This document shows, piece by piece, positions 1 through 64,000 of a DNA stretch of 64,000 nucleotides. The first letter of the stretch is position 1, and the number at the start of each line of letters is the position of its first letter. The stretch lies in the NCBI RefSeq assembly GCF_014681765.1, contig NZ_CP061498.1:186001-250000 (forward strand). Reading direction: 5' to 3'. A model generated the notes under the pieces. The model saw nothing but the letters and a program-made list of their open reading frames with translations. It ran no database searches and was not told the origin of the DNA. Both the position numbers and the translations under genes were made by a program. The DNA comes from Roseicitreum antarcticum. Its GTDB lineage: Bacteria; Pseudomonadota; Alphaproteobacteria; Rhodobacterales; Rhodobacteraceae.

Positions 1-1
1 C

Positions 2-109
2 ATGGATATCGCCGCTGGGTCCGGCGACCTTGTCGAGATCAACGCCCATATCGCCGGAAGCGGCCGCAAGCTGAGTGAAATATGGACTTTCCAATGGAAA
101 AAACCGTGA
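2..109 (+). CDS. opgG: OpgG (periplasmic glucan biosynthesis), C-terminal end only
   Basis: An open frame runs in from the left edge and stops at 107-109. Its last 35 residues end in TWTF-like sequence (EIWTFQWKKP), which resembles the C-terminus of OpgG/MdoG, the periplasmic protein needed to build the branched backbone of osmoregulated periplasmic glucans. The next gene, opgH, begins inside this one, the coupling expected of an opgGH operon. Only the tail is visible, so the call leans on the tail sequence and the opgH and opgC neighbours. Confidence 0.7.
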   Translation: MDIAAGSGDLVEINAHIAGSGRKLSEIWTFQWKKP

Positions 110-282
110 CCATCGTGACGGATTGTGAACGCACCGCGCCGAACGCACGCGATGCGGCGGCGAAGGCCTGCGCCTTACCCGAGGCGCCACTGCCGATGCC
201 GCTGCAAAACCTGTCCCCTGCTGATGCGCCGTGGTTGTCTGTCACCCGCGTGCCGCGTCCCCCACTTCTGGTGCAGCCCTGA
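82..282 (+). other. opgH: Displaced N-terminal part of opgH, out of frame with the rest
   Basis: An ATG at 82 lies inside the opgG tail and opens a 66-codon frame containing LPEAPLPMPLQNL. That resembles the PEAPL-MP-Q segment found near the N-terminus of alphaproteobacterial OpgH. The frame is one base out of register with the large opgH frame. The shift can be placed in the C5 run at 259-263; adding one C would join 82 to 2084 as one protein of about 667 residues. Whether this is a real frameshift or a base-calling error cannot be decided from the sequence. Confidence 0.55.
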
Positions 283-2084
283 GCTTCCTGCCTGATACGG
301 CACGGGGCACCCCTGAAGGTGCCTCGGTGGTCGGCCTGCGTGTGCTGGGCGTCGTACTGGCCCTCGTCTTCGGCTTTTTGGCCGCCGCATTGTTCATCCA
401 GTACGCCGCGATGACCCGGCTGAGCGAATGGTTCTGGCTGGCCGCCGTCTTGCTTGGCATCTCTACAGCATGGCTGGCGTGGGGCGCCTATCTGGGCGCG
501 CTGGGGCTTGCCCCGATGCGCGCCCGCCCGCCCGAGGCCGAGGTCATCACCGCACGGACGGTGGTGTTGGTGCCAATCTGCAATGAGGATGCGCTGACCA
601 CCTTCGCCCGCGTCGCAGCGATGCAGCGGCAGCTTGCCGGTGCCCCGGCGCAAGTCGATTTCGCGATCCTGTCCGATACCGGCAGCACGTCGGGCGCGCA
701 GGCTGAAGAGGCTGCGTTGACGCGGCTTCTGGCCGATGCCCATTCTGCGGGTGGCATGATTTACTACCGCCGCCGCACGCAGAACACCGGGCGCAAGGCG
801 GGCAATATCGCCGATTTCATCACCCGGTCCGGCGCTGCATGGGACTTTGCACTGGTGCTCGACGCCGACAGCCTGATGGAGGCCGCGACGATCCTGCAGA
901 TGATCCGGCGGATGGAGGCCGCGCCGGATCTGACGCTGTTGCAGTCCTTGCCGCGTGTCGTGCGCGCACGCTCTGTTTTTGGCCGGGCGATGCAATTCGC
1001 CTCAGGGTTTCACGGTCCCGTTTTCACCCGTGGGCTGGCGCGGCTTCAGGGGCGCACCGGGCCCTATTGGGGGCACAATGCGCTGGTGCGTATTCCCGCC
1101 TTTGCCGCTAGTTGCGGTTTGCCAGAACTTCCGGGGCGCGCGCCTTCAGGCGGTCATATCCTGAGCCATGATTATGTCGAAGCCGCGCTACTGGCGCGCG
1201 CCGGGGGGACGGTCCGCGTCGACCCTGATTTGGGTGGGTCCTACGAGGAAGCGCCTGAAAACGTAGTGGCCCATGCGCGCCGTGACCGCCGCTGGTGTCA
1301 GGGCAACCTGCAACACGCGCGCCTGCTGCGCACCCGTGGCCTGCGCCTTTGGAGCAGGGCAATTTTTGTGCAAGGGATCATGAGCTACCTCGCTTCAGGC
1401 CTCTGGGCGACGTTTCTGATCGCGGCGCTGCTGGCGGGGTTGTGGCAGGCGGCGCCGGATTACTTTCCGGGCGTGGTGGCGATCTATCATGAGCGTATCG
1501 GCTTCCTGCCGGTCCTGCCGGTCGATGCCAGCGGGCGCGCGATCGGTTTGTTGATCGGTGTCTTCGGGCTGTTGTTGCTGCCCAAACTGCTGGTCACGGT
1601 CGAGGCCGCCATCACTGGGCGTACCCGGGCGCATGGCGGCACCGGGGCGTCGCTGCTGTCCGTACTGGCCGAACTGGCGCTGAGCGCGGCGCTTGCCCCG
1701 GTGCTGATGGCCTATCAGGTGCGGTCGGTGCTTCAGGTGGTGTCTGGACAGGACGGCGGCTGGCCCCCCAATGCGCGTGGCGATGGCGCGTTGACCTTGG
1801 CCGAGGCCTGGGCCGCTGCGTGGTTCATCACGCTGACAGGGGCCATCGGGCTGGGCTTTGCTGCGACGATGGTGCCGCAGCAGTTGCCATGGCTGCTGCC
1901 GGTGCTGGTGCCCATGTTGCTGGCGCCTGTGCTGATCGCCTGGACATCGCGGCCGGGCCGACACCAGGCGGTTCACGCCACGCCCGAAGAGCGTGATCCC
2001 CCCGCCATCCTTGCCCTGCATGACGCGATCCTGAACCGGTGGCAGCAGGGCGCCACAGCGGATGCCGCGCTGGCCGTGGCCTGA
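231..2084 (+). CDS. opgH: Glucans biosynthesis glucosyltransferase OpgH
   Basis: OpgH is an inner-membrane family 2 glycosyltransferase that polymerises UDP-glucose into the linear backbone of periplasmic glucans. The open frame holds two N-terminal membrane segments (about residues 35-100), the metal-binding motif LDADS (about 205), RRDRRWCQGN as the QxxRW-type motif (about 375) and four or more C-terminal membrane spans. The GTG at 231 is only the first possible start in this frame and has no ribosome binding site. The natural start is more likely the ATG at 82 or 97 in the neighbouring frame, with a one-base defect in the C run at 259-263. opgC follows four bases after the stop. Confidence 0.9.
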   Translation: MVVCHPRAASPTSGAALSFLPDTARGTPEGASVVGLRVLGVVLALVFGFLAAALFIQYAAMTRLSEWFWLAAVLLGISTAWLAWGAYLGALGLAPMRARPPEAEVITARTVVLVPICNEDALTTFARVAAMQRQLAGAPAQVDFAILSDTGSTSGAQAEEAALTRLLADAHSAGGMIYYRRRTQNTGRKAGNIADFITRSGAAWDFALVLDADSLMEAATILQMIRRMEAAPDLTLLQSLPRVVRARSVFGRAMQFASGFHGPVFTRGLARLQGRTGPYWGHNALVRIPAFAASCGLPELPGRAPSGGHILSHDYVEAALLARAGGTVRVDPDLGGSYEEAPENVVAHARRDRRWCQGNLQHARLLRTRGLRLWSRAIFVQGIMSYLASGLWATFLIAALLAGLWQAAPDYFPGVVAIYHERIGFLPVLPVDASGRAIGLLIGVFGLLLLPKLLVTVEAAITGRTRAHGGTGASLLSVLAELALSAALAPVLMAYQVRSVLQVVSGQDGGWPPNARGDGALTLAEAWAAAWFITLTGAIGLGFAATMVPQQLPWLLPVLVPMLLAPVLIAWTSRPGRHQAVHATPEERDPPAILALHDAILNRWQQGATADAALAVA

Positions 2085-2088
2085 AGTC

Positions 2089-3330
2089 ATGCACGCGCCC
2101 GTTTCTCCACCTGTGTTTGTGTCAGTCGCCGAGTCTCCGGACTCGCGGGTCGCGCCTGCCGCCGCCGCAACGGGCCGCGACCATCGCATCGACGTGATCC
2201 GCGGCCTGGCGCTGGCGATGATTTTCATAAATCATGTGCCCGGTACGGTGTTCGGGCAGTTAACCAGCCGCAATTTCGGCTTCTCCGACGCGGCTGAGGC
2301 GTTCGTGCTTTTGGCAGGCATCTCGGCGGCCTTGGCCTATGGGCCGCGGCTGGCGGCCGCACCGCGCTGGCCCGGGGTTGCACGAATCTGGGCGCGGGCG
2401 TGGACGCTGTATCTGGTGCATCTCCTGATCTCGTTGGTGGCGATCGGTATTGTCGCGGCTATGGCGGTTTGGGGCGGCAGCACGCGCATGTTGTCGATGG
2501 ATAATTTTGCGCCGCTGCTGCACGATCCGCTGGGCGTCTATATCGGCCTGCCGACGATGCTACATCAGTTCGGCTATGTGAACATACTGCCGCTTTATGT
2601 GTTGTTCATGCTGGTGGCGCCCGCCGCGATCTGGCTGGGGCTACGGCGCCCGGCATGGTTGCTGGCGGTGTCGGTCGGGCTGTGGGTGCTGGCCGGCACG
2701 ACGCGGGTGAACCTGCTGACCTTTCCGGGGCTGAACGGCTGGTTCCTCAATCCGCTGGCCTGGCAGTTGCTGTTCGTTGTCGGGCTGCTGATCGGGCTGC
2801 GGTTGAAAGCGCGTAGCAGACTTGTGCCGGTGCATCCCGCGCTGGTGACGCTGGCCTTGGGGTATGTCGCGCTGGCGCTTCTGTGGATAAAAGTTCCTGC
2901 GGTGCACGAAGTAGCGAATACGGCGATGGTCTGGCTGTCGCAGCAGGGCGCGCCGCGGCTGGTCACGCATTTCGACAAGGGCCATTTGGAGGTGTCGCGA
3001 CTGCTGCACATTCTGGCGCTGGCCTATCTGCTCAGCGTCTGGCCATGGTTCAGGCGCAGCGCCCCGGCGTGGGCATTCCGTCCGCTGGCAATCATGGGAC
3101 GCCAGGCGCTGCCAGTCTTTGCTCTGGGCACGATACTGGCGTTCATGGCCCGCGCGATGCGCGAACTTTGGCTGCTGAACGGTAACCTGCCGTCGCTCAC
3201 TTTCGATTTCGTCGTCATCGCCAGCGGACTGATGTTGCAACTGGGGTTCGGGGCGCTGCGTGAGTATGCTAAGAATGTGCCGACACGCCGTGAAGTGGAA
3301 CCCGGATCGGGCGATTCTTTGGACCGGTGA
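2089..3330 (+). CDS. opgC: OpgC-type acyltransferase (succinylation of periplasmic glucans)
   Basis: A 413-residue protein with about ten membrane spans. Near its N-terminus RIDVIRGLALAMIFINHVPG is the signature of OpgC and related membrane acyltransferases. In Rhodobacter sphaeroides opgC lies in the opgGIHC operon and adds succinyl groups to the glucans; the position right after opgH supports the same role. The start at 2089, four bases after the opgH stop, is preferred over the ATG at 2062, which would overlap opgH. The last codons may be borrowed from the adjacent IS remnant, so the C-terminal 15 or so residues may not be ancestral. Confidence 0.85.
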   Translation: MHAPVSPPVFVSVAESPDSRVAPAAAATGRDHRIDVIRGLALAMIFINHVPGTVFGQLTSRNFGFSDAAEAFVLLAGISAALAYGPRLAAAPRWPGVARIWARAWTLYLVHLLISLVAIGIVAAMAVWGGSTRMLSMDNFAPLLHDPLGVYIGLPTMLHQFGYVNILPLYVLFMLVAPAAIWLGLRRPAWLLAVSVGLWVLAGTTRVNLLTFPGLNGWFLNPLAWQLLFVVGLLIGLRLKARSRLVPVHPALVTLALGYVALALLWIKVPAVHEVANTAMVWLSQQGAPRLVTHFDKGHLEVSRLLHILALAYLLSVWPWFRRSAPAWAFRPLAIMGRQALPVFALGTILAFMARAMRELWLLNGNLPSLTFDFVVIASGLMLQLGFGALREYAKNVPTRREVEPGSGDSLDR

Positions 3331-3770
3331 CGGCGTGCAGCTTATTGTTCATGCCCCCTTCATGCGCCCGATTTGGCGAGAACGCCCCCCTTTTTTGCCT
3401 GTAGGCCTGAGGCGGTGCGGTGCGCTTTCAAATAGGTCGCGTCGATCATCATGGTCTTGTGTCCCGCGCCTTCCGCGCCCAGCCCCGCCATGATCCGGGC
3501 GAAGACGCCCTTTTCACTCCAGCGTTTCCAGCGGTTGTAGAGTGTGTTGGCCAGACCATACGCCCCAGGCGTATCGCACCATCGCAAACCAGTGCGATTG
3601 AAGAAGACTATGCCACTCAGAACCCTTCGATCATCGACCCGGGGCTTGCCATGGCTCTTGGCAAGAACGGTTTCAGGCGCTCAATTTGCGCCTCGGTCAG
3701 CCAGTAAAGATTGTACATAGCTCAGGCCTCCTTGCCGAGCCTCGATCACGACAACGGACTGAAATCAATG
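3331..3770 (-). mobile_element. Decayed IS5/IS427-family insertion sequence remnant
   Basis: Read on the minus strand, an ATG at 3718 starts MYNLYWLTEAQIERLKPFLP, the usual N-terminus of IS5-group transposases. The reading then changes frame. The segment 3360-3587 (RWSEKGVFARIMAGL, MIDATYLKAHRTAS) matches the middle of these transposases, and after another shift RSRQIGRMKGGMNNKLHAV continues it to about 3330. The catalytic C-terminal half is absent and at least two frameshifts are present, so it cannot be active. Weak similarity (RPIR) may continue into the 3' end of opgC. Outer ends and a target duplication were not found. Confidence 0.85.
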
Positions 3771-3780
3771 GGTCTGGAGC

Positions 3781-5280
3781 CTAGCTCCCGCGCGCTTTGC
3801 GGCGCAGTAGCCAGACGAAGAACACCCCTCCCACAAGCCCAGTGACGATGCCGATGGGAATATCCTCGGGGCGCACAAGGGTGCGGGCGGCAATGTCGGC
3901 CCAGATCAGGAACACCGCCCCCGCCAGCATCGACGCGGGCAGCACACGGGCATTATCGCCGCCCACCACCAGCCGGACGATATGCGGGATCATCAGCCCG
4001 ACAAAGCCGATCACGCCCGAAAACGCCACCATCACCCCGGTGACCATGGCGGCCACGACAAAGACCGTCAGCCGGAAACGCGCCACCGGAATGCCCAGCG
4101 TGGCGGCGGTCTCATCCCCGATTGTCATGGCGTTGAGCGACCCAGCGACCAGCCGAAGCCAGATCGCCGCGCCCGTCAATACCAGTGCGGGCCAGATCAG
4201 ATGTACCCATTGCGCCAGCCCGAGGCCGCCCAGCATCCAGAAGACCACAGTATGCGCCGCGCGCGGATCGCCCAGGAAAATCAGCACATTGGCCAGTGAC
4301 ATCACGATGAACGACACCGCAACGCCGGTCAGCACCAGCCGGTCGGCACTGGTGGCCTGCGCGAAACTGGCCACTGCCAGCACCAGAAGCGTCGACGCCA
4401 GCGCACCCGCGAAGGCCAGCAGCGGCACCGTCGCCAGCCCCAGGAACATTCCGGTGTGCAAAAGCGCCAGAATGGCACCGAACGCCGCTCCCGAAGAGAT
4501 CCCCAGCAAATGCGGATCGGCCAGCGGGTTCCGCGTCACCGATTGCAGAACCGCCCCCACCAGCGCCAGCCCCGCGCCCACCAGGGCCGCCAGCAGCGCG
4601 CGCGGTAGCCGGATGTCCCAGACGATGGCGGCGCGCCCCATTGTCCAGTCGGGCACGATCAGCCCTTGAGAGATCAGCCAGGGGAACAGTTTCCCCGCGA
4701 TCACCCCCCAGACCGTGCCGGGCGCGATGCTAACGGCGCCGATGCTGACCGCCGCCGAGATCGAAAGCACCAACACCACCAGCCCCAGCACCCACAGGCC
4801 CCGCGATGCTTGCCGCACCTGTCTGGGTCGGCGCGCGGGGGCGGGCGGAACACCGGCATCGCCCGTGGCACGCGTGCGCGGTACTTCCCGGTCGGCGTAG
4901 TGCCCGCCGCTTTGGTGCCCGTCACCTTCGTGCCCATGGCTTTGGTGCAGTTTCTCTGGGTACCCGCCGTCGTGCCACGCGCCGTCGTGCCACGCGCCGT
5001 CGTGCCATGCGCCGTCGTGCCAGTGCCCGTCTTCCTCTCGGCCTTCTGCTTTGATGCCACCCGTCGCAAGGACGCTTTCGACGGATCCATCCGCCCCGGC
5101 TCGTGCTGAAAGGGCGCTGTCCGCTTTCGCCCTTGCTTGCCGCAGCGCGTCTCGTCCCGTCACTTCGGCCTGGGGCAGCACTGAGCGATGCTCGGCGCCG
5201 CCGCTGGCGTCCTGTGCGCCGTCAGACAAAGGGCCATCACCTTGGCGTCCGTCAGTACCGGATTTTGGGGCGACCTTCAC
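3781..5280 (-). CDS. btuC: FecCD/BtuC-type ABC transporter permease with His-rich N-terminal extension
   Basis: The last 340 residues are a standard FecCD-family permease (RLPRALLAALVGAGLALVGAVLQ, NPLADPHLLGISSGA, GFVGLMIPHIVR), the membrane channel of corrinoid, siderophore and metal-chelate importers. About 160 unusual residues precede it, including residues 86-127 with four WHDGA-type repeats and HQSHGHEGDGHQSGGH. This tail would face the cytoplasm and could bind metal ions. I start at the GTG at 5280, just after the binding-protein stop; an upstream ATG at 5355 would overlap that gene by 74 bases. It is the last gene of the riboswitch-led operon. Substrate (cobalamin, cobinamide or a cobalt chelate) is inferred from the riboswitch. 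Confidence 0.85.
   Translation of the reverse strand: MKVAPKSGTDGRQGDGPLSDGAQDASGGAEHRSVLPQAEVTGRDALRQARAKADSALSARAGADGSVESVLATGGIKAEGREEDGHWHDGAWHDGAWHDGAWHDGGYPEKLHQSHGHEGDGHQSGGHYADREVPRTRATGDAGVPPAPARRPRQVRQASRGLWVLGLVVLVLSISAAVSIGAVSIAPGTVWGVIAGKLFPWLISQGLIVPDWTMGRAAIVWDIRLPRALLAALVGAGLALVGAVLQSVTRNPLADPHLLGISSGAAFGAILALLHTGMFLGLATVPLLAFAGALASTLLVLAVASFAQATSADRLVLTGVAVSFIVMSLANVLIFLGDPRAAHTVVFWMLGGLGLAQWVHLIWPALVLTGAAIWLRLVAGSLNAMTIGDETAATLGIPVARFRLTVFVVAAMVTGVMVAFSGVIGFVGLMIPHIVRLVVGGDNARVLPASMLAGAVFLIWADIAARTLVRPEDIPIGIVTGLVGGVFFVWLLRRKARGS
4966..5025. repeat. Four tandem 15-bp units coding His-rich repeats
   Basis: Units of 15 bp (GCCGTCGTGCCACGC and variants) lie head to tail inside the permease gene. 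Because the unit is five codons long, each copy adds WHDGA in frame on the minus strand. The two leftmost units are identical and the last is divergent, so the array probably grew by slippage. Confidence 0.9.
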
Positions 5281-5281
5281 A

Positions 5282-6247
5282 TCACTGCCCGTGGAAGGCG
5301 CGTGCCAGCGTGCGGATGCCGCGGATGTTGCGCGGGCCGGGCGTCGCCTCGACATATTCCAGGACCACGAAACGGTCGTTCACCACTGCGTCGATATGGG
5401 CGAAGGCGGGGTTGCTGCGCAGGAAGGCGATCTTTTCGTCCGCCGTCACCTCGCCGTAGTTGACGATGATGATGACCTCGGGATCGCGTTCCACCACAGG
5501 TTCCCATGCCACGCGGGTCCAACTGCTTTGCACGTCGTCCATGATGTTGCGCCCGCCCGCGGCCTCGATCATCGCGGTGGGCATGGCAAAGCGCCCGGCG
5601 GTGAAGGGCGTATCCTCGCCGCTGTCATAGACGAAGACGCGCAGCGGGTCGCCATCGGGGATGGTTGCTGCCACCGCTGCCAGTTCCGCCTGCCAGCCGT
5701 CGATCAGTGTCTCGGCCCGGTCGGGCACGTCAAAGATCGTGGCCAGATTGCGGATGTCGGTGAACAGGTCGTCCACGGCAGCCTGGTCGCGGTCCATGAT
5801 GTGGCTGCAGCTTTCGGTCAGCTCATACACTGCGATACCATAAGGCGCGAGGGTGTCGGGCGTCACCTCGCCCCCAACGCGCATCCCGTAGTTCCAGCCG
5901 GCGAACCAGAAGTCGGCATCCGCGCCCACCAGCACCTCGCGCGACGGGTAGCGCGCCGCGAGCTCCGGCAATTCCGCCACGCCCGCGCGCATTTCTTCGT
6001 CCAGCGTCTTCCAGCCCGATATGCCGGTATAGCCCACCATGCGGTCGGTCAGTCCCAGCACCAGCATCATCTCGGTCAGGTTCACATCGTGCGATACCGC
6101 GCGGGCGGGGGCCGCGTCAAACGTCACCTCGCGGTCGCAGCTTTGCACCGTGACGGGATAGGCGAGTGCAGGGGTGGCGCAGGCCAGCGTCGAAAGCACG
6201 AAGGGAAGGGCGATCGGACGCGCACGCGGAAGGGTTGGGGGGGTCAT
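5282..6247 (-). CDS. btuF: Periplasmic substrate-binding protein of a corrinoid/metal-type ABC importer
   Basis: A 321-residue protein with an N-terminal signal peptide (about residues 1-29, ending ATPALA) and a periplasmic binding protein fold of the BtuF/FepB class. Recognisable stretches are ARAVSHDVNLTEMMLVLGL, RMVGYTGISGWKTL and DPEVIIIVNYGE. The fold delivers a large chelate to an FecCD permease. The start overlaps the stop of the ATPase gene as ATGA and the permease follows directly, so the three form one operon under the upstream cobalamin riboswitch. I infer a corrinoid or cobalt-related ligand; the sequence alone does not rule out a siderophore. Confidence 0.85.
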   Translation of the reverse strand: MTPPTLPRARPIALPFVLSTLACATPALAYPVTVQSCDREVTFDAAPARAVSHDVNLTEMMLVLGLTDRMVGYTGISGWKTLDEEMRAGVAELPELAARYPSREVLVGADADFWFAGWNYGMRVGGEVTPDTLAPYGIAVYELTESCSHIMDRDQAAVDDLFTDIRNLATIFDVPDRAETLIDGWQAELAAVAATIPDGDPLRVFVYDSGEDTPFTAGRFAMPTAMIEAAGGRNIMDDVQSSWTRVAWEPVVERDPEVIIIVNYGEVTADEKIAFLRSNPAFAHIDAVVNDRFVVLEYVEATPGPRNIRGIRTLARAFHGQ

Positions 6248-7035
6248 GCGTGGGTCTCCTGTTGCATGTCATCAAAGAGCGAGAAGTCGAAACGGCTATG
6301 GCCGCGCGGCATGGCCCGCACCCCGAAAGCGCGTGCGACCAGATCGGGGGTGAGCACCTCGGCCACCGGGCCGAAGGCCAGCGCCTTGCCGCCTGCCAGC
6401 ACCAGCAGGTCATCGGCAAAGCCCTGCACCAGGTTTAGGTCGTGCAGCGAGGCCACGACCGTCGCGCCCAGCCCGCGTACCAGTCGCAGCACCTCCAGCT
6501 GGTGGCGGATGTCCAGATGGTTCGTTGGTTCATCCAGCACGATCAGTCCGGGCTGTTGCGCCAGCGCACGTCCGACCATGACGCGTTGCCGTTCGCCGCC
6601 CGACAACGTTCCGAACGGGCGGTCGGCAAAGTCGTGCAGTCCCAGCCGGTCCAGCGCGTGGTCCACCAGATGCGCGTCATGGGCCGAAGGCCCGGCAAAG
6701 CTGCGCCGGTGCGGCGCGCGGCCAAGGGCCACGATCTCGGCCACGCTGAGCGCGAAATCGGTGGGTTGTTCTTGCAGCACCGCTGCGACCCGCTGGGCGA
6801 CGCGGCGCGCGGGCAGGCGGTGAATATCGGCACCATCCACAAGCACGCGCCCGGATTGGGGTTGGTTGAAGCGGTAGATCAGCCGCAGCAGCGTTGATTT
6901 GCCCGCGCCATTCGCGCCCAGCACGCCCAGCACCCGGCCGGGGTTTAGCGTCAAGCTAACGGGATGCAGGATGCCGCTGCCCCAAGCTACGCGGTCAAGT
7001 TCCAGCGCGGCGGGGGCCGGATCGGGGCAGTTCAT
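6244..7035 (-). CDS. btuD: ABC transporter ATP-binding protein (BtuD/FecE type)
   Basis: The 263-residue ATPase has Walker A GANGAGKST (about residues 40-48), the signature LSGGERQR (about 143), Walker B LIVLDEPT and a following H-loop histidine in VVASLHDLN. Its length and the DLN motif are typical of ATPases serving FecCD permeases. It drives import through the permease at 3781-5280. Its ATG overlaps the stop of a possible 51-codon frame upstream, and the cobalamin riboswitch lies about 270 bases further upstream. Confidence 0.9.
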   Translation of the reverse strand: MNCPDPAPAALELDRVAWGSGILHPVSLTLNPGRVLGVLGANGAGKSTLLRLIYRFNQPQSGRVLVDGADIHRLPARRVAQRVAAVLQEQPTDFALSVAEIVALGRAPHRRSFAGPSAHDAHLVDHALDRLGLHDFADRPFGTLSGGERQRVMVGRALAQQPGLIVLDEPTNHLDIRHQLEVLRLVRGLGATVVASLHDLNLVQGFADDLLVLAGGKALAFGPVAEVLTPDLVARAFGVRAMPRGHSRFDFSLFDDMQQETHA

Positions 7036-7187
7036 GGCGCGGTCTCCGTCAGCAGGGTCAGCCGGGACGCGGGAAAGAGGCCTGCCAGTTGTACGGCCGC
7101 AGCCCTGATGGCATGCGGCGTCGGGACGCTGCAGGTTCTCTCCAGCGGACAGGTCAGGCGGATGCGGGGATCAGGCGCGTGCTGCAT
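7032..7187 (-). CDS. Possible small protein translationally coupled to the ABC ATPase
   Basis: A 51-codon frame ends with ATGA overlapping the ATPase start. It contains LTCPLERTC, a possible Cys pair. The ATG at 7187 has only a weak AGG upstream. A second short frame (7171-7260, 29 codons) has a strong GGAGGA site and overlaps the first; a one-base shift would join them into about 80 codons. I do not recognise either. They may be two leader genes, one frameshifted gene, or chance. Confidence 0.35.
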   Translation of the reverse strand: MQHAPDPRIRLTCPLERTCSVPTPHAIRAAAVQLAGLFPASRLTLLTETAP

Positions 7188-7260
7188 CACTGCCACCTAT
7201 CCCTGCGGAAAGGTCGCATGCGATCTGTACAGCCCGCACGCAGGCGTAGGTCTCAGCCAT
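7171..7260 (-). CDS. Possible 29-codon leader after the riboswitch
   Basis: This short frame starts at an ATG with a very good ribosome binding site (GGAGGAGGAAGTC just before it), the first good initiation site after the riboswitch. It encodes MAETYACVRAVQ followed by 17 more residues. Its role may simply be to be the start site that the riboswitch hides, or it may be the front of a frameshifted gene that continues in the 7032-7187 frame. Confidence 0.35.
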   Translation of the reverse strand: MAETYACVRAVQIACDLSAGIGGSDAARA

Positions 7261-7304
7261 GACTTCCTCCTCCGGGGCACCCCGCCCGGTTTCAAGTTGC
7301 ACAA

Positions 7305-7480
7305 GTGATGGCAGGTCTCCTGGCTCGCGGCTGTCATTTTCCTCCGCCTTCCCGGGCTGTCAGGCCCAGTGGCTACCGGAGGTCATGCCGCTTACAGTTG
7401 CGGGGGCAGCACCGGAATTGGGGTTTGGCCCCGCACCGGTTTCCCTATTCTCCCGGCTTTCACCGGGCACCATCAGATTT
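7305..7480 (-). promoter_or_regulatory. Cobalamin riboswitch
   Basis: Read on the minus strand the region contains the B12 box GAGCCAGGAGACCTGCC (7311-7327), the conserved core GCCCCCGCAACTGTAAGCGG, and the early AGGGAAACCGGTG element, in the order of a class I cobalamin riboswitch. It precedes the ABC importer operon on the same strand, so binding of adenosylcobalamin should repress the importer. This is the best evidence that the importer handles a corrinoid or its precursor. Confidence 0.95.
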
Positions 7481-7481
7481 G

Positions 7482-7510
7482 GGCGTACAGAGCGGCCTGC
7501 GGCTTGTCAA
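7482..7510 (-). promoter_or_regulatory. Likely sigma-70 promoter of the riboswitch operon
   Basis: On the minus strand a perfect TTGACA lies at 7510-7505. Seventeen bases later is TACGCC, a weak -10 element, at 7487-7482. Transcription from here would begin right at the 5' edge of the riboswitch. The weak -10 makes this tentative. Confidence 0.4.
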
Positions 7511-7709
7511 TATCCGGCAGCGGGTCGGCGTGCTGCGCTCAAGGGTCGGTTGTCGAGGTGATTTGCCGATTTTTTGGACAATTGCCGATGGAATGATCTG
7601 TGCCTTGACGCACCGTCGGCCCTGTAGGAGGCGCTTCGTGGGCCTAAAGTGCTGCAAAAACAGCGGTTTTTCGTCCGGATTGGCGGGCGCGCGGCCTTTG
7701 GGCGTGTTC

Positions 7710-7737
7710 TTGACAGGCGTGCGTCGAGGTGTATGAC
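7710..7737 (+). promoter_or_regulatory. Promoter of the nickel importer operon
   Basis: TTGACA at 7710-7715 is followed after 16 bases by TATGAC at 7732-7737. The -10 element lies inside the left half of the NikR operator, so bound NikR would block RNA polymerase. Confidence 0.6.
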
Positions 7738-7758
7738 GAATTTTAAAATTTCTCATAC
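7731..7758 (+). promoter_or_regulatory. NikR operator
   Basis: GTATGA at 7731-7736, sixteen bases, then TCATAC at 7753-7758. This is exactly the GTATGA-N16-TCATAC palindrome bound by nickel-loaded E. coli NikR. A nikR gene with all the expected nickel ligands lies at the other end of the operon. Confidence 0.95.
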
Positions 7759-7868
7759 TTTGGGTCATTGTGCCGGGATGATGCTGCGATGCCCCACAGC
7801 CCGCTGTATGTGCGACTGCCGATCCTGACTGTCCTTTCGTCGTCTCGACTGCCCCAATGGAGTGTCCC

Positions 7869-8603
7869 ATGAAAACCGCCCGCTGGTCCCTTGCGCCCCT
7901 GGCCTTTACCGTCGCCGGCGCCCTTGCTGCGCCCGGTGCGCTTGGCGCAAGCACTTTGACAGTCTTCGCCAATGGCGAGGAATTGGCGACGCAAGGCTTT
8001 ACCGCGCCGCAAACCACCCGCGACGGCTGGACCCTGTCCTTCACGCGCATCCTGGCGACCTTCGGTCAGATCACCGCATGGCAGACGGATGCGCCCTTCA
8101 TGGCCGATGGGCCAGAGATCACCGGCGCGGCGCTACTGGTGGCGGGCCGATTCACCGTCGATCTGACCGATGCCGACAACCGCGTGGCGCTGGCCACCGC
8201 CCCCGCTGAGCCGGGCCATTACAACGCGCTGTCCTGGGCGCTGACGCCCGCGATGGACGGCCCGGCGGCAGGCTTCTCGCTGCTGCTGGAAGGTGTCGCG
8301 CGCAAAGGTGGCACTGAGGTTCCGTTCACCCTGCGCAGCGCTGACCGAGTGTTGCATGCCTGCGGCGAATACCTGGGCGACGCGCGCAAGGGGTTTGTCG
8401 ATGACGATTCCGGCGCCGATCTGGAGATCACGCTGCATCTGGACCATCTGTTCGGCCGGGGCGACCGGGGCGCCGCCGATCCCATGAACATTGCTGCGCG
8501 GGGATTTGATCCCTTCGCAGGCGGCGGGGTGCAGGAATTCACGCTGGCCGGCCTGCATCTGGGCCATGTTGGCGAAGGCCATTGCCATGTCAGCGCAGAG
8601 TAA
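7869..8603 (+). CDS. Secreted protein of unknown function heading the nickel importer operon
   Basis: A 244-residue protein with a signal peptide (MKTARWSLAPLAFTVAGAL, cleavage near residue 26). The C-terminal half contains acidic and histidine clusters (DDDSGADLEITLHLDHLFG, near residues 177-200) and ends LHLGHVGEGHCHVSAE, rich in potential metal ligands. I do not know a named function; proteins of this kind occur beside nickel/cobalt ECF importers. As first gene under the NikR operator it may capture nickel in the periplasm. I chose the ATG at 7869 because it starts directly with the signal peptide; one at 7857 adds four residues. Confidence 0.75.
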   Translation: MKTARWSLAPLAFTVAGALAAPGALGASTLTVFANGEELATQGFTAPQTTRDGWTLSFTRILATFGQITAWQTDAPFMADGPEITGAALLVAGRFTVDLTDADNRVALATAPAEPGHYNALSWALTPAMDGPAAGFSLLLEGVARKGGTEVPFTLRSADRVLHACGEYLGDARKGFVDDDSGADLEITLHLDHLFGRGDRGAADPMNIAARGFDPFAGGGVQEFTLAGLHLGHVGEGHCHVSAE

Positions 8604-9510
8604 ACCGCAGGCTCCGCGTCCGGCAGGTGGTCCGGGCGTTGGGCCAACCGTTGGCGGAACCGGAAGCCCCACCCGGGGTCGCCGCGCCAGGAAGTGTGCC
8701 GCGCGGGCGTCTTGGGCTGTGTCTTGGCGCGCAGGCCTATGCCTTGTCGCGTTTGGGACGGCCACCCCTGCGATGCCCCATGCCGCGCATATCGAGGCCG
8801 AGGTCGTTCCCACGATCCACCTTCAGGCACGCTATGACACCGGCGGGCCGATGGCGGGCGCTCAGGTCATCATCTACGCGCCCGATGCGCCGGGGGATGT
8901 GTGGGCACGGGGGCAAACGGACGATGCAGGCCGGTTCCAGTTCATCCCCGATGCCCTGCCCGGGCGCTGGTCGGTGCAGGTCCGCCAAGCTGGACATGGC
9001 GCGATGGTGTATATCGAGACGACGGCAGGTGGGTCTGAGTTGGGTGACGGGGGGCGAGGTGATGCGGTGCCGGTGAGCGTTGGGGCAGGTGACTCGATTG
9101 CGCGCGAGGTAGGGGCAGATGCTGCAAGGTCGGACGCGGTGGCTCTGATCGACGCGGGCTCTGATGAAGCCGTGGAGGCGCATTCAGGCTCTGGCAACGT
9201 GATGTGGGATCAGACGGGGGCGGGCATTTTGGGGGCAGGTCAATCCGCAGCATGGCAGCCCACTACAACCCAGGCCGCCACAACTCAGCCGATAGCAACT
9301 CAGGGCGGGTCGGGTCTTTTCGACGCGGACGGCGCAGCCTCGGTCATCATCACGGCCAACCCCTCTGGTGGCTGGCTCCAACGCGGCGTCATGATCTTGC
9401 TGGTCGCCTGGGGGGCGCTGGGAACCGTGCTGTTCCTTCGCAGCAGGGCGCTGCATGGCGCGGCCCCCGGCCGCACACTGCATGGGGGTGGGCCGGATGC
9501 ATCTGCCTGA
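8587..9510 (+). CDS. nikL: NikL-like accessory protein of the nickel ECF importer
   Basis: The 307-residue product has an N-terminal hydrophobic export signal (about residues 45-65), a carboxypeptidase-regulatory/CNA-B-like beta domain (GGPMAGAQVIIYAPDAPGDVWARGQTDDAGRF split by a turn, about 80-150), a Gly/Ala/Thr-rich low-complexity stretch, and one C-terminal membrane span (VMILLVAWGALGTVLFL). That architecture fits NikL, the periplasmic accessory subunit of NikKMLQO importers. It overlaps the preceding gene by 17 bases and nikM by 14. The low-complexity linker makes it longer than typical NikL. Confidence 0.7.
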   Translation: MSAQSKPQAPRPAGGPGVGPTVGGTGSPTRGRRARKCAARASWAVSWRAGLCLVAFGTATPAMPHAAHIEAEVVPTIHLQARYDTGGPMAGAQVIIYAPDAPGDVWARGQTDDAGRFQFIPDALPGRWSVQVRQAGHGAMVYIETTAGGSELGDGGRGDAVPVSVGAGDSIAREVGADAARSDAVALIDAGSDEAVEAHSGSGNVMWDQTGAGILGAGQSAAWQPTTTQAATTQPIATQGGSGLFDADGAASVIITANPSGGWLQRGVMILLVAWGALGTVLFLRSRALHGAAPGRTLHGGGPDASA

Positions 9511-10120
9511 TGGCATCGTTCCGGTCGGTCTCGCGCTGGCGGGCTATGCCGCCACCGGCCTTCTGACTGCCTTTGCGTTGTCGCGCATCCGGCGGCTGCC
9601 TGATCCGCGCGCAGCCGTGCCCCGCGCGGCGATGCTGACCACGGTGTTCTTTGCGGGCTCGCTGGTGGCGATCCCGGTGCCGCCCGCGTCGGTCCACCTG
9701 CTGCTGGTGGGGATGATGGGCGTGAGTCTGGGCTGGTTCGCGGTCCCTGCCATTATGGTCGGTCTGTTCTTGCAGGCGGTGCTGTTTGGCCATGGTGGGG
9801 TAACGACGCTGGGCCTGAACGGGCTGATCTTCGGCCTACCGGCCTTGCTGGCCTTTGGTATCTGGCATCTGGCTGGGCGGCGGCGGCCAGATTTGGCCGC
9901 GCTGATGGCGGGCGGCGGCGCCGTGGCGCTGGCGCTGGCGCTGTTCGCCACGCTGGTGCTGGCGGGGCTGCCCGCCACGCTGGACGCGGGGGCCGAGCGG
10001 CTGGCCCTGCGCGCGCTGGCGCTGGCACATCTGCCGCTCATACTGGTCGAGGGGGTTATCGTGCTGGCCCTCGTGCGGGTCCTGCGCCGCGTCGCCCCCG
10101 GGCTGGCCCCCCATGGCTGA
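9497..10120 (+). CDS. nikM: Nickel ECF transporter substrate-binding membrane subunit NikM
   Basis: NikM/CbiM is the membrane S component that binds the metal ion. The start at 9497 gives MHLPDGIVP, and the family requires His at position 2 because the N-terminal amine, His2 and His67 form the nickel site in the known NikM2 structure. His67 is present here (SVHLLLVGMMG). Six or so membrane spans fill the 207 residues. An ATG at 9482 would bury His2, so it is rejected. nikQ follows with an eight-base overlap. Confidence 0.92.
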   Translation: MHLPDGIVPVGLALAGYAATGLLTAFALSRIRRLPDPRAAVPRAAMLTTVFFAGSLVAIPVPPASVHLLLVGMMGVSLGWFAVPAIMVGLFLQAVLFGHGGVTTLGLNGLIFGLPALLAFGIWHLAGRRRPDLAALMAGGGAVALALALFATLVLAGLPATLDAGAERLALRALALAHLPLILVEGVIVLALVRVLRRVAPGLAPHG

Positions 10121-11066
10121 CGCGTGGGACAGCCCCGCCAAAGGCATCTCTCCCGCCGGGTGCAAGGGGCAGGGCGGGATCTTGCGCGCCTGCTTTCCCG
10201 CCGACAGACCCGCCGACCTTTGCCCGCCGGACGATGATCCGCGAGAGGTTGACCCCACAAACGCTGGTCCAATGGATGCTGATCCCCGTATCACTGGCCC
10301 CGTATCCTGTGCCGACCTGACACCGTCCTCTGTGTCATCAACTCCCGCCGCCCGGCCCCTCGTCCCCCGCGTTTCAGCGCGCGCGCGGCTGGTAGTGGTG
10401 GTCGTGCTGGCTTTCGGTATCGCATCAGTGGAGGGGCTGACGGTCATGCCGCTGATTGCGGCGATTGCGGCTGGGGGGCTCCTCGCCTCGGGGCAGCTAC
10501 GGCATATCATGGCGCGGATGCGCGGGGCCTTCGCACTGGCGCTCGCGTTCCTGATGGTTCTGCCGCTGGTCGCGGGGCACACGCCCCTCGCGCAGTTGGG
10601 TCCCCTGACACTTTACCTGGAAGGCGCGCAGGCGGGCGCGTTGATCGGCGGGCGGCTGCTGGCAATCGTGGCGCTGACCCTTGGGCTGCTGTCGACTCTG
10701 CCGGTGTTCCAGCTGGTGGCGGGGTTGCGCGGGCTGGGGCTGCCGCCGCTGATGGCCGATCTGGCCCTTCTGACCCTGCGCTACCTCGATGAGGTGTCGG
10801 CCCAGTTGGCTCGGGCAAGGCTGGCGCGGCGGCTGCGCGGTGGGGTCCGGGGCTGGCGGGCGCTGCCCGATCATGCTCTGTTGCTGGCCACGGGGCTGAT
10901 CCGTGCGCAGGCCCGGTCCGAAGCGCTCTGGGCCGCGATGCGGCTGCGGGGCTACGGTGCGGGTCTGGCGGCGCGTGCGACGCCGCTGGGTCCACGCGAT
11001 TGGGCGGCCATGCTGGGGGCGGGCGCGGTGGCGGTTGCCCTTGTCGCGCTGGATCGCAGCCTGTGA
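10113..11066 (+). CDS. nikQ: ECF transporter T component NikQ/CbiQ with N-terminal extension
   Basis: The membrane coupling subunit that links the ATPase to NikM. The CbiQ core starts near residue 88 (SARARLVVVVVLAFG), with later helices carrying ARLARRLRGG and AMRLRGYGAG, the two short Ala-Arg-Gly coupling motifs that dock on the ATPase. The first 87 residues are Pro/Asp/Ala-rich, not membrane-like, and not usual for CbiQ (about 230-260 residues). The start overlaps the end of nikM. A later start inside the extension is possible, but no better ribosome binding site was found. Confidence 0.88.
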   Translation: MADAWDSPAKGISPAGCKGQGGILRACFPADRPADLCPPDDDPREVDPTNAGPMDADPRITGPVSCADLTPSSVSSTPAARPLVPRVSARARLVVVVVLAFGIASVEGLTVMPLIAAIAAGGLLASGQLRHIMARMRGAFALALAFLMVLPLVAGHTPLAQLGPLTLYLEGAQAGALIGGRLLAIVALTLGLLSTLPVFQLVAGLRGLGLPPLMADLALLTLRYLDEVSAQLARARLARRLRGGVRGWRALPDHALLLATGLIRAQARSEALWAAMRLRGYGAGLAARATPLGPRDWAAMLGAGAVAVALVALDRSL

Positions 11067-11080
11067 GCGCGCGGTACCGC

Positions 11081-11160
11081 GATACCCTGTCGGTTGCTTG
11101 GCCGTATGCACCCGCGGTGCTGGCCAGGCCGAACCTGCGCGCGGCAGTCGGCGCCACGCG
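11081..11160 (+). repeat. Degenerate duplicate of the 5' end of nikO
   Basis: The stretch from GATACCCTGTCGGTTG onward aligns without gaps to 11257-11336 inside nikO, with roughly four bases in five identical over more than 70 bases. In the matching frame it reads RDTLSVAWPYAPAVLARPNLRAAVG, against DSLSVGWPHASAVLTGLNLHVAPG in NikO. It lies in the nikQ-nikO gap and has no start codon or Walker A, so it is a dead partial copy. Confidence 0.8.
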
Positions 11161-11238
11161 CCGACGCCACAGTACCATTGCAGCCGATCGGTCGCTACAG
11201 TCGGTCGTGCTGGCCCCTCTAAACCCGGACCCCTGTCT

Positions 11239-11985
11239 ATGAGCCTTCTGGATCTCGACTCCCTCTCGGTTGGTTGGCCCCATGCCTCCGCGGTGCTGAC
11301 TGGGCTGAACCTGCACGTGGCACCCGGCGCGCGGGTCGGCATCGTCGGGCCGAATGGCGCGGGCAAGAGCAGCCTGTTTCACACCATTGCGGGCGTCCTG
11401 CCGCCACTGGCGGGCACAGTGCGGCTGCGCGGCGAGCCCCTGCGCCCGGGCGCGTTCCTGCCTGAGGTCGCGCTGGTGTTCCAGCAGGCCGAAGACCAAC
11501 TGTTTTGCCCGACACTGGCCGAGGATGTGGCCTTTGGCGCGCGCAATCTGGGCCTGCCTGCCCCAGAGGCCGATGCGCGGGTGGCGCGCGCCATCGCCGA
11601 TTGCGGGTTGGAGGGGCTGGAGAACCGGCCCGTGCACCAGCTTTCGGGCGGCGAAAAGCGGCGCGCCTGTCTGGCCGGTGCACTGGTGATGGCGCCGGCG
11701 CTCTTGCTGCTTGATGAGCCGTCAGCCGCACTGGACCTGCGCAACCGCCGTCGACTGATCGCGCTTCTGGCGGGGATGGAGCAGGCGATGCTGATCGCCA
11801 GTCATGATCTGGAGATGTTGCTGGAACTGTGTCCCCGCATCATCGTGATCGATCGGGGCCGGATCTGCGCCGACGGCCCGGCGCGTGCGGTGCTGGGCGA
11901 CGCTGCCCTGATGGCAGCGCACGGGCAGGAAGTGCCACATTCCCTGACGCCGCATCCGCCGTCTGAGCGTCATCACGCACCCTGA
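11239..11985 (+). CDS. nikO: ECF transporter ATPase NikO/CbiO
   Basis: A 248-residue ABC ATPase with Walker A GPNGAGKSS (about residues 36-44), Q-loop VFQQAEDQLFCPTLAEDV (hallmark of CbiO/EcfA), signature LSGGEKRR, Walker B LLLLDEPS and switch HDLEM. It energises NikM/NikQ. The C-terminal tail (PHSLTPHPPSERHHAP) is His-rich. A gap of 172 bases holding a broken copy of its own 5' end separates it from nikQ. Confidence 0.93.
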   Translation: MSLLDLDSLSVGWPHASAVLTGLNLHVAPGARVGIVGPNGAGKSSLFHTIAGVLPPLAGTVRLRGEPLRPGAFLPEVALVFQQAEDQLFCPTLAEDVAFGARNLGLPAPEADARVARAIADCGLEGLENRPVHQLSGGEKRRACLAGALVMAPALLLLDEPSAALDLRNRRRLIALLAGMEQAMLIASHDLEMLLELCPRIIVIDRGRICADGPARAVLGDAALMAAHGQEVPHSLTPHPPSERHHAP

Positions 11986-12028
11986 TTGCGCCGGGGCCGC
12001 GCGGCGCTGCCCTTGGCCTCGCGGGGTC

Positions 12029-12499
12029 TCAGAAGCTGTCGCGGACGTGCAGATGTTCATGCGCGGCGGAACCCTGTCCGTGGTCGTGGGTATGGGCATG
12101 ACTTTCGACCGGGATCAGGAACAGGTTGCCATGCATCACCCCGCGCTGGCCCAGTACACCATCGGCATAAGCCTGCAACGCGCCGACCGGGCCGCGCAGA
12201 ATCGCGGTCTCCAGGCAGGTGTCGTGGTCCAGATGAACATGGCTGGTTGTCACGCTGAGGGCATGGTGGTCGTGGTGGTGGTGCATAAGGCGGCTGGCCA
12301 GATCGCGGGTGTGGTGGTCGTAGACATAGCTCAGCACACCCATGGCCTCGCCCGTATCCTCGCGCGGCGCGGTGCTGCGCAGGGCGGCGCGCATCAGGTC
12401 GCGCACAGCTTCCGAACGGTTGTCATAGCGGCCCGCGCCGACCAGCCGGTCCAATTCTGCACACAGGCCGTCGGGTAGGGTCACGGTTACACGTTGCAT
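12029..12499 (-). CDS. nikR: Nickel-responsive regulator NikR
   Basis: NikR is a ribbon-helix-helix repressor with a C-terminal nickel-binding ACT-like domain. The N-terminus MQRVTVTLPDGLCAELDRL is the DNA-binding part; the nickel ligands His76, His87, His89 and Cys95 all fall at the E. coli positions (SHVHLDHDTC). Two His-rich additions stand out: HHHHDHH at 73-79 and a tail HAHTHDH at 134-140. The start at 12499 places the RHH strand at the N-terminus; the longer open frame is not needed. It converges with the importer operon, which it should repress through the operator at 7731-7758. Confidence 0.95.
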   Translation of the reverse strand: MQRVTVTLPDGLCAELDRLVGAGRYDNRSEAVRDLMRAALRSTAPREDTGEAMGVLSYVYDHHTRDLASRLMHHHHDHHALSVTTSHVHLDHDTCLETAILRGPVGALQAYADGVLGQRGVMHGNLFLIPVESHAHTHDHGQGSAAHEHLHVRDSF

Positions 12500-13098
12500 C
12501 GGCCATCCCTTTCGCTTGATTGCCCTTTTGATACCGCTTTTCCGCAGCCGGGGGACAGGTTTTTTCGCAAATTGCCAGCGGTGCATGCCCTCGCAGGGGG
12601 CGGTGATGATGGTGCAGGCTACTTCTGGCGCGTCGGTTTTGGGCCCTAGCTTTGGGCGCATCTGCGTACCGTTTTGCCTGAGGAACGGCGGCAGGGATAG
12701 GCGCCCGTGCAGACGTCCGGCAAAACTGGCCTTCCACCTGTGTCGCTGGCTCTTGTCGCAGGCGGGCGTTCCCGCGCGATTTCATGAAGCACGGTCTGTG
12801 ACCGTGCGCCACCTCGCGGTGGCCCATCCATGGCGCTCGCCCCTTCCATCATCGTCGCGGTCGGGCGTCTGTCCTGAAAATCCCAGCATTTACAATGGAA
12901 CCAGCCTGCTCAGGTGTACGTTGTACTGTTAAGTCGCCGTAAGACGTGGCGCGATTTTTGCGCAGCGGTGGCACGCATTGACACTCTATGATGCGTTCAT
13001 ATGTCAGTCCTACTGCCCGACGCATGGGTTGAGGAAGTTCAGGTCGGCCCCTTCGGTCTGACCGGAACCACTGCAACGAATGGAGGGAAGGAACTTCA
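12500..13098. other. Intergenic region between nikR and the sugar dehydrogenase
   Basis: About 600 bases with no convincing gene; the open frames here lack start sites and family resemblance. Two hairpins stand next to each other, with arms 12789-12796/12800-12807 and 12808-12813/12818-12823, neither followed by a T run. A TTGACA at 12978-12983 may belong to the dehydrogenase promoter. A strong AGGGAAGGA ribosome binding site precedes 13099. Confidence 0.5.
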
Positions 13099-14382
13099 AT
13101 GACGAATATCTCTTTCAAACTGCCCGCTGGACTGGCCCTCGCAACGGCTGTCGCAGGTGTCGCGCCCATCATGGCGGCGGCAGACAATCACGCGCCGGAG
13201 CTGAGTTCGACCACCGTCCTGACCGGGCTGCAAGACCCTTGGGATATGGCCTTTCTGCCCGACGGCACGATGTTTTTCACTGAGAAATGCGAAGGCCTGT
13301 CGGTCATGATGCCCGGGGGCGACGTGAACCCGCTGGTCGGCGTGGGCGGTGCCGAGGGCTACCCCGCCAACCAAGAAGATCTTTTCTGTGAAGGGCAGGC
13401 CGGGATGAATGGCGTGGCCATCGACCCCAATTTTGCCCAGAACCGTCAGATCTATGTCTACTCGGCCTCGGACATGACCGCGCCGGGCACGAACCGGGTG
13501 ATGAAGCTCACGGTGAATGAAGGTTTCACCGAAGCCAGTGGCCGCACCGATATTGTCACGGATATTCCCTACAAACCCGAAGCGACCGACCAGCCCTTTG
13601 GCGGCCCCGGCGCGCATAACGGTGGGCGGCTGCGCTTTGGGCCAGAAGGTGAATACCTCTATGTGACCACCGGCGATAACCACAATGCCGAGGTTCCGCA
13701 AAGCCCTACGATGCTGGGTGGCAAGGTGCTGCGCATTGCCACTGATGGCGAAGCGGCTGAAGGCAACAACCCGCCCGAAGGTTTTGACCCGCGCATCTTC
13801 ACCTACGGTCATCGCAACGTGCAGGGCCTCACTTTCCACCCCGAAACCGGCCAGCCGATCACGGCGGAACACGGGCCTTGGCACTCGGATGAGATTACGG
13901 CGCTGGAAGCGGGCGCCAATGCTGGCTGGGATCCCCGGCCCAACACGGCCGGGCGCAGTGATTGCCCCGATGGCTATTGCGGGTATGAGCCGCAGCAGAT
14001 GGAGGGCATGGACCCCGAAGAGCGGCGCCAATACATGCCGATGACGGATCTGGAAACCTATCCCGATGCGATGCCCCCTGCTTGGGACAACAACGCCCTG
14101 TCGCAAGGCATGACCTCGGTGGAGTTCCTGACCGGCGATCAATGGGGCGCTTGGGAAGGCCATCTGGTCGCAGGCTTTATGGGCATCGGCTTTGGCGGCA
14201 CGCCCGTTGGTCAGCGGATCGACGTGATCGACATTGCTGACGATGGCCTGTCGGTGAATGACGTGACCGAGATGTCGCTGCCGATGGAAGCAGGCCGCTT
14301 CCGGTCGCTGGTTCAGGCCCCCGATGGCAGCCTGTATGCCGCGATCGACGAGGGCACGATCTACCGCATCACGCCCGAGTGA
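13099..14382 (+). CDS. Periplasmic PQQ-dependent aldose (sugar) dehydrogenase
   Basis: A 427-residue exported protein (signal about 1-27) of the soluble glucose dehydrogenase/Hhip family, a six-bladed propeller that oxidises aldoses with PQQ. Family motifs are QDPWDMAFLPDGTMFFTE, AHNGGRLRFGPEGEYLYVTTGDN with the active-site His, YGHRNVQGLTFHP and EHGPWHSDE. PQQ synthesis genes are not in the window. The following gene is a secreted cytochrome c, a likely electron acceptor. The start has a strong ribosome binding site. Substrate is not predictable. Confidence 0.88.
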   Translation: MTNISFKLPAGLALATAVAGVAPIMAAADNHAPELSSTTVLTGLQDPWDMAFLPDGTMFFTEKCEGLSVMMPGGDVNPLVGVGGAEGYPANQEDLFCEGQAGMNGVAIDPNFAQNRQIYVYSASDMTAPGTNRVMKLTVNEGFTEASGRTDIVTDIPYKPEATDQPFGGPGAHNGGRLRFGPEGEYLYVTTGDNHNAEVPQSPTMLGGKVLRIATDGEAAEGNNPPEGFDPRIFTYGHRNVQGLTFHPETGQPITAEHGPWHSDEITALEAGANAGWDPRPNTAGRSDCPDGYCGYEPQQMEGMDPEERRQYMPMTDLETYPDAMPPAWDNNALSQGMTSVEFLTGDQWGAWEGHLVAGFMGIGFGGTPVGQRIDVIDIADDGLSVNDVTEMSLPMEAGRFRSLVQAPDGSLYAAIDEGTIYRITPE

Positions 14383-14767
14383 TCTGGCGCCAGCCGCGTT
14401 GCCTGCTGGCAGCGCGGCTGTAGCTTTCGCCGCGATGCTCTCGTCTGACCGGGGGCCATGCCTGCCCGGTCAGGCGCATGTTTTGGGGCCACCCCAGATG
14501 CCCCGCAACCACGAATGGGTGCGCTTGCCGCTCCGGATGCCGGGGCGGGGCATTTGTGCGACGTTGCGTCAGCGGTCAAAGGCCAACCTTTGGCCGCGTC
14601 ACCCGTCCGGCGGGCCCGGCAAGGGCCACCTTTCATTAGGTCAGCCGGCGTGGCAGCCGGAACAAACCACACCACCCGGGCGGCGGCACGCAGGTGGCAA
14701 CGATGGACACAAGGCCACTTGGCTGACCAGCGTGGCTGCCGACCAAAACCGACAAAGGAAGTTTAAA
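14383..14767 (+). other. Intergenic region with a terminator-like hairpin
   Basis: About 385 bases without a gene. Soon after the dehydrogenase stop, 14393-14422 forms a long hairpin (AGCCGCG...CGCGGCT with a TTGCC/GGCAG extension) followed by only TAGCTTT, so it may be a weak terminator. The last bases carry AAAGGA upstream of the cytochrome start at 14768. No other feature seen. Confidence 0.45.
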
Positions 14768-15511
14768 ATGAAATTGATTACCGGCACCCTCATGGCGCTT
14801 GCGCTGGCAACCCCTGCCGTGGCGCAGGATACGTTGGCCGTCGGCGTGGCGCAGAGCGATACGCTTGGCCCCTACCTCACCGGGTCAGACGGCCGCCCGG
14901 TCTACCGCCTTGCCCCCGATACGCAGGCTGACGACACTGCGGCGCGGGCCACCTGCACCAGTGAAGACTGCCTTCAGGTCTGGCCCCAGGTGGCCACCGG
15001 GGCGTCTGACACCCCGGTAACGGCGGGCGACGGGGTCGATGCTGACCTGCTGACCACCCGTGACGGCGATGCGCCGCAGACGGTGACCTACAATGGCTGG
15101 CCGCTGCACTATTTCGTGGGTGATGCCGGGACGGACGCGCCGCAAGGCCAGAAAATCACCTCGTTCGGGGGCGACTGGCAGTTGGTGGCACCCGATGTTG
15201 ATGCAGCGCCGCAGGACACGGCTGCGCCCGAGGGCGCCACCGCATCGCAGGGCGCTTCCGGCGATGCCAGTGCTGGCGGCCAGATGTTCGCCCGCAACTG
15301 TGCCCAGTGTCACGGGCGTGACGGGGCGGGCACTTCCAGCTTTCCGTCGCTAATCGGCAAGGATGCCGCCTTCGTCACCGACCGTCTGGAAACCTACCGC
15401 GCGGGAGAGCGTGTGGGTCCGAACTCAGGCCTGATGTATGGCGTCGCGCGGCGTCTTTCGGATACCGATATCGCCAATTTGGCGGCGTACATCTCGACCG
15501 AACTGAACTGA
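14768..15511 (+). CDS. Secreted two-domain protein: PF03640-type repeat domain plus cytochrome c
   Basis: The 247-residue product has a signal peptide (cleavage after AVAQ, residue 20), a domain of the secreted-repeat family (PF03640; GRPVYRLAPDTQADD, CLQVWPQVA, TYNGWPLHYFVGD; about 25-140), an Ala/Pro/Ser linker, then a cytochrome c domain with haem site CAQCH at 178-182 and Met223 as likely sixth ligand. Position behind the PQQ sugar dehydrogenase suggests it takes electrons from it. A strong terminator follows. Confidence 0.85.
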   Translation: MKLITGTLMALALATPAVAQDTLAVGVAQSDTLGPYLTGSDGRPVYRLAPDTQADDTAARATCTSEDCLQVWPQVATGASDTPVTAGDGVDADLLTTRDGDAPQTVTYNGWPLHYFVGDAGTDAPQGQKITSFGGDWQLVAPDVDAAPQDTAAPEGATASQGASGDASAGGQMFARNCAQCHGRDGAGTSSFPSLIGKDAAFVTDRLETYRAGERVGPNSGLMYGVARRLSDTDIANLAAYISTELN

Positions 15512-15535
15512 GGCCGGGTGACTGGCCCCAAGATC

Positions 15536-15564
15536 ACGCCGCCGGTGCTCCCGGCGGCGTTTTC
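15536..15564 (+). terminator. Rho-independent terminator after the cytochrome gene
   Basis: Perfect ten-base-pair stem, arms 15536-15545 and 15551-15560, five-base loop, ending in TTTTC. Confidence 0.85.
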
Positions 15565-15619
15565 GTCATGACGGGGGGCAGGATGGGCGGCGGTATGCCG
15601 CCCGGCAGCGCGTCGCAGG

Positions 15620-16465
15620 TTACTGCAGCGCTGCTGCGACGGCTGCCTTCAGCCCGGTTGTCGGGCGACCGAGCAGGCGCGACAGGGTTTTGCTGTCATC
15701 TTCCAACCAGCCTTCATGCGCCTTCAGATCCACATCGACCAACACTTGCGCAAAGCCTGCGGGCAGGCCGAAGCCTTCCAGAATACCCTGATACACATCA
15801 CCGGGCAGGTTGTTGTAGGGCAGGTCGCGGCCCGTTTGGCGCGAAACTTCGGCGGCGAGCTCGGCCAAGGTGAATCCCTCATTCCCGCCTAACTCATAGG
15901 TCTGACCCGTGTGGGTGGCGTCGGCAGTGGCGATGGCCAGCGCCTCGGCATAGTCGCGCCGCGTGGCGGGGCTGAAGCGCGCGTCGCCCGCCGCCCCGAT
16001 CAGCGCACCGGCCTCTAGCGCACCGTCCAGCGTGGCGGTCCAGTTTTCGGTGTACCAGCCATTGCGCATGATGGTGGCATTCAGCCCGGATGCGGCGATC
16101 AGCGCTTCTGTGTCGCGGTGATCGTGTGCGATCAGCATGGGCGAGCGGTCAGCCTTCAGGATCGAGGTATAGAGGATGCGCGTCACCCCCGCAGCTTTCG
16201 CGGCCTCGATCACATTGCGGTGCTGGCCCACACGGTCGTTGAAATCACTTGATGAAATCAGCGCCAGCGTCCGCACGCCGGCCAGCGCGGCGGTCATCGT
16301 ATCGGGGCGGGTATAATCGAACGCCCGGGCGCTCACGCTCAGGTCGGCGATCTTCGCCGGATCGCGGGCGAGGGCGACGATGCCCGCCGGGTCGGTCAGG
16401 GTTTTGAGATGGTTGATGGCAAGGCGGCCCAACTTGCCGCTGGCGCCGGTGATGGCGATGGTCAT
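15620..16465 (-). CDS. qorB: NAD(P)-binding NmrA-like quinone oxidoreductase (QorB/YtfG type)
   Basis: The 281-residue protein begins MTIAITGASGKLGRL, an extended Rossmann GxxGxxG site, and keeps the QorB layout with SSDFNDRVGQHRNVIEAAKAAGV and RNGWYTEN. QorB reduces quinones with NADPH in E. coli. It lies back to back with an HxlR regulator, the same pairing as E. coli ytfG/ytfH, with a clear palindrome between them. The physiological substrate is not shown by the sequence. Confidence 0.88.
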   Translation of the reverse strand: MTIAITGASGKLGRLAINHLKTLTDPAGIVALARDPAKIADLSVSARAFDYTRPDTMTAALAGVRTLALISSSDFNDRVGQHRNVIEAAKAAGVTRILYTSILKADRSPMLIAHDHRDTEALIAASGLNATIMRNGWYTENWTATLDGALEAGALIGAAGDARFSPATRRDYAEALAIATADATHTGQTYELGGNEGFTLAELAAEVSRQTGRDLPYNNLPGDVYQGILEGFGLPAGFAQVLVDVDLKAHEGWLEDDSKTLSRLLGRPTTGLKAAVAAALQ

Positions 16466-16509
16466 GGCATGCTCCTGTCGTTTTGTTGACAGGAGGGCAG
16501 ATAACAGCT

Positions 16510-16546
16510 TACTTACGAAAAAGAAGTACCAACATTTTTGTAAGTA
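16510..16546. promoter_or_regulatory. Inverted-repeat operator between qorB and the HxlR gene
   Basis: TACTTACGAAAAA at 16510-16522 and TTTTTGTAAGTA at 16535-16546 form a long inverted repeat in the 92-base divergent gap. HxlR-family regulators bind palindromes of this GTA-rich kind at divergent promoters, so this is the likely autoregulatory site. Confidence 0.7.
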
Positions 16547-16557
16547 TGGGATAAAGG

Positions 16558-17013
16558 ATGCCTGATGATTTGGGTGCCGGGGATACTGGCGGGCGTGAAG
16601 CCTCCGACGTGCTGCCCTGCAATGGCAACGATATGACCCCCGATGTGCTGAGTGAGAAATGCCCCTCCCGCGCAGTGCTGAGCCATGTGACCAGCCGCTG
16701 GGGCGTTCTGGTGCTGATCGCGTTGCAGGACGGCACGCTTCGCTTCAGCGCGCTGCGCCGCCGCATCGGTGGGGTGTCGGAACGCATGTTGACCCAGACA
16801 GTGCGTGTGCTGGAAGCTGACGGTTTCATCCGTCGCACCGCGCATCAGGTGGTCCCGCCGCATGTGGATTATGACCTGACCCCGATGGGGCAGGAGGTGG
16901 CGCAGAAAGTGCGTGCGCTGGCCGAGTGTATCGAGGGTAATCTGGATCGTATCCTTCAGGCCGGGGCGGCAGACGCCGCCGCCCCGGTTCAGACCGCGCG
17001 TGCCCTTGACTAG
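16558..17013 (+). CDS. HxlR-family transcriptional regulator
   Basis: The 151-residue product has the HxlR winged-helix core: CPSRAVLSHVTSRWGVLVLIAL, then LRFSALRRRIGGVSERMLTQTVRVLEADGFI. The cysteine at the start of the core is often redox-sensitive in QorR-type members, fitting control of a quinone reductase. The ATG at 16558 has its AAAGG almost touching it; an in-frame ATG at 16633 just before the core is an alternative start. Confidence 0.88.
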   Translation: MPDDLGAGDTGGREASDVLPCNGNDMTPDVLSEKCPSRAVLSHVTSRWGVLVLIALQDGTLRFSALRRRIGGVSERMLTQTVRVLEADGFIRRTAHQVVPPHVDYDLTPMGQEVAQKVRALAECIEGNLDRILQAGAADAAAPVQTARALD

Positions 17014-17016
17014 GCC

Positions 17017-18270
17017 TCAGCGCTCGCCGGCCAGAAATTCCAACACCATGGCGGCGGTCCAGGTGAATTGCCCGCCGCCCAAGCCTTCGCCGTCCAGCGG
17101 ATCGTAATACTCGGCAAAGCCGCTTTGATGGATCAGTTCCAGGCTGGAAGCGGTGACCTGATCTGCCGCCTCCTTCTGCCCGGCCCGGGCAAGGCCATCG
17201 GCGATCATGTAGTTCACCACCAGCCAGACCGGCCCGCGCCAGTAGCGCTTCGCGTCGAACCCGGGCGTGCCGGGCGCGTGGCTGGCAACGCGGTAGCGGG
17301 TGGGCTGCGCGTCTATCGTCGCGGCAATCGTTGCTGCATGATCGGCCGGGATCGGCGCGAACACAGTCAGCAACCCGCCTGATGATGGGCTGTCGATCAG
17401 CTGGCCCGTGCCCCGGTCCAGGCACAGATACTGCCCATGTGCCTCCGACCACAGGGCGGGAAGGGCGGCCAGCCCGGCCTCGGCCATGGTACGGTTCTGC
17501 GCGGCCAGATCATCCTCGCCCATCGCTGCGGCCACGTCGGCCAGATCGAGGCAGGATCTGATCAGGATCGCGTTGAACCCGGGGTCCACGACCTGAAACG
17601 GCGAGGCATCGTGCAGCAGGTCGGTCTGCCAGTTCAGCTTGCGGAAGCGTTCAACCAGCCAGATATAGCGGTCATACTGATCTTTCGTCGGCCGGTGTGC
17701 GGGGTTGGCGTGCTGGGTGTCACGCCGGGTGTAGGGCGCAATGCCGTCGGTGGGTACGCGCTGGAAGGGAATATCCCAATCCACCGAATTGTCGCGCCCC
17801 GATTCCCACGGATGGATGATCGCCACCAGCCCTGTGTCGCCAGGGTCGCGGGTGGCATGGAACCAGCGGTGCCAGGCGGTGATCTGTGCCACGAGCGGGC
17901 GGGCGCGGTCGCGCAGGTCGGGCGCACCGTCCAGCAGGCGTCGCAGCGCGAAACCTGCCACCGGCGGTTGGGTTATGCCGCTGGTGGGCACGGGGCGGCG
18001 GCAGTCCCAGACATCAGGCCCGGGGAAATACCCGTCATCCAACTGATGAAACACGATATGCGGCACCATCCCACAGGGCCATTGATGGGCAAAAAGCGTC
18101 TCAATCTCGGTCAGGGCACGGGGCGCGTCGAAATGGCGCTGGCCAAGGGCGGTCAGGCACGAATCCCAGTTCCACTGAAACGGGTAAAGCCCGCTTGTCG
18201 GCACGGTATAGCTGCCCCGGTCGTTGATTTTCAGAATGTCGATGGCGGCGGTGCGCTGCGCGTCTGTCAT
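17017..18270 (-). CDS. GH63-type glycoside hydrolase, probably mannosyl-/glucosylglycerate hydrolase
   Basis: A 417-residue (alpha/alpha)6-barrel enzyme similar to bacterial GH63 mannosylglycerate and glucosylglycerate hydrolases. Visible family stretches are YPFQWNWDSC (28-38), GITQPPV (98-104), HPWESGRDNSVDWD (153-166; Asp160 as probable acid) and RYWRGPVWLVVNYM. No signal peptide, so it acts in the cytoplasm on imported substrate. It is the last gene of the ABC operon and overlaps the ATPase gene as ATGA. These glycosides are compatible solutes, so the organism may feed on osmolytes from others. The exact sugar is an inference. Confidence 0.75.
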   Translation of the reverse strand: MTDAQRTAAIDILKINDRGSYTVPTSGLYPFQWNWDSCLTALGQRHFDAPRALTEIETLFAHQWPCGMVPHIVFHQLDDGYFPGPDVWDCRRPVPTSGITQPPVAGFALRRLLDGAPDLRDRARPLVAQITAWHRWFHATRDPGDTGLVAIIHPWESGRDNSVDWDIPFQRVPTDGIAPYTRRDTQHANPAHRPTKDQYDRYIWLVERFRKLNWQTDLLHDASPFQVVDPGFNAILIRSCLDLADVAAAMGEDDLAAQNRTMAEAGLAALPALWSEAHGQYLCLDRGTGQLIDSPSSGGLLTVFAPIPADHAATIAATIDAQPTRYRVASHAPGTPGFDAKRYWRGPVWLVVNYMIADGLARAGQKEAADQVTASSLELIHQSGFAEYYDPLDGEGLGGGQFTWTAAMVLEFLAGER

Positions 18271-19304
18271 GCGATGGCCTTTTGTGTTTCAGGGTCAAAC
18301 CAGCGGATACGGTCGGGGGTGGGGGCGAGGGTGATAACCTCACCGGGCGAGGTGGGGCGGTCGCTTTCCAGAATCGCACGGAAAGGCTGGCCCGCCACAT
18401 CTGCGGTAATCAGCGTGTGCGGGCCAAGGGGTTCGACCACCCGCACCTCGGCGCGCAGGCCGGTTTCGGCGGGGTGCAGGTCTTCGGGGCGGATGGCGAA
18501 TTCGGCTTTCGCCACGCCGGGGCCGTCAAAGCGCTGTCCCGCAACATTCCAGCCGCCCGCGCCATCGGGCTGCGCGGGTAGGAAATTCATCGGTGGGTTG
18601 CCGATGAAACTGCCCACGAAGCGCGCGGCGGGGTTGCGATATACCTCGGTCGGGCGGTCGGATTGTACGATGCGTCCGCCATTCATCACGCTGATCTTGT
18701 CGGCCAGCGACATTGCCTCGACCTGGTCGTGGGTAACATAGATCGTCGTGGTCTTGCTTTCGGCCAGCACGCCCTTCAATTCGGCACGCATTTCCAGCCG
18801 CAACAGCGCGTCGAGGTTTGACAGCGGCTCATCCATCAAGATCACATCGGGTTCCATCGCCAGCGCGCGCGCCACGGCGACCCGCTGCCGCTGCCCGCCC
18901 GACAATTCGCCTGAATAGCGTTTCAGCAATTGCTCGATATGCATCAGCTCGGCGGTGCGGGTCACGCGGCGCGTCACCTCGGCCTGCGGGACCTTCGCCA
19001 TGCGCAGCCCGAAGGCGATGTTTTCAAACACCGTCAGATGCGGAAAGACCGCGTAGTTCTGGAACACCATGGCGATGCCGCGATGGCGGGGCGGCAGATG
19101 GTCCACCCGGCGCCCACCGATCCAGACTTCGCCCTCGCTGGGTGTCTCCAGCCCCGCGATGATGCGCAAGAGCGTTGTCTTGCCGCAGCCCGAGGCGCCC
19201 AGCAGCACCATGAATTCCTGATCGGCAATCGTCAGATCCACCGAATGCAGCGCAGTAAAGGTATCAAAGCGTTTCGCGACGCCCTTGATGACGATTTCGG
19301 CCAT
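18267..19304 (-). CDS. Sugar ABC transporter ATPase (UgpC/MsmK type)
   Basis: 345 residues: Walker A GASGCGKTT (about 37-45), signature LSGGQRQR, Walker B VILMDEPL, and a C-terminal TOBE regulatory domain, the layout of carbohydrate importers of the CUT1 class. The longer open frame upstream overlaps the permease gene and is not needed; MAEIVIKGVAKRFD at 19304 is the normal start. It powers the permeases next to it. Confidence 0.93.
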   Translation of the reverse strand: MAEIVIKGVAKRFDTFTALHSVDLTIADQEFMVLLGASGCGKTTLLRIIAGLETPSEGEVWIGGRRVDHLPPRHRGIAMVFQNYAVFPHLTVFENIAFGLRMAKVPQAEVTRRVTRTAELMHIEQLLKRYSGELSGGQRQRVAVARALAMEPDVILMDEPLSNLDALLRLEMRAELKGVLAESKTTTIYVTHDQVEAMSLADKISVMNGGRIVQSDRPTEVYRNPAARFVGSFIGNPPMNFLPAQPDGAGGWNVAGQRFDGPGVAKAEFAIRPEDLHPAETGLRAEVRVVEPLGPHTLITADVAGQPFRAILESDRPTSPGEVITLAPTPDRIRWFDPETQKAIA

Positions 19305-19315
19305 GAGAGCCCTCC

Positions 19316-20191
19316 TTAACGATTGGCGATGCCCCACATCGCGAACAGATATTTGCGCACGGCAAAGATGAAGATCAGAGCTGGCAAAACCAGCGCCGCG
19401 CCGCCCGCAAATTTCAGAGGCAGCGGTGAGACATTGAGCGATTGCAACAAGAACGCGGTCAGCGTGCGGTTTTCGATCGTCAGGACCGCCGCGGCGAAAA
19501 CCTCGTTCCACGAGATGACGAAAGCAAAGACCGCGCTGGCCGCGATCCCGGGCAGGGCCAGCGGCAGCACTACCTTGATGAAGGCTTGAAGCCGCGTGCA
19601 GCCCAGGGTCCATGCGGCCTCTTCCAGCTCTGCCGGAATGCCCGAGAACAGCGAATAGGTAATCAACACCGCAAACGGCAATGCCAGCATGGCATGCACC
19701 AGCGCCAGCCCCAGCACCGTGTCGTCCAGCCCGGTGCGGATGAACATCACCGCCAGCGGCAGCGCCAGCAGCGGCAACGGGAAGGCGCGGGTCATGATAA
19801 CCAGCACGCGGAAGAATTCCTTGCCCGGAAAGTCGAAGCGCGACAGCGCATAACCCGCCGGTGCCCCCATGCCGATGGACAGGATCATCGTCAGTGTCGC
19901 AACCTTGACCGAGTTCCACAGCGCATTGGTCACACCCTGGAAGTTCCAGAAGAACGCAACCGATTCCATGTCGAAACTGGGCCAGAAGCGTTTGGGAAAG
20001 CCTGTGACCTCGGAAGGAGAAGACAGCGCGTTGACGAACAGGAACCAGATCGGCACCAGCACCCACAGGACCAGCAGCGCAATGCCCGCGCCAAACAAGA
20101 GCCGCCCGGCGCGATGGACAGCCTGACGGTTGGGGCCGGAATGCACCACCGGCTGGGTGGGCTCATTGCCAGAGGGGGAGAGATCGCTCAT
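19316..20191 (-). CDS. Sugar ABC transporter permease (MalG type)
   Basis: 291 residues with six membrane spans and the EAA loop (EEAAWTLGCTRLQAFIKVVLPLALPGI), which docks the ATPase. The start at 20191 overlaps the stop of the other permease as ATGA. Together with 20188-21030 it forms the channel for the GH63 substrate. Confidence 0.92.
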   Translation of the reverse strand: MSDLSPSGNEPTQPVVHSGPNRQAVHRAGRLLFGAGIALLVLWVLVPIWFLFVNALSSPSEVTGFPKRFWPSFDMESVAFFWNFQGVTNALWNSVKVATLTMILSIGMGAPAGYALSRFDFPGKEFFRVLVIMTRAFPLPLLALPLAVMFIRTGLDDTVLGLALVHAMLALPFAVLITYSLFSGIPAELEEAAWTLGCTRLQAFIKVVLPLALPGIAASAVFAFVISWNEVFAAAVLTIENRTLTAFLLQSLNVSPLPLKFAGGAALVLPALIFIFAVRKYLFAMWGIANR

Positions 20192-21030
20192 ACCCGGGCT
20201 CCTTTCGGGACATGCAACAGCCGCAGCACGATCAGCGAAAACGCGACCGACAGCCCGAGAATGACCATGGCATACGCCGCCGCCACGCCCCGGTCTTGCA
20301 ACTGGAACTGCCATTGGAAGGTCTCGCCCATCAGCACGGGCAGGGTGGTGCCCCCAAGGGCCACGACCACGGCAAACACCTCGAACGCCATCAGGATGCG
20401 CAAGATCAGTGCGGTTTGCAGGCTGGGGCGCAGCATCGGCAGGGTGACGCGGGTGAAGCGCTGCCAGCGCGAGGCGCCAAAGACCTCTGCGGCCTCGTTA
20501 TATTCCTTGGGGATCAGGCCCAGCCCGGCGACAAGGATCACCATCATGATCGCCGTGGCGCGCCATATCTCGGCCAGACAGACGGCCAGAAAGATCACCC
20601 AGACGCTTTGATAGCCGAGGAAAAGCTGCGGCCGGTCGATGATGCCAAAGCTGTGCAAGATGGAATTGAGAAAGCCCGATTGCTCGAATATCGCCAGCCA
20701 GATCAGCCCGGCGGCCAGATCGGAAATGCCCAGCGGAATGGCGAAGATATACAGAAGCGCCGAGCGCCCTGTCTTCAGCTTCTGCACGACCGAAGCCATG
20801 GTCAGCGCCATGACCAACTGCACCGGCACCACGATGGCCGTAAGCCAGATCGTGTTCCAGACCGCCTGGCCGAATTTCCAGTGGTCGGTCATGCGGGTGA
20901 AATTCCCCGTCGTCCACGCACCGTCGCGGGTCATGCTTTCGACCACGACCAGCCCGAAGGGATAGAAGAAAAACACCAGCAGAAATGCCGAGGCTGGCAG
21001 CAGCAGCAGATAGGGCAAGGCCCGGGGCAT
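20188..21030 (-). CDS. Sugar ABC transporter permease (MalF type)
   Basis: 280 residues, six membrane spans, EAA loop NEAAEVFGASRWQRFTRVTLPMLRPSL. It begins with MPRALPYLLLLPASAFLL. It is the first permease of the pair, about 230 bases after the binding-protein gene; a hairpin in that gap may lower expression relative to the binding protein. Confidence 0.92.
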   Translation of the reverse strand: MPRALPYLLLLPASAFLLVFFFYPFGLVVVESMTRDGAWTTGNFTRMTDHWKFGQAVWNTIWLTAIVVPVQLVMALTMASVVQKLKTGRSALLYIFAIPLGISDLAAGLIWLAIFEQSGFLNSILHSFGIIDRPQLFLGYQSVWVIFLAVCLAEIWRATAIMMVILVAGLGLIPKEYNEAAEVFGASRWQRFTRVTLPMLRPSLQTALILRILMAFEVFAVVVALGGTTLPVLMGETFQWQFQLQDRGVAAAYAMVILGLSVAFSLIVLRLLHVPKGARV

Positions 21031-21172
21031 CGCGCCTCCTTTCGGCGGGGATCTGGGCGCCCCCGCGCTGTTTCATTCGTGTTGGCGGGTACGCGCGAAG
21101 CGGCAGCCCCACAGACACTTCTGTACCGGTGGGCAGGCGCGCCCCGCAGCCATTTTCGACAAAGGGGGGCCA

Positions 21173-21210
21173 TGGCCCCGCATGCCATTGCGCTGCGGGG
21201 CCACCTTTTT
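21173..21210. terminator. GC-rich hairpin between binding-protein and permease genes
   Basis: Arms 21173-21182 and 21194-21203 (TGGCCCCGCA/TGCGGGGCCA), with seven T on the plus-strand side. On the coding minus strand the hairpin follows the binding-protein stop but lacks a clear T run, so there it would act as a partial terminator or RNA stabiliser, a common arrangement in ABC operons. Confidence 0.55.
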
Positions 21211-21262
21211 TTGGGGGGGGGCTCTCAGGTCTGAACCTGGGGTTGCCCCTCAGTTGAAACGC

Positions 21263-22522
21263 TTAGTTGACGGGGCAGGGACCGTCCGACGCGGCATCGG
21301 GCGCCCAGCAGGGGGCGGCGGCTTCGTCGATCACGCGGCGCAGCGCCTCGGCCTGATCGTCCAGCACCGCGCGGACCGGTTGGCCTGCCAACACGATCCG
21401 TTCGAACGTGTCGCTGTAGACCTGATTGAACTGCCCGCCCAAGCTGCCCAGCCCGACCGGCAACAGCGCAGGCAGCGCGTCATCCGCGCCCGACATGGCC
21501 GAAATCGCGGGGCCTGCGGCCTGAACCGACGCGGGCATGTCATCTGGCAGATCCAGGTCGATCACCGGGAAGAAGTTGGTGGCGCGCAGCGTCGCGATCT
21601 GGGTTTCGGGTTCCAGCAGGTAGCGCACCAGTGCTGCGGCTTCCTCGGGGTCGGGCGCAGTTACCGGCACAGCGACACCGGCAAGTACCGGCATGAAGCC
21701 GCGGCCAGCCGGCCCTGCGGGCGCGGGAAAGGCCACGAAATCATCGGGTTGCTGGTTGAACGCATCGGCCAGACGCGCGGTGTGGTCAAACACCACCCAA
21801 GCGTCCCCGGCGATCAGCTGTTCTTGCATGAAGCTGAAATTGGTCGAGGCGGGGTTGGTATGTTCCCACAGCGCCAGGAAGCTGTTCCATGCGTCTTCCG
21901 CCGCATCCGACCGGAATTCAGTGACCATCGACCCGGTGAAGGACGGCAGCAGATAGCCCTGGAAGAAGCGGTGCTTCAGCCCCTGCGGCCCGGCGGGAAA
22001 GCCAAAGCGCGGCTCGCCGGTCGCCTCGTGCATGTTGGCGGCCCATGCGACCAGTTCATCATAGCTCAGCGCCATCAGGTCAGCCCCTTCGGGCAGGTAT
22101 TCCAGCGCCTGACGGTGCGCGGCCATGATATAGGTGGCCTGCATCCAGGGGATGTATTTCTGCGTGTCGGTGCCCAGCTTTCCCAGTTCAACGAAACCGG
22201 GTGCGACGCTGCTTACGTCGATTGCCGACAGATCGGAAAGCCCGTCGCTGACGCCGGTGAAATCGCCATGCAGCGCGCCGAGCGCACCGATGCTCCCCGA
22301 CCCTGCGGTCAGTTCCGCAGTCAGACGGGTCTGCCAGGGGCCTTCGTCGGCGGGCTCAAAGCTGACTTCGCCGTCAAACCCGGCCAGCACCTGTTCGCGC
22401 ATCGCCTGCGTTTCCTCGATCGGTTTGGCCTGCGTGGACCACAGCAGCGTGTCAGCAGCGAGCGATGTGGAAATTAAAGCGCTTGCAGTGGCAAGCAAAG
22501 TGATTTTCAGTCCGGTTTTCAT
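21263..22522 (-). CDS. Extracellular sugar-binding protein of the ABC importer
   Basis: 419 residues with a signal peptide (MKTGLKITLLATASALISTSLAA) and a family 1 solute-binding fold; sequence such as DLMALSYDELVAWAANMHE and DPEEAAALVRYLLEPETQ is typical. It captures the glycoside in the periplasm. It is the first structural gene after the LacI regulator. A motif AAGCGCTT at 22477-22484, similar to the LacI sites upstream of the regulator, falls in its signal-peptide codons. Confidence 0.92.
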   Translation of the reverse strand: MKTGLKITLLATASALISTSLAADTLLWSTQAKPIEETQAMREQVLAGFDGEVSFEPADEGPWQTRLTAELTAGSGSIGALGALHGDFTGVSDGLSDLSAIDVSSVAPGFVELGKLGTDTQKYIPWMQATYIMAAHRQALEYLPEGADLMALSYDELVAWAANMHEATGEPRFGFPAGPQGLKHRFFQGYLLPSFTGSMVTEFRSDAAEDAWNSFLALWEHTNPASTNFSFMQEQLIAGDAWVVFDHTARLADAFNQQPDDFVAFPAPAGPAGRGFMPVLAGVAVPVTAPDPEEAAALVRYLLEPETQIATLRATNFFPVIDLDLPDDMPASVQAAGPAISAMSGADDALPALLPVGLGSLGGQFNQVYSDTFERIVLAGQPVRAVLDDQAEALRRVIDEAAAPCWAPDAASDGPCPVN

Positions 22523-22557
22523 TGTCTTTCCTCCCGTTCAGGTTTTGGTCGTGGTGT

Positions 22558-23598
22558 TCAGGCAGCGCAGTGGGGCGCTGCCCCGTGCGAGTGGCGCAAC
22601 ACAAGTTGCGGACGTAAAAGCCGCGTTGCATGCGGCGATTTGGGCGCGGCGATGCGCGCCAGCAGCATTTCGGCCAACTGGGTGGCACAATCCGAAATGC
22701 GGGCATCAAATGTCGTCAGCCCCGGCGTGACATGCGCGGCCGAGGGCGTGTTGTCGAAACCGATCACCGACAGGTCATCGGGCACGCGTAAACCGGTGGC
22801 CTGTGCGGCGGCCATCAACTCCAGCGCCAGCCCGTCCGACACGGCCAGGATCGCGGTGGGACGGTCTGGCCCTGCCAGCGTTTCTGCAATGGCGCGGGCG
22901 CGGCCCTCGGTGTCATAGCGCGGGCACGAGACTTGGCGCAGCGACAGATCTGGGTCGCCCTGCGATGTGAAAGCGTTTGTAAACCCGGCTTCGCGCTTGT
23001 GGCGGAAGGTCAGCGGCTCATCCAGGCTCAGCAAGCCGAAGCGCCGGTGGCCCTGCGCGTAAAGCAGAGCGAAAGCTTCGGCAAAGGCAGTTTCGCCGTC
23101 GGTGTCCAGCCAGCTATAGCCAGTTTCATCCGCGCCGATCCGGCCATGGGCGACAAACGGCACCTCGCGCTCGCGCAGCATCGCCACGCGCGCATCATCC
23201 AGTTCGATCCGGCTGAGCACGATGCCGTCGACCCGCCCCGACGTGACCAGATGCTCCAGATGCAGCAGTTCCGATCCGTTGCGCGGCACGGCGGACAGGA
23301 GAAGTTCCACCTGCTTGGCAGCAAATTCCTCGGTCAGGGCGCTGACGAATTCGCCCAGAAACGGGTCGGCCAGCCCACGACCGCGCATGGGTAACAAGAA
23401 GCCCACGAAGCCAGACCGCCCCGAGGCCAGGGCCTGTGCGGCGCGGTTGGGGACATAGCCCATTTCCAGCGCGGCTTTGGCGACGCGTTCGCGGGTTTTC
23501 TTGGCAATCGCCTCATGCTGCGCCAGTGCGCGTGAGACTGTCGTTGGCGACAGGCCCAGATGGCGCGCAAGTTCAGACAGCGAATTCGCCTTCGGCAT
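22558..23598 (-). CDS. LacI-family transcriptional regulator of the glycoside operon
   Basis: 346 residues: helix-turn-helix SLSELARHLGLSPTTVSRAL (6-25), hinge helix NRAAQALASGRSG, then a periplasmic-binding-like sensor domain. It is first in the operon and carries two operator-like sequences just upstream, so it probably represses itself and the ABC/GH63 genes until substrate enters. Confidence 0.92.
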   Translation of the reverse strand: MPKANSLSELARHLGLSPTTVSRALAQHEAIAKKTRERVAKAALEMGYVPNRAAQALASGRSGFVGFLLPMRGRGLADPFLGEFVSALTEEFAAKQVELLLSAVPRNGSELLHLEHLVTSGRVDGIVLSRIELDDARVAMLREREVPFVAHGRIGADETGYSWLDTDGETAFAEAFALLYAQGHRRFGLLSLDEPLTFRHKREAGFTNAFTSQGDPDLSLRQVSCPRYDTEGRARAIAETLAGPDRPTAILAVSDGLALELMAAAQATGLRVPDDLSVIGFDNTPSAAHVTPGLTTFDARISDCATQLAEMLLARIAAPKSPHATRLLRPQLVLRHSHGAAPHCAA

Positions 23599-23623
23599 TT
23601 TTAGAAATCCCCCTGAAACTGGA

Positions 23624-23659
23624 TTTAAAGCGCTACAATAAAAATTGCAACCGCTTTAT
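23624..23659. promoter_or_regulatory. Two LacI-type operators upstream of the regulator gene
   Basis: TTTAAAGCGCTACAA at 23624-23638 and ATTGCAACCGCTTTAT at 23644-23659 are both imperfect palindromes around CG, the layout of LacI-family sites. They share the half-site TAAAGCG and flank AT-rich sequence of the promoter. Confidence 0.6.
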
Positions 23660-23790
23660 ACTCAGGTTTGTCGCATGGCGCGATCCAAGGGGTGGCGCTT
23701 GGGCCATACGTTTTTGGACGGGGCCGGAGTATTGGGTCTGCGGTAAAGCCTGTCAGGTGGTTGATCTGGCCGGCTTGCTCGGTGCGCCGA

Positions 23791-24843
23791 TCAGGCCGCG
23801 ACGGTCGGGCGCAAAGCGGCCTTGGTGCTTGCGTCGGCGGGGGATGCCGCAGGCCGGGGCAGGTTGCGCATGCCGGGCTGCATGGGCCGCCACAGCGCAT
23901 AGACATAGCGGATCAGCCGGGCGGAATCGGGGTCTTGTACGCTGAGGACGGGGGCGGGCAGGGCGTGTTCGGCGGTTTCTGATCGGGGGCCTTCTTGCCT
24001 GGCCTCGTCGCGGGTGCAGGGGGCAGCGGTCTTGCCGTTGTGGCGCGGGGTCGAGGGCCAATGTAACATTTCCAGCCGCCCCTCAGGCGTTTCGGCGATC
24101 GCGGTGTGCATCCCGCCATCTGCCACGGTCCAGGCGCCGCAATTCGCCACGGCCCTCCCCTCTCGCCGGTCCAGAATGGGCACATGGCTGTGGCCAAAGA
24201 CGATGCCATCCGCGCCGTCATGAATGGCGCGGCGCAGCGCTGCGCTGACATGGCGCTCGTTCAGGCTGCCATTTTCGCGGTTGATGGCGCGGCGCAGCGA
24301 CCAGCGCCGCCCCGGACGTGGCGGCGGGATCAGTCCGCGCTCGGTCAGCCAACCCCACACCTGGTCGGCGATTTTCGAGCCGCCGCGCCACAAGGCCCCG
24401 TCGAATTGGTCGCCATGGATCACCAGCAGTTTCTTGCCGCGCGCGGTGCGGTGCATGCAGCGTTCCTCGATGCGGATGCCATAGCGGCACAGGATCAGCG
24501 GGCGGAACAGTTTGGGGATGACCTCGCGCAGTTTCTCATCATGGTTGCCTGTGATCAGCGTGATGGGCACGCGGCGGCGGCGCAGACTCATCAAGATGTC
24601 GATCAGGTCGCAATAATCCTGCGTCCAGTACCAGCGTTTTTCCAGCTTCCATCCGTCGAAGACATCGCCCACCAGATACAGATGCTCAGGCTCGCAGGCC
24701 TTCAGCATTTCGTTAAGGGCGCGGATATCGGCACCCTTGTAGCCCAGATGCAGGTCCGAGATGAAAAGCGCGCGCATCCGCGGCAAGCTGGGGCGCGGCG
24801 TGGCGGCTGGGGCTGTGGGCAGTGATGCGGTGGCGGGGCTCAT
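23791..24843 (-). CDS. plcP: Metallophosphoesterase, probable PlcP phospholipase C (lipid remodelling)
   Basis: A 350-residue calcineurin-like phosphoesterase with the full metal-site series: SDLHLG, GDVFD, GNHDE, HGDQFD and GHSHVP. Annotation pipelines often call this group UDP-2,3-diacylglucosamine hydrolase. However, the pairing with a glycosyltransferase, and the Pho box before the operon, match the plcP-agt operon of phosphate-starved marine alphaproteobacteria, in which PlcP removes phosphate head groups from phospholipids. It overlaps agt as ATGA. An LpxH-like role in lipid A is the alternative. Confidence 0.75.
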   Translation of the reverse strand: MSPATASLPTAPAATPRPSLPRMRALFISDLHLGYKGADIRALNEMLKACEPEHLYLVGDVFDGWKLEKRWYWTQDYCDLIDILMSLRRRRVPITLITGNHDEKLREVIPKLFRPLILCRYGIRIEERCMHRTARGKKLLVIHGDQFDGALWRGGSKIADQVWGWLTERGLIPPPRPGRRWSLRRAINRENGSLNERHVSAALRRAIHDGADGIVFGHSHVPILDRREGRAVANCGAWTVADGGMHTAIAETPEGRLEMLHWPSTPRHNGKTAAPCTRDEARQEGPRSETAEHALPAPVLSVQDPDSARLIRYVYALWRPMQPGMRNLPRPAASPADASTKAALRPTVAA

Positions 24844-26393
24844 GGCTGCATCTCCTTGCTGTGGTGCAGGAAGCTTTCGGCCACGCTGTCCCAACTGTAA
24901 TGCGCGCGGGCATGGGCGTGGCGTGCGGCCCGGCTTCCGGGCGCGCGCAGCGCGTGGCGCACTGCGCGGCCAAGGTCGGAATCGATTGCGCCCAGCATCG
25001 GCACGGTCACGATGTCGCGCGGTCCCGGCACGTCATGCGCCGCGATCGGCAGGCCCGAGGCCATCGCCTCGATCAAGACAATCCCGAACGTGTCGGTGCG
25101 CGAGGGGAAGACGAAGCAATCCGCGCGCCGGTAGGCTTCGGCCAGCGCCGCGCCGGTCAGTGTGCCGCGAAAGTCCACATCCGGGTAGGCGCGGGACAGC
25201 GCGGCCCGTTGCGGCCCGTCGCCAACGACGACCTTGCGCACCGGGCCTGTCTGTTCCTCGGTCAGGCGCAGGAAGGCCGCGATGTCCTTTTCCGGCGCGA
25301 CCCGCCCGACATAGAGAAGTGTGGGCGGCGCATTGCCGGGCGTGGGCGCCGCGACAACGGGGGCGAAGACGTCGCAATCCACCCCGCGCGACAGCGGCAC
25401 CAACTGACCCGCAAAGCCCCAGTCGCGCAGCAGGGCCTCCATGGACGGGGTGGTGACAAACGTGTGGTGCGCGCGCGCATGGAAGCGGCGGGCCAGCGCG
25501 GTGGTCAGCCGCGCCACCGGTCCCCCCAGAAGCTTCGGCCCCCCCAGCCACCACGGCGTGCGCAGTGCCGCATAGGCCGGAAAATTGGTATGGAAAGAGG
25601 TGGAAAATGGCAGCCCCCGGCGCAGGCAATAGCGCCGCGCCGCCCAGCCCAGCGGCCCCTCAACCGCGATATGCACGGCCTGCGGCGCGAAGGCGTCGAT
25701 CATCGCTGCCAGCCGACGGTACGGCAGGATGGCCAGTGGCACCGCGCTGTAGCCGGGCACGGGCAGGGTGGCGAAATCCGCCGGCCCGATGACCCGCACG
25801 GTGCAGTCCTGTTGGCGTAAGGCCCGGATGATGTTTTGATAGCTGCGCACGACCCCGTTGACCTGCGGCTCCCAGGCATCGCTGACGATCATGATGCGGG
25901 TCGGCGCGGTGCAGGCCTCACCGATGCGGGCTGGGGGCAGGCTTTCCGTTGGGCCATCGTGCCGGGGGGCTACGGGGTTGGTGATACCCGAGGGCACGGT
26001 TTTGCGCGCGTCAGTGGCAGTAGGGGTGGGGCGCTTGGCAGGGCCTTCGGGCATATGTTCCCGGGGCGCGCGATTCTGCGGCGCCCCGGTTTCGGAGCCC
26101 ATTGGTCTGTTGGCAGGGGCGATGGGCATGGTGGGGGGCGGCGTCGGTGCATCTGGCGCGGTCAACCCTTCGGCTGCGCGGCGCTGCTGTGCCTCGGTTT
26201 GGGATGACTTGGGGGCCGTGAATTGCGGCGCAGCGCCTTGCGGCGCAATGCGACCCAGGGTTTTCGGGGCGCACCGTGTGGTCGCGCGTTTTGTGCGCAC
26301 TGCAGCTGCAACGGCCCGTACGGGATACGTCCAGCCTGAGGGCCAGCCCGTGGCTGCGGGCGTTGGTGCGCTCTCGCTCCCGGTCGCCGTCAT
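24840..26393 (-). CDS. agt: Family 4 glycosyltransferase, probable Agt glycolipid synthase, with low-complexity N-terminus
   Basis: The GT4 core begins near residue 166 (MIVSDAWEPQVNGVVRSYQNI) and includes FSTSFHTNFPAY, LLYVGRVAPEKD and FPSRTDTFGIVLIEAMASGLPI, the donor-site motif. Agt adds a sugar to diacylglycerol released by PlcP. The first 165 residues are Pro/Ala/Thr-rich with no domain. The frame stays open to an ATG at 26471, but that ATG is part of the Pho box, so I take the ATG at 26393 with AAGGA before it. A start at 25892 directly before the core is also possible. Confidence 0.8.
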   Translation of the reverse strand: MTATGSESAPTPAATGWPSGWTYPVRAVAAAVRTKRATTRCAPKTLGRIAPQGAAPQFTAPKSSQTEAQQRRAAEGLTAPDAPTPPPTMPIAPANRPMGSETGAPQNRAPREHMPEGPAKRPTPTATDARKTVPSGITNPVAPRHDGPTESLPPARIGEACTAPTRIMIVSDAWEPQVNGVVRSYQNIIRALRQQDCTVRVIGPADFATLPVPGYSAVPLAILPYRRLAAMIDAFAPQAVHIAVEGPLGWAARRYCLRRGLPFSTSFHTNFPAYAALRTPWWLGGPKLLGGPVARLTTALARRFHARAHHTFVTTPSMEALLRDWGFAGQLVPLSRGVDCDVFAPVVAAPTPGNAPPTLLYVGRVAPEKDIAAFLRLTEEQTGPVRKVVVGDGPQRAALSRAYPDVDFRGTLTGAALAEAYRRADCFVFPSRTDTFGIVLIEAMASGLPIAAHDVPGPRDIVTVPMLGAIDSDLGRAVRHALRAPGSRAARHAHARAHYSWDSVAESFLHHSKEMQP

Positions 26394-26469
26394 GATCCTT
26401 GCCCCTGTACTGCCCGCCGCTTGGGCGTGGCGATCCCCGTACCCTGCGCCTGCACCATGGCTGGTTTCC

Positions 26470-26487
26470 ATGACAGGGATGTGTCAG
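26470..26487 (-). promoter_or_regulatory. Pho box upstream of agt-plcP
   Basis: On the minus strand the sequence is CTGACACATCCCTGTCAT. Against the PhoB consensus CTGTCAT-N4-CTGTCAT the second half-site is perfect and the first matches five of seven bases, with the correct four-base spacer. It supports phosphate-starvation control of the lipid-remodelling pair. Confidence 0.8.
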
Positions 26488-26739
26488 TGAAAGGCGCAAG
26501 GCCCCGCGACGCCCGGATTGCCGACGGTTTTCGACTGGTTCGCTGCCATGACCCACCCCGTTCGTTTCGAGAACACGGCGTGATCCTGCGCCCGACCGAT
26601 CCTGGTCCGCGCCCGCTTGTGGCTTGCGCATTCCCCCGACCGGCGCTCGACCCTCGGGGCATCATCACAGCGCAGCCTTGGGCCGGACGCGTGCTGTGGC
26701 CGACCGTTTCCGCCCATGTGTCGCTGCGTTGGGGCGTTG

Positions 26740-28911
26740 CTACAGCACGCCGTCCTGCGCAAGGCCGGTGAGATGCCGCTGATCGTCCGGCGCCGCCGGA
26801 CGGCAATGGCGCAAAAGCACCTCGTGCAGCGCCGCGCGCCGGATCGGTTTGGCCAGCGTGTCGACAAAGCCCGCCGCCTGGTAGCTTTCGATCTGCGCTG
26901 CCATGACATTCGCCGTCACGGCGATCACGCACGGCGGCGCGCGGCGGGAATCGCGCGCGCAGCGCTGGATCTGCGCCAGCGCTGCGAAGCCATCCATGAC
27001 CGGCATGGAGATATCCATCAGGATCAGATCAAATTGCCCGTCGCGCCAGAACTGACATGCCTCGACCCCGTTTTTCGCGAAAGTGCTCCGCACCCCCAGC
27101 TTGTCGAGCATGAGGGCCAGGATATGCCGGTTGGTGGCGTTGTCCTCGGCAACAAGCAACCTTAGGGTGGTCAGCCTTTCGTCCGGTGCCGGAACAGCGC
27201 CCGGGTCGGGGCCGGAACCTGTGGCTGCGATTGCGTGATCGTTTGTGCCTGTGGTGCCGCCTGGCGCCGTATCGGACATATCAGCTGCGCCTACCTTGGG
27301 ACCGGCGGACAATGTCGGGGTTGCGCCGGGTGTTGCGGGCAGAGTGGGGGCCCCGGCAACGCGTGAGGGCAGGCGGATGGTGACGCCAGTACCCTGACCC
27401 GGCGTGCTGTCGACCGATATGCTTCCACCCATGACTTCAACCAGTTGCTTGACGATGGACATGCCCAGCCCGGTGCCGCCGAAGCGCTGGGCCGTTTCGG
27501 CATCTGCCTGCTCAAAGGCGATGAAAAAGCGCGAGATCTGTTCCTCTGTCATCCCGATGCCGGTGTCCGTCACGCAAAAGACGATGTGGTCTTCGTGGTC
27601 ACTCGAAACCTCCATTACGATTTGCCCGGCCTCGGTAAATTTCACCGCATTGCCCAGTACATTGTTGAGGATCTGAAGCATGCGGGTCTCATCCCCCTGC
27701 ACAAGATCGGGCAGGCCTGCGCCGCGCCGCACTTCCAGGGCCACGCCCTTGGCCCCCGCGATCGTGCCGTGCAGCGCTTCAACCTGTGCGACCACGCTTT
27801 CCAGCGCGAACGGCGCGGAGATGATCGTCAGCTTGCCGGATTCGATACGGGCGAGGTCAAGTATATCATTGATAAGTTTTAATAAATTATCACCAGAGTG
27901 TTGGATGATTGCCAACATTCCGCGCTGTTCGGCGTCCAGTCGCGTGTTGCCCAGAAGCTCCGCCATGCCGATCACGCCGTTGAGCGGTGTCCGGATCTCA
28001 TGGCTCATATGGGTGAGGAAACCCGATTTCGCCTGGCTGGCGGCGGTCGCGGTGCAAAGCGCGTGGTCGAGGTCGTTGGCGAGCCCGCGCGCGACAAAGA
28101 CGCAGGCGCCCAGCATCAAAAGCAGCAGCGCCAGCGCCACCCCCGTAGGCGCGATGACTGCGGTGATCGCATGTGTACCCGGCGTGGGCAGCGTCCAGGT
28201 TATCCAGGTCGGCGGGCCGCCAGACGCCGGCAGCGCAAGAGCTGCCGCATTGTCTTGCGGAAACGTCCGGACCCGGACATCGGACAGTAGCAAGGTGTCG
28301 CCCAGAATGAGCGGCAGCCGACTGGAGACCGGCCAGCCAAGAATCAGTTTTGCGGTCGGTAACAGCGGACCGCGCATCGCGGCACCAGGCAAGATGTAGT
28401 CGATGGCCAGCAACCACAATTCACCGCCGATCCAGCGGTAGGCGGTCAGCGGACCTGCGTCCGGGGCCGCGCCGTTTTCTGCAAAATAGGTCGCGGCGAA
28501 ATCGAACACCTCCTGAAAGTCTATTTCAGTCAGTTGGTTATGTCTATCATGCGACCAGCCATGAATGCCTTCCAGCGGACCGCCGCCCACAATGACAAGA
28601 GAGGTAAGGTTGGCTTCCTGCACGGCGACGCCGACATTCTCAGCCAGCCAGACTATGTTCCGGTGCTGTACTGCCAGATAATGGTCGGTCCAATTGGCAT
28701 AGTCCACGCTGGTCGCAACCAGCCGTTCGGTCATGATCCGCAGCCCGGACTCGACCCGCTGCACCGCGTCCTTGCGGGCGTTATCGTCGAAATCTGATGC
28801 CAGTCGCGTGGCGACGCCGAAGAGGGTGCCTATGAAAATGATAATGGCGCAGACGGTCATCAGCGTCAGCAGGCTTGAAAGCCGCTTTGGAGTCGGGATC
28901 TTTACGCTCAT
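26740..28911 (-). CDS. Hybrid sensor histidine kinase with CHASE4-type sensor and receiver
   Basis: 723 residues. A membrane span (about 10-35), a periplasmic CHASE4-like sensor (SVDYANWTDHY), a second span (about 255-280), HisKA with phosphorylated His in MSHEIRTPLNGVIGM, an ATPase domain (NNVLGNAVKFTEAG, DTGIGM, GGTGLGMSI), a low-complexity linker, and a C-terminal receiver with phospho-acceptor Asp in LILMDISMPVMDG. No output regulator lies next to it, so its target is unknown. Starts at 28926 or 28971 would add 5 or 20 residues. Confidence 0.92.
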   Translation of the reverse strand: MSVKIPTPKRLSSLLTLMTVCAIIIFIGTLFGVATRLASDFDDNARKDAVQRVESGLRIMTERLVATSVDYANWTDHYLAVQHRNIVWLAENVGVAVQEANLTSLVIVGGGPLEGIHGWSHDRHNQLTEIDFQEVFDFAATYFAENGAAPDAGPLTAYRWIGGELWLLAIDYILPGAAMRGPLLPTAKLILGWPVSSRLPLILGDTLLLSDVRVRTFPQDNAAALALPASGGPPTWITWTLPTPGTHAITAVIAPTGVALALLLLMLGACVFVARGLANDLDHALCTATAASQAKSGFLTHMSHEIRTPLNGVIGMAELLGNTRLDAEQRGMLAIIQHSGDNLLKLINDILDLARIESGKLTIISAPFALESVVAQVEALHGTIAGAKGVALEVRRGAGLPDLVQGDETRMLQILNNVLGNAVKFTEAGQIVMEVSSDHEDHIVFCVTDTGIGMTEEQISRFFIAFEQADAETAQRFGGTGLGMSIVKQLVEVMGGSISVDSTPGQGTGVTIRLPSRVAGAPTLPATPGATPTLSAGPKVGAADMSDTAPGGTTGTNDHAIAATGSGPDPGAVPAPDERLTTLRLLVAEDNATNRHILALMLDKLGVRSTFAKNGVEACQFWRDGQFDLILMDISMPVMDGFAALAQIQRCARDSRRAPPCVIAVTANVMAAQIESYQAAGFVDTLAKPIRRAALHEVLLRHCRPAAPDDQRHLTGLAQDGVL

Positions 28912-29460
28912 GTCTTTCAGCCACATCCTTTCGCTTTTGCGTCCCAAGGTGTCGCACAGACACCTTAACAATTGGTTCCGGCGGGCCGGGAGTTCGGGCG
29001 CGTCACTGGGTGGCTTCTTTCCATCATATCAATTTGAATCAGAGCGTTATGGCGGGATGTGGCGCAGGGCTTCGGGCGGGAATACCCCGCCCGGGCGCGC
29101 GGAGGCGCGCTTGACCCGGCGCATTTGCACAAGCTGGTTAAAGGGGCGGTCGCGGCGGCACTGCCCGTGGCGGGCAATCGGGGCACGAATCAGAGGTTAA
29201 TGTGGGGAAAACCCGGGGTTTGTGGTGTCTGGAAACCGTCTGGTTCCAGTATGGAAACAGTATGGCTTTGCACCCGTATCGGGCGTGGTTAACGGAGCGC
29301 GCGCCGGGGGCGGCGGTGCGAAAGGTTAATGCGCTGAGGAATAGCAATGATCGACGTATCGCAAGGAATGACAGGCGCCTGTCAAATACAGCGCTGCGTG
29401 CATCTTGTGCGCGCGAAAATGGCGCGACGGCCGAGGATTGGTCCCGGCGAAAGAGCGCCC
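28912..29460. other. Intergenic region between the histidine kinase and pobR
   Basis: About 550 bases. I found no open frame with a start site and family resemblance. Around 29230-29275 short hairpin and direct-repeat elements (GGAAACC...GGTTCC, then two TATGGAAACAGTATGG-like words) are visible without an evident role. Confidence 0.5.
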
Positions 29461-30312
29461 TCAGCCCGCGAAAATGGCGCGGTACTCCCCCGGGGTTTGC
29501 CCGCGTACCCGCTTGAAACGCTTAGTGAAATAGGGCGGGTCAATATAGCCCAGCCGGTAGCCCACCTCGGCCACAGGCAGGCGGGTGAAGGCCAGCAGGC
29601 GACAAGCCTCTTCCATGATACGATGTTCGATGTAAGCTGCCGCGCCATGCCCGGTGGCGGCGCGGCACAACCGGCTGAGGTGTCCGGTGCTGACCGAGAG
29701 CGCGCGCGCATAATCCGACGCGGTCCAGCCCGCCGCGCGGTGCTGGCTGATCAGCGTGTCGAGACCGGCCAGCCGCGCGCTGCGGTGGTGCGGCAAGAGG
29801 GCATCACGCGCGCCGGGGGTGCTGGCGAGAAGGGAAAGCACGGTATGTGCCATTCCGACCACTTGCTGCGCGCGGAATGGCCCGTTGCCCTGTGCGGTCT
29901 GGCGCAGCATGGCAAGAACGGCGCCCAGCCGCGCGCCGACCCGGCCCCAGCGCGGTTGCGCCAGCGCCGCATCCACCTGTGGCGACGGCGGCGAGAGGGC
30001 GCCCACCACGCTGGCAGGCAAGGACAAGACCGCGCCGCGCGCCCCGGGGCGGAAGGTGAGGGAATGCACACAATTCACTGGGATATATAGAAAATCACCA
30101 GTTTCAAGCTGGGCCGCCGCGTCATCGGCGCGTGCCTCCAGCCAGCCATCATCGACGGTGAAAACCTGTGCCATCTGACCGTGGCGATGCGGCGCAATCT
30201 GCCAGTTGTGCAGGGGGGCGCGGGCCGAAAAGTCCTCTATATGGATCACATCGGGGAACTGGCCTTGTTCGCCATAAAGCCCGAAGGCGGGAATCCGGTT
30301 TTTGATGCTCAT
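29461..30312 (-). CDS. pobR: AraC-family regulator, probable PobR
   Basis: 283 residues: an N-terminal cupin-type sensor (HRHGQMAQVFTVDDG, FLYIPVNCVHSL) and a C-terminal AraC DNA-binding domain (ALSVSTGHLSRLCRAATG, LGYIDPPYFTKRFKRVRGQTP split across helices). It is divergent from pobA, the standard arrangement in which PobR activates pobA in response to 4-hydroxybenzoate. Start at 30312 gives MSIKNRIPAFGLYGE; an ATG 12 codons upstream is less likely. Confidence 0.88.
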   Translation of the reverse strand: MSIKNRIPAFGLYGEQGQFPDVIHIEDFSARAPLHNWQIAPHRHGQMAQVFTVDDGWLEARADDAAAQLETGDFLYIPVNCVHSLTFRPGARGAVLSLPASVVGALSPPSPQVDAALAQPRWGRVGARLGAVLAMLRQTAQGNGPFRAQQVVGMAHTVLSLLASTPGARDALLPHHRSARLAGLDTLISQHRAAGWTASDYARALSVSTGHLSRLCRAATGHGAAAYIEHRIMEEACRLLAFTRLPVAEVGYRLGYIDPPYFTKRFKRVRGQTPGEYRAIFAG

Positions 30313-30412
30313 GCACGATAAGTACCATGGCTTGCCCAGTGACGCCATTACCTGCGGCGCAGATATAGCTTAGCCAAGAGGATCGGAAGGGCCATCAGGG
30401 AGGACGCGCACC

Positions 30413-31582
30413 ATGGATACCGAAGTTGCCATCATTGGCGGGGGGCCATCGGGGCTGCTGCTGTCGCAACTGCTGAACCGCGCGGGCGTGGCGACGGTGG
30501 TTCTGGAGCGCGCCAGCCGCGCGCATGTGCTGTCACGCATCCGCGCGGGCGTGCTGGAAGCGGGTACAATGGCGCTGTTGCAAGAGGCCGGTGTTGCTGA
30601 GCGCATGATGCGCGAGGGGCATCCGCACGCGGGGTGCTACCTGACCGATGACGACCTGATGGTGCGGATCAACTTTGAGGAACTGACCGGCAAATCGGTG
30701 ATGGTGTACGGCCAGACCGAGGTAACGGCAGACCTTTATGCGGCGCAGGAGGCCATGGGCGCCACGGTGATCCATGGCGTGCAAGATGTGGTGATCGACG
30801 GCGCCGATACCCCTGCGCCTGCCGTGGAATACACGCTGAACGGCGAACGCAAGCGCCTGACCTGCGCCTATGTCGCGGGCTGTGACGGGTTCCACGGGGT
30901 CAGCCGCAAGACCATCCCGGCCGCAAAGCGGCAAGAATTCGAGCGGGTCTACCCGTTTGGCTGGCTGGGCGTTCTGTCGCGCACCCGCCCCGCGCATGAA
31001 GAGCTGATCTATGCGTCATCCGGGCACGGGTTCGCGCTGGCCTCGATGCGCAATGAAAACCTCAGCCGGTATTACGTGCAGGTGCCGCTGACCGACAAGG
31101 TGGAGGCGTGGAGCGATCAACGCTTCTGGGACAAGCTGCGCGCCTGCCTGCCCGGGGATGTGGCGGCGGCGATGGAGACGGGCCCGTCGATCGAGAAATC
31201 CATCGCGCCGCTGCGGTCTTTCGTCAGCGAGCCGCTGCGCTGGGGCCGGTTGTTCCTGGTGGGGGACGCCGCGCATATCGTGCCGCCGACCGGGGCGAAG
31301 GGGCTGAACCTGGCGGCGTCGGACGTGTTTTACCTGTATCAGGCGCTGATCTCGGCGGTGAAATCGGGCGATACGGCCGGGATCGACGGCTATTCGGCGC
31401 GCGCGCTGACCCGGATCTGGAAGGCAATGCGCTTCAGCTGGCAGATGACGACCATGCTGCACCAATTCGACGGCGAGGACAGTTTTGCCGGGCAGATGCG
31501 CAAGGCGACGCTGAAACACCTGTCACAATCGGAAACCGCGCGGCGCGATCTGGCCGAGAATTACATCGGGTTGCCGTATTGA
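30413..31582 (+). CDS. pobA: 4-hydroxybenzoate 3-monooxygenase
   Basis: PobA is a flavoprotein that hydroxylates 4-hydroxybenzoate to protocatechuate with NADPH and O2. The 389 residues have the FAD-binding GGGPSGLLLSQLLNRAG (about 8-24), a DG motif in YVAGCDGFHGVSR and GDAAHIVPPTGAKGLNLA for the flavin ribityl site. Length and motifs match the family. The ring-cleavage genes that would use protocatechuate are not in the window. The last four codons are part of a tandem repeat. Confidence 0.95.
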   Translation: MDTEVAIIGGGPSGLLLSQLLNRAGVATVVLERASRAHVLSRIRAGVLEAGTMALLQEAGVAERMMREGHPHAGCYLTDDDLMVRINFEELTGKSVMVYGQTEVTADLYAAQEAMGATVIHGVQDVVIDGADTPAPAVEYTLNGERKRLTCAYVAGCDGFHGVSRKTIPAAKRQEFERVYPFGWLGVLSRTRPAHEELIYASSGHGFALASMRNENLSRYYVQVPLTDKVEAWSDQRFWDKLRACLPGDVAAAMETGPSIEKSIAPLRSFVSEPLRWGRLFLVGDAAHIVPPTGAKGLNLAASDVFYLYQALISAVKSGDTAGIDGYSARALTRIWKAMRFSWQMTTMLHQFDGEDSFAGQMRKATLKHLSQSETARRDLAENYIGLPY

Positions 31583-31632
31583 CGGGCTGCCGTATTGACG
31601 GGCTGCCGTATTGGCGGGCTCCCGTATTGACG
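31569..31632 (+). repeat. Four tandem 16-bp units spanning the pobA stop
   Basis: Units GG(T/C)TGCCGTATTGACG and close variants repeat four times, starting in the last codons of pobA. The first copy contains the GLPY codons and TGA stop; the next three duplicate them downstream. Confidence 0.9.
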
Positions 31633-31677
31633 GGGCGCGGGCGGCGTGCCCCTTAGCGCCTGCCGTATAAAGCGGCG

Positions 31678-33012
31678 TCAGATCCGCTGGATGCCGTCGG
31701 ACCAGACGCGGGCGACATTGGCCTTGGTCGCGCCGTAAATGATCTTTTCCAGCAGTTGCAGCGGCGGGGTTTCGCCGTAAACGACGATCTGGCCCAGTGG
31801 TGCTGCCGGGTCGATGGCGATGGCGTCAAAGCGCATGCCGACCTCAAAGCTGCCGACATCGAGGCCCAGGGCCTGCGCGCCGCCGCGCGTGGCCAGATGA
31901 AAGGCGGTGGCGATGTCGATGCGGGCCGCGTCGCGGCCCCTTTCTTGCGGGGCGCGGGCCGGGTCGGTGCCGCTTTCGAGCATGCGGGCGGCGGCGACGC
32001 TCATCCTTGCGGCTTCCCACACGGTGCCGATGGGGCCACCCGAAATATCGGTGCCCAGCCCCACGCGCAGCCCGCGTGCCAGCGCGTCGCGCAGCGGGAA
32101 GACCGCGTTGGCGAAGTAGATGTTAGACCACGGGCAATGCGCAATGCCGCCGCCGCGCGCCGCGATCAGGTCCATATCGGTGCCCGACAGGAAATTGGCA
32201 TGGGCCAGCACGGTATGGTCGCGCAAGAGGCCGAAATGGTCGAGGGTTTCGGTATCGCTCATGCCCATGCGGTCAAACACATGGGCGTGCTCCCAGTCGC
32301 TTTCGGACACATGGGTCTGCACGCGGGTGCCGGTCTCAAGCGCAAGCGCGCCCAGTCCGTGCAGGCAGGCATCGGTGCAGGCGGGCACGAAGCGCGGCGT
32401 GATGACAGGCAGCACGCGGCGGTCGGCGTTGTCGGGGTGGTGGTTGATATAGTCGATCAGCGCGCGGGTTTCGGCCACCGAGGTGTCGGCATCGGCATCG
32501 CGGTAGTAATCGGGGCAGGTGTCGGGATGGTCCATCGCCACCTTGCCGATCAGCGCGCGCTGGCCCTTTGCCATGCAGATGTCGGCCAGTATCCTGGTGG
32601 CGGGCAGGTGGATCGTGGCGAAATGCAGGGCGGTGGTGGTGCCTGCGCGCAGCATGTGGTCGATCAGGGCCGCATAGACGCTGGCGGCGAAATCGGTGTC
32701 GCTGTAGCGCGCCTCGAGCGGGAAGGTGTAGGTTTGCAGCCAATCCTCCAGCGGCACGTCGAGGGCCGAGCCGAGTTGCGGGAATTGCGGCGCGTGGACA
32801 TGCAGATCGACCAGCCCGGGCAGCAAGACATGGCCTGCGGGCAGGTGGATTGCGTCGTCGGGGATGTCGTGGGACACCTTTGCGATGACCCCATCGGGGT
32901 CAAGGGTGATTGCCGCAGCGGGCAGGAATTCGACCTGTCCACGCGTGGGGGCATGGAAGGCGTCGGCGACGATTGTCTTGCCTGCAAGGGTCTGGCTGGG
33001 ACTGGGGGTCAT
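31678..33012 (-). CDS. guaD: Guanine deaminase
   Basis: A 444-residue amidohydrolase that converts guanine to xanthine. It has the zinc-site motif LPGLVDLHVHAPQFPQLG (about 63-80), in which PQFPQLG is typical of guanine deaminase, then HVSESDWE, and the later HCPWSNIYF and GLGTDISGG with the metal-binding Asp. Cytoplasmic, no signal. It stands alone, with repeats on both sides and no other purine genes beside it. Confidence 0.92.
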   Translation of the reverse strand: MTPSPSQTLAGKTIVADAFHAPTRGQVEFLPAAAITLDPDGVIAKVSHDIPDDAIHLPAGHVLLPGLVDLHVHAPQFPQLGSALDVPLEDWLQTYTFPLEARYSDTDFAASVYAALIDHMLRAGTTTALHFATIHLPATRILADICMAKGQRALIGKVAMDHPDTCPDYYRDADADTSVAETRALIDYINHHPDNADRRVLPVITPRFVPACTDACLHGLGALALETGTRVQTHVSESDWEHAHVFDRMGMSDTETLDHFGLLRDHTVLAHANFLSGTDMDLIAARGGGIAHCPWSNIYFANAVFPLRDALARGLRVGLGTDISGGPIGTVWEAARMSVAAARMLESGTDPARAPQERGRDAARIDIATAFHLATRGGAQALGLDVGSFEVGMRFDAIAIDPAAPLGQIVVYGETPPLQLLEKIIYGATKANVARVWSDGIQRI

Positions 33013-33221
33013 CTGGGGGCCTGTGGTTTGGATGGGGTGTCAGGGGGCGGCGAGGCGCGCGCCACGCGGCTTGGCGATCATCACCGACATACGCGTGCTG
33101 TGCGCGCGGGCATGGATGCTGGCCCCCGCCGCTTGCCCCGGTCGCTTGCCCCCGTCGCTTGCTGGGCCGGGGGATTGTTTCCCCCCGGTGGATCGGCGTG
33201 GCAGCCAGAATGACCTGCGCC

Positions 33222-33425
33222 GCGCCACCCTGTGATCTGCGCCACCCTTTGACCCCGCACAGCCCTGCGACCTGCGCACAGCCTGTGACCTGCGCCGCCC
33301 TGCGACCTGCGCCGCCCTGCGACCCCGCGCCACCCTGTGACCTGCGCCACCCTGTGACCCGCGCCGCCCTGTGACCCGCGCCGCCCTGTGACCTGCGCCG
33401 TACTGTGACCCGCAAAGCCCTGCGA
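33222..33425. repeat. Minisatellite of about twelve 17-bp units
   Basis: Units such as GCCGCCCTGTGACCCGC, with variants (CTGCGCCAC, CCTGCGACC), follow each other head to tail. The period of 17 is not a multiple of three, so the frames it opens on both strands change register each copy and are not coding. The array fills most of the 423-base gap between guaD and the next gene; nothing else is visible there. Confidence 0.92.
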
Positions 33426-33435
33426 CTGGCACGCC

Positions 33436-35451
33436 TCAGACCTCCAGATCGGCCCGGCCCACGGCCCAGGTGGCGCGGCCCATGGCGGCGATCTCGGCGA
33501 TCTGGTCATCGGGCACGTCGACCTGCGCCATGCGCTGCAAGCCGTCATCGTGGAACAGATACAGCCGCGAGGCGAATTCGCCAAACAGCAGCGAGCCTTC
33601 GCCGAACCGTTCCCCATGCCCATGGGTCGACACGACGACGCCATTGCCCCAATCCTGCCCGCTGTCGTTGTTGGGGTTGAAGAAATACACCCGCATGTGA
33701 TCGTCGGGGTCCAGCCCGACGCGGATCAGCGTGATCGCGTGCCAGCCGATGAAGCCGCCATTTGCATCGGTCACCGCGATCCCGGCGGGCTGTGGGTGGA
33801 TCACCGGCTGGTTGCCGTTGAACATCGGGTGATAAGCCGCGTGGAAATTGCGCAAGAACCCCTCATAATCCTTCAGCGCGCCGGTGGCGACATCGACCGA
33901 GATGTGGAATTCCCGCCCGACCCACCAGCCGTGCAGTTCGGGGTTGATCCAGCGGTGGGGGTCCTCGCCCCGGCCCGCGCAGCGGCGGCCCAGTTCGGCA
34001 TAGGCCCGGTCCAGATGGGGCACCAGCAGCACCGACACCGGGTCGGCGTCCAGCGGCGTCAGCGTGGCAAGGCCCGGGGGCAGGGTGGAGGTGTCCAGCG
34101 GCGCCCCCTCGAAATGCATCAGCAGCCGGTCCCCGCGCGAGACCTGCGCGATCAGCCACAACAGGAAGTCGGGGTCGTTCAGCGCCCACATCGACAACGC
34201 GCGCGCCGATTGGCAGGTGGGGTTGTTGCCCTGACCGACGCCCAGCGGCTGCCCCAGCAGCAGCAGCACGCCCGCGATCAGATGCGTCTGGGCGGGCAAC
34301 GCGGTGCCGCAGGCGCTTTCAAGGGCGGTGCCGCACTCGGCGCTGAGTGGGGTTTCCAGCAGCCGCCAGAGCGAGGGTGCGATGGGCGGGGAATAGAGGA
34401 TGCCGCGTTCCAGCATCAGCGACAGGCCATAGACCGCTTGCGCGGTGCCGGGTTGGATCGCAGCATCAATCAGCGCGCGCACCAGCGCCTCATAACAGCG
34501 CAGCGCGTCAAGGCCGGTGCTGGACAGGCCCAGTGCCTCGGGCAGCATGCGGGGGTGACCGGCCTCCAGCGTCCAGCGCAGGAAGGCGGCGTGATAATCG
34601 GACACGAGGCCGGTGTCATGCATGGCGCGCGCCATGGCCAACGCCTCATCATGGACCATGCGCTGATCGGCGCGCGCGAGCCGGTCCAGATAGGCGGGGA
34701 TGCCCGGATCTTCGCGGCTGAGCATCGAGGGCCCGAAAAGCGCGCTGATCAGCCGGTCGGCCCCGAGATGTGCGGTCGGGCTGTGGGCATTGCCGCTGTT
34801 CAGCGCCAGCGCGATCTGCACCACCATGGATTTGACGTGGTCCACCTGGATCGGACGTTGCGCCATGATGCGCCAGATCTCGGCGATCAGATTGTCGAGG
34901 ATGCTTTCGGTCCCGACTTCGGCCATCAGGTAGCGCATCAGCCGGTCCACGGCAGGGGCCAGCGGCCCGCGCGCCCCGCGCTGCGCCTCATCGGCGGCTG
35001 TGCCCAGCAGGCGGTCGAGGTTCAGCGCCAGCACCTGAGTGAGGAATTGCCTTGCCTGATCGGGGGGCAGGGCTGGGTTGACGTGGCCGTCCTGCGCCAC
35101 CGTCAGGAAGCGCAGAAGGCTCAGCGCCTCCAGCGTGATGGTGGGCGGTTCGGCATAGGTCAGCGTGTGCTTGACCAGTCTGGGCAGCAGGTTGGCGGGC
35201 GCGTCCCAATCGGTGCCCGCAAAGATGCCCGCATCCGACAATGCACCGGCGCGGCGGCGCAGTTCGGGCAGCCCGTCGTCATGCGCGAGCACGCGGCACG
35301 CCGCGTCCAGCACCTGCATCGCATGGGCGTGCTTGCCGGTCCGCGATGCATCGTGCAGCGTCAGCGTCAGCGTCAGCCGGTCCAGCTGGTCGAGCAATAT
35401 CTTCAGGCCCCCCGCGCTGTCGGCGATCGTGTGCGCATCGGCATTTGTCAC
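33436..35451 (-). CDS. Large protein of unknown family with papain-like Gln-Cys-His-Asn residues
   Basis: A 671-residue protein I cannot place in a named family. The N-terminal 400 residues look helical and repeat-like, with no signal peptide or membrane span. The C-terminal part carries GVGQGNNPTCQSARALSMWA (Gln407, Cys413), GGFIGWHAITLI (His571) and VYFFNPNNDSGQDWG (Asn592). In papain-fold peptidases the oxyanion Gln stands six residues before the catalytic Cys, and His and Asn follow in that order with a nearby Trp, as here. I start at the GTG at 35451 behind AAGAGG; the frame is open upstream without a better site. Confidence 0.7.
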   Translation of the reverse strand: MTNADAHTIADSAGGLKILLDQLDRLTLTLTLHDASRTGKHAHAMQVLDAACRVLAHDDGLPELRRRAGALSDAGIFAGTDWDAPANLLPRLVKHTLTYAEPPTITLEALSLLRFLTVAQDGHVNPALPPDQARQFLTQVLALNLDRLLGTAADEAQRGARGPLAPAVDRLMRYLMAEVGTESILDNLIAEIWRIMAQRPIQVDHVKSMVVQIALALNSGNAHSPTAHLGADRLISALFGPSMLSREDPGIPAYLDRLARADQRMVHDEALAMARAMHDTGLVSDYHAAFLRWTLEAGHPRMLPEALGLSSTGLDALRCYEALVRALIDAAIQPGTAQAVYGLSLMLERGILYSPPIAPSLWRLLETPLSAECGTALESACGTALPAQTHLIAGVLLLLGQPLGVGQGNNPTCQSARALSMWALNDPDFLLWLIAQVSRGDRLLMHFEGAPLDTSTLPPGLATLTPLDADPVSVLLVPHLDRAYAELGRRCAGRGEDPHRWINPELHGWWVGREFHISVDVATGALKDYEGFLRNFHAAYHPMFNGNQPVIHPQPAGIAVTDANGGFIGWHAITLIRVGLDPDDHMRVYFFNPNNDSGQDWGNGVVVSTHGHGERFGEGSLLFGEFASRLYLFHDDGLQRMAQVDVPDDQIAEIAAMGRATWAVGRADLEV

Positions 35452-35680
35452 AACAAGGACCTCTTCTTCAAATGTTCGTCTTATTTTGTCCGCAACGCCC
35501 TGCGAATGCAAGCAGGGGCGCAGGGGCAGTGGGTGGGTTACCGCCGAACGCCACATCTGGTGGCACCTGGCGGTGAATGATGGCGGGGCGACGCGATTTG
35601 GCATCGCCCCCTGAAGGTACCGGCAGCCGTCAAGATATTGTGGCTGCCGCCCGGGACATCGCGCCCCCCGGGACGGGGTG

Positions 35681-36244
35681 TCAGAGGTAGCAGTCACGCC
35701 CTTCTTGCGCTTTCAGCAGGTCGCGCATTTCGACCGCGTCGTCGCCGAAGAAATGGGCCAGCCCCCAGTGCGTGCCGAAGGCGGTGCGTTTGGTCACCTT
35801 CTGCTCATGCGGCGGGTTGAGTGCGTGGACATCGAAGTACGGCTGACTTTCCGTCGCCTCGGGGATTTCCAGGTTGCTGACCACGCGGCGGCGCGGGTAG
35901 ACGCCGAAGCACCCGGCTTGACCTTTGGCATCCACGACCTCCTTAGGGAAGCAAGACCTCCTTGGGGAAGCACGACCTCCTTGGGGAAGAAGGTGTCGAG
36001 TTCCTCTTTCGTCGTCTTGGGGTCGAAGACCAGCACCATGGCCTGACAGGCGTTGAAGCCATAGGCGCGTTTCAGCGGTTCGAAGACATTGAATGAAGGG
36101 GATATCATGTTCTTTTGCATAGCTTTCGGCCCATGCGGGGGCGACGATCACATCGCGGCGGTCGAATCTTTCAAGCCCGTCAATGCAGCGCAAGCTCCAA
36201 CCCAAAATTGCGACATATCCTTTTTCTGAGTTCTTCTCAGTCAT
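35681..36244 (-). CDS. Small protein of unknown function with an internally frame-switched segment
   Basis: The 187-codon frame has conserved-looking ends (GYVAILGWSLRCIDGLERFD and TAFGTHWGLAHFFGDDAVEMRD), but the middle is better coding in another frame (36120-35940: NVFEPLKRAYGFNACQAMVLVFDPKTT). A one-base insertion near 36085-36095 leaves the frame and two extra 19-bp repeat copies restore it, since 1 plus 38 is 39. The repaired ancestor would read TFFPKEVVDAKGQAG. The N-terminus is faintly like the front domain of ATP-grasp proteins. Function unknown; possibly non-functional. Confidence 0.55.
   Translation of the reverse strand: MTEKNSEKGYVAILGWSLRCIDGLERFDRRDVIVAPAWAESYAKEHDIPFIQCLRTAETRLWLQRLSGHGAGLRPQDDERGTRHLLPQGGRASPRRSCFPKEVVDAKGQAGCFGVYPRRRVVSNLEIPEATESQPYFDVHALNPPHEQKVTKRTAFGTHWGLAHFFGDDAVEMRDLLKAQEGRDCYL
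35933..35989. repeat. Three tandem 19-bp units inside a damaged gene
   Basis: CACGACCTCCTTAGGGAAG, CAAGACCTCCTTGGGGAAG and CACGACCTCCTTGGGGAAG lie end to end. Removing two units joins the two good coding frames of the host gene. Confidence 0.92.
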
Positions 36245-36405
36245 GCTGTGTCCTGAATTCATGGGTACGCCTGACCTTAAACTATGTCATGGGTAATTCA
36301 ACCGAACCTTAAAAAGCAGGACAAAAGCGCGGTGATTCCGCGCCTGTCAGGCGTTAATTGCGTGGGGGGGCGCAAATGGGGTTTATTGCGGGACAAGCGG
36401 CGCAT

Positions 36406-37287
36406 TTACGGGGTTTGCCGGGCCTCGCGCAAGATGATGATGATGCCGCTGACCGCGATAATCGCGGCACCCAGCAGCGTCCAGATCACCGGGACATCGC
36501 CCCAGATCAGCCAGCCCAGCCCGGTTGCCCAGATCAGCGCGGTATAGTCGAAGGGCGCGACGATCGCTGCCGGGGCCAGCCGGAAAGCCTGCCCGATCAG
36601 CGTGATCCCCAGGCTGCCGAAGGCCGCGATGGCCACGAACATTCCCATGTCTTCCAGCCTTATCGGCGTCCAGTCGGCGAAAGCGAAGGGGGCGGCGTAG
36701 ATCAGCGGGAACACCATGACATAGAGCATCATCGTCCAGACCCGTTCGGCCCGTCCGATCCAGCGTGCGCTGATCATGAAGATCGCATACAAGAGCGCCG
36801 TGCCGATGGGCAGCAGCGATGCCATCTGGAACGTCGCGCCCCCGGGCCGCACGATGACCAGCACGCCCGCAAAACCCAGCAGTACTGCGGCCCAGCGCCG
36901 CCAGCCCACCTTTTCGCCCAGCAGCGGCACCGACAGCGCGGTGATGAAGATGGGGGCCGAGAAGACCAGCGCCGTCGCCTCGGCCAGCGGCAGGTAGATG
37001 AGCGACGTGAAATAGCTCCAGGCGGCGGCGACCATCACCAGGCCGCGCAGTGCGTGCAGACGCAGGTGGCCCGTGCGCAACGCCGCAGCGCCATAGATTG
37101 CATAGATCAGCGCGGCGATGACCGGCACCGCGATCAGATTGCGCAAAAAGATGATCTGGATTGGCGCGTAGCGTTCGGTCAGCAGTTTCGCCATGATGTC
37201 GTTGCCGATCAGAAAGGCCACGCCCGCGCAGATCGACAAGATGGCCAGCGGCGTTTCGCGTGCGTTCAGATGTACGGTGGTTTTCAT
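36406..37287 (-). CDS. EamA/DMT-family transporter
   Basis: 293 residues, ten membrane spans in two repeated EamA halves (ILSICAGVAFLIGNDIMAKLL near the start; GMFVAIAAFGSLGITLIGQAF in the second half), ending in a short charged tail. Members export metabolites such as amino acids or purines; no substrate can be read from the sequence. It is separate from the TetR gene to its right, which is on the other strand. Confidence 0.88.
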   Translation of the reverse strand: MKTTVHLNARETPLAILSICAGVAFLIGNDIMAKLLTERYAPIQIIFLRNLIAVPVIAALIYAIYGAAALRTGHLRLHALRGLVMVAAAWSYFTSLIYLPLAEATALVFSAPIFITALSVPLLGEKVGWRRWAAVLLGFAGVLVIVRPGGATFQMASLLPIGTALLYAIFMISARWIGRAERVWTMMLYVMVFPLIYAAPFAFADWTPIRLEDMGMFVAIAAFGSLGITLIGQAFRLAPAAIVAPFDYTALIWATGLGWLIWGDVPVIWTLLGAAIIAVSGIIIILREARQTP

Positions 37288-37565
37288 CCTGCCCTCCCTC
37301 CGGCGTGATCCTTAACAGGTGTGGTATCAAAGGCGGCTGGGGGAGAGAAGGGCGATGCGCCGCTTTATGTCGGTTCTGGCAGAGCACGCGGTCGCCGATG
37401 CCCGCGCGCTGAGATACGGGCCTTTGCGATCATGTCGCAGGGGGCAAGCGCTGCCCGGCGGTTCACTGGTTGAACTTTACCGCTATATCCGTGCTATATA
37501 TCGGCGCTTATTGTCAGGACCGCCTATGCACCGCATCCCCGCCCCCCGTCCAAGGTCGCCGCGCC

Positions 37566-38183
37566 ATGGCTAAACAGGGCTATCACCACGGAAATCTGCG
37601 GCAGGCGCTGGTTGAGGCCACGCTGGACCTGATCGCGGACAAGGGACCGCAGGGCTTTACCATGGCCGAGGCCGCGAAGCTGGCCGGCGTGTCCGCCGCC
37701 GCGCCCTACCGGCATTTCGGCGGGCGCGAGGATCTGATTGCCGAACTGGCCTTGCAGGGGTTCGAGCTGTTCGCGGATCTGTTGGAATACGCGTATAATG
37801 GGGGCAAGCCGTCGCCCCTTGCCGCGTTCGAGACGGTGGGCCGGGCCTATTTGGCCTTTGCGCGCAAGCATCCGGGGCATTATGTGGCGATGTTCGAATC
37901 CGGGGTGTCGCCGGGGGCAACGCCAGATCTGGCGCAGGCCTCGGCGCGGGCGAATCGCGTGCTGACCCGCGCGGCCGAGGCGCTTTCGGCCCGCATCCCA
38001 CCCGAACGACGCCCGCCGCCCGCGATGTTTGCCGCGCATGTCAGCGCGCTGAGCCACGGGATTGTCGAGCTTTATGCCCGCGGCGCGCCGGGCGCGCGCA
38101 CGCCGTTCCCGCCCGAACAATTGCTGGAAACCGGCATCGGCATCTACCTGCGGGGCCTGGGATTTCTGGACGCCGACAGCTGA
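37566..38183 (+). CDS. TetR/AcrR-family transcriptional regulator
   Basis: 205 residues. The N-terminal HTH GFTMAEAAKLAGVSAAAPYRHFGGREDLI (split around residues 32-62) is the TetR signature; the C-terminal ligand domain resembles the WHG group of alphaproteobacterial TetR proteins. The ATG at 37566 starts MAKQGYHHGNLRQALVEA; the frame is open further up but those codons look non-coding. The divergent EamA gene may be its target, together with itself. Confidence 0.9.
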   Translation: MAKQGYHHGNLRQALVEATLDLIADKGPQGFTMAEAAKLAGVSAAAPYRHFGGREDLIAELALQGFELFADLLEYAYNGGKPSPLAAFETVGRAYLAFARKHPGHYVAMFESGVSPGATPDLAQASARANRVLTRAAEALSARIPPERRPPPAMFAAHVSALSHGIVELYARGAPGARTPFPPEQLLETGIGIYLRGLGFLDADS

Positions 38184-38312
38184 GGCGGCGGGGCCTGCGC
38201 GGAATTTCGCAAAAAACTGCGCCCCGGGCCTTGAATGGACAATAGGACTTGCCATCTATGTAAATGTGAATAACATTAACACTGACCGAGGCGCACAGAG
38301 GAGATACTGATC

Positions 38313-38723
38313 ATGGCGACTGCAACTGCTTTTTTATCCTGGCCCGCACGGGCTGAAAACTGGCTTGATTCCTATGGCAAGGGCGCGTGGATCGCCGCCA
38401 TGGTTCTGGGCTTCATCGTGTTCTGGCCGGTCGGCCTGGCACTTCTGGCATATATGATCTGGGGAAAGAAAATGTTTGGCAACAAATCGTGCAAGAATCG
38501 CAACCGCATGCCCACCGGGGCGCTGCGTGACAGTGGCAACGTGGCGTTCGAGGCCTACAAGGCCGAAACCCTCAAGCGGCTGGAAGACGAGCAATCGGCG
38601 TTCGACAGCTTCCTGGAGCGGCTGCGCGACGCCAAGGACAAGGCCGAGTTCGACACCTTCATGGACCAGAACAAGGGCCGCCGCGCGGCGGAAACCCAAA
38701 GCGATCAACCTGTTGCAGGGTGA
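38313..38723 (+). CDS. DUF2852 membrane protein
   Basis: 136 residues: one membrane span near the N-terminus (WIAAMVLGFIVFWPVGLALLAYMIWGKK split around 28-55) and a charged helical tail. It matches DUF2852, an alphaproteobacterial family without known function. It has GGAGATACTGATC before its ATG and a strong terminator after it, so it is a single-gene unit. Confidence 0.85.
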   Translation: MATATAFLSWPARAENWLDSYGKGAWIAAMVLGFIVFWPVGLALLAYMIWGKKMFGNKSCKNRNRMPTGALRDSGNVAFEAYKAETLKRLEDEQSAFDSFLERLRDAKDKAEFDTFMDQNKGRRAAETQSDQPVAG

Positions 38724-38770
38724 TCTTACGATTTGACGGGGGCAGGGCGCAGACCCGCGCCCGCCCCGAA

Positions 38771-38808
38771 CGCAAAACCCCGGCCATGTGCCGGGGTTTT
38801 GCGTATTT
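38771..38808 (+). terminator. Terminator after the DUF2852 gene
   Basis: Perfect 14-base-pair stem with arms 38771-38784 and 38790-38803 (CGCAAAACCCCGGC), five-base loop; A and T tracts inside the arms allow function in either direction. Confidence 0.88.
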
Positions 38809-38908
38809 ATGGTGTAATGGTCGGGGGCGGAAAGGGCGTTTAGAACCCTTTGGCCAGTATCTGCGCCACCCGATGCGGCCTCGATGCGCCCCCGATACGC
38901 CGGCGCCG

Positions 38909-39781
38909 CTACCCGCGCCCGCGCGATGCGAAGCGGGGCAGCATGGCAGAAAAGTCGCGGCCTGTGCCGTCTTCTTCCTCGACGAAACGCGCGTAAAGTG
39001 CTGTGGCGGCGGTGCCCAGCGGCGTGTCGGCATCGGCCCCTTCTGCCGCCTGTTGCGCCAGCCGCAGATCCTTCAGCATCAGGTCCGCAGCAAAGCCCGG
39101 TTTGTAGTCATTGTCGGCGGGCGATTGCGGCCCGATGCCCGGCGCGGGGCAATAGGCGTTCATCGACCAGCTGTAGCCAGAAGAAGTTGAGACGACATCG
39201 AACATCTTCTGGCGGTCCAGCCCCAGCTTGTCGGCCAGCGCGAATGCCTCGCAGGTGGCGATCATCGTCACGCCGAGGATCATGTTGTTGCATATCTTGG
39301 CAGCCTGTCCTGCGCCTGCATCGCCGCAATGCACCGCCTTTGCGCCCATCACGTCAAAAAGCGCGGCTGCGGTGGCAAAAGCCGCCGCGCTGCCGCCCAC
39401 CATGAAAGTCAGCGTGCCCGCCGTCGCCCCGCCGACGCCGCCCGATACCGGTGCATCCAACGCACCGATGCCTGCGGCCTGCGCCTGTTCCGCCACCGCG
39501 CGGGCGCTGTCCACATCGACGGTGGAGCAATCGCACAGCACCGCGCCCGCGCGCATCGCGGGGACAAGCTGCGCGGCCACGCTGCGCAAGATCGCGCCAT
39601 TGGGGAGCATGGTGATGACCACATCGGCATCGGTTGCAGCCGCTTCGGCGCTGCGGGCATCTTGTACGCCCGCAGGCATCGGGGCGTGCAGATCGAAGCC
39701 CGCCACCTCATGCCCTGCCGCTGCCAGATTGGCGGCCATTGGCCCGCCCATATTGCCCAGCCCGATAAATCCGATCTTCAT
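38909..39781 (-). CDS. mmsB: 3-hydroxyisobutyrate dehydrogenase
   Basis: A 290-residue NAD-dependent dehydrogenase of valine breakdown. N-terminal MKIGFIGLGNMGGPMAANLAAAGH is the Rossmann site; DAPVSGGVGGATAGTL binds substrate, and the catalytic Lys is in GQAAKICNNMILG. Last of three valine-pathway genes, about 80 bases after the hydrolase; that gap carries a short repeated AATGGCCGTTTTT word. Confidence 0.92.
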   Translation of the reverse strand: MKIGFIGLGNMGGPMAANLAAAGHEVAGFDLHAPMPAGVQDARSAEAAATDADVVITMLPNGAILRSVAAQLVPAMRAGAVLCDCSTVDVDSARAVAEQAQAAGIGALDAPVSGGVGGATAGTLTFMVGGSAAAFATAAALFDVMGAKAVHCGDAGAGQAAKICNNMILGVTMIATCEAFALADKLGLDRQKMFDVVSTSSGYSWSMNAYCPAPGIGPQSPADNDYKPGFAADLMLKDLRLAQQAAEGADADTPLGTAATALYARFVEEEDGTGRDFSAMLPRFASRGRG

Positions 39782-39861
39782 GGTTCCCCCCCCCATTATT
39801 ATTGTGGCCGTTTTTTCTAATGGCCGTTTTTGTAATGGCCGTGTGGCTTTGGCCGTTTGTG

Positions 39862-40893
39862 TCAGACCGTCAAGACCAGCTCATCGGGTCCCAACGGCGC
39901 CAGAACCGCATCAACTTCGGCCTCGGTCACATTATACGGTGCGCCGTGGCGCCAGCGCGGGCTGCGGTCTTTCTCGATGATCTGGGCGCGGATGCCTTCC
40001 AAGAGGTCGCCTTCCTTTACCAGCCGGTGCGTGGCGCGGTATTCCTGCCGCAGGGCTGCCGCCAGCGTGGTCGGCCGCGCGGTGATCATGGCGCGGGTCA
40101 GGCTGGTCGAGAGCGGGCTGTTGTGCTGCAATGCCTTGTGCGCGGTCACGGCCCAATCCTCGGCGTTGAGGTCCAGTTCGGCCATTACCTCGGTCACCGA
40201 GGCGGCGCTGAAGGCTGCATCCACCGTGCGGGCAATATCGCCCAGCTGCGCATGTGGCGGCACGGTCAGCCGGGCATAAAGCGCGTCCAGCCTGCCGGTT
40301 TCGCACAGCGCCGCTGTCACCCCGGGCCAGGCGATTTCGGGGATGAAATGATCGGCAAAGCCGCACCAGATCGCATCGCCCGGTCCCATGCGCGCGCCGG
40401 TCAGGCCCAGGTAAAGGCCCATCTGGCCCGGCGCGCGGGCCAGAAGGTAGGTGCCGCCCACATCGGGGATCAGGCCGATGGCGCATTCGGGCATGGAGAT
40501 GCGGGTGCTTTCGCCCACCACGCGGTGGCGCACGTGGCAGCCAAGCCCCACGCCGCCGCCCATAACGTACCCCTGCATCATCGAGACAATGGGTTTGGGA
40601 TAGGTCGAAAGGTAGAGGTTCAGCGCATATTCATCGCGCCAGAAGGCGCGTGCGGTGTCGAAATCCCCCGCGCTGCCCGCCGCATGGATCTGCGCGATGT
40701 CGCCGCCCGCGCAAAACGCGCGCGTGCCCACCGCATCCAGAATGACCAACGCCACGGCGTCATCGGTGACCCAGCGGTGCAGCGCGTCGCTGATCTGGGT
40801 GCAGATGTCATGTGTCAGCGCGTTCAGCGCCTGCGGTCGGTTCAGGGTGATCCGGCCTGCATGCCCTTCAACGCGAATGTCCACATCTGCCAT
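39862..40893 (-). CDS. 3-hydroxyisobutyryl-CoA hydrolase (enoyl-CoA hydratase fold)
   Basis: 343 residues with crotonase-fold motifs FCAGGDIAQIH (oxyanion hole) and MPECAIGLIPDVGGTYLL with the catalytic acid. Length and the long C-terminal part distinguish it from plain enoyl-CoA hydratases. It frees 3-hydroxyisobutyrate, the substrate of the following dehydrogenase. Its ATG overlaps the stop of the acyl-CoA dehydrogenase by one base. Confidence 0.88.
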   Translation of the reverse strand: MADVDIRVEGHAGRITLNRPQALNALTHDICTQISDALHRWVTDDAVALVILDAVGTRAFCAGGDIAQIHAAGSAGDFDTARAFWRDEYALNLYLSTYPKPIVSMMQGYVMGGGVGLGCHVRHRVVGESTRISMPECAIGLIPDVGGTYLLARAPGQMGLYLGLTGARMGPGDAIWCGFADHFIPEIAWPGVTAALCETGRLDALYARLTVPPHAQLGDIARTVDAAFSAASVTEVMAELDLNAEDWAVTAHKALQHNSPLSTSLTRAMITARPTTLAAALRQEYRATHRLVKEGDLLEGIRAQIIEKDRSPRWRHGAPYNVTEAEVDAVLAPLGPDELVLTV

Positions 40894-42044
40894 TAACTTC
40901 TTCCTCCGCCCGCAAGCATTTGTCGCGCCACGATCAGGCGCATGATTTCATTGGTCCCTTCCAGGATCTGGTGCACGCGCAGGTCGCGGACCAGTTTTTC
41001 GATCCCGTAATCGGCCAGATAGCCGTAACCGCCGTGCAGTTGCAGGCATTGATCGACACTGCGTGAGCCCGCCTCGGTCACGAATTTCTTTGCCATGGCG
41101 CAGGCCATCGTGGCATCGGGCGCACCATTGTCCAGCTTCCACGCCGCCTGATGCAAGAAGACGCGGGCGGCTTGCAGGTCGATCTGCATGTCGGCCAGCC
41201 GGAATTGCAGCGCCTGAAACTGGTCCAGCGGCTGCCCGAAGGCCTTGCGGTCCGCCATATAGGTCAGCGTCGCATCCAGACCCGCCTGCGCGCCGCCAAG
41301 GCTGCATGCGGCGATGTTGAGCCGCCCCCCGTCCAGCCCCGCCATGGCATAGCGAAAGCCCGCGCCTTCCTCGCCGATCAGATTTTCGCGCGCAACGTGG
41401 CAATCGTCAAGTTGGACCTGCCGCGTGGGTTGCGCGCGCCAGCCCATCTTGTCCTCCAGCCCGCCGAAGGACAGGCCGGGGGCGTCGGCATCCACCACCA
41501 AGGCGGAAACCCCGCGCGCGCCCTCGGCCCCGGTGCGGCACATCACGATATAGGTGTCGGAATAGCCCCCGCCCGAGATGAAGGCCTTGGTGCCGTTCAG
41601 CAAATACCCATCGGGGCCAGCCGCTGCGCGGGTCTTCAGCGCGGCCGCGTCCGAGCCTGATCCCGGTTCGGTCAGGCAATAGGACAGGATTTTCTCCATC
41701 GACAGGGCGGCGGGCAGGTAGCGCGCTTTCAGGTCATCGCTGCCGTAGCGGTCCAGCATCGCGGCACACATGTTGTGGATCGACAGGAACGCCGCGACCG
41801 AGGGGCAGGCCATCGACAGCGCCTCGAACACCAGGGTGGCATCCAGCCGCGACAGGCCAGAGCCGCCCGCATCCTCGGACACATAAAGCCCGCCAAAGCC
41901 CAGTTCGGCGAGCTTTGGCCACAGGTCGCGCGGGATGGTGCCCGCCACTTCCCACGCCCGCGCATGGGGGGCGATATGCTCCTGACCAAAGGCATGCGCC
42001 ATGTCAAAAATGGCAGTCTGTTCTTCGGTACGCGCAAAATCCAT
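40893..42044 (-). CDS. Acyl-CoA dehydrogenase, probable isobutyryl-CoA dehydrogenase
   Basis: 383 residues with the family signatures CLTEPGSGSDAAALKTRA (near 130) and QCLQLHGGYGYLADYGIEKLVRDLRV (near 340), with flavin-binding regions in between. First in the operon with the hydrolase and mmsB, so isobutyryl-CoA is the likely substrate. The start at 42044 (MDFARTEEQ) follows GGGGGGAGA; the upstream extension is not needed. Methylmalonate-semialdehyde dehydrogenase is not in the window. Confidence 0.88.
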   Translation of the reverse strand: MDFARTEEQTAIFDMAHAFGQEHIAPHARAWEVAGTIPRDLWPKLAELGFGGLYVSEDAGGSGLSRLDATLVFEALSMACPSVAAFLSIHNMCAAMLDRYGSDDLKARYLPAALSMEKILSYCLTEPGSGSDAAALKTRAAAGPDGYLLNGTKAFISGGGYSDTYIVMCRTGAEGARGVSALVVDADAPGLSFGGLEDKMGWRAQPTRQVQLDDCHVARENLIGEEGAGFRYAMAGLDGGRLNIAACSLGGAQAGLDATLTYMADRKAFGQPLDQFQALQFRLADMQIDLQAARVFLHQAAWKLDNGAPDATMACAMAKKFVTEAGSRSVDQCLQLHGGYGYLADYGIEKLVRDLRVHQILEGTNEIMRLIVARQMLAGGGRS

Positions 42045-42097
42045 GCCGTGTCTCCCCCCACGTTGCATTATCTGAACGTGTGTTTAATTCGGGATTC

Positions 42098-42114
42098 TTG
42101 CAAGAGTTTTGCAA
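42098..42114. promoter_or_regulatory. Paired TTGCAA sites in the promoter of the valine operon
   Basis: Two TTGCAA palindromes at 42098-42103 and 42109-42114, eleven bases apart, lie about 55 bases upstream of the acyl-CoA dehydrogenase start. One helical turn of spacing suggests a dimeric regulator. TTGC/GCAA words are known for short-chain fatty-acid XRE-type regulators of alphaproteobacteria, but no such gene lies nearby. Confidence 0.4.
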
Positions 42115-42134
42115 CGCTGCCCCGAATCCCACCG

Positions 42135-43325
42135 CTACTTTGCCAGCGCGGCCACGCCCGGCAGGGTCTTGCCCTCCATCCATTCGAGGAAAGCGCCGCC
42201 GGCGGTCGAGATATAGGTGAAATGCTCTGCCGCGCCGGATTGATTGAGGGCCGAGACCGTGTCGCCGCCGCCCGCGACCGAGATCAGCTTGCCTGCCGCT
42301 GTCAGATCCGCGGCGCATTTCGCCGCCGCCGTGGTGGCGATGTGGAAGGGCGGCAGTTCGAAAACGCCCAGCGGGCCGTTCCAGATCACGGTCTTGCAGG
42401 TTTTGAACACGGCTTCGATGTTGGCAATGCTGTCGGGGCCCGCGTCGAGGATCATCGCGTCGCTGGGGCATTGGGCAACCGGCACGGTCTGGGTGGCGGT
42501 GTCGGCCTTGAATTCCCACGCGACCACGATGTCGGTGGGCAGGTGGATGGTGCAGCCTGCGGCCTTTGCCTTTTCCAGAATCTCGCGCGCGGTGTCGGCC
42601 ATGTCGCGTTCGGCCATCGACGCGCCGACCTCGACCCCTTGCGCGACAAGGAAGGTGTTGGCCATGCCGCCGCCGATGATCAGGTGTTCGACCCGGCCCA
42701 CGAGGTTGCCCAGCAGGTCCAGCTTGGTCGAAACTTTCGCGCCCCCCACCACGGCGGCCACGGGACGGGCGGGGTTGCCAAGGGCTGCGTCAAGCGCCGT
42801 CAGTTCCGCCTCCATCAGCCGGCCGGCGCAGGCGGGCAGCAGATGCGCGATCGCCTCGGTCGAGGCATGCGCGCGGTGCGCCGCCGAGAAGGCGTCGTTC
42901 ACATAAAGGTTGCCCAATGCGGCCATGGACGCGGCCAGCAGCTTGTCATTCTTTTCTTCGCCCGCGTGGAAACGGGTGTTTTCCAACAGCAGGACATCGC
43001 CCGTCTGCATCGCCGATACGGCTTCCTTTGCGGGCACGCCGATGCAGTCCGACGCGAAGGACACGGGTTGACCCAGCGCGGCCTCCAGCGCGGGGATGAG
43101 GTGTTGCAGCGACATTTCCGGCACGACCTTGCCCTTTGGCCGGTCGAAATGCGCCAGCAGCACCGGCTTGCCGCCCGCGTCCAGAATAGCGCGGACCGTG
43201 GGGATGATCCGGTCGATCCGCGTGGCGTCGGTGACTTTGCCGTCCTTCATCGGCACGTTGATGTCGACGCGCACCAGCGCAACCTTGCCCGCCAGATCCA
43301 TATCGTCGAGGGTTTTGAAGTCCAT
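42135..43325 (-). CDS. pgk: Phosphoglycerate kinase
   Basis: 396 residues with the substrate-binding [12 protein letters not shown] (N-terminal), [11 protein letters not shown], the hinge region, and the nucleotide-binding [14 protein letters not shown] and GGGDTVSAL near the C-terminus. It transfers phosphate from 1,3-bisphosphoglycerate to ADP in glycolysis. Single gene, divergent from the cyclophilin pair. Confidence 0.97.
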
Positions 43326-43481
43326 GATGCGCCGCTCCTGTTTGAATTCGCGCGACTGTCGCCAATGCCCGTGCCGAGGTCAACCCGAAGTGACCCGGTG
43401 GCACCGGCCATGGGGGCTTTTCCTTTGGCCCCACGGGCGATAGTGTCTGCCCTCAGTATCAAACGCACAAGGACCATCAGA

Positions 43482-43988
43482 ATGGCCGAGATCAAAGACC
43501 CTGAAAACACCCTGCTGATCGAACTGAAGGGCGGTACCGTCACCGTGGAATTGCTGCCCGACATCGCGCCCCAGCATTGCGCCCGCATCAAGGAACTGGC
43601 GCGCGCCGGGTCCTATGACAACGTGGTGTTTCACCGGGTGATCGACGGGTTCATGGCGCAGACCGGCGACGTGGCCAATGGCAATGCCGAAAAAGACTTC
43701 AACATCCGCCGCGCGGGCACCGGCGCGTCTGACCTGCCCGACGTTCCGGCAGAGTTTTCGGGCATCCCGCATGACCGGGGCACCATTGGCGCTGCGCGGT
43801 CGTCGAACCCCAACAGCGCGAACAGCCAGTTCTTCATCAACTTTGCTGACAACCATTTCCTCAACCGCCAGTACACCGTCTATGGCCGTGTCATCGCGGG
43901 GATGGAGCATGTGGACGCGATCACCCGCGGTGAGCCGCCTGCGAGCCCGGACCGCATGATCAGCGTAAAGGTGGCCGCCGATGCGTGA
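43482..43988 (+). CDS. Cytoplasmic cyclophilin-type peptidyl-prolyl isomerase
   Basis: 168 residues, no signal. Cyclophilin core with FHRVIDGFMAQTGD (catalytic Arg region), MARS-like GAARSSNPNSANSQFFIN and LNRQYTVYGRV. The much longer open frame upstream is antisense to pgk and not real. ATG at 43482 gives MAEIKDPENTLLIELKGG. It overlaps the next, exported cyclophilin by eight bases, so both are made from one message. Confidence 0.94.
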   Translation: MAEIKDPENTLLIELKGGTVTVELLPDIAPQHCARIKELARAGSYDNVVFHRVIDGFMAQTGDVANGNAEKDFNIRRAGTGASDLPDVPAEFSGIPHDRGTIGAARSSNPNSANSQFFINFADNHFLNRQYTVYGRVIAGMEHVDAITRGEPPASPDRMISVKVAADA

Positions 43989-44595
43989 TCGTCTTATCGC
44001 GGGCGGATTGTTCGCGCTGGGTTTCGTGATCCTGGGCGCCAGCTACCTCAGCATGACGGGCGGGGTTTCGGCGCAGGATTACAGCGCCGTTGACACCGGC
44101 GGCCCCTATCTGGTGATCGAGGTCGCGGGCGAGGCGAATGGTACCGTCCGCGTCGATCTGCGCCCCGATGTCGCGCCGCAGCATGTGGAACAGATCGTCA
44201 CACTGGCCGAGCAGGGCGCCTATGATGGCGTGGTGTTCCACCGCGTGATCGATGGTTTCATGGCGCAGACCGGCGATGTGCAATTCGGCAAGTCGGGCGG
44301 CGATACGTCGCGCGCCGGGACGGGGGGCTCTGACCTCGGGGATATTCCGGCCGAGTTTTCCGACCTGTCGTTTCAGCGCGGCGTCGTCGGCATGGCGCGC
44401 AGCCAGAGCCCGGACAGCGCGAACAGCCAGTTCTTCATCATGTTCGACGACACGCCACATCTGAACGGGGCATATACCGTCGTGGGCCAGGTGGTCGACG
44501 GGATCGAGGTTGTGGACGCCATCAAACGCGGCGGCGGCGGCAACGGCAGCGTGACCGACCCCGACCGCATGGTGCGCGTGACGGTTGAAGACTGA
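43981..44595 (+). CDS. Periplasmic cyclophilin-type peptidyl-prolyl isomerase
   Basis: 204 residues: N-terminal hydrophobic signal/anchor (LIAGGLFALGFVILGASYL, about 5-23) followed by a cyclophilin domain with FHRVIDGFMAQTGD and GMARSQSPDSANSQFFIM. It probably helps folding in the periplasm. It is a duplicate of the cytoplasmic isomerase before it, now specialised for export. Confidence 0.93.
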   Translation: MRDRLIAGGLFALGFVILGASYLSMTGGVSAQDYSAVDTGGPYLVIEVAGEANGTVRVDLRPDVAPQHVEQIVTLAEQGAYDGVVFHRVIDGFMAQTGDVQFGKSGGDTSRAGTGGSDLGDIPAEFSDLSFQRGVVGMARSQSPDSANSQFFIMFDDTPHLNGAYTVVGQVVDGIEVVDAIKRGGGGNGSVTDPDRMVRVTVED

Positions 44596-44620
44596 CGCCC
44601 GACCTATGGCGATGTGACCA

Positions 44621-44656
44621 AGCCGCGCGGCCCGTTGGGGTGGCGCGGCTTTTTGT
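44621..44656 (+). terminator. Terminator after the cyclophilin operon
   Basis: Arms AGCCGCGC at 44621-44628 and GCGCGGCT at 44643-44650, followed by TTTTTG. Confidence 0.8.
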
Positions 44657-44722
44657 TTGAAAGATCATGTTTTCAGTGTGTTGCCCGGCGTTTCTAATGT
44701 GGTTTTCCCGGTGCGACGCGCC

Positions 44723-45904
44723 TCAGGAAAGGGTCCGCACGCCACGCGCGATGCCGTCCAGACTCATCGGGACCATGGCACCGTCGAAGATCTGGCGGAT
44801 CAGGCTGATTGAATGTGACGTGTTCCAGAAGCGTTCGGGCGTCGGGTTGATCCACAGGCAGTTTGGCCATTGGTCGCGCGCGCGGGCCAGCCAGACCTGC
44901 CCGGCTTCCGGGTTCCAGTGTTCATTCGCGCCGCCGGGATGCGTGACCTCATAGGGCGACATATTGGCGTCGCCTACGAAGATGCATTTGTAGTCAGGGC
45001 CATAGCGGTGCAGCACGTCCCATGTGGGGGTGCGGGCATTCCAGCGGCGGGAATTGTCGCGCCAGACATATTCGTACAGGCAATTGTGGAAATAGAAGTG
45101 TTCCAGATGCTTGAATTCGGACCGCGCGGCGCTGAAAAGCTCTTCCATGACGCGCACATGGGGGTCCATGGAGCCGCCGATATCGAAGAAGATCAGCACC
45201 TTGACGGCGTTGCGCCGCTCTGCCCGTGTCTTGATGTCCAGCCAGCCCTGTTCGGCGGTCGAGCGGATGGTGCCGTCGAGGTCCAGTTCCTGCGCCGCGC
45301 CATCGCGCGCCCAGCGGCGCAGGCGTTTCAGCGCCACCTTGATGTTGCGCGTACCCAGTTCGACCGAGTCGTCCAGATTGCGGAATTCGCGCTTGTCCCA
45401 GACCTTTACCGCGCGGCCATGGCGGCCGGTGTCTTGCCCGATGCGCACGCCTTCGGGGTTGTAGCCATAGGCACCAAAGGGGCTGGTGCCTGCGGTGCCC
45501 ACCCATTTGTTCCCCCCCTGATGGCGGCCTTGCTGCTCGGCCAGCCGTGCGCGCAGCGTCTCCATCAGTTTGTCGAACCCGCCAAGCGCCGCTATTTCGG
45601 CCTTTTCGGCGTCGGTCAGGTGCTTTTCGGCCATTTTGGCCAGCCATTCGGGGGGCAGGTCGATGGCGTCGAGCACGGCCCCGGGGGTGATGCCCTCCAG
45701 TCCCTGAAAGCTTGCGGCAAAGGCGCGGTCGAAACGGTCCAGATACCGCTCATCCTTGACCATGATCGCGCGGGCCAGATAGTAGAAACCGTCGATGTCG
45801 TAGGTCACAAGACCGCGCGACATCGCTTCCAGAAAAGCCAGATATTCGCGCAGGCTGACCGGAACACCCCCGGCACGCAACTGGTCGAAAAACGGCTGAA
45901 ACAT
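44723..45904 (-). CDS. VWA domain protein of the CoxE/MoxR-partner type
   Basis: 393 residues, no signal peptide. The N-terminal half is a helical region; the VWA fold starts near VKVLIFFDIGGSMDPHVRVMEEL. Its MIDAS motif is DIGGS rather than the usual DxSxS, so metal binding may be altered. Proteins of this type work with MoxR AAA ATPases, one of which heads the same minus-strand gene series at 47988-48830. The client assembled or activated by the pair is unknown. Confidence 0.85.
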   Translation of the reverse strand: MFQPFFDQLRAGGVPVSLREYLAFLEAMSRGLVTYDIDGFYYLARAIMVKDERYLDRFDRAFAASFQGLEGITPGAVLDAIDLPPEWLAKMAEKHLTDAEKAEIAALGGFDKLMETLRARLAEQQGRHQGGNKWVGTAGTSPFGAYGYNPEGVRIGQDTGRHGRAVKVWDKREFRNLDDSVELGTRNIKVALKRLRRWARDGAAQELDLDGTIRSTAEQGWLDIKTRAERRNAVKVLIFFDIGGSMDPHVRVMEELFSAARSEFKHLEHFYFHNCLYEYVWRDNSRRWNARTPTWDVLHRYGPDYKCIFVGDANMSPYEVTHPGGANEHWNPEAGQVWLARARDQWPNCLWINPTPERFWNTSHSISLIRQIFDGAMVPMSLDGIARGVRTLS

Positions 45905-45907
45905 GGG

Positions 45908-46072
45908 TTACAACAGCCTTTCCACCCCGATGGTGACAAAAAGCCCGACGATCGCGCCGATGATGGCGAAAACGGCAGCATATTGCGCGGCATCAAAGCC
46001 ATTGCCACCGCGCCGTTTCGCGCGCCAGCCGCCGTACACGGCACCTGCAATCATGCAAAAAAGAACGATCAT
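45908..46072 (-). CDS. Small membrane protein (54 residues)
   Basis: The ORF is short but convincing: ATG at 46072 with AGGAGA ten bases upstream, MIVLFCMIAGAVYGGWRAKR, a Gly/Asn turn, and a second span AVFAIIGAIVGLFVTIGV, ending three bases before the VWA gene. The two hairpinned spans with a short basic loop suggest an inner-membrane protein. Nothing known about its function; position between the DUF2927 and VWA genes suggests it belongs with them. Confidence 0.75.
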   Translation of the reverse strand: MIVLFCMIAGAVYGGWRAKRRGGNGFDAAQYAAVFAIIGAIVGLFVTIGVERLL

Positions 46073-46093
46073 CCGCCAGTTTCTCCTGTTATT

Positions 46094-47542
46094 TCAGCGC
46101 GACACGGGCAGGGCGCGGGTCAGGGCGGCGACCTCGGCCAACCTTGCACGCACCGCGTCATCGGTGCCGAAGCCATAGCGCGCCCAGATCAGACTGTCGA
46201 GGCGCAGCGCCGCGGCATCGGCGCGCGCGCCCATCGCCTGCAACGCTTCGGCGCGCAGCAGTTGCAGCGACGACAGAAGGGCGGCGTTTTCGGTGCGCCG
46301 CGCGACCGGGATCGCGCGGGTGGTCAGTTGCATCACCAGATCCATCTGGCCCGAGGCCAGCGCCTGCACCGTCAGTTGCATATCGACATGGGCGGCGTGC
46401 ACCTCGGCGCCCGGAAGGTCGCGGTAGATTGCGCCCGCGCGGATCAGCGCGGCCAGCGCGGCCTCGCCTTCTTGCGGGGGCAAGAAGCGCGCGACCAGAA
46501 ACAGGCTGAGCGCCAGCCGCCCGTCCTGCCAGCCCGCCGCGTTGGCCAGTGTCAGCGCCCGGCTGGCCGCGTCCAGCCGCATGTCGCGCCCGCCCTCGCC
46601 GCCAAAAGCGGCCTCGATTGCGTTGATCCACGCGCGGGGGGTGGGGCCTGCGGGGCCGGTGCCGCCGCGTTCCCCGCGTGGGTTGAGGCGCGCCAGCACG
46701 GCGGGCAGCACGGCGGCCACTTGCGCGGGGCGCATGCCATTTTGCAACGCCGGGTCGTTCCAGGCGCGCAGGACCAGCATGTCAAAGCCGGTCAGCGCGG
46801 TCTGGAAATTATCATCGTTGAAGATCGAATCCGTCAGGCGGAACAGGTCGTTCAGGGGGCCCAGCGCTTGCCCGACCTCTTCGTGCAGGCAGTCGCGGGT
46901 TTCTTGCGGGGTGGTGTCGGAGGGGATGAAAATGCCCACTTCCTGGCGCACCGAGACCTGCGCCCAGTCCAGCGCCGGGTTGCGGCGGTTGGCGCGGAAA
47001 TCCTGCCAGCTGCTGACATTGGGCACCAGAAAACACGCCGCCTGCGGCACCAGCGACCGGATGCGGGCGCGCGGCAGGAAGGTCACGTTGATCCGGGCGG
47101 GTTGGTCTTCGGGCACGCGGGTGATGTCGATGTCGGCTTCACTGCGCAGGCGTTGGATCAGCCGGTCGGTATCGGTCAGCGCGCCAACGGGCGGGGCGCC
47201 GGTGACGCGCAGGGTCACGGGGCCGTCGAAGCGCGACAGCGCGGGGACCGCGCGCCCGGATTCGAGGAAGAACCCCATTTCCAGGATATCGCGCACCATG
47301 TCGGCATTGGCGCGCGCGGGTGGCAGCGGATCGGGAGGGCCAAAGCGTGGCAGCGCTGGCAGCGGCATGGCGCTGGCCGCCATCCGTTCGGACACATCGG
47401 GGGCCTGCGCGCCACAGGCCGCCAGCACCAGCAGCGCGGCGAGGGTTGTCGCGCCTGCGCTTATCCTTTTAATACAGCGCCTTGCGGGGCGGCCTTCAAC
47501 CAATTTATGAACCTGGACGGCCGCAGGCGCCACAAGGCTCAT
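46094..47542 (-). CDS. DUF2927 lipoprotein
   Basis: 482 residues with a lipoprotein signal ending LLVLAACGAQ near residue 47. The DUF2927 region (about 75-260) includes ETRDCLHEEVGQALGPLNDL and DSIFNDDN, with a His-Glu-Glu pair that could hold zinc. The C-terminal half is helical and Ala-rich. The ATG at 47542 overlaps the stop of the GNAT gene (TGATG). The signal region is preceded by about 28 hydrophilic residues, so a later start is possible. Confidence 0.82.
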   Translation of the reverse strand: MSLVAPAAVQVHKLVEGRPARRCIKRISAGATTLAALLVLAACGAQAPDVSERMAASAMPLPALPRFGPPDPLPPARANADMVRDILEMGFFLESGRAVPALSRFDGPVTLRVTGAPPVGALTDTDRLIQRLRSEADIDITRVPEDQPARINVTFLPRARIRSLVPQAACFLVPNVSSWQDFRANRRNPALDWAQVSVRQEVGIFIPSDTTPQETRDCLHEEVGQALGPLNDLFRLTDSIFNDDNFQTALTGFDMLVLRAWNDPALQNGMRPAQVAAVLPAVLARLNPRGERGGTGPAGPTPRAWINAIEAAFGGEGGRDMRLDAASRALTLANAAGWQDGRLALSLFLVARFLPPQEGEAALAALIRAGAIYRDLPGAEVHAAHVDMQLTVQALASGQMDLVMQLTTRAIPVARRTENAALLSSLQLLRAEALQAMGARADAAALRLDSLIWARYGFGTDDAVRARLAEVAALTRALPVSR

Positions 47543-47991
47543 CACAAGGGCCGGGTATATTTGATGAAGGGGGTCAGCGTGCCTACCTGATCGTAGAGCC
47601 GCCGCGCCGTCGCGTTGAAATCTTGCGTGGTCCAGTAGACGCGCGGCACACCTGCGGCATCGGCGCGGTCATAGACGGCATGGATCAGCGCGCGCGCCAC
47701 GCCGCGGCCGCGGGCCTCGGGCGTGGTGAAAAGATCTTGCAGATAGCAGATGCCCGCCGGATGCCATGTGTGCGCGTGAAAGAGGTAATGCACCAGCCCC
47801 AGCAAGGTGCCATCCGCGTCGGCTACCATTCCGAAGGGGCCGTGCGGGTCGCCTGACAGCAGGCGCGCAAAGGTGTCGTCGAACACGCTGTCGGGCAGTT
47901 CGGTTTCATAATAGGTCAGATAGCCGCGCCATAGCGCGCGCCACTGGTCGTGGTCGGCCTGCGTGATGGGGCGGATCCGGGGCGGGGTCAT
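47542..47991 (-). CDS. GNAT-family N-acetyltransferase
   Basis: 149 residues with the acetyl-CoA site in CYLQDLFTTPEARGRGVARALI (Q/RxxGxG/A form). The upstream open frame is antisense to nothing obvious but lacks a start site; ATG at 47991 overlaps the stop of the MoxR gene as ATGA. Substrate unknown. Its tight coupling to the MoxR ATPase is notable but may be fortuitous. Confidence 0.88.
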   Translation of the reverse strand: MTPPRIRPITQADHDQWRALWRGYLTYYETELPDSVFDDTFARLLSGDPHGPFGMVADADGTLLGLVHYLFHAHTWHPAGICYLQDLFTTPEARGRGVARALIHAVYDRADAAGVPRVYWTTQDFNATARRLYDQVGTLTPFIKYTRPL

Positions 47992-48830
47992 CGGGCAGTA
48001 CTCCGGTGCATGAAGGCAAGCCGTTCGAAAAGGTGCACATCCTGTTCGTTTTTCAGCAGCGCGCCATATAGTTTTGGCAATCCCTCGGCCCCGCTGCGGC
48101 GCAGGTCTTCGGCGCTCAGGTCTTCGGCCAGCAGCAGTTTCAGCCAATCCAGCACCTCGGAGGTCGAGGGTTTCTTCTTCAACCCCGGCGTGTCGCGCAG
48201 GGTGTAGAACTGGGACAATGCTTCGGCCAGCAGGGCGGGTTTAAGGGCCGGAAAATGCACCGCGACGATGCGCTTCATCGTTTCGGCATCGGGAAAGCGG
48301 ATGTAGTGGAAGAAGCAGCGCCGCAAGAAGGCGTCGGGCAGTTCCTTTTCGTTGTTCGAGGTGATGATGACCACGGGGCGGTGCCGCGCACGCACGGTCT
48401 CGCCCGTCTCGTAGACGTGGAAGGTCATCTGGTCGAGCTCTTGCAAAAGGTCGTTGGGGAACTCCACATCCGCCTTGTCGATTTCGTCGATCAGCAAGAC
48501 GACGCGCGCCTCTGCTGCGAAGGCCTGCCACAACATGCCCCGGCGGATGTAATTGCGCACATCGTCTACCCGTGCATCGCCAAGCTGGCTGTCACGCAGC
48601 CGCGATACGGCGTCGTATTCGTAAAGCCCCTGCTGCGCCCGTGTGGTGGATTTCACCCCCCATTCCAGCAGTGGCATGCCAAGGGCCGCAGCCACCTGGC
48701 GGGCCAGTTCGGTCTTGCCGGTGCCGGGCTCGCCCTTCACCAGAAGGGGACGTTCCAGCAGAACCGCCGCATCGACGGCAACCCGCAGATCTTCGGTCGC
48801 GATATAGCTGTCGGTAGAGGTGAATCGCAT
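47988..48830 (-). CDS. MoxR-type AAA+ ATPase
   Basis: 280 residues: Walker A GEPGTGKTE (near residue 34), Walker B VVLLIDEIDKAD (near 110), sensor 1 ITSNNEKELPDAFLRRCFFHYI. MoxR ATPases remodel or activate partner proteins together with VWA proteins such as CoxE; the VWA gene is four genes downstream on the same strand. The open frame upstream to 49622 has no valid start. ATG at 48830 gives MRFTSTDSYIATED. Confidence 0.93.
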   Translation of the reverse strand: MRFTSTDSYIATEDLRVAVDAAVLLERPLLVKGEPGTGKTELARQVAAALGMPLLEWGVKSTTRAQQGLYEYDAVSRLRDSQLGDARVDDVRNYIRRGMLWQAFAAEARVVLLIDEIDKADVEFPNDLLQELDQMTFHVYETGETVRARHRPVVIITSNNEKELPDAFLRRCFFHYIRFPDAETMKRIVAVHFPALKPALLAEALSQFYTLRDTPGLKKKPSTSEVLDWLKLLLAEDLSAEDLRRSGAEGLPKLYGALLKNEQDVHLFERLAFMHRSTAR

Positions 48831-49034
48831 CGGAACTCCGCCCGCAATGGCCTGTTGGCGTCCAAGGTAGCGCGCGGTTAACTGGCCCGCAACCTGTGGT
48901 AGGCGTAGGCGATAATCCGCGTGACAACGCAAGATGCTTGCGGTATCTGGCAGCGCAAGGGAAGCCGGAGAATGACAGGCGACAACCCCACCGGGCATCG
49001 TCGGTCTGAAACCGGGCAGCAAGGGGACCCGAGA

Positions 49035-49457
49035 ATGAAGGCTGAGACTTTTTTGCCGCAAGATTACCGCCCGGCCGAGGACGAACCGTTCATGAATGAG
49101 CGGCAGCTGGAGTATTTTCGCCGTAAGTTGCTGGACTGGCGCGAAGATGTGCTGAACGGCAGCCGTGAAACGCTGGAGGGGCTGGCGAACGGCACCCGCG
49201 CGATTCCCGATATTGCCGATCGCGCGTCCGAAGAAACCGACCGAGCGCTGGAGTTGCGGACACGGGACCGGCAGCGCAAACTGGTCTCCAAGATCGAAGC
49301 GGCGCTGCGGCGGATCGAAAACGGTGAATTCGGCTATTGCGAAGTGAGCGGTGAGCCGATTTCGCTGAAGCGGCTGGACGCGCGCCCGATCGCGACCATG
49401 ACGCTGGAAGCGCAGGAAAAACACGAGCGCCGCGAGAAAGTACACCGCGATACCTGA
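49035..49457 (+). CDS. dksA: DksA-family RNA polymerase-binding regulator
   Basis: 140 residues: coiled-coil with the DxxDxA-type tip PDIADRASEETDRALELR and a C-terminal zinc-finger-like region FGYCEVSGEPISLKRLDARP. Only one of the four classical cysteines remains, as in other alphaproteobacterial DksA proteins that do not need zinc. With ppGpp it adjusts transcription to nutrient supply. AGGGGA precedes the ATG at 49035, and a strong terminator follows. Confidence 0.92.
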   Translation: MKAETFLPQDYRPAEDEPFMNERQLEYFRRKLLDWREDVLNGSRETLEGLANGTRAIPDIADRASEETDRALELRTRDRQRKLVSKIEAALRRIENGEFGYCEVSGEPISLKRLDARPIATMTLEAQEKHERREKVHRDT

Positions 49458-49486
49458 GCGGACGGGGCGCCCATATTGATGCTGGA

Positions 49487-49522
49487 GAAAACCACCGTGG
49501 CAGCCCTGCCACGGTGGTTTTC
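49487..49522 (+). terminator. Terminator after dksA
   Basis: Sixteen-base-pair stem with arms 49487-49502 and 49507-49522 (GAAAACCACCGTGGCA) and a GCCC loop; the A and T tracts at the ends allow bidirectional action. Confidence 0.88.
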
Positions 49523-49721
49523 GTTGGGGGCTACGGACTGCGCATGCCTGTCCGCTTTGGCGCGCAGCGCTGTTACGTTGCGGCGGCGCGCACGGGTCGC
49601 AAAGGCGGGTGGTTTGTCGCATGTGATGCGGGCCAAGATGCGGGCATCTTGGCGCAAGCGAGAGGCTGCGCCCGGCAGGTGATTGCCGCCGGTGTGCTGC
49701 GAAACAGAAGGATCAGCGCTG

Positions 49722-51059
49722 ATGAGGATCAAGACCGCAGTGGTTCTGGGCGGCGGCGTCGCGGGGCTGGCTGCAGCGACGCTTCTGTCGCAGCGCGGTG
49801 TGGCGGTCCGGCTGCTGGAACAGGCCCCCGCGATCACCGAGGTTGGCGCGGGGCTTCAGATCAGCCCCAATGGCGTGGCGGTGCTGCGCGCCATGGGCTT
49901 GGGCGGGCAGGTGGCGGCGCGCGCCGTTTGCGCCCGCGCGGTGGAACTGCGGCGGGCCGCCGATGGCGGGCTGGTCACGCGGCTGGACCTGTCGGCTTAT
50001 GACCGGGCGCGCCCGGATGCGGCCCGCGGTGCGGCGGCACCTGGCAAGGCGGTGTTGAACACGCGGGCGTCCAGCGGATTTGCCTTAGGCGACGCAGGCC
50101 CGGATGACGCGGGATCAAGTGACGCGGGCCGATCTGACGCGGGCCGATCCGAGACTGGCCGATCCGAGACGGCTGGGCAGGGGGGCTTTTACTTCTTTCA
50201 CCGTGCCGACCTGGTGGCGATGCTGGCCGATCACGCCCGCGCCGCAGGTGTTGAAATCGTCCTGAACGCCTGCGCCGTATCCGTCACCCCGGGTGCGCCC
50301 GCCACCGTGCAGCTTGCCGATGGCACGACCGAACAGGCCGATCTGGTCGTTGGGGCGGATGGCCTACGGTCGGTCACCCGGGCGGCGGTCGGCCCGGCGG
50401 CGCCTGCGGCCTTTACCGGGCAGGTGGCGTGGCGCGCCGTGGTCCCTGCATCTGCGGGCGATGCCGCGCCGGTGGCGCAGGTCTTCATGGGGCCGGGGCG
50501 GCATCTGGTCAGCTATCCGCTGCGCGGGGGGCAGCAGCGCAATATCGTCGCGGTCGAGGAGCGGCAGGGCTGGACCGCCGAGGGCTGGCACCAAAGCGAC
50601 TCGGCCGCCAATCTGTGCGCGGCATTCGCGGGTTTCGGCGGCCCGGTGCCGGGCTGGCTGGCACAGGTGACGCAGGTACATCTGTGGGGGCTGTTCCGCC
50701 ACCCGGTCGCACCATGTTGGGGTGCCGAGGGCGTGGCGATTCTGGGCGATGCCGCGCATCCGACCCTGCCCTTCATGGCGCAGGGCGCGAATATGGCGCT
50801 GGAAGATGCCTGGGTGCTGGCCGGGGCGCTGGCCGGGGCGCTGACGTGGGGCGAGGGCGTTGCGGCGTTTCAGGTCGCACGCCGGGCACGGGTGGTGCGC
50901 GTTGTCGATGCCGCCACGACCAACGCACGCCTTTATCATTTGCGCGGGCCGGTGGCTTTGGCCGCGCATGCGGCGCTGCGGCTGGGCGGAACGCTGGCGC
51001 CCGGTGCTGCGTTAAGACGGTATGACTGGATTTACGGACACGATGTTACTGCGCCCTGA
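49722..51059 (+). CDS. FAD-dependent aromatic hydroxylase (salicylate hydroxylase-like)
   Basis: 445 residues with GGGVAGLAAATLLSQRG (8-24), the DG motif VVGADGLRSVTR, and GDAAHPTLPFMAQGANMALEDA, the pattern of salicylate 1-monooxygenase and 3-hydroxybenzoate 6-hydroxylase. Substrate is not predictable. Residues near 129-150 are a tandem repeat (DAGRS, ETGRS units) inserted before the conserved FYFFHRADL. Start at 49722 chosen because it begins the FAD fold; 13 more codons upstream are possible. Confidence 0.85.
   Translation: MRIKTAVVLGGGVAGLAAATLLSQRGVAVRLLEQAPAITEVGAGLQISPNGVAVLRAMGLGGQVAARAVCARAVELRRAADGGLVTRLDLSAYDRARPDAARGAAAPGKAVLNTRASSGFALGDAGPDDAGSSDAGRSDAGRSETGRSETAGQGGFYFFHRADLVAMLADHARAAGVEIVLNACAVSVTPGAPATVQLADGTTEQADLVVGADGLRSVTRAAVGPAAPAAFTGQVAWRAVVPASAGDAAPVAQVFMGPGRHLVSYPLRGGQQRNIVAVEERQGWTAEGWHQSDSAANLCAAFAGFGGPVPGWLAQVTQVHLWGLFRHPVAPCWGAEGVAILGDAAHPTLPFMAQGANMALEDAWVLAGALAGALTWGEGVAAFQVARRARVVRVVDAATTNARLYHLRGPVALAAHAALRLGGTLAPGAALRRYDWIYGHDVTAP
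50106..50165 (+). repeat. Four tandem 15-bp units inside the hydroxylase gene
   Basis: Units GACGCGGGCCGATCT and variants code for DAGSS, DAGRS, DAGRS and ETGRS in frame. They add a flexible insert to the protein. Confidence 0.85.
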
Positions 51060-51190
51060 GGGCGGCATGTGGCGCAGTATGTTGCAAGATTGCTTGCGGC
51101 GCAGGCCGTGCGACCTGTCAGATTGCGCTGAGCGGGGCAGCCGACGCGGTTTATGCAACGCCATTTTCCGGCGTATTCCGCGCGCTGCCC

Positions 51191-51235
51191 CGACGCTTAG
51201 ACCCGAGACGCTTAGACCCGAGACGCTTAGACCCG
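51191..51235. repeat. Three tandem 15-bp units downstream of the DUF882 gene
   Basis: Units of AGACGCTTAGACCCG (first base varies) repeat three times in the gap between the hydroxylase and the DUF882 gene. Confidence 0.9.
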
Positions 51236-51250
51236 AGGTTCAGCCGGAGA

Positions 51251-51820
51251 TTACGCGCCCCACGTGCGGTGGGGGCCGCAGTCCATGTGCACGAAATCCG
51301 ACCGGGAATAGCGGCCGACGCCGCCCGCGCGACAGGCCGCTGCGGCGCGCGCGATCTCATTGACCGACCGGCCGCGCAGCCGCAAATCGGCGGCTTCCCC
51401 GACCATGTGCAACGAGTTGCGGGCAACGCCGCTGGAACGGGCGCGCAGCATCGCGTTGGTTTCGGGCGAGCGGTAGCCCGACAGCAGCATGTAGGGCTCT
51501 GACGCGCGCAAGATGCGGTGGGACGCCGCCATGATGTCCAGCGTGCGCGTGTCGATGTTGATGATCTTGTTGTTGCGCCAGTCGCGGAAGAAATAATTCA
51601 CTTCGCGCAGCGCCTCGGGGATGTAATCGCCATCGACCCAATAGATCATGTCGAGCGTCTCGCCGGTGCGACCCGAATACAACTTGAGGCGTCGGATATC
51701 ACCCGCGCCGCGCAAGAAGCTGAAAGCATTCGCGAATGTTGGCGCCGCAGCCACCGTGGTTGCCGCGAAGATGCCAAGCACCCCACGTCTGGAGAGTGCC
51801 GGTCCGCGTGTCTGTGTCAT
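51251..51820 (-). CDS. DUF882/M15-type peptidase, Tat-exported
   Basis: 189 residues. The N-terminus holds a twin-arginine signal (LSRRGVLGIFAATTVAAAPTF). The mature part has the peptidase M15-like metal motifs SLHMVGEAADLRL (HxxGxAxD) and DFVHMD, so it is a likely zinc-dependent D,D-carboxypeptidase or murein hydrolase of the periplasm. It is divergent from an L,D-transpeptidase, a pairing common in alphaproteobacteria. Start at 51820 begins directly at the Tat signal. Confidence 0.88.
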   Translation of the reverse strand: MTQTRGPALSRRGVLGIFAATTVAAAPTFANAFSFLRGAGDIRRLKLYSGRTGETLDMIYWVDGDYIPEALREVNYFFRDWRNNKIINIDTRTLDIMAASHRILRASEPYMLLSGYRSPETNAMLRARSSGVARNSLHMVGEAADLRLRGRSVNEIARAAAACRAGGVGRYSRSDFVHMDCGPHRTWGA

Positions 51821-52243
51821 TCGGTCTGTCCCATCGTTTGGCTGCCTGTCAAAGCCCCGCAGGTCCGGCGTCGCGATCTTTTGCCGCTGATCCGCCGTGC
51901 GGGTGACGCCGCCCGCTGGTGCGACGATCAAGATTCGTATCGCATGTGTCGTTTACTAAACCAAGTTTTGATTCCTCCCCTGCCGCGCCCTGCCGCCGCG
52001 ATCGGCAAAACTCCGCTGATTGGCGCAAAGATTCTGCATCTGCGGCCAGAAAGCGACACATTTGCGGGAACCGGAGTGGCAAGGTTGACGTGACGACGTG
52101 AATTTTTGATTAAGATTCGTGGTTTATGACTGCTGGCGCAGATGTGTATGGACGCGGTGGGCGGTTTCTTGCCAAATGTGTTGAAATAGTCGTTACCACC
52201 GCGCCCATTGGGCTGCTGGCCTGAATAAGAACAAGGAAAAAAC
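51821..52243. other. Divergent control region with four GATTC sites
   Basis: About 420 bases between the DUF882 and L,D-transpeptidase genes with no coding frame of its own. Four GATTC words lie at 51932-51936, 51970-51974, 52030-52034 and 52114-52118, far denser than expected at this GC content. GANTC is the target of the cell-cycle methyltransferase CcrM, so the wall genes may respond to replication. Confidence 0.55.
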
Positions 52244-53878
52244 ATGATCCCGCAGGCAGTCGACATCCGCCAAGCCACATCGAAGCGCCAAACCGGCCTG
52301 CACAGCCTCATGGTCGGCATGGTCCTTTTTATCGGGCTGTTCATGTCATCGGTGTCGATGGCAGGCGCCCAAACTTTCAGCGCTTTCAAACAGGCCGTGG
52401 CCGAAGGGGCGGCTGGCGACACCGCAGTCTCGGCCTTCTACCGCGAAACCGGCTACGATTCGCTGTGGACCGGGCCGGATGACGCCGTGCGGCGCAGCGC
52501 CTTCCTGACGGCGATCCGTCGGGCGGATGACCACGGCCTGCCGGTCGCGCGATACGCCCCCGATGCGCTGATCGCGGCTTTCAGCCGGGTGGAGACGGAG
52601 CGCGACCGCGGCCTGCTGGAGGCTGAGGTCACGCGGCAATTCCTGCGCTTTGCCAACGACTTGCACAGTGGCCTTCTGGATCCGTCGCGCATCGACAGTG
52701 CCATCGTGCGGGAACTGCCCCGGCTGGACGCGCTGGCGGCACTGCATGATTTCGCCGAAGCCGCGCCGATGCAATACATGCGGGGGCTGGCCCCCGGCGC
52801 GCCGGAATATGCGCGCCTGTTCCGCGCCAAACAGCAATTGGAAGCCAGAATTGCGCAAGGTGGCTGGGGGCCTGCGGTGCCCGCGCGCGACCTGCGCCCC
52901 GGGCAATCCGGCGGGGCTGTCGTGGCATTGCGCAACCGGCTGATCGCGATGGAATATCTGCCCCGCTCGGCGTCGGCCAGCTATGACGGGGCCTTGCAGC
53001 GCGCAGTGCAGCAATTCCAGATCGCGCACAATTTTGAGGCCGACGGCATCGCCGGGCCCGAGACCCTGGCCGCAATCAATACCGACCCGTCAGAGCGGCT
53101 GAAAGCCATCATCGTCGCGATGGAGCGGGAGCGCTGGCTGAACATCCCGCGCGGCGACCGGCATGTCTGGGTCAACCTGACCGATTTTCACGCCCGCATC
53201 GTCGATTTCGATTCGGTGACTTTCGAGACGAAAGCGGTGATCGGGGCCACCGGGCAGAACCGCGAGACGCCCGAATTCTCGCACCGCATGCAGTATCTGG
53301 AGATCAACCCGGACTGGACGATGCCCCGCTCGATCCTGGCGCGCAGCTATTGGAACGGGCTTGCGGCGGGCGGGCACAGCTATTTGCAGCTGGTCGATTC
53401 CCGCGGCAATGTGGTGCCACGCGCCGCAGTGGATTTTTCGCGCTATTCGCCGCGCAATTTCCCCTTCAACGTGCGCCAGCCGCCGGGGCCGTCGAACCCG
53501 TTGGGCCGTGTGAAGTTCATGTTCCCCAACCCCTATGCAATCTATCTGCACGACAGCCCGGCGCGGTCGCTGTTCAACACAACGGTGCGGGCGCATTCCT
53601 CGGGCTGCGTGCGGCTGAACGACCCCGATGAATTCGCCTATGAGTTGCTGTCGCGGCAGACGGATGATCCCCGCGGGCTGTACCACAACACGCTGAATTC
53701 GGGCCAGCAGACACGTATCTACCTGGACGAACCCGTGCAGATCCACCTGGTTTACCGCACGGCCTTCACCTCGGTGCGCGGTGAGATGAACTACCGCGCC
53801 GATGTCTATGGCCGCGACGCGGCGATCTTTCGGGCGTTGCAAGCAGCCGGGGTGGTCTTGGGCGGCATTCAAAGCTAA
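52244..53878 (+). CDS. L,D-transpeptidase of the YcbB type
   Basis: 544 residues: signal/anchor (about 24-44), a scaffold domain, a peptidoglycan-binding domain (LRNRLIAMEYL ... FQIAHNFEADGIAGPETLAAIN, about 228-285) and a YkuD catalytic domain with SSGCVRLNDPDEFA, Cys as nucleophile. It makes 3-3 cross-links in peptidoglycan. Start has AAGGA upstream. Divergent from the M15-type peptidase. Confidence 0.92.
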   Translation: MIPQAVDIRQATSKRQTGLHSLMVGMVLFIGLFMSSVSMAGAQTFSAFKQAVAEGAAGDTAVSAFYRETGYDSLWTGPDDAVRRSAFLTAIRRADDHGLPVARYAPDALIAAFSRVETERDRGLLEAEVTRQFLRFANDLHSGLLDPSRIDSAIVRELPRLDALAALHDFAEAAPMQYMRGLAPGAPEYARLFRAKQQLEARIAQGGWGPAVPARDLRPGQSGGAVVALRNRLIAMEYLPRSASASYDGALQRAVQQFQIAHNFEADGIAGPETLAAINTDPSERLKAIIVAMERERWLNIPRGDRHVWVNLTDFHARIVDFDSVTFETKAVIGATGQNRETPEFSHRMQYLEINPDWTMPRSILARSYWNGLAAGGHSYLQLVDSRGNVVPRAAVDFSRYSPRNFPFNVRQPPGPSNPLGRVKFMFPNPYAIYLHDSPARSLFNTTVRAHSSGCVRLNDPDEFAYELLSRQTDDPRGLYHNTLNSGQQTRIYLDEPVQIHLVYRTAFTSVRGEMNYRADVYGRDAAIFRALQAAGVVLGGIQS

Positions 53879-53933
53879 GACCCGGCCTTGTGCGGGGCCT
53901 CATGCGCGGCCCTGCAACTGCCTTGGGGGTGCG

Positions 53934-55025
53934 ATGAAGTTTCAGCTGAGCGATATTGCCGCGGCGCTGGGCGCGCGGCTGGAAGGGCGTGGCGACCTGA
54001 CCGTCACACATGCGGCCGAACCTGCCGATGCCGGTCCCGATGCGCTGGCGCTGGCCTTGCAGCCCAAATTTGCCGAAGGGCTGGCACAGGGCCGCGCGCG
54101 TGCAGCATTGTTGTACGACGGTGCCGACTGGCGGGCGCTGGGGTTGGAAGCCGCGATTTTCGCGCCGCGCCCGCGCTATGCCATGTCCGGGCTGACCCGC
54201 GCGATGGATGCCGGACCTGATATTGCGCCCGGCATCCACGCCTCTGCCGTCATCGACCCTTCCGCCCGGATCGGGGCGGGCGCGCGGATCGGCCCGCTGG
54301 TGGTCGTGGGGCGCGACGTGGTGATCGGCGCGCGGGCGCGGATCGCCGCGCATGTCAGTATTGATGCGGGCGCGCAGATCGGGGATGACGCGCTGATCCT
54401 GCCCGGCGTGCGCATCGGCCATCACGTGCAAATCGGCGACCGTTTCATCGCGCAGCCCAACGCTGTTATCGGCGGCGACGGTTTCTCATTCGTGACGCCG
54501 GAAAAAAGCCGGGTCGAAGCGGTGCGTGAAACCCGCGCCCAGACCGAGACGGATACCGCCCAGCATTGGGAGCGGATCCATTCGCTGGGTACGGTCGTGA
54601 TCGGTGATGATGTGGAAATCGGCAGCACTGCCGCGATTGATCGGGGCACCATCCGCGCCACGCGCATCGGGTCGGGCACAAAGCTGGATAACATGGTGCA
54701 TATCGGGCATAATGTTGTCATCGGGCAAGATTGCCTGCTGTGCGGTCAGGTGGGGATTGCCGGATCTACGGTGCTGGGCGACCGCATCGTGCTGGCGGGC
54801 CGGGTCGCGGTGAATGACAATATCTTCGTCGGCGACGATGTGATCGCGGGCGGTGGCGCAATGATCTTCACCAACGTTCCTGCCGGGCGCGTCATCTGGG
54901 GGCATCCGGCGGTCAAGATGGAAACCCAGGTCGAGATCAACAAGGCGGTGCGCAGGCTGCCGCGTTTGTTTACACAAGTGGCCGAACTTCAGAAACTTGT
55001 TACACAGTCGCGCGATAAGGGGTAG
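53934..55025 (+). CDS. lpxD: UDP-3-O-acylglucosamine N-acyltransferase
   Basis: 363 residues. N-terminal uridine-binding domain, then a left-handed beta helix of hexapeptide repeats (SARIGAGARIGPLVVVGRDVVIG), catalytic His in MVHIGHNVVIG (near 250), and a C-terminal helix. LpxD attaches the amide-linked acyl chain of lipid A from acyl-ACP. The start at 53934 gives MKFQLSDIAAALGA. The next genes are an ACP and a ketosynthase, not fabZ/lpxA as in most genomes. Confidence 0.95.
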   Translation: MKFQLSDIAAALGARLEGRGDLTVTHAAEPADAGPDALALALQPKFAEGLAQGRARAALLYDGADWRALGLEAAIFAPRPRYAMSGLTRAMDAGPDIAPGIHASAVIDPSARIGAGARIGPLVVVGRDVVIGARARIAAHVSIDAGAQIGDDALILPGVRIGHHVQIGDRFIAQPNAVIGGDGFSFVTPEKSRVEAVRETRAQTETDTAQHWERIHSLGTVVIGDDVEIGSTAAIDRGTIRATRIGSGTKLDNMVHIGHNVVIGQDCLLCGQVGIAGSTVLGDRIVLAGRVAVNDNIFVGDDVIAGGGAMIFTNVPAGRVIWGHPAVKMETQVEINKAVRRLPRLFTQVAELQKLVTQSRDKG

Positions 55026-55074
55026 CATCTGCGGGCTGTGATATGCCCCGCATCAACAGTCGGAGACTTTGACT

Positions 55075-55341
55075 ATGACTTACGCACTCACGGACGAAGT
55101 GGTTGGAATCGTTGCCGAACAGGCGCTGTGTGACCCCAGGGACGTGTCGCTGGACGCCACGCTTTCTGAGCTGGGCATCGACAGCCTGGGCCTGGTGGAG
55201 TGCATTTTCGCCATCGAGGAACGCTTCGATGTCACGGTGCCCTTCAACGCCAACACCCCCGGCGACACCGGATTCGACACCCGCACGGTGCGGGCGCTGG
55301 TCGAAGGCGTCGAGAGTCTGGTGGCATTGCAAGCCGCATGA
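55075..55341 (+). CDS. Specialised acyl carrier protein
   Basis: 88 residues with the phosphopantetheine serine in ELGIDSLGLVECIF (near residue 36). The region after helix 2 (NANTPGDTGFDTRTV) is longer than in housekeeping AcpP, and the protein is not the very-long-chain AcpXL type. Sits 49 bases after lpxD, and its stop overlaps the ketosynthase ATG. GGAGAC lies upstream of the start. A TTG at 55069 is an alternative. Confidence 0.9.
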   Translation: MTYALTDEVVGIVAEQALCDPRDVSLDATLSELGIDSLGLVECIFAIEERFDVTVPFNANTPGDTGFDTRTVRALVEGVESLVALQAA

Positions 55342-56552
55342 GGCGGGTGGTCATCACCGGCGCAGGGACGGTCAATCCGCTGGGGCAGGGGGTGGCCGAG
55401 ACTTTTGCCGCAATGGCGGCAGGTCAGTGTGGCATCGGGCCGCTGGATTTCCGCGATGTGGAACGGCTGATCGTGCAGATCGGCGCGATGGTGAAAGACT
55501 GGGACGCCGAGGCGCGGTTCGACAGGTCGCAACTGGCGATGTACGACCGATCGACCCAGTTCGCGCTGGAGGCCGCGCGGCAGGCCGTCGCGCAATCCGG
55601 CCTCGATTTTGCGGCGCTGCCCGATCTTGCCGCACGCGCGGGTGTCATCATGGGGACGGCGGGCGGCGGGCTGACCACCTCTGACGACAGCTACCGCGCG
55701 ATTTATGAAGAGCGTAAGGCCCGCGTCCATCCGTTCATCGTGCCAAAGCTGATGCATAATGCGGCGGCGAGCCATATCTCCATGACCTACGGTGTTCAGG
55801 GGCCGGTTTTCACGGTTTCGACCGCCTGCGCCTCCAGTAACCATGCGATGGGGCTGGCGTTTCAGATGGTGCGGTCGGGTGCGGTGCCGGTGATGCTGAC
55901 CGGCGGCGCGGAATCCATGATGTGTTTTGGCGGGCTGAAGGCGTGGGAGGGGCTGCGCGTCATGTCGCGCACCGGCTGCCGCCCGTTTTCGGCGGACCGT
56001 GACGGCATGGTGCAGGGCGAAGGCGCGGGCGTCGTGGTCATGGAAGACCGCGAACATGCCATCGCGCGCGGCGCGCCGATCCTGGCCGAGGTGCTGGGCT
56101 TTGCCATGACCTCGGACGCCTCGGACATCGTGATGCCGTCGGTCGATGGCGCAGTGCGCGCCATGGCAGGCGCGCTGCGTGACGGCGGTATCGCCCCCGA
56201 ACGCGTGGGCTATATCAATGCGCATGGCACCGGCACGCAGGCCAATGACCGGTCCGAGGCCGCAGCCATCGGGCAGGTGTTCGGCGCGACGCCGCCGCGC
56301 GTATCGTCGACCAAGGCGATGCACGGCCACCTGATCGGCGCGGCGGGCGCCGTGGAGCTTATGGCCTGCCTGATGGCTTTGCAGGACGGCATCATCGCCC
56401 CCACGGTGAACCACACCGGCCCCGACCCGGACTGCGCGCTGGATGTGGTGCCAAATGCGGCGGTGCTGGCGGATCTGGATGTGGTGATGACGAATTCCTT
56501 CGCCTTTGGCGGGCTGAACGCGGTGCTGGCGCTTGGGCGGGACGCGGGGTGA
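55338..56552 (+). CDS. 3-oxoacyl-ACP synthase (FabF/KAS II type) beside lpxD
   Basis: 404 residues of the thiolase fold with the Cys-His-His triad: STACASSNHAM, NAHGTGTQAND and KAMHGHLIGAAGAVE (with the conserved Lys). Condenses acyl-ACP with malonyl-ACP. Coupled by ATGA to a dedicated ACP and preceded by lpxD, so its product probably serves lipid A rather than bulk fatty acids. Confidence 0.92.
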   Translation: MRRVVITGAGTVNPLGQGVAETFAAMAAGQCGIGPLDFRDVERLIVQIGAMVKDWDAEARFDRSQLAMYDRSTQFALEAARQAVAQSGLDFAALPDLAARAGVIMGTAGGGLTTSDDSYRAIYEERKARVHPFIVPKLMHNAAASHISMTYGVQGPVFTVSTACASSNHAMGLAFQMVRSGAVPVMLTGGAESMMCFGGLKAWEGLRVMSRTGCRPFSADRDGMVQGEGAGVVVMEDREHAIARGAPILAEVLGFAMTSDASDIVMPSVDGAVRAMAGALRDGGIAPERVGYINAHGTGTQANDRSEAAAIGQVFGATPPRVSSTKAMHGHLIGAAGAVELMACLMALQDGIIAPTVNHTGPDPDCALDVVPNAAVLADLDVVMTNSFAFGGLNAVLALGRDAG

Positions 56553-56609
56553 TTGCGGGGCGCGCCCTGCAAGTAGCAGGTCGCGTTCCCGCGCCCCTGT
56601 GGTGGGGCC

Positions 56610-56661
56610 CTGTGGTTTCGGGCTGTGGTTTCCGCCTTTGGTTTCCGCCTTTGGTTTCCGC
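56610..56661. repeat. Tandem 13-bp units between the ketosynthase and murB
   Basis: CTTTGGTTTCCGC at 56636-56648 and 56649-56661, with CTGTGGTTTCCGC at 56623-56635 and a more diverged copy before. Otherwise the gap 56553-56817 shows no gene. Confidence 0.85.
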
Positions 56662-56817
56662 ATGCCCGGAACGTGCTTTATCCGTTGCCTGTTGCGTCTG
56701 ACGGGGCGGTGGAAGGGCGGTTGAGCGCGACGCGGGGGGCGCCGGTCGCGCGTAGACCTGCCGATGCGCGGTATGGGGCCTTGCGCGGCGTGTGGCCTTT
56801 CCGGTAAATCCCGGCGC

Positions 56818-57762
56818 ATGAGCAATACATCCCCCTTTCCGACCCCGCGCGGCGCCCTGACCCAGGACCGTGCCCTGGCCGATCTGACCTGGCTGCGCGT
56901 TGGCGGCCCGGCGGACTGGTTGTTTCAACCCGCCGATGCGGACGATCTGTCGGACTTCCTCGCCGCGCTCGACCCCGGTGTGCCGGTGTTTCCCATGGGT
57001 GTCGGGTCGAACCTGATTGTGCGTGACGGCGGGCTGCGCGCCGTGGTGATCCGGCTGGGCCGGGGGTTCAACGGGATCGAGGTTGCGGGCAATATTGTCA
57101 CGGCGGGGGCCGCCGCCCTTGATGCCCATGTGGCGCGACGCGCAGCGCAGGCGGGGGTGGACCTGACATTCCTGCGCACCGTTCCCGGCAGTATCGGCGG
57201 TGCGGTGCGGATGAATGCGGGCTGTTATGGCACCTATGTCGCGGACCATCTGACCCATGTCGATGTGGTGCTGCGCGATGGCAGCGCGGCCCGGCTGGCG
57301 GCTGGCGACCTTCGCCTTGGATACCGGCATTCCGATTTGCCCGACGGTGCGGTGATTGTCTCTGCGACGTTCAGCGCGCCGGCAGGCGACCCTGACGCGC
57401 TGGCCGCGCGCATGGATGACCAGATTGCCAGGCGCGACGCGACCCAACCCACGAAAGACCGCAGCGCGGGCAGCACGTTCCGCAATCCGGCGGGTTTCTC
57501 ATCAACAGGTCGTGCGGATGACCGGCATGATCTGAAGGCCTGGAAAGTGATCGAGGACGCAGGACTTAGGGGTTTTACCCTTGGCCATGCCCAGATGTCG
57601 CCCAAGCACCCGAACTTTTTGATCAATACCGGGGGGGCCAGCGCGGCCGAACTGGAAGGTTTGGGCGAAGAGGTGCGAAAAAGGGTTTTCCAACACAGCG
57701 GAATTTCGCTAGACTGGGAAATTATCCGGATCGGTGATCCGCGCCCCGCCGGGATTGCCTGA
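56818..57762 (+). CDS. murB: UDP-N-acetylenolpyruvoylglucosamine reductase
   Basis: 314 residues of the type II (no extra loop) Mur[16 protein letters not shown] for [19 protein letters not shown], the catalytic Ser in [10 protein letters not shown] and the terminal Glu in [18 protein letters not shown]. It completes UDP-MurNAc synthesis with NADPH. Start at 56818 is the ATG that begins [12 protein letters not shown]; upstream codons are non-coding. First gene of the division cluster in view; murC would lie outside. Confidence 0.95.
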
Positions 57763-57960
57763 AAACGGGTATCCCGGGCCGGGACGCGACAGGCGTTCGG
57801 GGCGGGAGACCCCCGGCCCGGCTGGCTGACAGGCGCCGACACCCGGCAGAGCGACGACCAAGGCCGAAAAAACGGCCGCGACAAGACCAAGGCCGAAAAC
57901 GGCCAGATAAAACAAGGCCGCAAAGGCCACTGAGGCACGGGCCAGCGATGGTCCGGACAT
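57709..57960 (-). CDS. Doubtful antisense hydrophobic frame between murB and ddl
   Basis: An 83-codon minus-strand frame with a very hydrophobic stretch ([20 protein letters not shown]) followed by a Pro/Gly-rich tail. It overlaps the murB end by 54 bases and lacks a ribosome binding site. Many Rhodobacterales have a small membrane protein (DUF2484) among these genes, but on the other strand, so I list this only as a possibility. Confidence 0.2.
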
Positions 57961-57978
57961 AAAGGCAAAGGGACGGGC

Positions 57979-58893
57979 ATGTCGAGCAGGACAGCCCCGA
58001 AGGTATGTGTACTGATGGGTGGCCCCTCGGCTGAGCGCGAGGTGTCCCTGTCGACCGGTCGCGAATGCGCGGCTGCCCTTCGGGACGGCGGATTTACAGT
58101 CGTGGAACTGGACGCGCAGGCCGATCTGGCCGCGCGGCTGGTGGAAATTGCGCCCGATGTGGTGTTCAACGCCCTGCATGGCCGCTGGGGCGAGGACGGC
58201 TGCGTGCAGGGCATTCTGGAATGGCTGCGCATTCCTTATACGCATTCGGGCGTGCTGGCCTCGGCGCTGGCCATGGACAAGACGCGCAGCAAGGATGTGT
58301 TTCGCGCCGCTGGTCTGCCAGTTGTCGAAAGCGTGCTGGCGCCGCGCGATGAGGTCGCATCGCGCCATGTGATGCCGCCGCCCTATGTGGTGAAGCCCAA
58401 TAACGAGGGGTCTTCGGTCGGGGTGTATCTGGTGCATGACGCGGCCAACAGCCCGCCACAACTGGACGCCGCGATGCCCGAGACGGTGATGGTGGAAGCC
58501 TTCGCGCCGGGGCGCGAACTGACCACCACCGTCATGGGCGACCGCGCGCTGACCGTCACCGACATCTTGACCGATGGCTGGTATGATTACGATGCCAAGT
58601 ACAAGCCCGGCGGCTCGCGCCATGTCGTGCCCGCCGATGTGCCGCAGGTGATCTTTGACGCCTGCATGGAATACGCACAGCGCGCGCATGATGCGTTGGG
58701 CTGTCGGGGCCTGTCGCGCACCGATTTCCGCTGGGACGCGGCGCGGGGCCTTGATGGGCTGGTGCTGCTGGAGACCAACACCCAGCCCGGGATGACGCCG
58801 ACCTCGCTGTCGCCCGAACAGGCGGCGCGCGCGGGCATCAGCTTTCCCGAGCTGTGCCGCTGGATGATCGGGGATGCCTCATGCGACCGCTAG
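57979..58893 (+). CDS. ddl: D-alanine--D-alanine ligase
   Basis: 304 residues, ATP-grasp ligase: MGGPSAEREVSLSTG near the start, HGRWGEDGCVQG, VVKPNNEGSSVGVYLV (ATP), GRELTTTVMG and ETNTQPGMT for metal and substrate. Makes the D-Ala-D-Ala end of peptidoglycan precursors. Overlaps ftsQ by 13 bases. Confidence 0.96.
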   Translation: MSSRTAPKVCVLMGGPSAEREVSLSTGRECAAALRDGGFTVVELDAQADLAARLVEIAPDVVFNALHGRWGEDGCVQGILEWLRIPYTHSGVLASALAMDKTRSKDVFRAAGLPVVESVLAPRDEVASRHVMPPPYVVKPNNEGSSVGVYLVHDAANSPPQLDAAMPETVMVEAFAPGRELTTTVMGDRALTVTDILTDGWYDYDAKYKPGGSRHVVPADVPQVIFDACMEYAQRAHDALGCRGLSRTDFRWDAARGLDGLVLLETNTQPGMTPTSLSPEQAARAGISFPELCRWMIGDASCDR

Positions 58894-60611
58894 ACCCGCC
58901 CGTCCGTGGCCCCGGTGCACCGGGGCAGCAAAACCGCGCCCGCCCGGGCGCTGAGGGCACGCGGCCATGGCCTGCCGATGCCGCCGCGCCGCGCGGCCCA
59001 GAGGGCTGGTCTGCGGATGCGGGGGGGCGTGCGAACAGCGGCGGATATGCCGGCGCTGAAGGCCTGAGGGTTGATCCGAATGCGACGCGGGGGCCGGGGG
59101 ACCGGCCCGATGCACGACTCGGTGCGCGACCCGATGCACGACCCGGCGCACGCGCCGACACAGTGACGGGCGGGCGCATGCAGGAGGGGGGGGCGCGGCC
59201 CGATACCCAGCGCGATACCCGGCCCGCCACTCGGCCTGTCGCGGATAATGACGGCTTCACAACCCCATGGTCGTCGGATGGCTATGGGGTCGATGATCTG
59301 CGGCTTGACTGGCAATCGGGGGCGGCGCAGGCAGATGATCTGATCCCCCCGGCACCTGCCGCGACATTCTATGATGCGCATATTCAGCGGCTACGCGGGC
59401 AGACAACACCCCCTGCATCGGCATCGGTGCTGCCAGCGACCTCACACGCTGGGGGGGCGTTGTCGTCCACCCATCTGTCGTCGCAGTCCGGGGCATGGGA
59501 TGGCGCGGGTAACAGCGCTGCGGGCTGGCCACGCGACCCGGCAGCGGGCGCGCCCCGCACTGCCGCAGGGCAGATGCACCCCAACCAAGCCGCCACACGC
59601 GCCGCGGCGGTGATTGCGGGCGAAGGCCGGACGCAGGGCACAGGATACGGCGCTGAGTACGGGCCAGCGCGGAGCGCTGAGCACGGGCCTGAGCACGGGC
59701 CTGAATACGGGCCTGAATACGGGGCCCCGCCCGCCATGCCCCCGGCATTCTTGCGCCGCGCCCCGCGTATGGCGGGCCGTGATCCCGCGCCCAGCCGCCT
59801 GACCTACCGGCTGCAACGGCTGTGGCTGACGCCGCTGTTTCGCCGGGTCTTGGGCGTGGGGCTGCCTGTGGCGGTGATTGCCTTCAGCGTGGTGACCGTT
59901 CTGGCGGACCCGGCGCGGCATGCGGCGCTGATGGCGATGTATGACGATATCTATACCGCGTTTCAGGACCGGCCCGAATTTCGTGTCGCGGATGTCGAGG
60001 TGCATGGCGCCTCGCCCGAGGTGGCGCATGCGATCCGCACGCAACTGGGCGCACTGCTGCCAGAATCGTCGCTGCGGCTGGACCTGGAGGCGCAGCGCGA
60101 CTGGATCGAGGCGCTGGACGCCATCGCCAGCGCCGAATTGCGCGTCATGTCCGGCGGCACGCTGGAGGTGGGCGTGACCGAACGTGTGCCCGCGATCATC
60201 TGGCGCTCGGCCTCGGGGTTGGAGTTGCTTGACCGCAGCGGCGCGCGGGTTGCCATGCTGCGCACGCGCGGCGGGCGGCCCGATCTGCCGGTGATCGCCG
60301 GGCGCGGCGCGTCCGATCATGTCCCCGAGGCGTTGACCCTGATCGCCACGGCGGGCGCTCTGTCTGACCGGCTGCGTGGGTTGGTGCGGGTGGGGGAACG
60401 GCGCTGGGACGTGGTGCTGGACCGCGACCAGCGCATCATGTTGCCCGAAACCGGCGCGCGCGCTGCGCTGGAACGCACGTTGGCGCTGCATCAGACACAG
60501 GATCTGTTGGCGCGCGATGTGACCGCCGTTGATCTGCGCACGCCCGCGCGGCCCACGCTGCGGCTGGCCGAAGGGGCGTTGAACACCTTGTATTCCATAA
60601 GAAACCAATAA
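58881..60611 (+). CDS. ftsQ: Cell division protein FtsQ with a very long N-terminal extension
   Basis: The C-terminal 300 residues are standard: membrane span (GLPVAVIAFSVVTVL, about 325-340), POTRA domain (FRVADVEVHGASPEVAHAIR), beta domain to the end. FtsQ connects early and late divisome proteins. The first 280 or so residues are disordered, Gly/Pro/Arg-rich, with repeats such as EHGP/EYGP and GARPD; usual length is about 300. The extension would lie in the cytoplasm. The start at 58881 overlaps ddl; later starts are possible but the frame is continuously open. Confidence 0.88.
   Translation: MRPLDPPVRGPGAPGQQNRARPGAEGTRPWPADAAAPRGPEGWSADAGGRANSGGYAGAEGLRVDPNATRGPGDRPDARLGARPDARPGARADTVTGGRMQEGGARPDTQRDTRPATRPVADNDGFTTPWSSDGYGVDDLRLDWQSGAAQADDLIPPAPAATFYDAHIQRLRGQTTPPASASVLPATSHAGGALSSTHLSSQSGAWDGAGNSAAGWPRDPAAGAPRTAAGQMHPNQAATRAAAVIAGEGRTQGTGYGAEYGPARSAEHGPEHGPEYGPEYGAPPAMPPAFLRRAPRMAGRDPAPSRLTYRLQRLWLTPLFRRVLGVGLPVAVIAFSVVTVLADPARHAALMAMYDDIYTAFQDRPEFRVADVEVHGASPEVAHAIRTQLGALLPESSLRLDLEAQRDWIEALDAIASAELRVMSGGTLEVGVTERVPAIIWRSASGLELLDRSGARVAMLRTRGGRPDLPVIAGRGASDHVPEALTLIATAGALSDRLRGLVRVGERRWDVVLDRDQRIMLPETGARAALERTLALHQTQDLLARDVTAVDLRTPARPTLRLAEGALNTLYSIRNQ
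59679..59726 (+). repeat. Four tandem 12-bp units in ftsQ
   Basis: GAGCACGGGCCT twice, then GAATACGGGCCT and GAATACGGGGCC, coding EHGP, EHGP, EYGP, EYGA within the cytoplasmic extension. Confidence 0.9.
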
Positions 60612-60631
60612 ACAGCAGGAGAAGCCGGACC

Positions 60632-61966
60632 ATGCAGGATCTGTATCAATCCCAACGCGCGATGCGCCAGATGCGCCGTCTGGCGATGCAGCGCGGCGTG
60701 ATCGGTATTGTCGATGTGGGCACGTTCAAGATTGCCGCGCTTGTGCTGAAGTTCGACCCCACCGCCGCGCCGCGCGACGGCGCGGGCGTGGGTGGCATGG
60801 CCGGGCAGGCGGGGTTTCGGGTTATCGGCGCGCGCACGACGCGGTCGCGCGGGGTGCGGTATGGCGAAATCTCTACCATGAACGAGACCGAGCGCGCGCT
60901 GCGCACCGCCCTTCAGGCGGCGCAGAAGATGGCGCAGGTGCGGGTGGATCATGCGATCCTTTGCTTTTCGGGCGGGGGGGTGCGGTCCTACGGGCTGGCG
61001 GGCGATGTGGAGCTGGAAGACATGACCGTGGGGTCGGATGACATCGCGCGGGTGCTGGCGGCCTGTGATGTGCCCGACATCGGCGTGGGGCGCGATGTGC
61101 TGCACGCCCAGCCGGTGAACTTCGCGCTGGACCATCGCACCGGCCTGTCGGACCCGCGCGGCCAGACCGGCACGCGGCTGGCGTGCGACATGCATATGCT
61201 CACGGTGAATACCGGCGTGATCCAGAACCTTGTGAACTGCATGAAGCGCTGCGATGTGGAACTGGCCGGGCTGGCCTCCAGCGCGTATATGGCGGGCGTG
61301 TCCAGTCTGGTCGAGGACGAGCAGGAACTGGGCGCGGCCTGTATCGACATGGGGGCGGGGTCCACCGGGATCTCGATCTTCATCAAGAAACACCTGATTT
61401 TCAGCGACACGGTGCCGATGGGTGGCGACCATGTGACCGGCGACATTGCGCAGGGGCTGCACGTGCCGGTCGCCACCGCCGAACGCATCAAGACGCTGCA
61501 CGGCGGCGTGCATGCCACCGGCATGGATGACCGCGAGATGATCGAGATCGGCGCGGACAGCGGCGATTGGGAAAAGGACCGCCGCACCGTCAGCCGGGCC
61601 GAGCTGATCGGCATCATGCGTCCGCGGTTCGAGGAAATTCTGGAAGAGGTGCGCGCCCGGCTGGATGCGGCGGGCTTCGACCACCTGCCCAGCCAGCAGA
61701 TCGTGCTGACGGGCGGTGCCAGCCAGACACCGGGCATCGACAGCCTTGCTGCGCGCATCCTGGGCCAGCAGTTGCGGCTGGGCCGCCCGATGCGCGTGCG
61801 CGGCCTGCCGCAAGACCTGACCGGCCCGGCCTTTGCCGGGGTCGTGGGTCTGTCGCTGTTCGCGGCGCACCCGCAGGACGAATGGTGGGATTTCGATATC
61901 CCCGTCGATCACTACCCGGCGCGGTCGCTGAAACGCGCGGTTCGCTGGTTCAGGGACAACTGGTAA
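60632..61966 (+). CDS. ftsA: Cell division protein FtsA
   Basis: 444 residues, actin fold: IGIVDVGTFKIAALVL (phosphate 1), ACIDMGAGSTGISIF (phosphate 2), ILTGGASQTPGI (adenosine) and a C-terminal amphipathic segment (SLKRAVRWFRDNW) that tethers FtsZ polymers to the membrane. GCAGGAGAAGCC precedes the ATG. Confidence 0.96.
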   Translation: MQDLYQSQRAMRQMRRLAMQRGVIGIVDVGTFKIAALVLKFDPTAAPRDGAGVGGMAGQAGFRVIGARTTRSRGVRYGEISTMNETERALRTALQAAQKMAQVRVDHAILCFSGGGVRSYGLAGDVELEDMTVGSDDIARVLAACDVPDIGVGRDVLHAQPVNFALDHRTGLSDPRGQTGTRLACDMHMLTVNTGVIQNLVNCMKRCDVELAGLASSAYMAGVSSLVEDEQELGAACIDMGAGSTGISIFIKKHLIFSDTVPMGGDHVTGDIAQGLHVPVATAERIKTLHGGVHATGMDDREMIEIGADSGDWEKDRRTVSRAELIGIMRPRFEEILEEVRARLDAAGFDHLPSQQIVLTGGASQTPGIDSLAARILGQQLRLGRPMRVRGLPQDLTGPAFAGVVGLSLFAAHPQDEWWDFDIPVDHYPARSLKRAVRWFRDNW

Positions 61967-62018
61967 CCGCAAAATGCAGCGTCTGCGTCGAAATACCCCG
62001 AGATCAGGCAAAAAACCG

Positions 62019-62050
62019 CCCACATATGGTGGGTTTCCCGTGTTTTTTTG
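62019..62050 (+). terminator. Hairpin with T run between ftsA and ftsZ
   Basis: Arms CCCAC at 62019-62023 and GTGGG at 62029-62033, then TTTCCCGTGTTTTTTTG. The short stem and interrupted T run suggest at most a partial terminator, which could tune ftsZ relative to ftsA. Confidence 0.4.
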
Positions 62051-62127
62051 ATGACCTCGGGCAGGTTGATCTGTACGATGTGTAAAAAATGGGGCAAATC
62101 GGCGCAAGCTGATCAAAACAGGCGGAT

Positions 62128-63918
62128 ATGGCGATGGCTTTGAATTTTGTAGTCAACGAAGCAAAAGAACTCTCCCCCCGGATCACGGTGTTCGGTGTCG
62201 GCGGTGCAGGCGGCAATGCCGTCAACAACATGATCGACAAGCATCTTGAAGGGGTCGAGTTCGTCGTCGCCAATACCGATGCGCAGGCGTTGCAGCAAAG
62301 CAAGGCGACCGCACGTGTCCAGATGGGTGTGCGCGTGACCGAAGGGCTGGGCGCGGGTGCGCGCCCGTCGGTCGGGTCGGCTGCGGCTGAGGAAACGATT
62401 GAAGAGATCATCGACCACCTTGCAGGCTCGCACATGTGCTTCATCACCGCCGGGATGGGCGGCGGCACCGGCACCGGCGCGGCCCCGATCATCGCGCAGG
62501 CAGCGCGCGAACTGGGTGTGTTGACCGTTGGCGTGGTGACGAAGCCTTTCAGCTTTGAAGGCAACAAGCGGATGCGTCAGGCCGAAGAAGGCGTCGAGGC
62601 GCTGCAAAAGGTCGTCGATACGCTGATCATCATTCCCAACCAGAACCTGTTCCGGCTGGCCAATGAAAAGACTACATTCACCGATGCCTTCGCCATGGCG
62701 GATGACGTGCTGTACCAAGGCGTGAAGGGCGTGACCGACCTGATGGTGCGGCCCGGGATGATCAACCTCGACTTTGCCGACGTGCGTTCGGTGATGGACG
62801 AGATGGGCAAGGCGATGATGGGCACGGGCGAGGCGTCGGGCGAAGATCGCGCGCGTCAAGCGGCCGAGAAAGCGATTGCCAACCCGCTGTTGGATGAAAT
62901 CAGCCTGAACGGCGCGCGTGGCGTGCTGATCAACATCACCGGCGGCCACGACTTGACGTTGTTTGAACTGGATGAAGCCGCCAACCTGATCCGCGAGAAA
63001 GTGGACCCCGAGGCGAACATCATCGTCGGCTCCACGCTGGACCCGGAAATGGAGGGGATGATCCGCGTGTCGGTCGTCGCCACCGGCATCGAGGCCAGCG
63101 CCGATGCTGCCGAAATGGACGTGCCGCGTCGCCGCATGGCAGCGCCGCTGCAAAGCAAGCCGCAGCCAGAGGTCGCGCCAGCGCCCGAGGTCGCCTATGC
63201 GCCCGAACCCGTGTACCAGCAAGAGGCTGCCTATGCGCAGCGTCCCGCGCAGGATTATGACCCCGAGCCCAACCTGTTCACCCGCAGCGCCGAGCCGCAG
63301 CCGCAGCCGACCCGCGCACCGCAGCAGCGGTTTGCAGCGCCCGCTGCCCGTGATGTGTCGCGCGAAATGCCCGCAGATCGCGGTTATGCAGAGCGTCAGG
63401 CCTATGAGCAGCCGCGCTACGACGCGCATCCGCAAGAGGCGCAGCACTACGCGCAGCACGGCTACCAGCCGCAGGGCTACGGCGACAACGCGCCGCAGGA
63501 TTTCGATCTGGATGAAGTGATCGACACGCCGCAGCACCATGAGCAACAGCGCCATGCGGCCCAAGGTGCCAACTTCGTGGCACCGCGTGCGCGCGCTGCT
63601 GGCACTCCGTCACCCGAGACGTTGGCCCGGTTGCAGGCTGCGGTGCAGAAGGCACCGCGCAACGGTGCCCCGGAACGCCGCGCCCCTGCGCCGACTTTTG
63701 AAGAGCCGCGCGCCCCGCAGCAGGCCCCTGCAGAACGTGGCGGCCGGTTTGGCATCGGCTCGCTTATCAGCCGCATGGCGGGTCATGGCGAGACGCAGGG
63801 CGGGCAGCATGCGCGCGTCCAGCCGCAGGTCAGCGCCTATGAGGAAGATCAGCCCGCGCAAGACACTACGCAAGAGCGGCTGGAAATCCCGGCGTTCCTG
63901 CGTCGTCAGGCAAACTGA
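62128..63918 (+). CDS. ftsZ: Cell division protein FtsZ
   Basis: 596 residues. GTPase domain with [13 protein letters not shown] (near 21), the tubulin signature [10 protein letters not shown] (near 110) and the T7 loop [12 protein letters not shown] (near 212). The linker (about 330-580) is Gln/Pro/Ala/Tyr-rich and longer than usual. The end [12 protein letters not shown] is the conserved peptide that binds FtsA and other partners. A terminator follows. Confidence 0.97.
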
Positions 63919-63952
63919 GGCATCACTTCGCCAAGGCAGCAATACTGAAACG

Positions 63953-63974
63953 GGCCAGCATCGCTGGCCTTTTT
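63953..63974 (+). terminator. Terminator after ftsZ
   Basis: Arms GGCCAGC at 63953-63959 and GCTGGCC at 63963-63969 with a three-base loop, followed by TTTTTC. Confidence 0.85.
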
Positions 63975-64000
63975 CATGCTTTGTCAACGGGTTACGGGTG

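What the first reader, a model, noticed from the sequence alone, without database searches (positions are those of the whole stretch)
53934..56552. lpxD with its own ACP and ketosynthase: a possible source of the 3-oxo acyl chain of lipid A
Seen: lpxD, a non-standard ACP and a FabF-type ketosynthase stand in a tight series, the last two overlapping as ATGA, with no ketoreductase or dehydratase. Known: lipid A of Rhodobacter sphaeroides and R. capsulatus carries an amide-linked 3-oxotetradecanoyl chain, and LpxD installs the amide-linked chain. Inference: the ketosynthase produces 3-oxoacyl on the special ACP, which escapes reduction and is handed directly to LpxD.
Basis: partly seen in the sequence, partly recalled or inferred. 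Interest (0 to 1): 0.8.

Follow-up and report, generated by a model that had tools for sequence, protein, structure and literature searches.

The report
Dedicated acyl supply for lipid A
In these bacteria the enzyme that puts the amide-linked fatty chain on lipid A sits in one tight gene set with its own acyl carrier protein and chain-making enzyme, which could explain where the unusual 3-oxo chain of Rhodobacter endotoxin comes from, a point that is still unproven.

Summary
Observation confirmed: lpxD, a non-standard ACP and a FabF-like ketosynthase (KS) lie in series at 53934-56552; ACP and KS overlap as ATGA. It is no chance neighbourhood. This is the genome's only lpxD; the bamA-fabZ-lpxA locus lacks one. 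The ordered triplet is in 62 of 63 genomes of the family examined. Outside it, 24 genomes of the class sample carry the same LpxD subtype; 15 of them have the KS, 13 directly behind lpxD-ACP, mostly in unrelated surroundings. This LpxD is a separate clade with a loop insertion beside the acyl pocket. The KS stands apart from FabF and FabB and is 47% identical to NodE. A dedicated acyl-supply cassette for LpxD is well supported. That its product is the 3-oxo chain of Rhodobacter lipid A stays inference, and some evidence is against it: four Halorhodospira-like genome bins lack the cassette although Halorhodospira lipid A is reported to carry 3-oxo-14:0; nine subtype genomes lack the KS; one genome of the family keeps ACP-KS without adjacent lpxD.

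The parts
53934..55025 (+). lpxD, subtype 2: UDP-3-O-acyl-glucosamine N-acyltransferase, the only lpxD found in the genome
   Evidence: subtype clade
54492..54572 (+). loop insertion of subtype-2 LpxD (about residues 187-213), between the columns of E. coli 185 and 195, just after F183 of the acyl pocket
   Evidence: 25-33 residues there in 79 of 79 subtype rows, 9-11 in 39 of 39 other rows counted
54708..54710 (+). catalytic His259 (E. coli H239), conserved
54819..54821 (+). Asn296 in place of E. coli H276
   Evidence: Asn in 51 of 55 rows of the family, His in 4
55075..55341 (+). dedicated acyl carrier protein
55183..55185 (+). phosphopantetheine attachment Ser37 of the ACP
   Evidence: invariant in 21 of 21 rows
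55338..56552 (+). ketosynthase, apart from FabF and FabB, 47% identical to NodE
55827..55829 (+). active-site Cys164 of the ketosynthase (with His296, Lys326, His331)
   Evidence: invariant in 16 of 16 rows
52244..53878 (+). L,D-transpeptidase-like gene directly upstream, a conserved neighbour, probably not part of the acyl cassette
   Evidence: also upstream in L307, L308, L309, L311 and, as a peptidoglycan-binding protein, in Paracoccus ferrooxidans

Best explanation
The three genes are a self-contained acyl-supply cassette for the third step of lipid A synthesis. The KS condenses a malonyl unit onto a C12 starter, the product stays on the private ACP as 3-oxo-tetradecanoyl-ACP, and because this carrier is a poor substrate for the general ketoreductase FabG it is handed, unreduced, to the co-encoded LpxD, which makes the amide-linked 3-oxo chain on UDP-glucosamine. 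Shown: the gene set, its conservation, its being the only lpxD, the subtype features and intact catalytic residues. Inferred: that LpxD takes its chain from this ACP (probable), that the KS product is used without reduction (plausible), and chain length 14. LpxD probably also accepts 3-hydroxy chains. It would work like NodF-NodE-NodA, where a private ACP and KS make a special, incompletely reduced chain for N-acylation of glucosamine.
For: Sole lpxD, absent from bamA-skp-fabZ-lpxA-lpxI-lpxB; in 19 of 19 out-of-family alphas with ordinary lpxD it sits in the lpxA locus, with no KS hit and no ACP hit over 40 bits in the loci fetched. Triplet in 62 of 63 genomes of the family and, named, in Paracoccus ferrooxidans. 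In 385 class genomes, 24 outside the family carry the LpxD subtype (336-484 bits), the other 45 matches outside it score 248 or less; 15 of the 24 have the KS (420 bits or more; their other KS 344 or less), 13 directly behind lpxD-ACP. The first gene behind the KS in 10 of these 13 loci belongs to eight different families or none, with no FabG-type reductase or dehydratase. Loop insertion next to the acyl pocket in 79 of 79 subtype rows; the basic residue of E. coli column 315 (31 of 32 ordinary rows) is acidic in 49 of 55 rows of the family, whose ACPs have Gly at the AcpP Asp38 column in 52 of 55 rows. Three subgroups recur in the LpxD and KS trees. KS 47% identical to NodE, 42% and 36% to the genome's FabF and FabB. 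3-oxo chains are reported for R. sphaeroides and R. capsulatus lipid A (PMC5923411, passages).
Against: Four Halorhodospira-like genome bins lack the cassette and such a KS although Halorhodospira lipid A is reported 3-oxo. 9 of 24 subtype genomes outside the family lack the KS. G141 keeps ACP-KS without lpxD beside them. D232, which binds the 3-OH, is kept. PMC7956469 gives R. sphaeroides 3-OH-14:0 at both amides (passages). In Spiribacter the 3-oxo is on one glucosamine only, which fits late oxidation. The changes at columns 276 and 315 are not general in the out-of-family triplets. In the KS tree the out-of-family triplet KS are not one clade: KS without lpxD fall among them, and G632 and G796 sit elsewhere than in the LpxD tree. 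An NAD-binding GFO/IDH/MocA oxidoreductase follows the KS in L255. No biochemical data.
Confidence: 0.55

Rival explanations
1. The cassette is a dedicated supply line, but the chain is reduced by the general FabG before LpxD uses it; ACP and KS fix chain length or set apart a pool for lipid A, and the 3-oxo group arises later by oxidation of the finished amide chain.
For: D232 kept; R. sphaeroides described with 3-OH-14:0 amides in PMC7956469; Spiribacter 3-oxo restricted to one glucosamine; Halorhodospira-like genome bins without cassette.
Against: E. coli LpxD selects C14 by itself (10-fold less active with the C12 analogue, PMC6286764), so an extra KS and ACP for chain length would be superfluous; no oxidoreductase gene is common to the loci behind the KS (1 of 10 genes tested).
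Confidence: 0.25
2. ACP and KS make another special chain (unsaturated or longer, as NodF-NodE do) for LpxD or for part of the lipid A molecules.
For: KS 47% identical to NodE; deleting nodE removes polyunsaturated and longest chains (PMC5080398, passages).
Against: The passages read on Rhodobacter lipid A name no unusual unsaturated amide chain.
Confidence: 0.12
3. ACP-KS serve a different pathway (for example an aminolipid) and stand next to lpxD by shared ancestry of the gene cluster.
For: G141 has ACP-KS without adjacent lpxD; related KS lie next to an ACP but not lpxD in 10 of 19 other out-of-family regions.
Against: The three genes stay together in 13 out-of-family genomes, mostly with unrelated neighbours; three subgroups recur in the KS and LpxD trees.
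Confidence: 0.08

Closest known systems
LpxD of the Raetz pathway (E. coli b0179)
   Same: Same family by TIGR01853 and NF002060; columns of catalytic His239, Gly257 and Asp232 kept.
   Different: Away from the lpxA locus; loop insertion, Ser at column 197 in 79 of 79 and at column 184 in 75 of 79 subtype rows, basic column 315 mostly lost, His276 replaced by Asn in 51 of 55 rows of the family.
NodF-NodE(-NodA) of rhizobia
   Same: Private ACP plus KS feeding an N-acyltransferase that acts on glucosamine; KS 47% identical. Deleting nodE removes polyunsaturated chains (PMC5080398, passages; that paper gives the names NodE and NodF the other way round).
   Different: Acceptor and acyltransferase differ (chitooligosaccharide and NodA against UDP-glucosamine and LpxD); ACP only 28% identical over 65 residues.
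AcpXL very-long-chain lipid A cluster of Rhizobiales
   Same: Special ACP and synthases dedicated to lipid A (recalled).
   Different: That cluster feeds the late acyltransferase LpxXL and has fabZ and a dehydrogenase (recalled); here none, and the ACP is far under NF005079 (27.3 bits, cut-off 83; that NF005079 stands for AcpXL is recalled).
FabF and FabB with AcpP
   Same: Same family and Cys-His-Lys-His catalytic set; passes the broad subfamily model NF005589.
   Different: Apart in the KS tree (SH-aLRT 99); under the FabF equivalog cut-off; the genome has its own FabF, FabB and an AcpP-like gene.

Membership tests
LpxD | NCBIfam equivalog TIGR01853 above cut-off | tested here: met
   260.9 bits, cut-off 242.5
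LpxD | Pfam PF04613 N-terminal domain above cut-off | tested here: inconclusive
   27.7 bits against 30.8, but 30.8 and over the cut-off
LpxD | Catalytic His239 and oxyanion Gly257 | tested here: met
   kept in 55 of 55 rows of the family
LpxD | His276 (pyrophosphate contact; H276A lowers kcat 32-fold, PMC6286764) | tested here: not met
   Asn in the window and in 51 of 55 rows of the family; His in 24 of 24 out-of-family subtype rows; bears on the variant, the equivalog model is passed
LpxD | Transfers a 3-hydroxyacyl chain from ACP to UDP-3-O-acyl-GlcN | not testable with these tools
   needs enzyme assay
FabF | Equivalog TIGR03150 above cut-off | tested here: not met
   421.0 bits, cut-off 493.75
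FabF | Broader subfamily model NF005589 (beta-ketoacyl-ACP synthase II) above cut-off | tested here: met
   402.7 bits, cut-off 387
FabF | Falls with the FabF rows in a tree | tested here: not met
   12 FabF and FabB-like rows on one side of a branch with SH-aLRT 99
AcpP | Equivalog TIGR00517 above cut-off | tested here: not met
   37.2 bits, cut-off 70.45
NodF-NodE system | Adjacent ACP and NodE-like KS | tested here: met
NodF-NodE system | Linked nod genes and NodA partner | tested here: not met
   partner is LpxD; neighbours are cell-wall genes
AcpXL lipid A cluster | Linked fabZ, two synthases, dehydrogenase and lpxXL (recalled) | tested here: not met
   none beside the trio

The most novel reading that the evidence does not exclude
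A three-gene, FabG-evading acyl cassette: a private ACP and ketosynthase pass an unreduced 3-oxo chain directly to a co-evolved LpxD subtype. It replaced the ordinary lpxD in an ancestor of Rhodobacteraceae, occurs across many alphaproteobacterial families (in one of them beside a complete ordinary lpx locus), and explains the 3-oxo chains of Rhodobacter lipid A.
Probability: 0.5. Interest if true: 0.85.

Novelty: new variant of a known kind. Interest (0 to 1): 0.68.

Why it matters
Rhodobacter sphaeroides lipid A was the model for the antagonist eritoran (passages). None of the papers listed by the searches was seen, in listing or passages, to say how the 3-oxo group is made; the library holds only open-licence papers. 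If the cassette is the source, a branch that feeds lipid A with a chain outside the general fatty acid cycle would be known, and the gene set would predict lipid A chemistry from genomes. It would also be a second case, after NodF-NodE, of a private carrier keeping a partly processed chain for N-acylation of glucosamine.

Tried and rejected
Halorhodospira-like genomes as an independent test. Four Ectothiorhodospiraceae genome bins (G567-G570) lack the cassette. Their only LpxD match is also missing from the bamA-fabZ-lpxA-lpxB locus and stands elsewhere, but it belongs with gamma LpxDs, not with subtype 2. The name Halorhodospira-like rests on photoactive yellow protein 95% and 90% identical in G567 and G568; in G569 and G570 it is 78% and 77%, no more than in many Halomonas records, and these two are joined to the others by the LpxD tree. 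They are bins of 1.8-2.5 Mb and may be incomplete; in G567 lpxD lies at a contig end. So 3-oxo lipid A probably does not require this cassette.

Asn at column 276 as the mark of 3-oxo use: rejected as general, because 24 of 24 out-of-family subtype rows and 4 of 4 Halorhodospira-like rows keep His. Column 236 (the other contact of the 3-OH) varies between Gln, His and Met in several groups and does not decide. AlphaFold on the single LpxD sequence gave pLDDT 53.5 and was not used.

Rows dropped and limits. L022 and L035 were left out of alignment A3 (stop inside the stretch given). L195 (same gene as L082) and L217 (second piece from G426) were left out of the residue counts; two lone gamma LpxDs (G572, G575) were not counted in any group. 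Counts are rows; a few genomes appear twice. The LpxD tree used 80 of 120 rows (15 of 55 of the family). The 63 genomes were no random draw: best-scoring KS, the family members of a phylum sample, and the weakest KS. Family f1 is unnamed in the tools; I call it Rhodobacteraceae because of these matches.

Full report
What is there. The window holds lpxD (53934-55025), an ACP (55075-55341) and a KS (55338-56552) in one direction, the last two overlapping as ATGA. The flanks are cell-wall genes: MepK and an L,D-transpeptidase-like gene upstream, murB and ddl downstream. No ketoreductase or dehydratase lies beside the trio. The LpxD passes the NCBIfam equivalog; the ACP and the KS do not pass the AcpP and FabF equivalogs, though the KS passes the broader subfamily model NF005589. 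The genome has a FabF, with an AcpP-like gene in the same 16-kb stretch, and a FabB elsewhere, so this KS is an additional synthase.

The only lpxD, moved. A search of the whole genome with this LpxD gives itself, two matches in one 275-residue frame at the lpxA locus and a weak 24% match in a 204-residue frame; PF04613 gives one match. The lpxA locus reads bamA-skp-fabZ-lpxA-lpxI-lpxB with no lpxD (gene names by reading the translations, skp and lpxI from memory of the order). In 19 of 19 out-of-family alphaproteobacterial genomes with an ordinary lpxD it lies in the lpxA locus, and no KS and no ACP over 40 bits was hit in the loci fetched. These come from 25 genomes searched: five had no match, G543 has the triplet, and two of the 19 (G541, G215) have a further lpxD-like gene elsewhere.

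How widespread. The KS is present in 196 of 196 genomes of the order sample, all of family f1, 88 genera. I call f1 Rhodobacteraceae because the best named matches are Paracoccus and Pseudorhodobacter. In 62 of 63 genomes of that family whose loci were fetched, lpxD, ACP and KS follow in this order; in 16 of 63 the ACP-KS overlap is 4 bases and in 52 of 63 the gap is 14 bases or less, counted from the aligned KS start. The exception, G141, has the transpeptidase-like gene, ACP and KS but no lpxD between them or within about 25 kb; the E. coli LpxD query found none in that genome at 1e-12, but that query is weak for this subtype.

Outside the family. A profile of this LpxD on 385 class genomes gave 74 matches at 1e-50: 5 in the family, 24 outside with 336-484 bits, and 45 with 248 bits or less. 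Of the 24, 15 have a KS scoring 420 bits or more against the triplet profile and 9 only KS of 344 or less. In 13 of the 15 lpxD, ACP and KS are directly in series; in G851 the contig ends right after lpxD and ACP-KS begin another contig; in G769 the ACP follows lpxD and the KS is on another contig. The first gene behind the KS, tested in 10 of the 13 loci, matches eight different kinds of protein or none; one of them, in L255, is an NAD-binding GFO/IDH/MocA oxidoreductase. Genes before lpxD were not scanned. In family f163 (3 of 3 genomes) a complete ordinary bamA-lpxD-fabZ-lpxA-lpxB locus coexists with a second set, lpxB-lpxD-ACP-KS.

A distinct LpxD. On a tree with the insertion columns left out, 39 subtype rows form one clade (SH-aLRT 100) and the 15 rows of the family one clade inside it (99); members without KS are scattered, needing at least three changes. 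All 79 subtype rows have 25-33 residues where the 39 others counted have 9-11, directly after the F183 column; 79 of 79 have Ser at column 197 and 75 of 79 at column 184. The review PMC6286764 (passages) places F183 at the acyl chains, D232 and Q236 at the 3-hydroxyl, G257 as oxyanion donor, N310 and R314 at the carrier's phosphate. The D232, H239 and G257 columns are kept in the family; the basic residue of column 315 (31 of 32 ordinary rows) is acidic in 49 of 55 rows, and their ACPs carry Gly at the AcpP Asp38 column in 52 of 55 rows. That column 315 touches the ACP is inferred from its neighbour R314. In the 15 out-of-family rows with KS column 315 is mixed, 3 of them basic.

The KS. Cys164, His296, Lys326 and His331 are invariant in 16 of 16 rows. 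In the KS tree the 12 FabF and FabB-like rows stand on one side of a branch (99) and the triplet KS on the other, together with other out-of-family synthases, which lie next to an ACP hit in 10 of 19 regions examined. The family's KS form one clade (99). The out-of-family triplet KS do not: synthases without lpxD fall among them. Three subgroups recur in both trees (G543/G769/G921/G851; G836/G907/G651; G736/G756/G631, the last in the LpxD tree only as part of a six-row clade), while G632 and G796 sit differently. The KS is 47% identical to the KS of the Rhizobium leguminosarum nod cluster, whose position behind an ACP between a LysR regulator and a sugar O-acetyltransferase marks it as NodE (gene name recalled).

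How it most likely works. A private ACP and KS beside the only N-acyltransferase, with no reductase, point to a dedicated chain. The chemical oddity of this lipid A is the amide-linked 3-oxo chain, reported for R. sphaeroides and R. capsulatus (PMC5923411, passages). The simplest reading is that the condensation product is kept from FabG by the special carrier and used directly. I recall that 3-oxoacyl-ACP is also used directly by N-acyl-homoserine lactone synthases, a precedent for amide formation.

Against it. PMC7956469 describes R. sphaeroides with 3-OH-14:0 at both amides (passages). Spiribacter and Halorhodospira lipid A have amide 3-oxo-14:0, yet four Halorhodospira-like genome bins have no cassette and no such KS; their lpxA locus lacks lpxD and a single lpxD lies elsewhere. 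Two of the four are tied to Halorhodospira by photoactive yellow protein 95% and 90% identical, the other two by the LpxD tree. In Spiribacter the 3-oxo chain is on one glucosamine only, which suggests another route there. So 3-oxo without cassette probably exists; cassette without 3-oxo was not testable.

Verdict. A dedicated LpxD acyl cassette: about 0.8 by my judgement. That it delivers a 3-oxo chain: about 0.55.

Noticed in passing
L307, L312, L313 (genome G141): A genome of the window's family keeps the transpeptidase-like gene, ACP and KS but has no lpxD between them or within about 25 kb.
   Followed up: partly
L188-L191 and L269-L272: Four Ectothiorhodospiraceae genome bins lack lpxD in bamA-fabZ-lpxA-lpxB and carry a single lpxD elsewhere, with no ACP or KS of this kind seen beside it.
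   Followed up: partly
L248, L249, L255 with L302-L304: Family f163 has a complete ordinary lpx locus plus a second set lpxB-lpxD-ACP-KS; a GFO/IDH/MocA oxidoreductase follows the KS in L255.
   Followed up: partly
L086, L088, L083, L074, L318: Related ACP-KS pairs without lpxD, for example beside a class III aminotransferase and an MtnX-like phosphatase in Xanthomonas sacchari; what they make is not known to me.
   Followed up: no
window 51251-53878: A MepK endopeptidase and an L,D-transpeptidase-like gene stand before lpxD; the same order (DUF882, peptidoglycan-binding protein, lpxD, ACP, KS) is in Paracoccus ferrooxidans.
   Followed up: partly
window 56612-56662: Short repeated motif (about ggtttccgccttt, near three copies) between the KS and murB, read by eye.
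   Followed up: no
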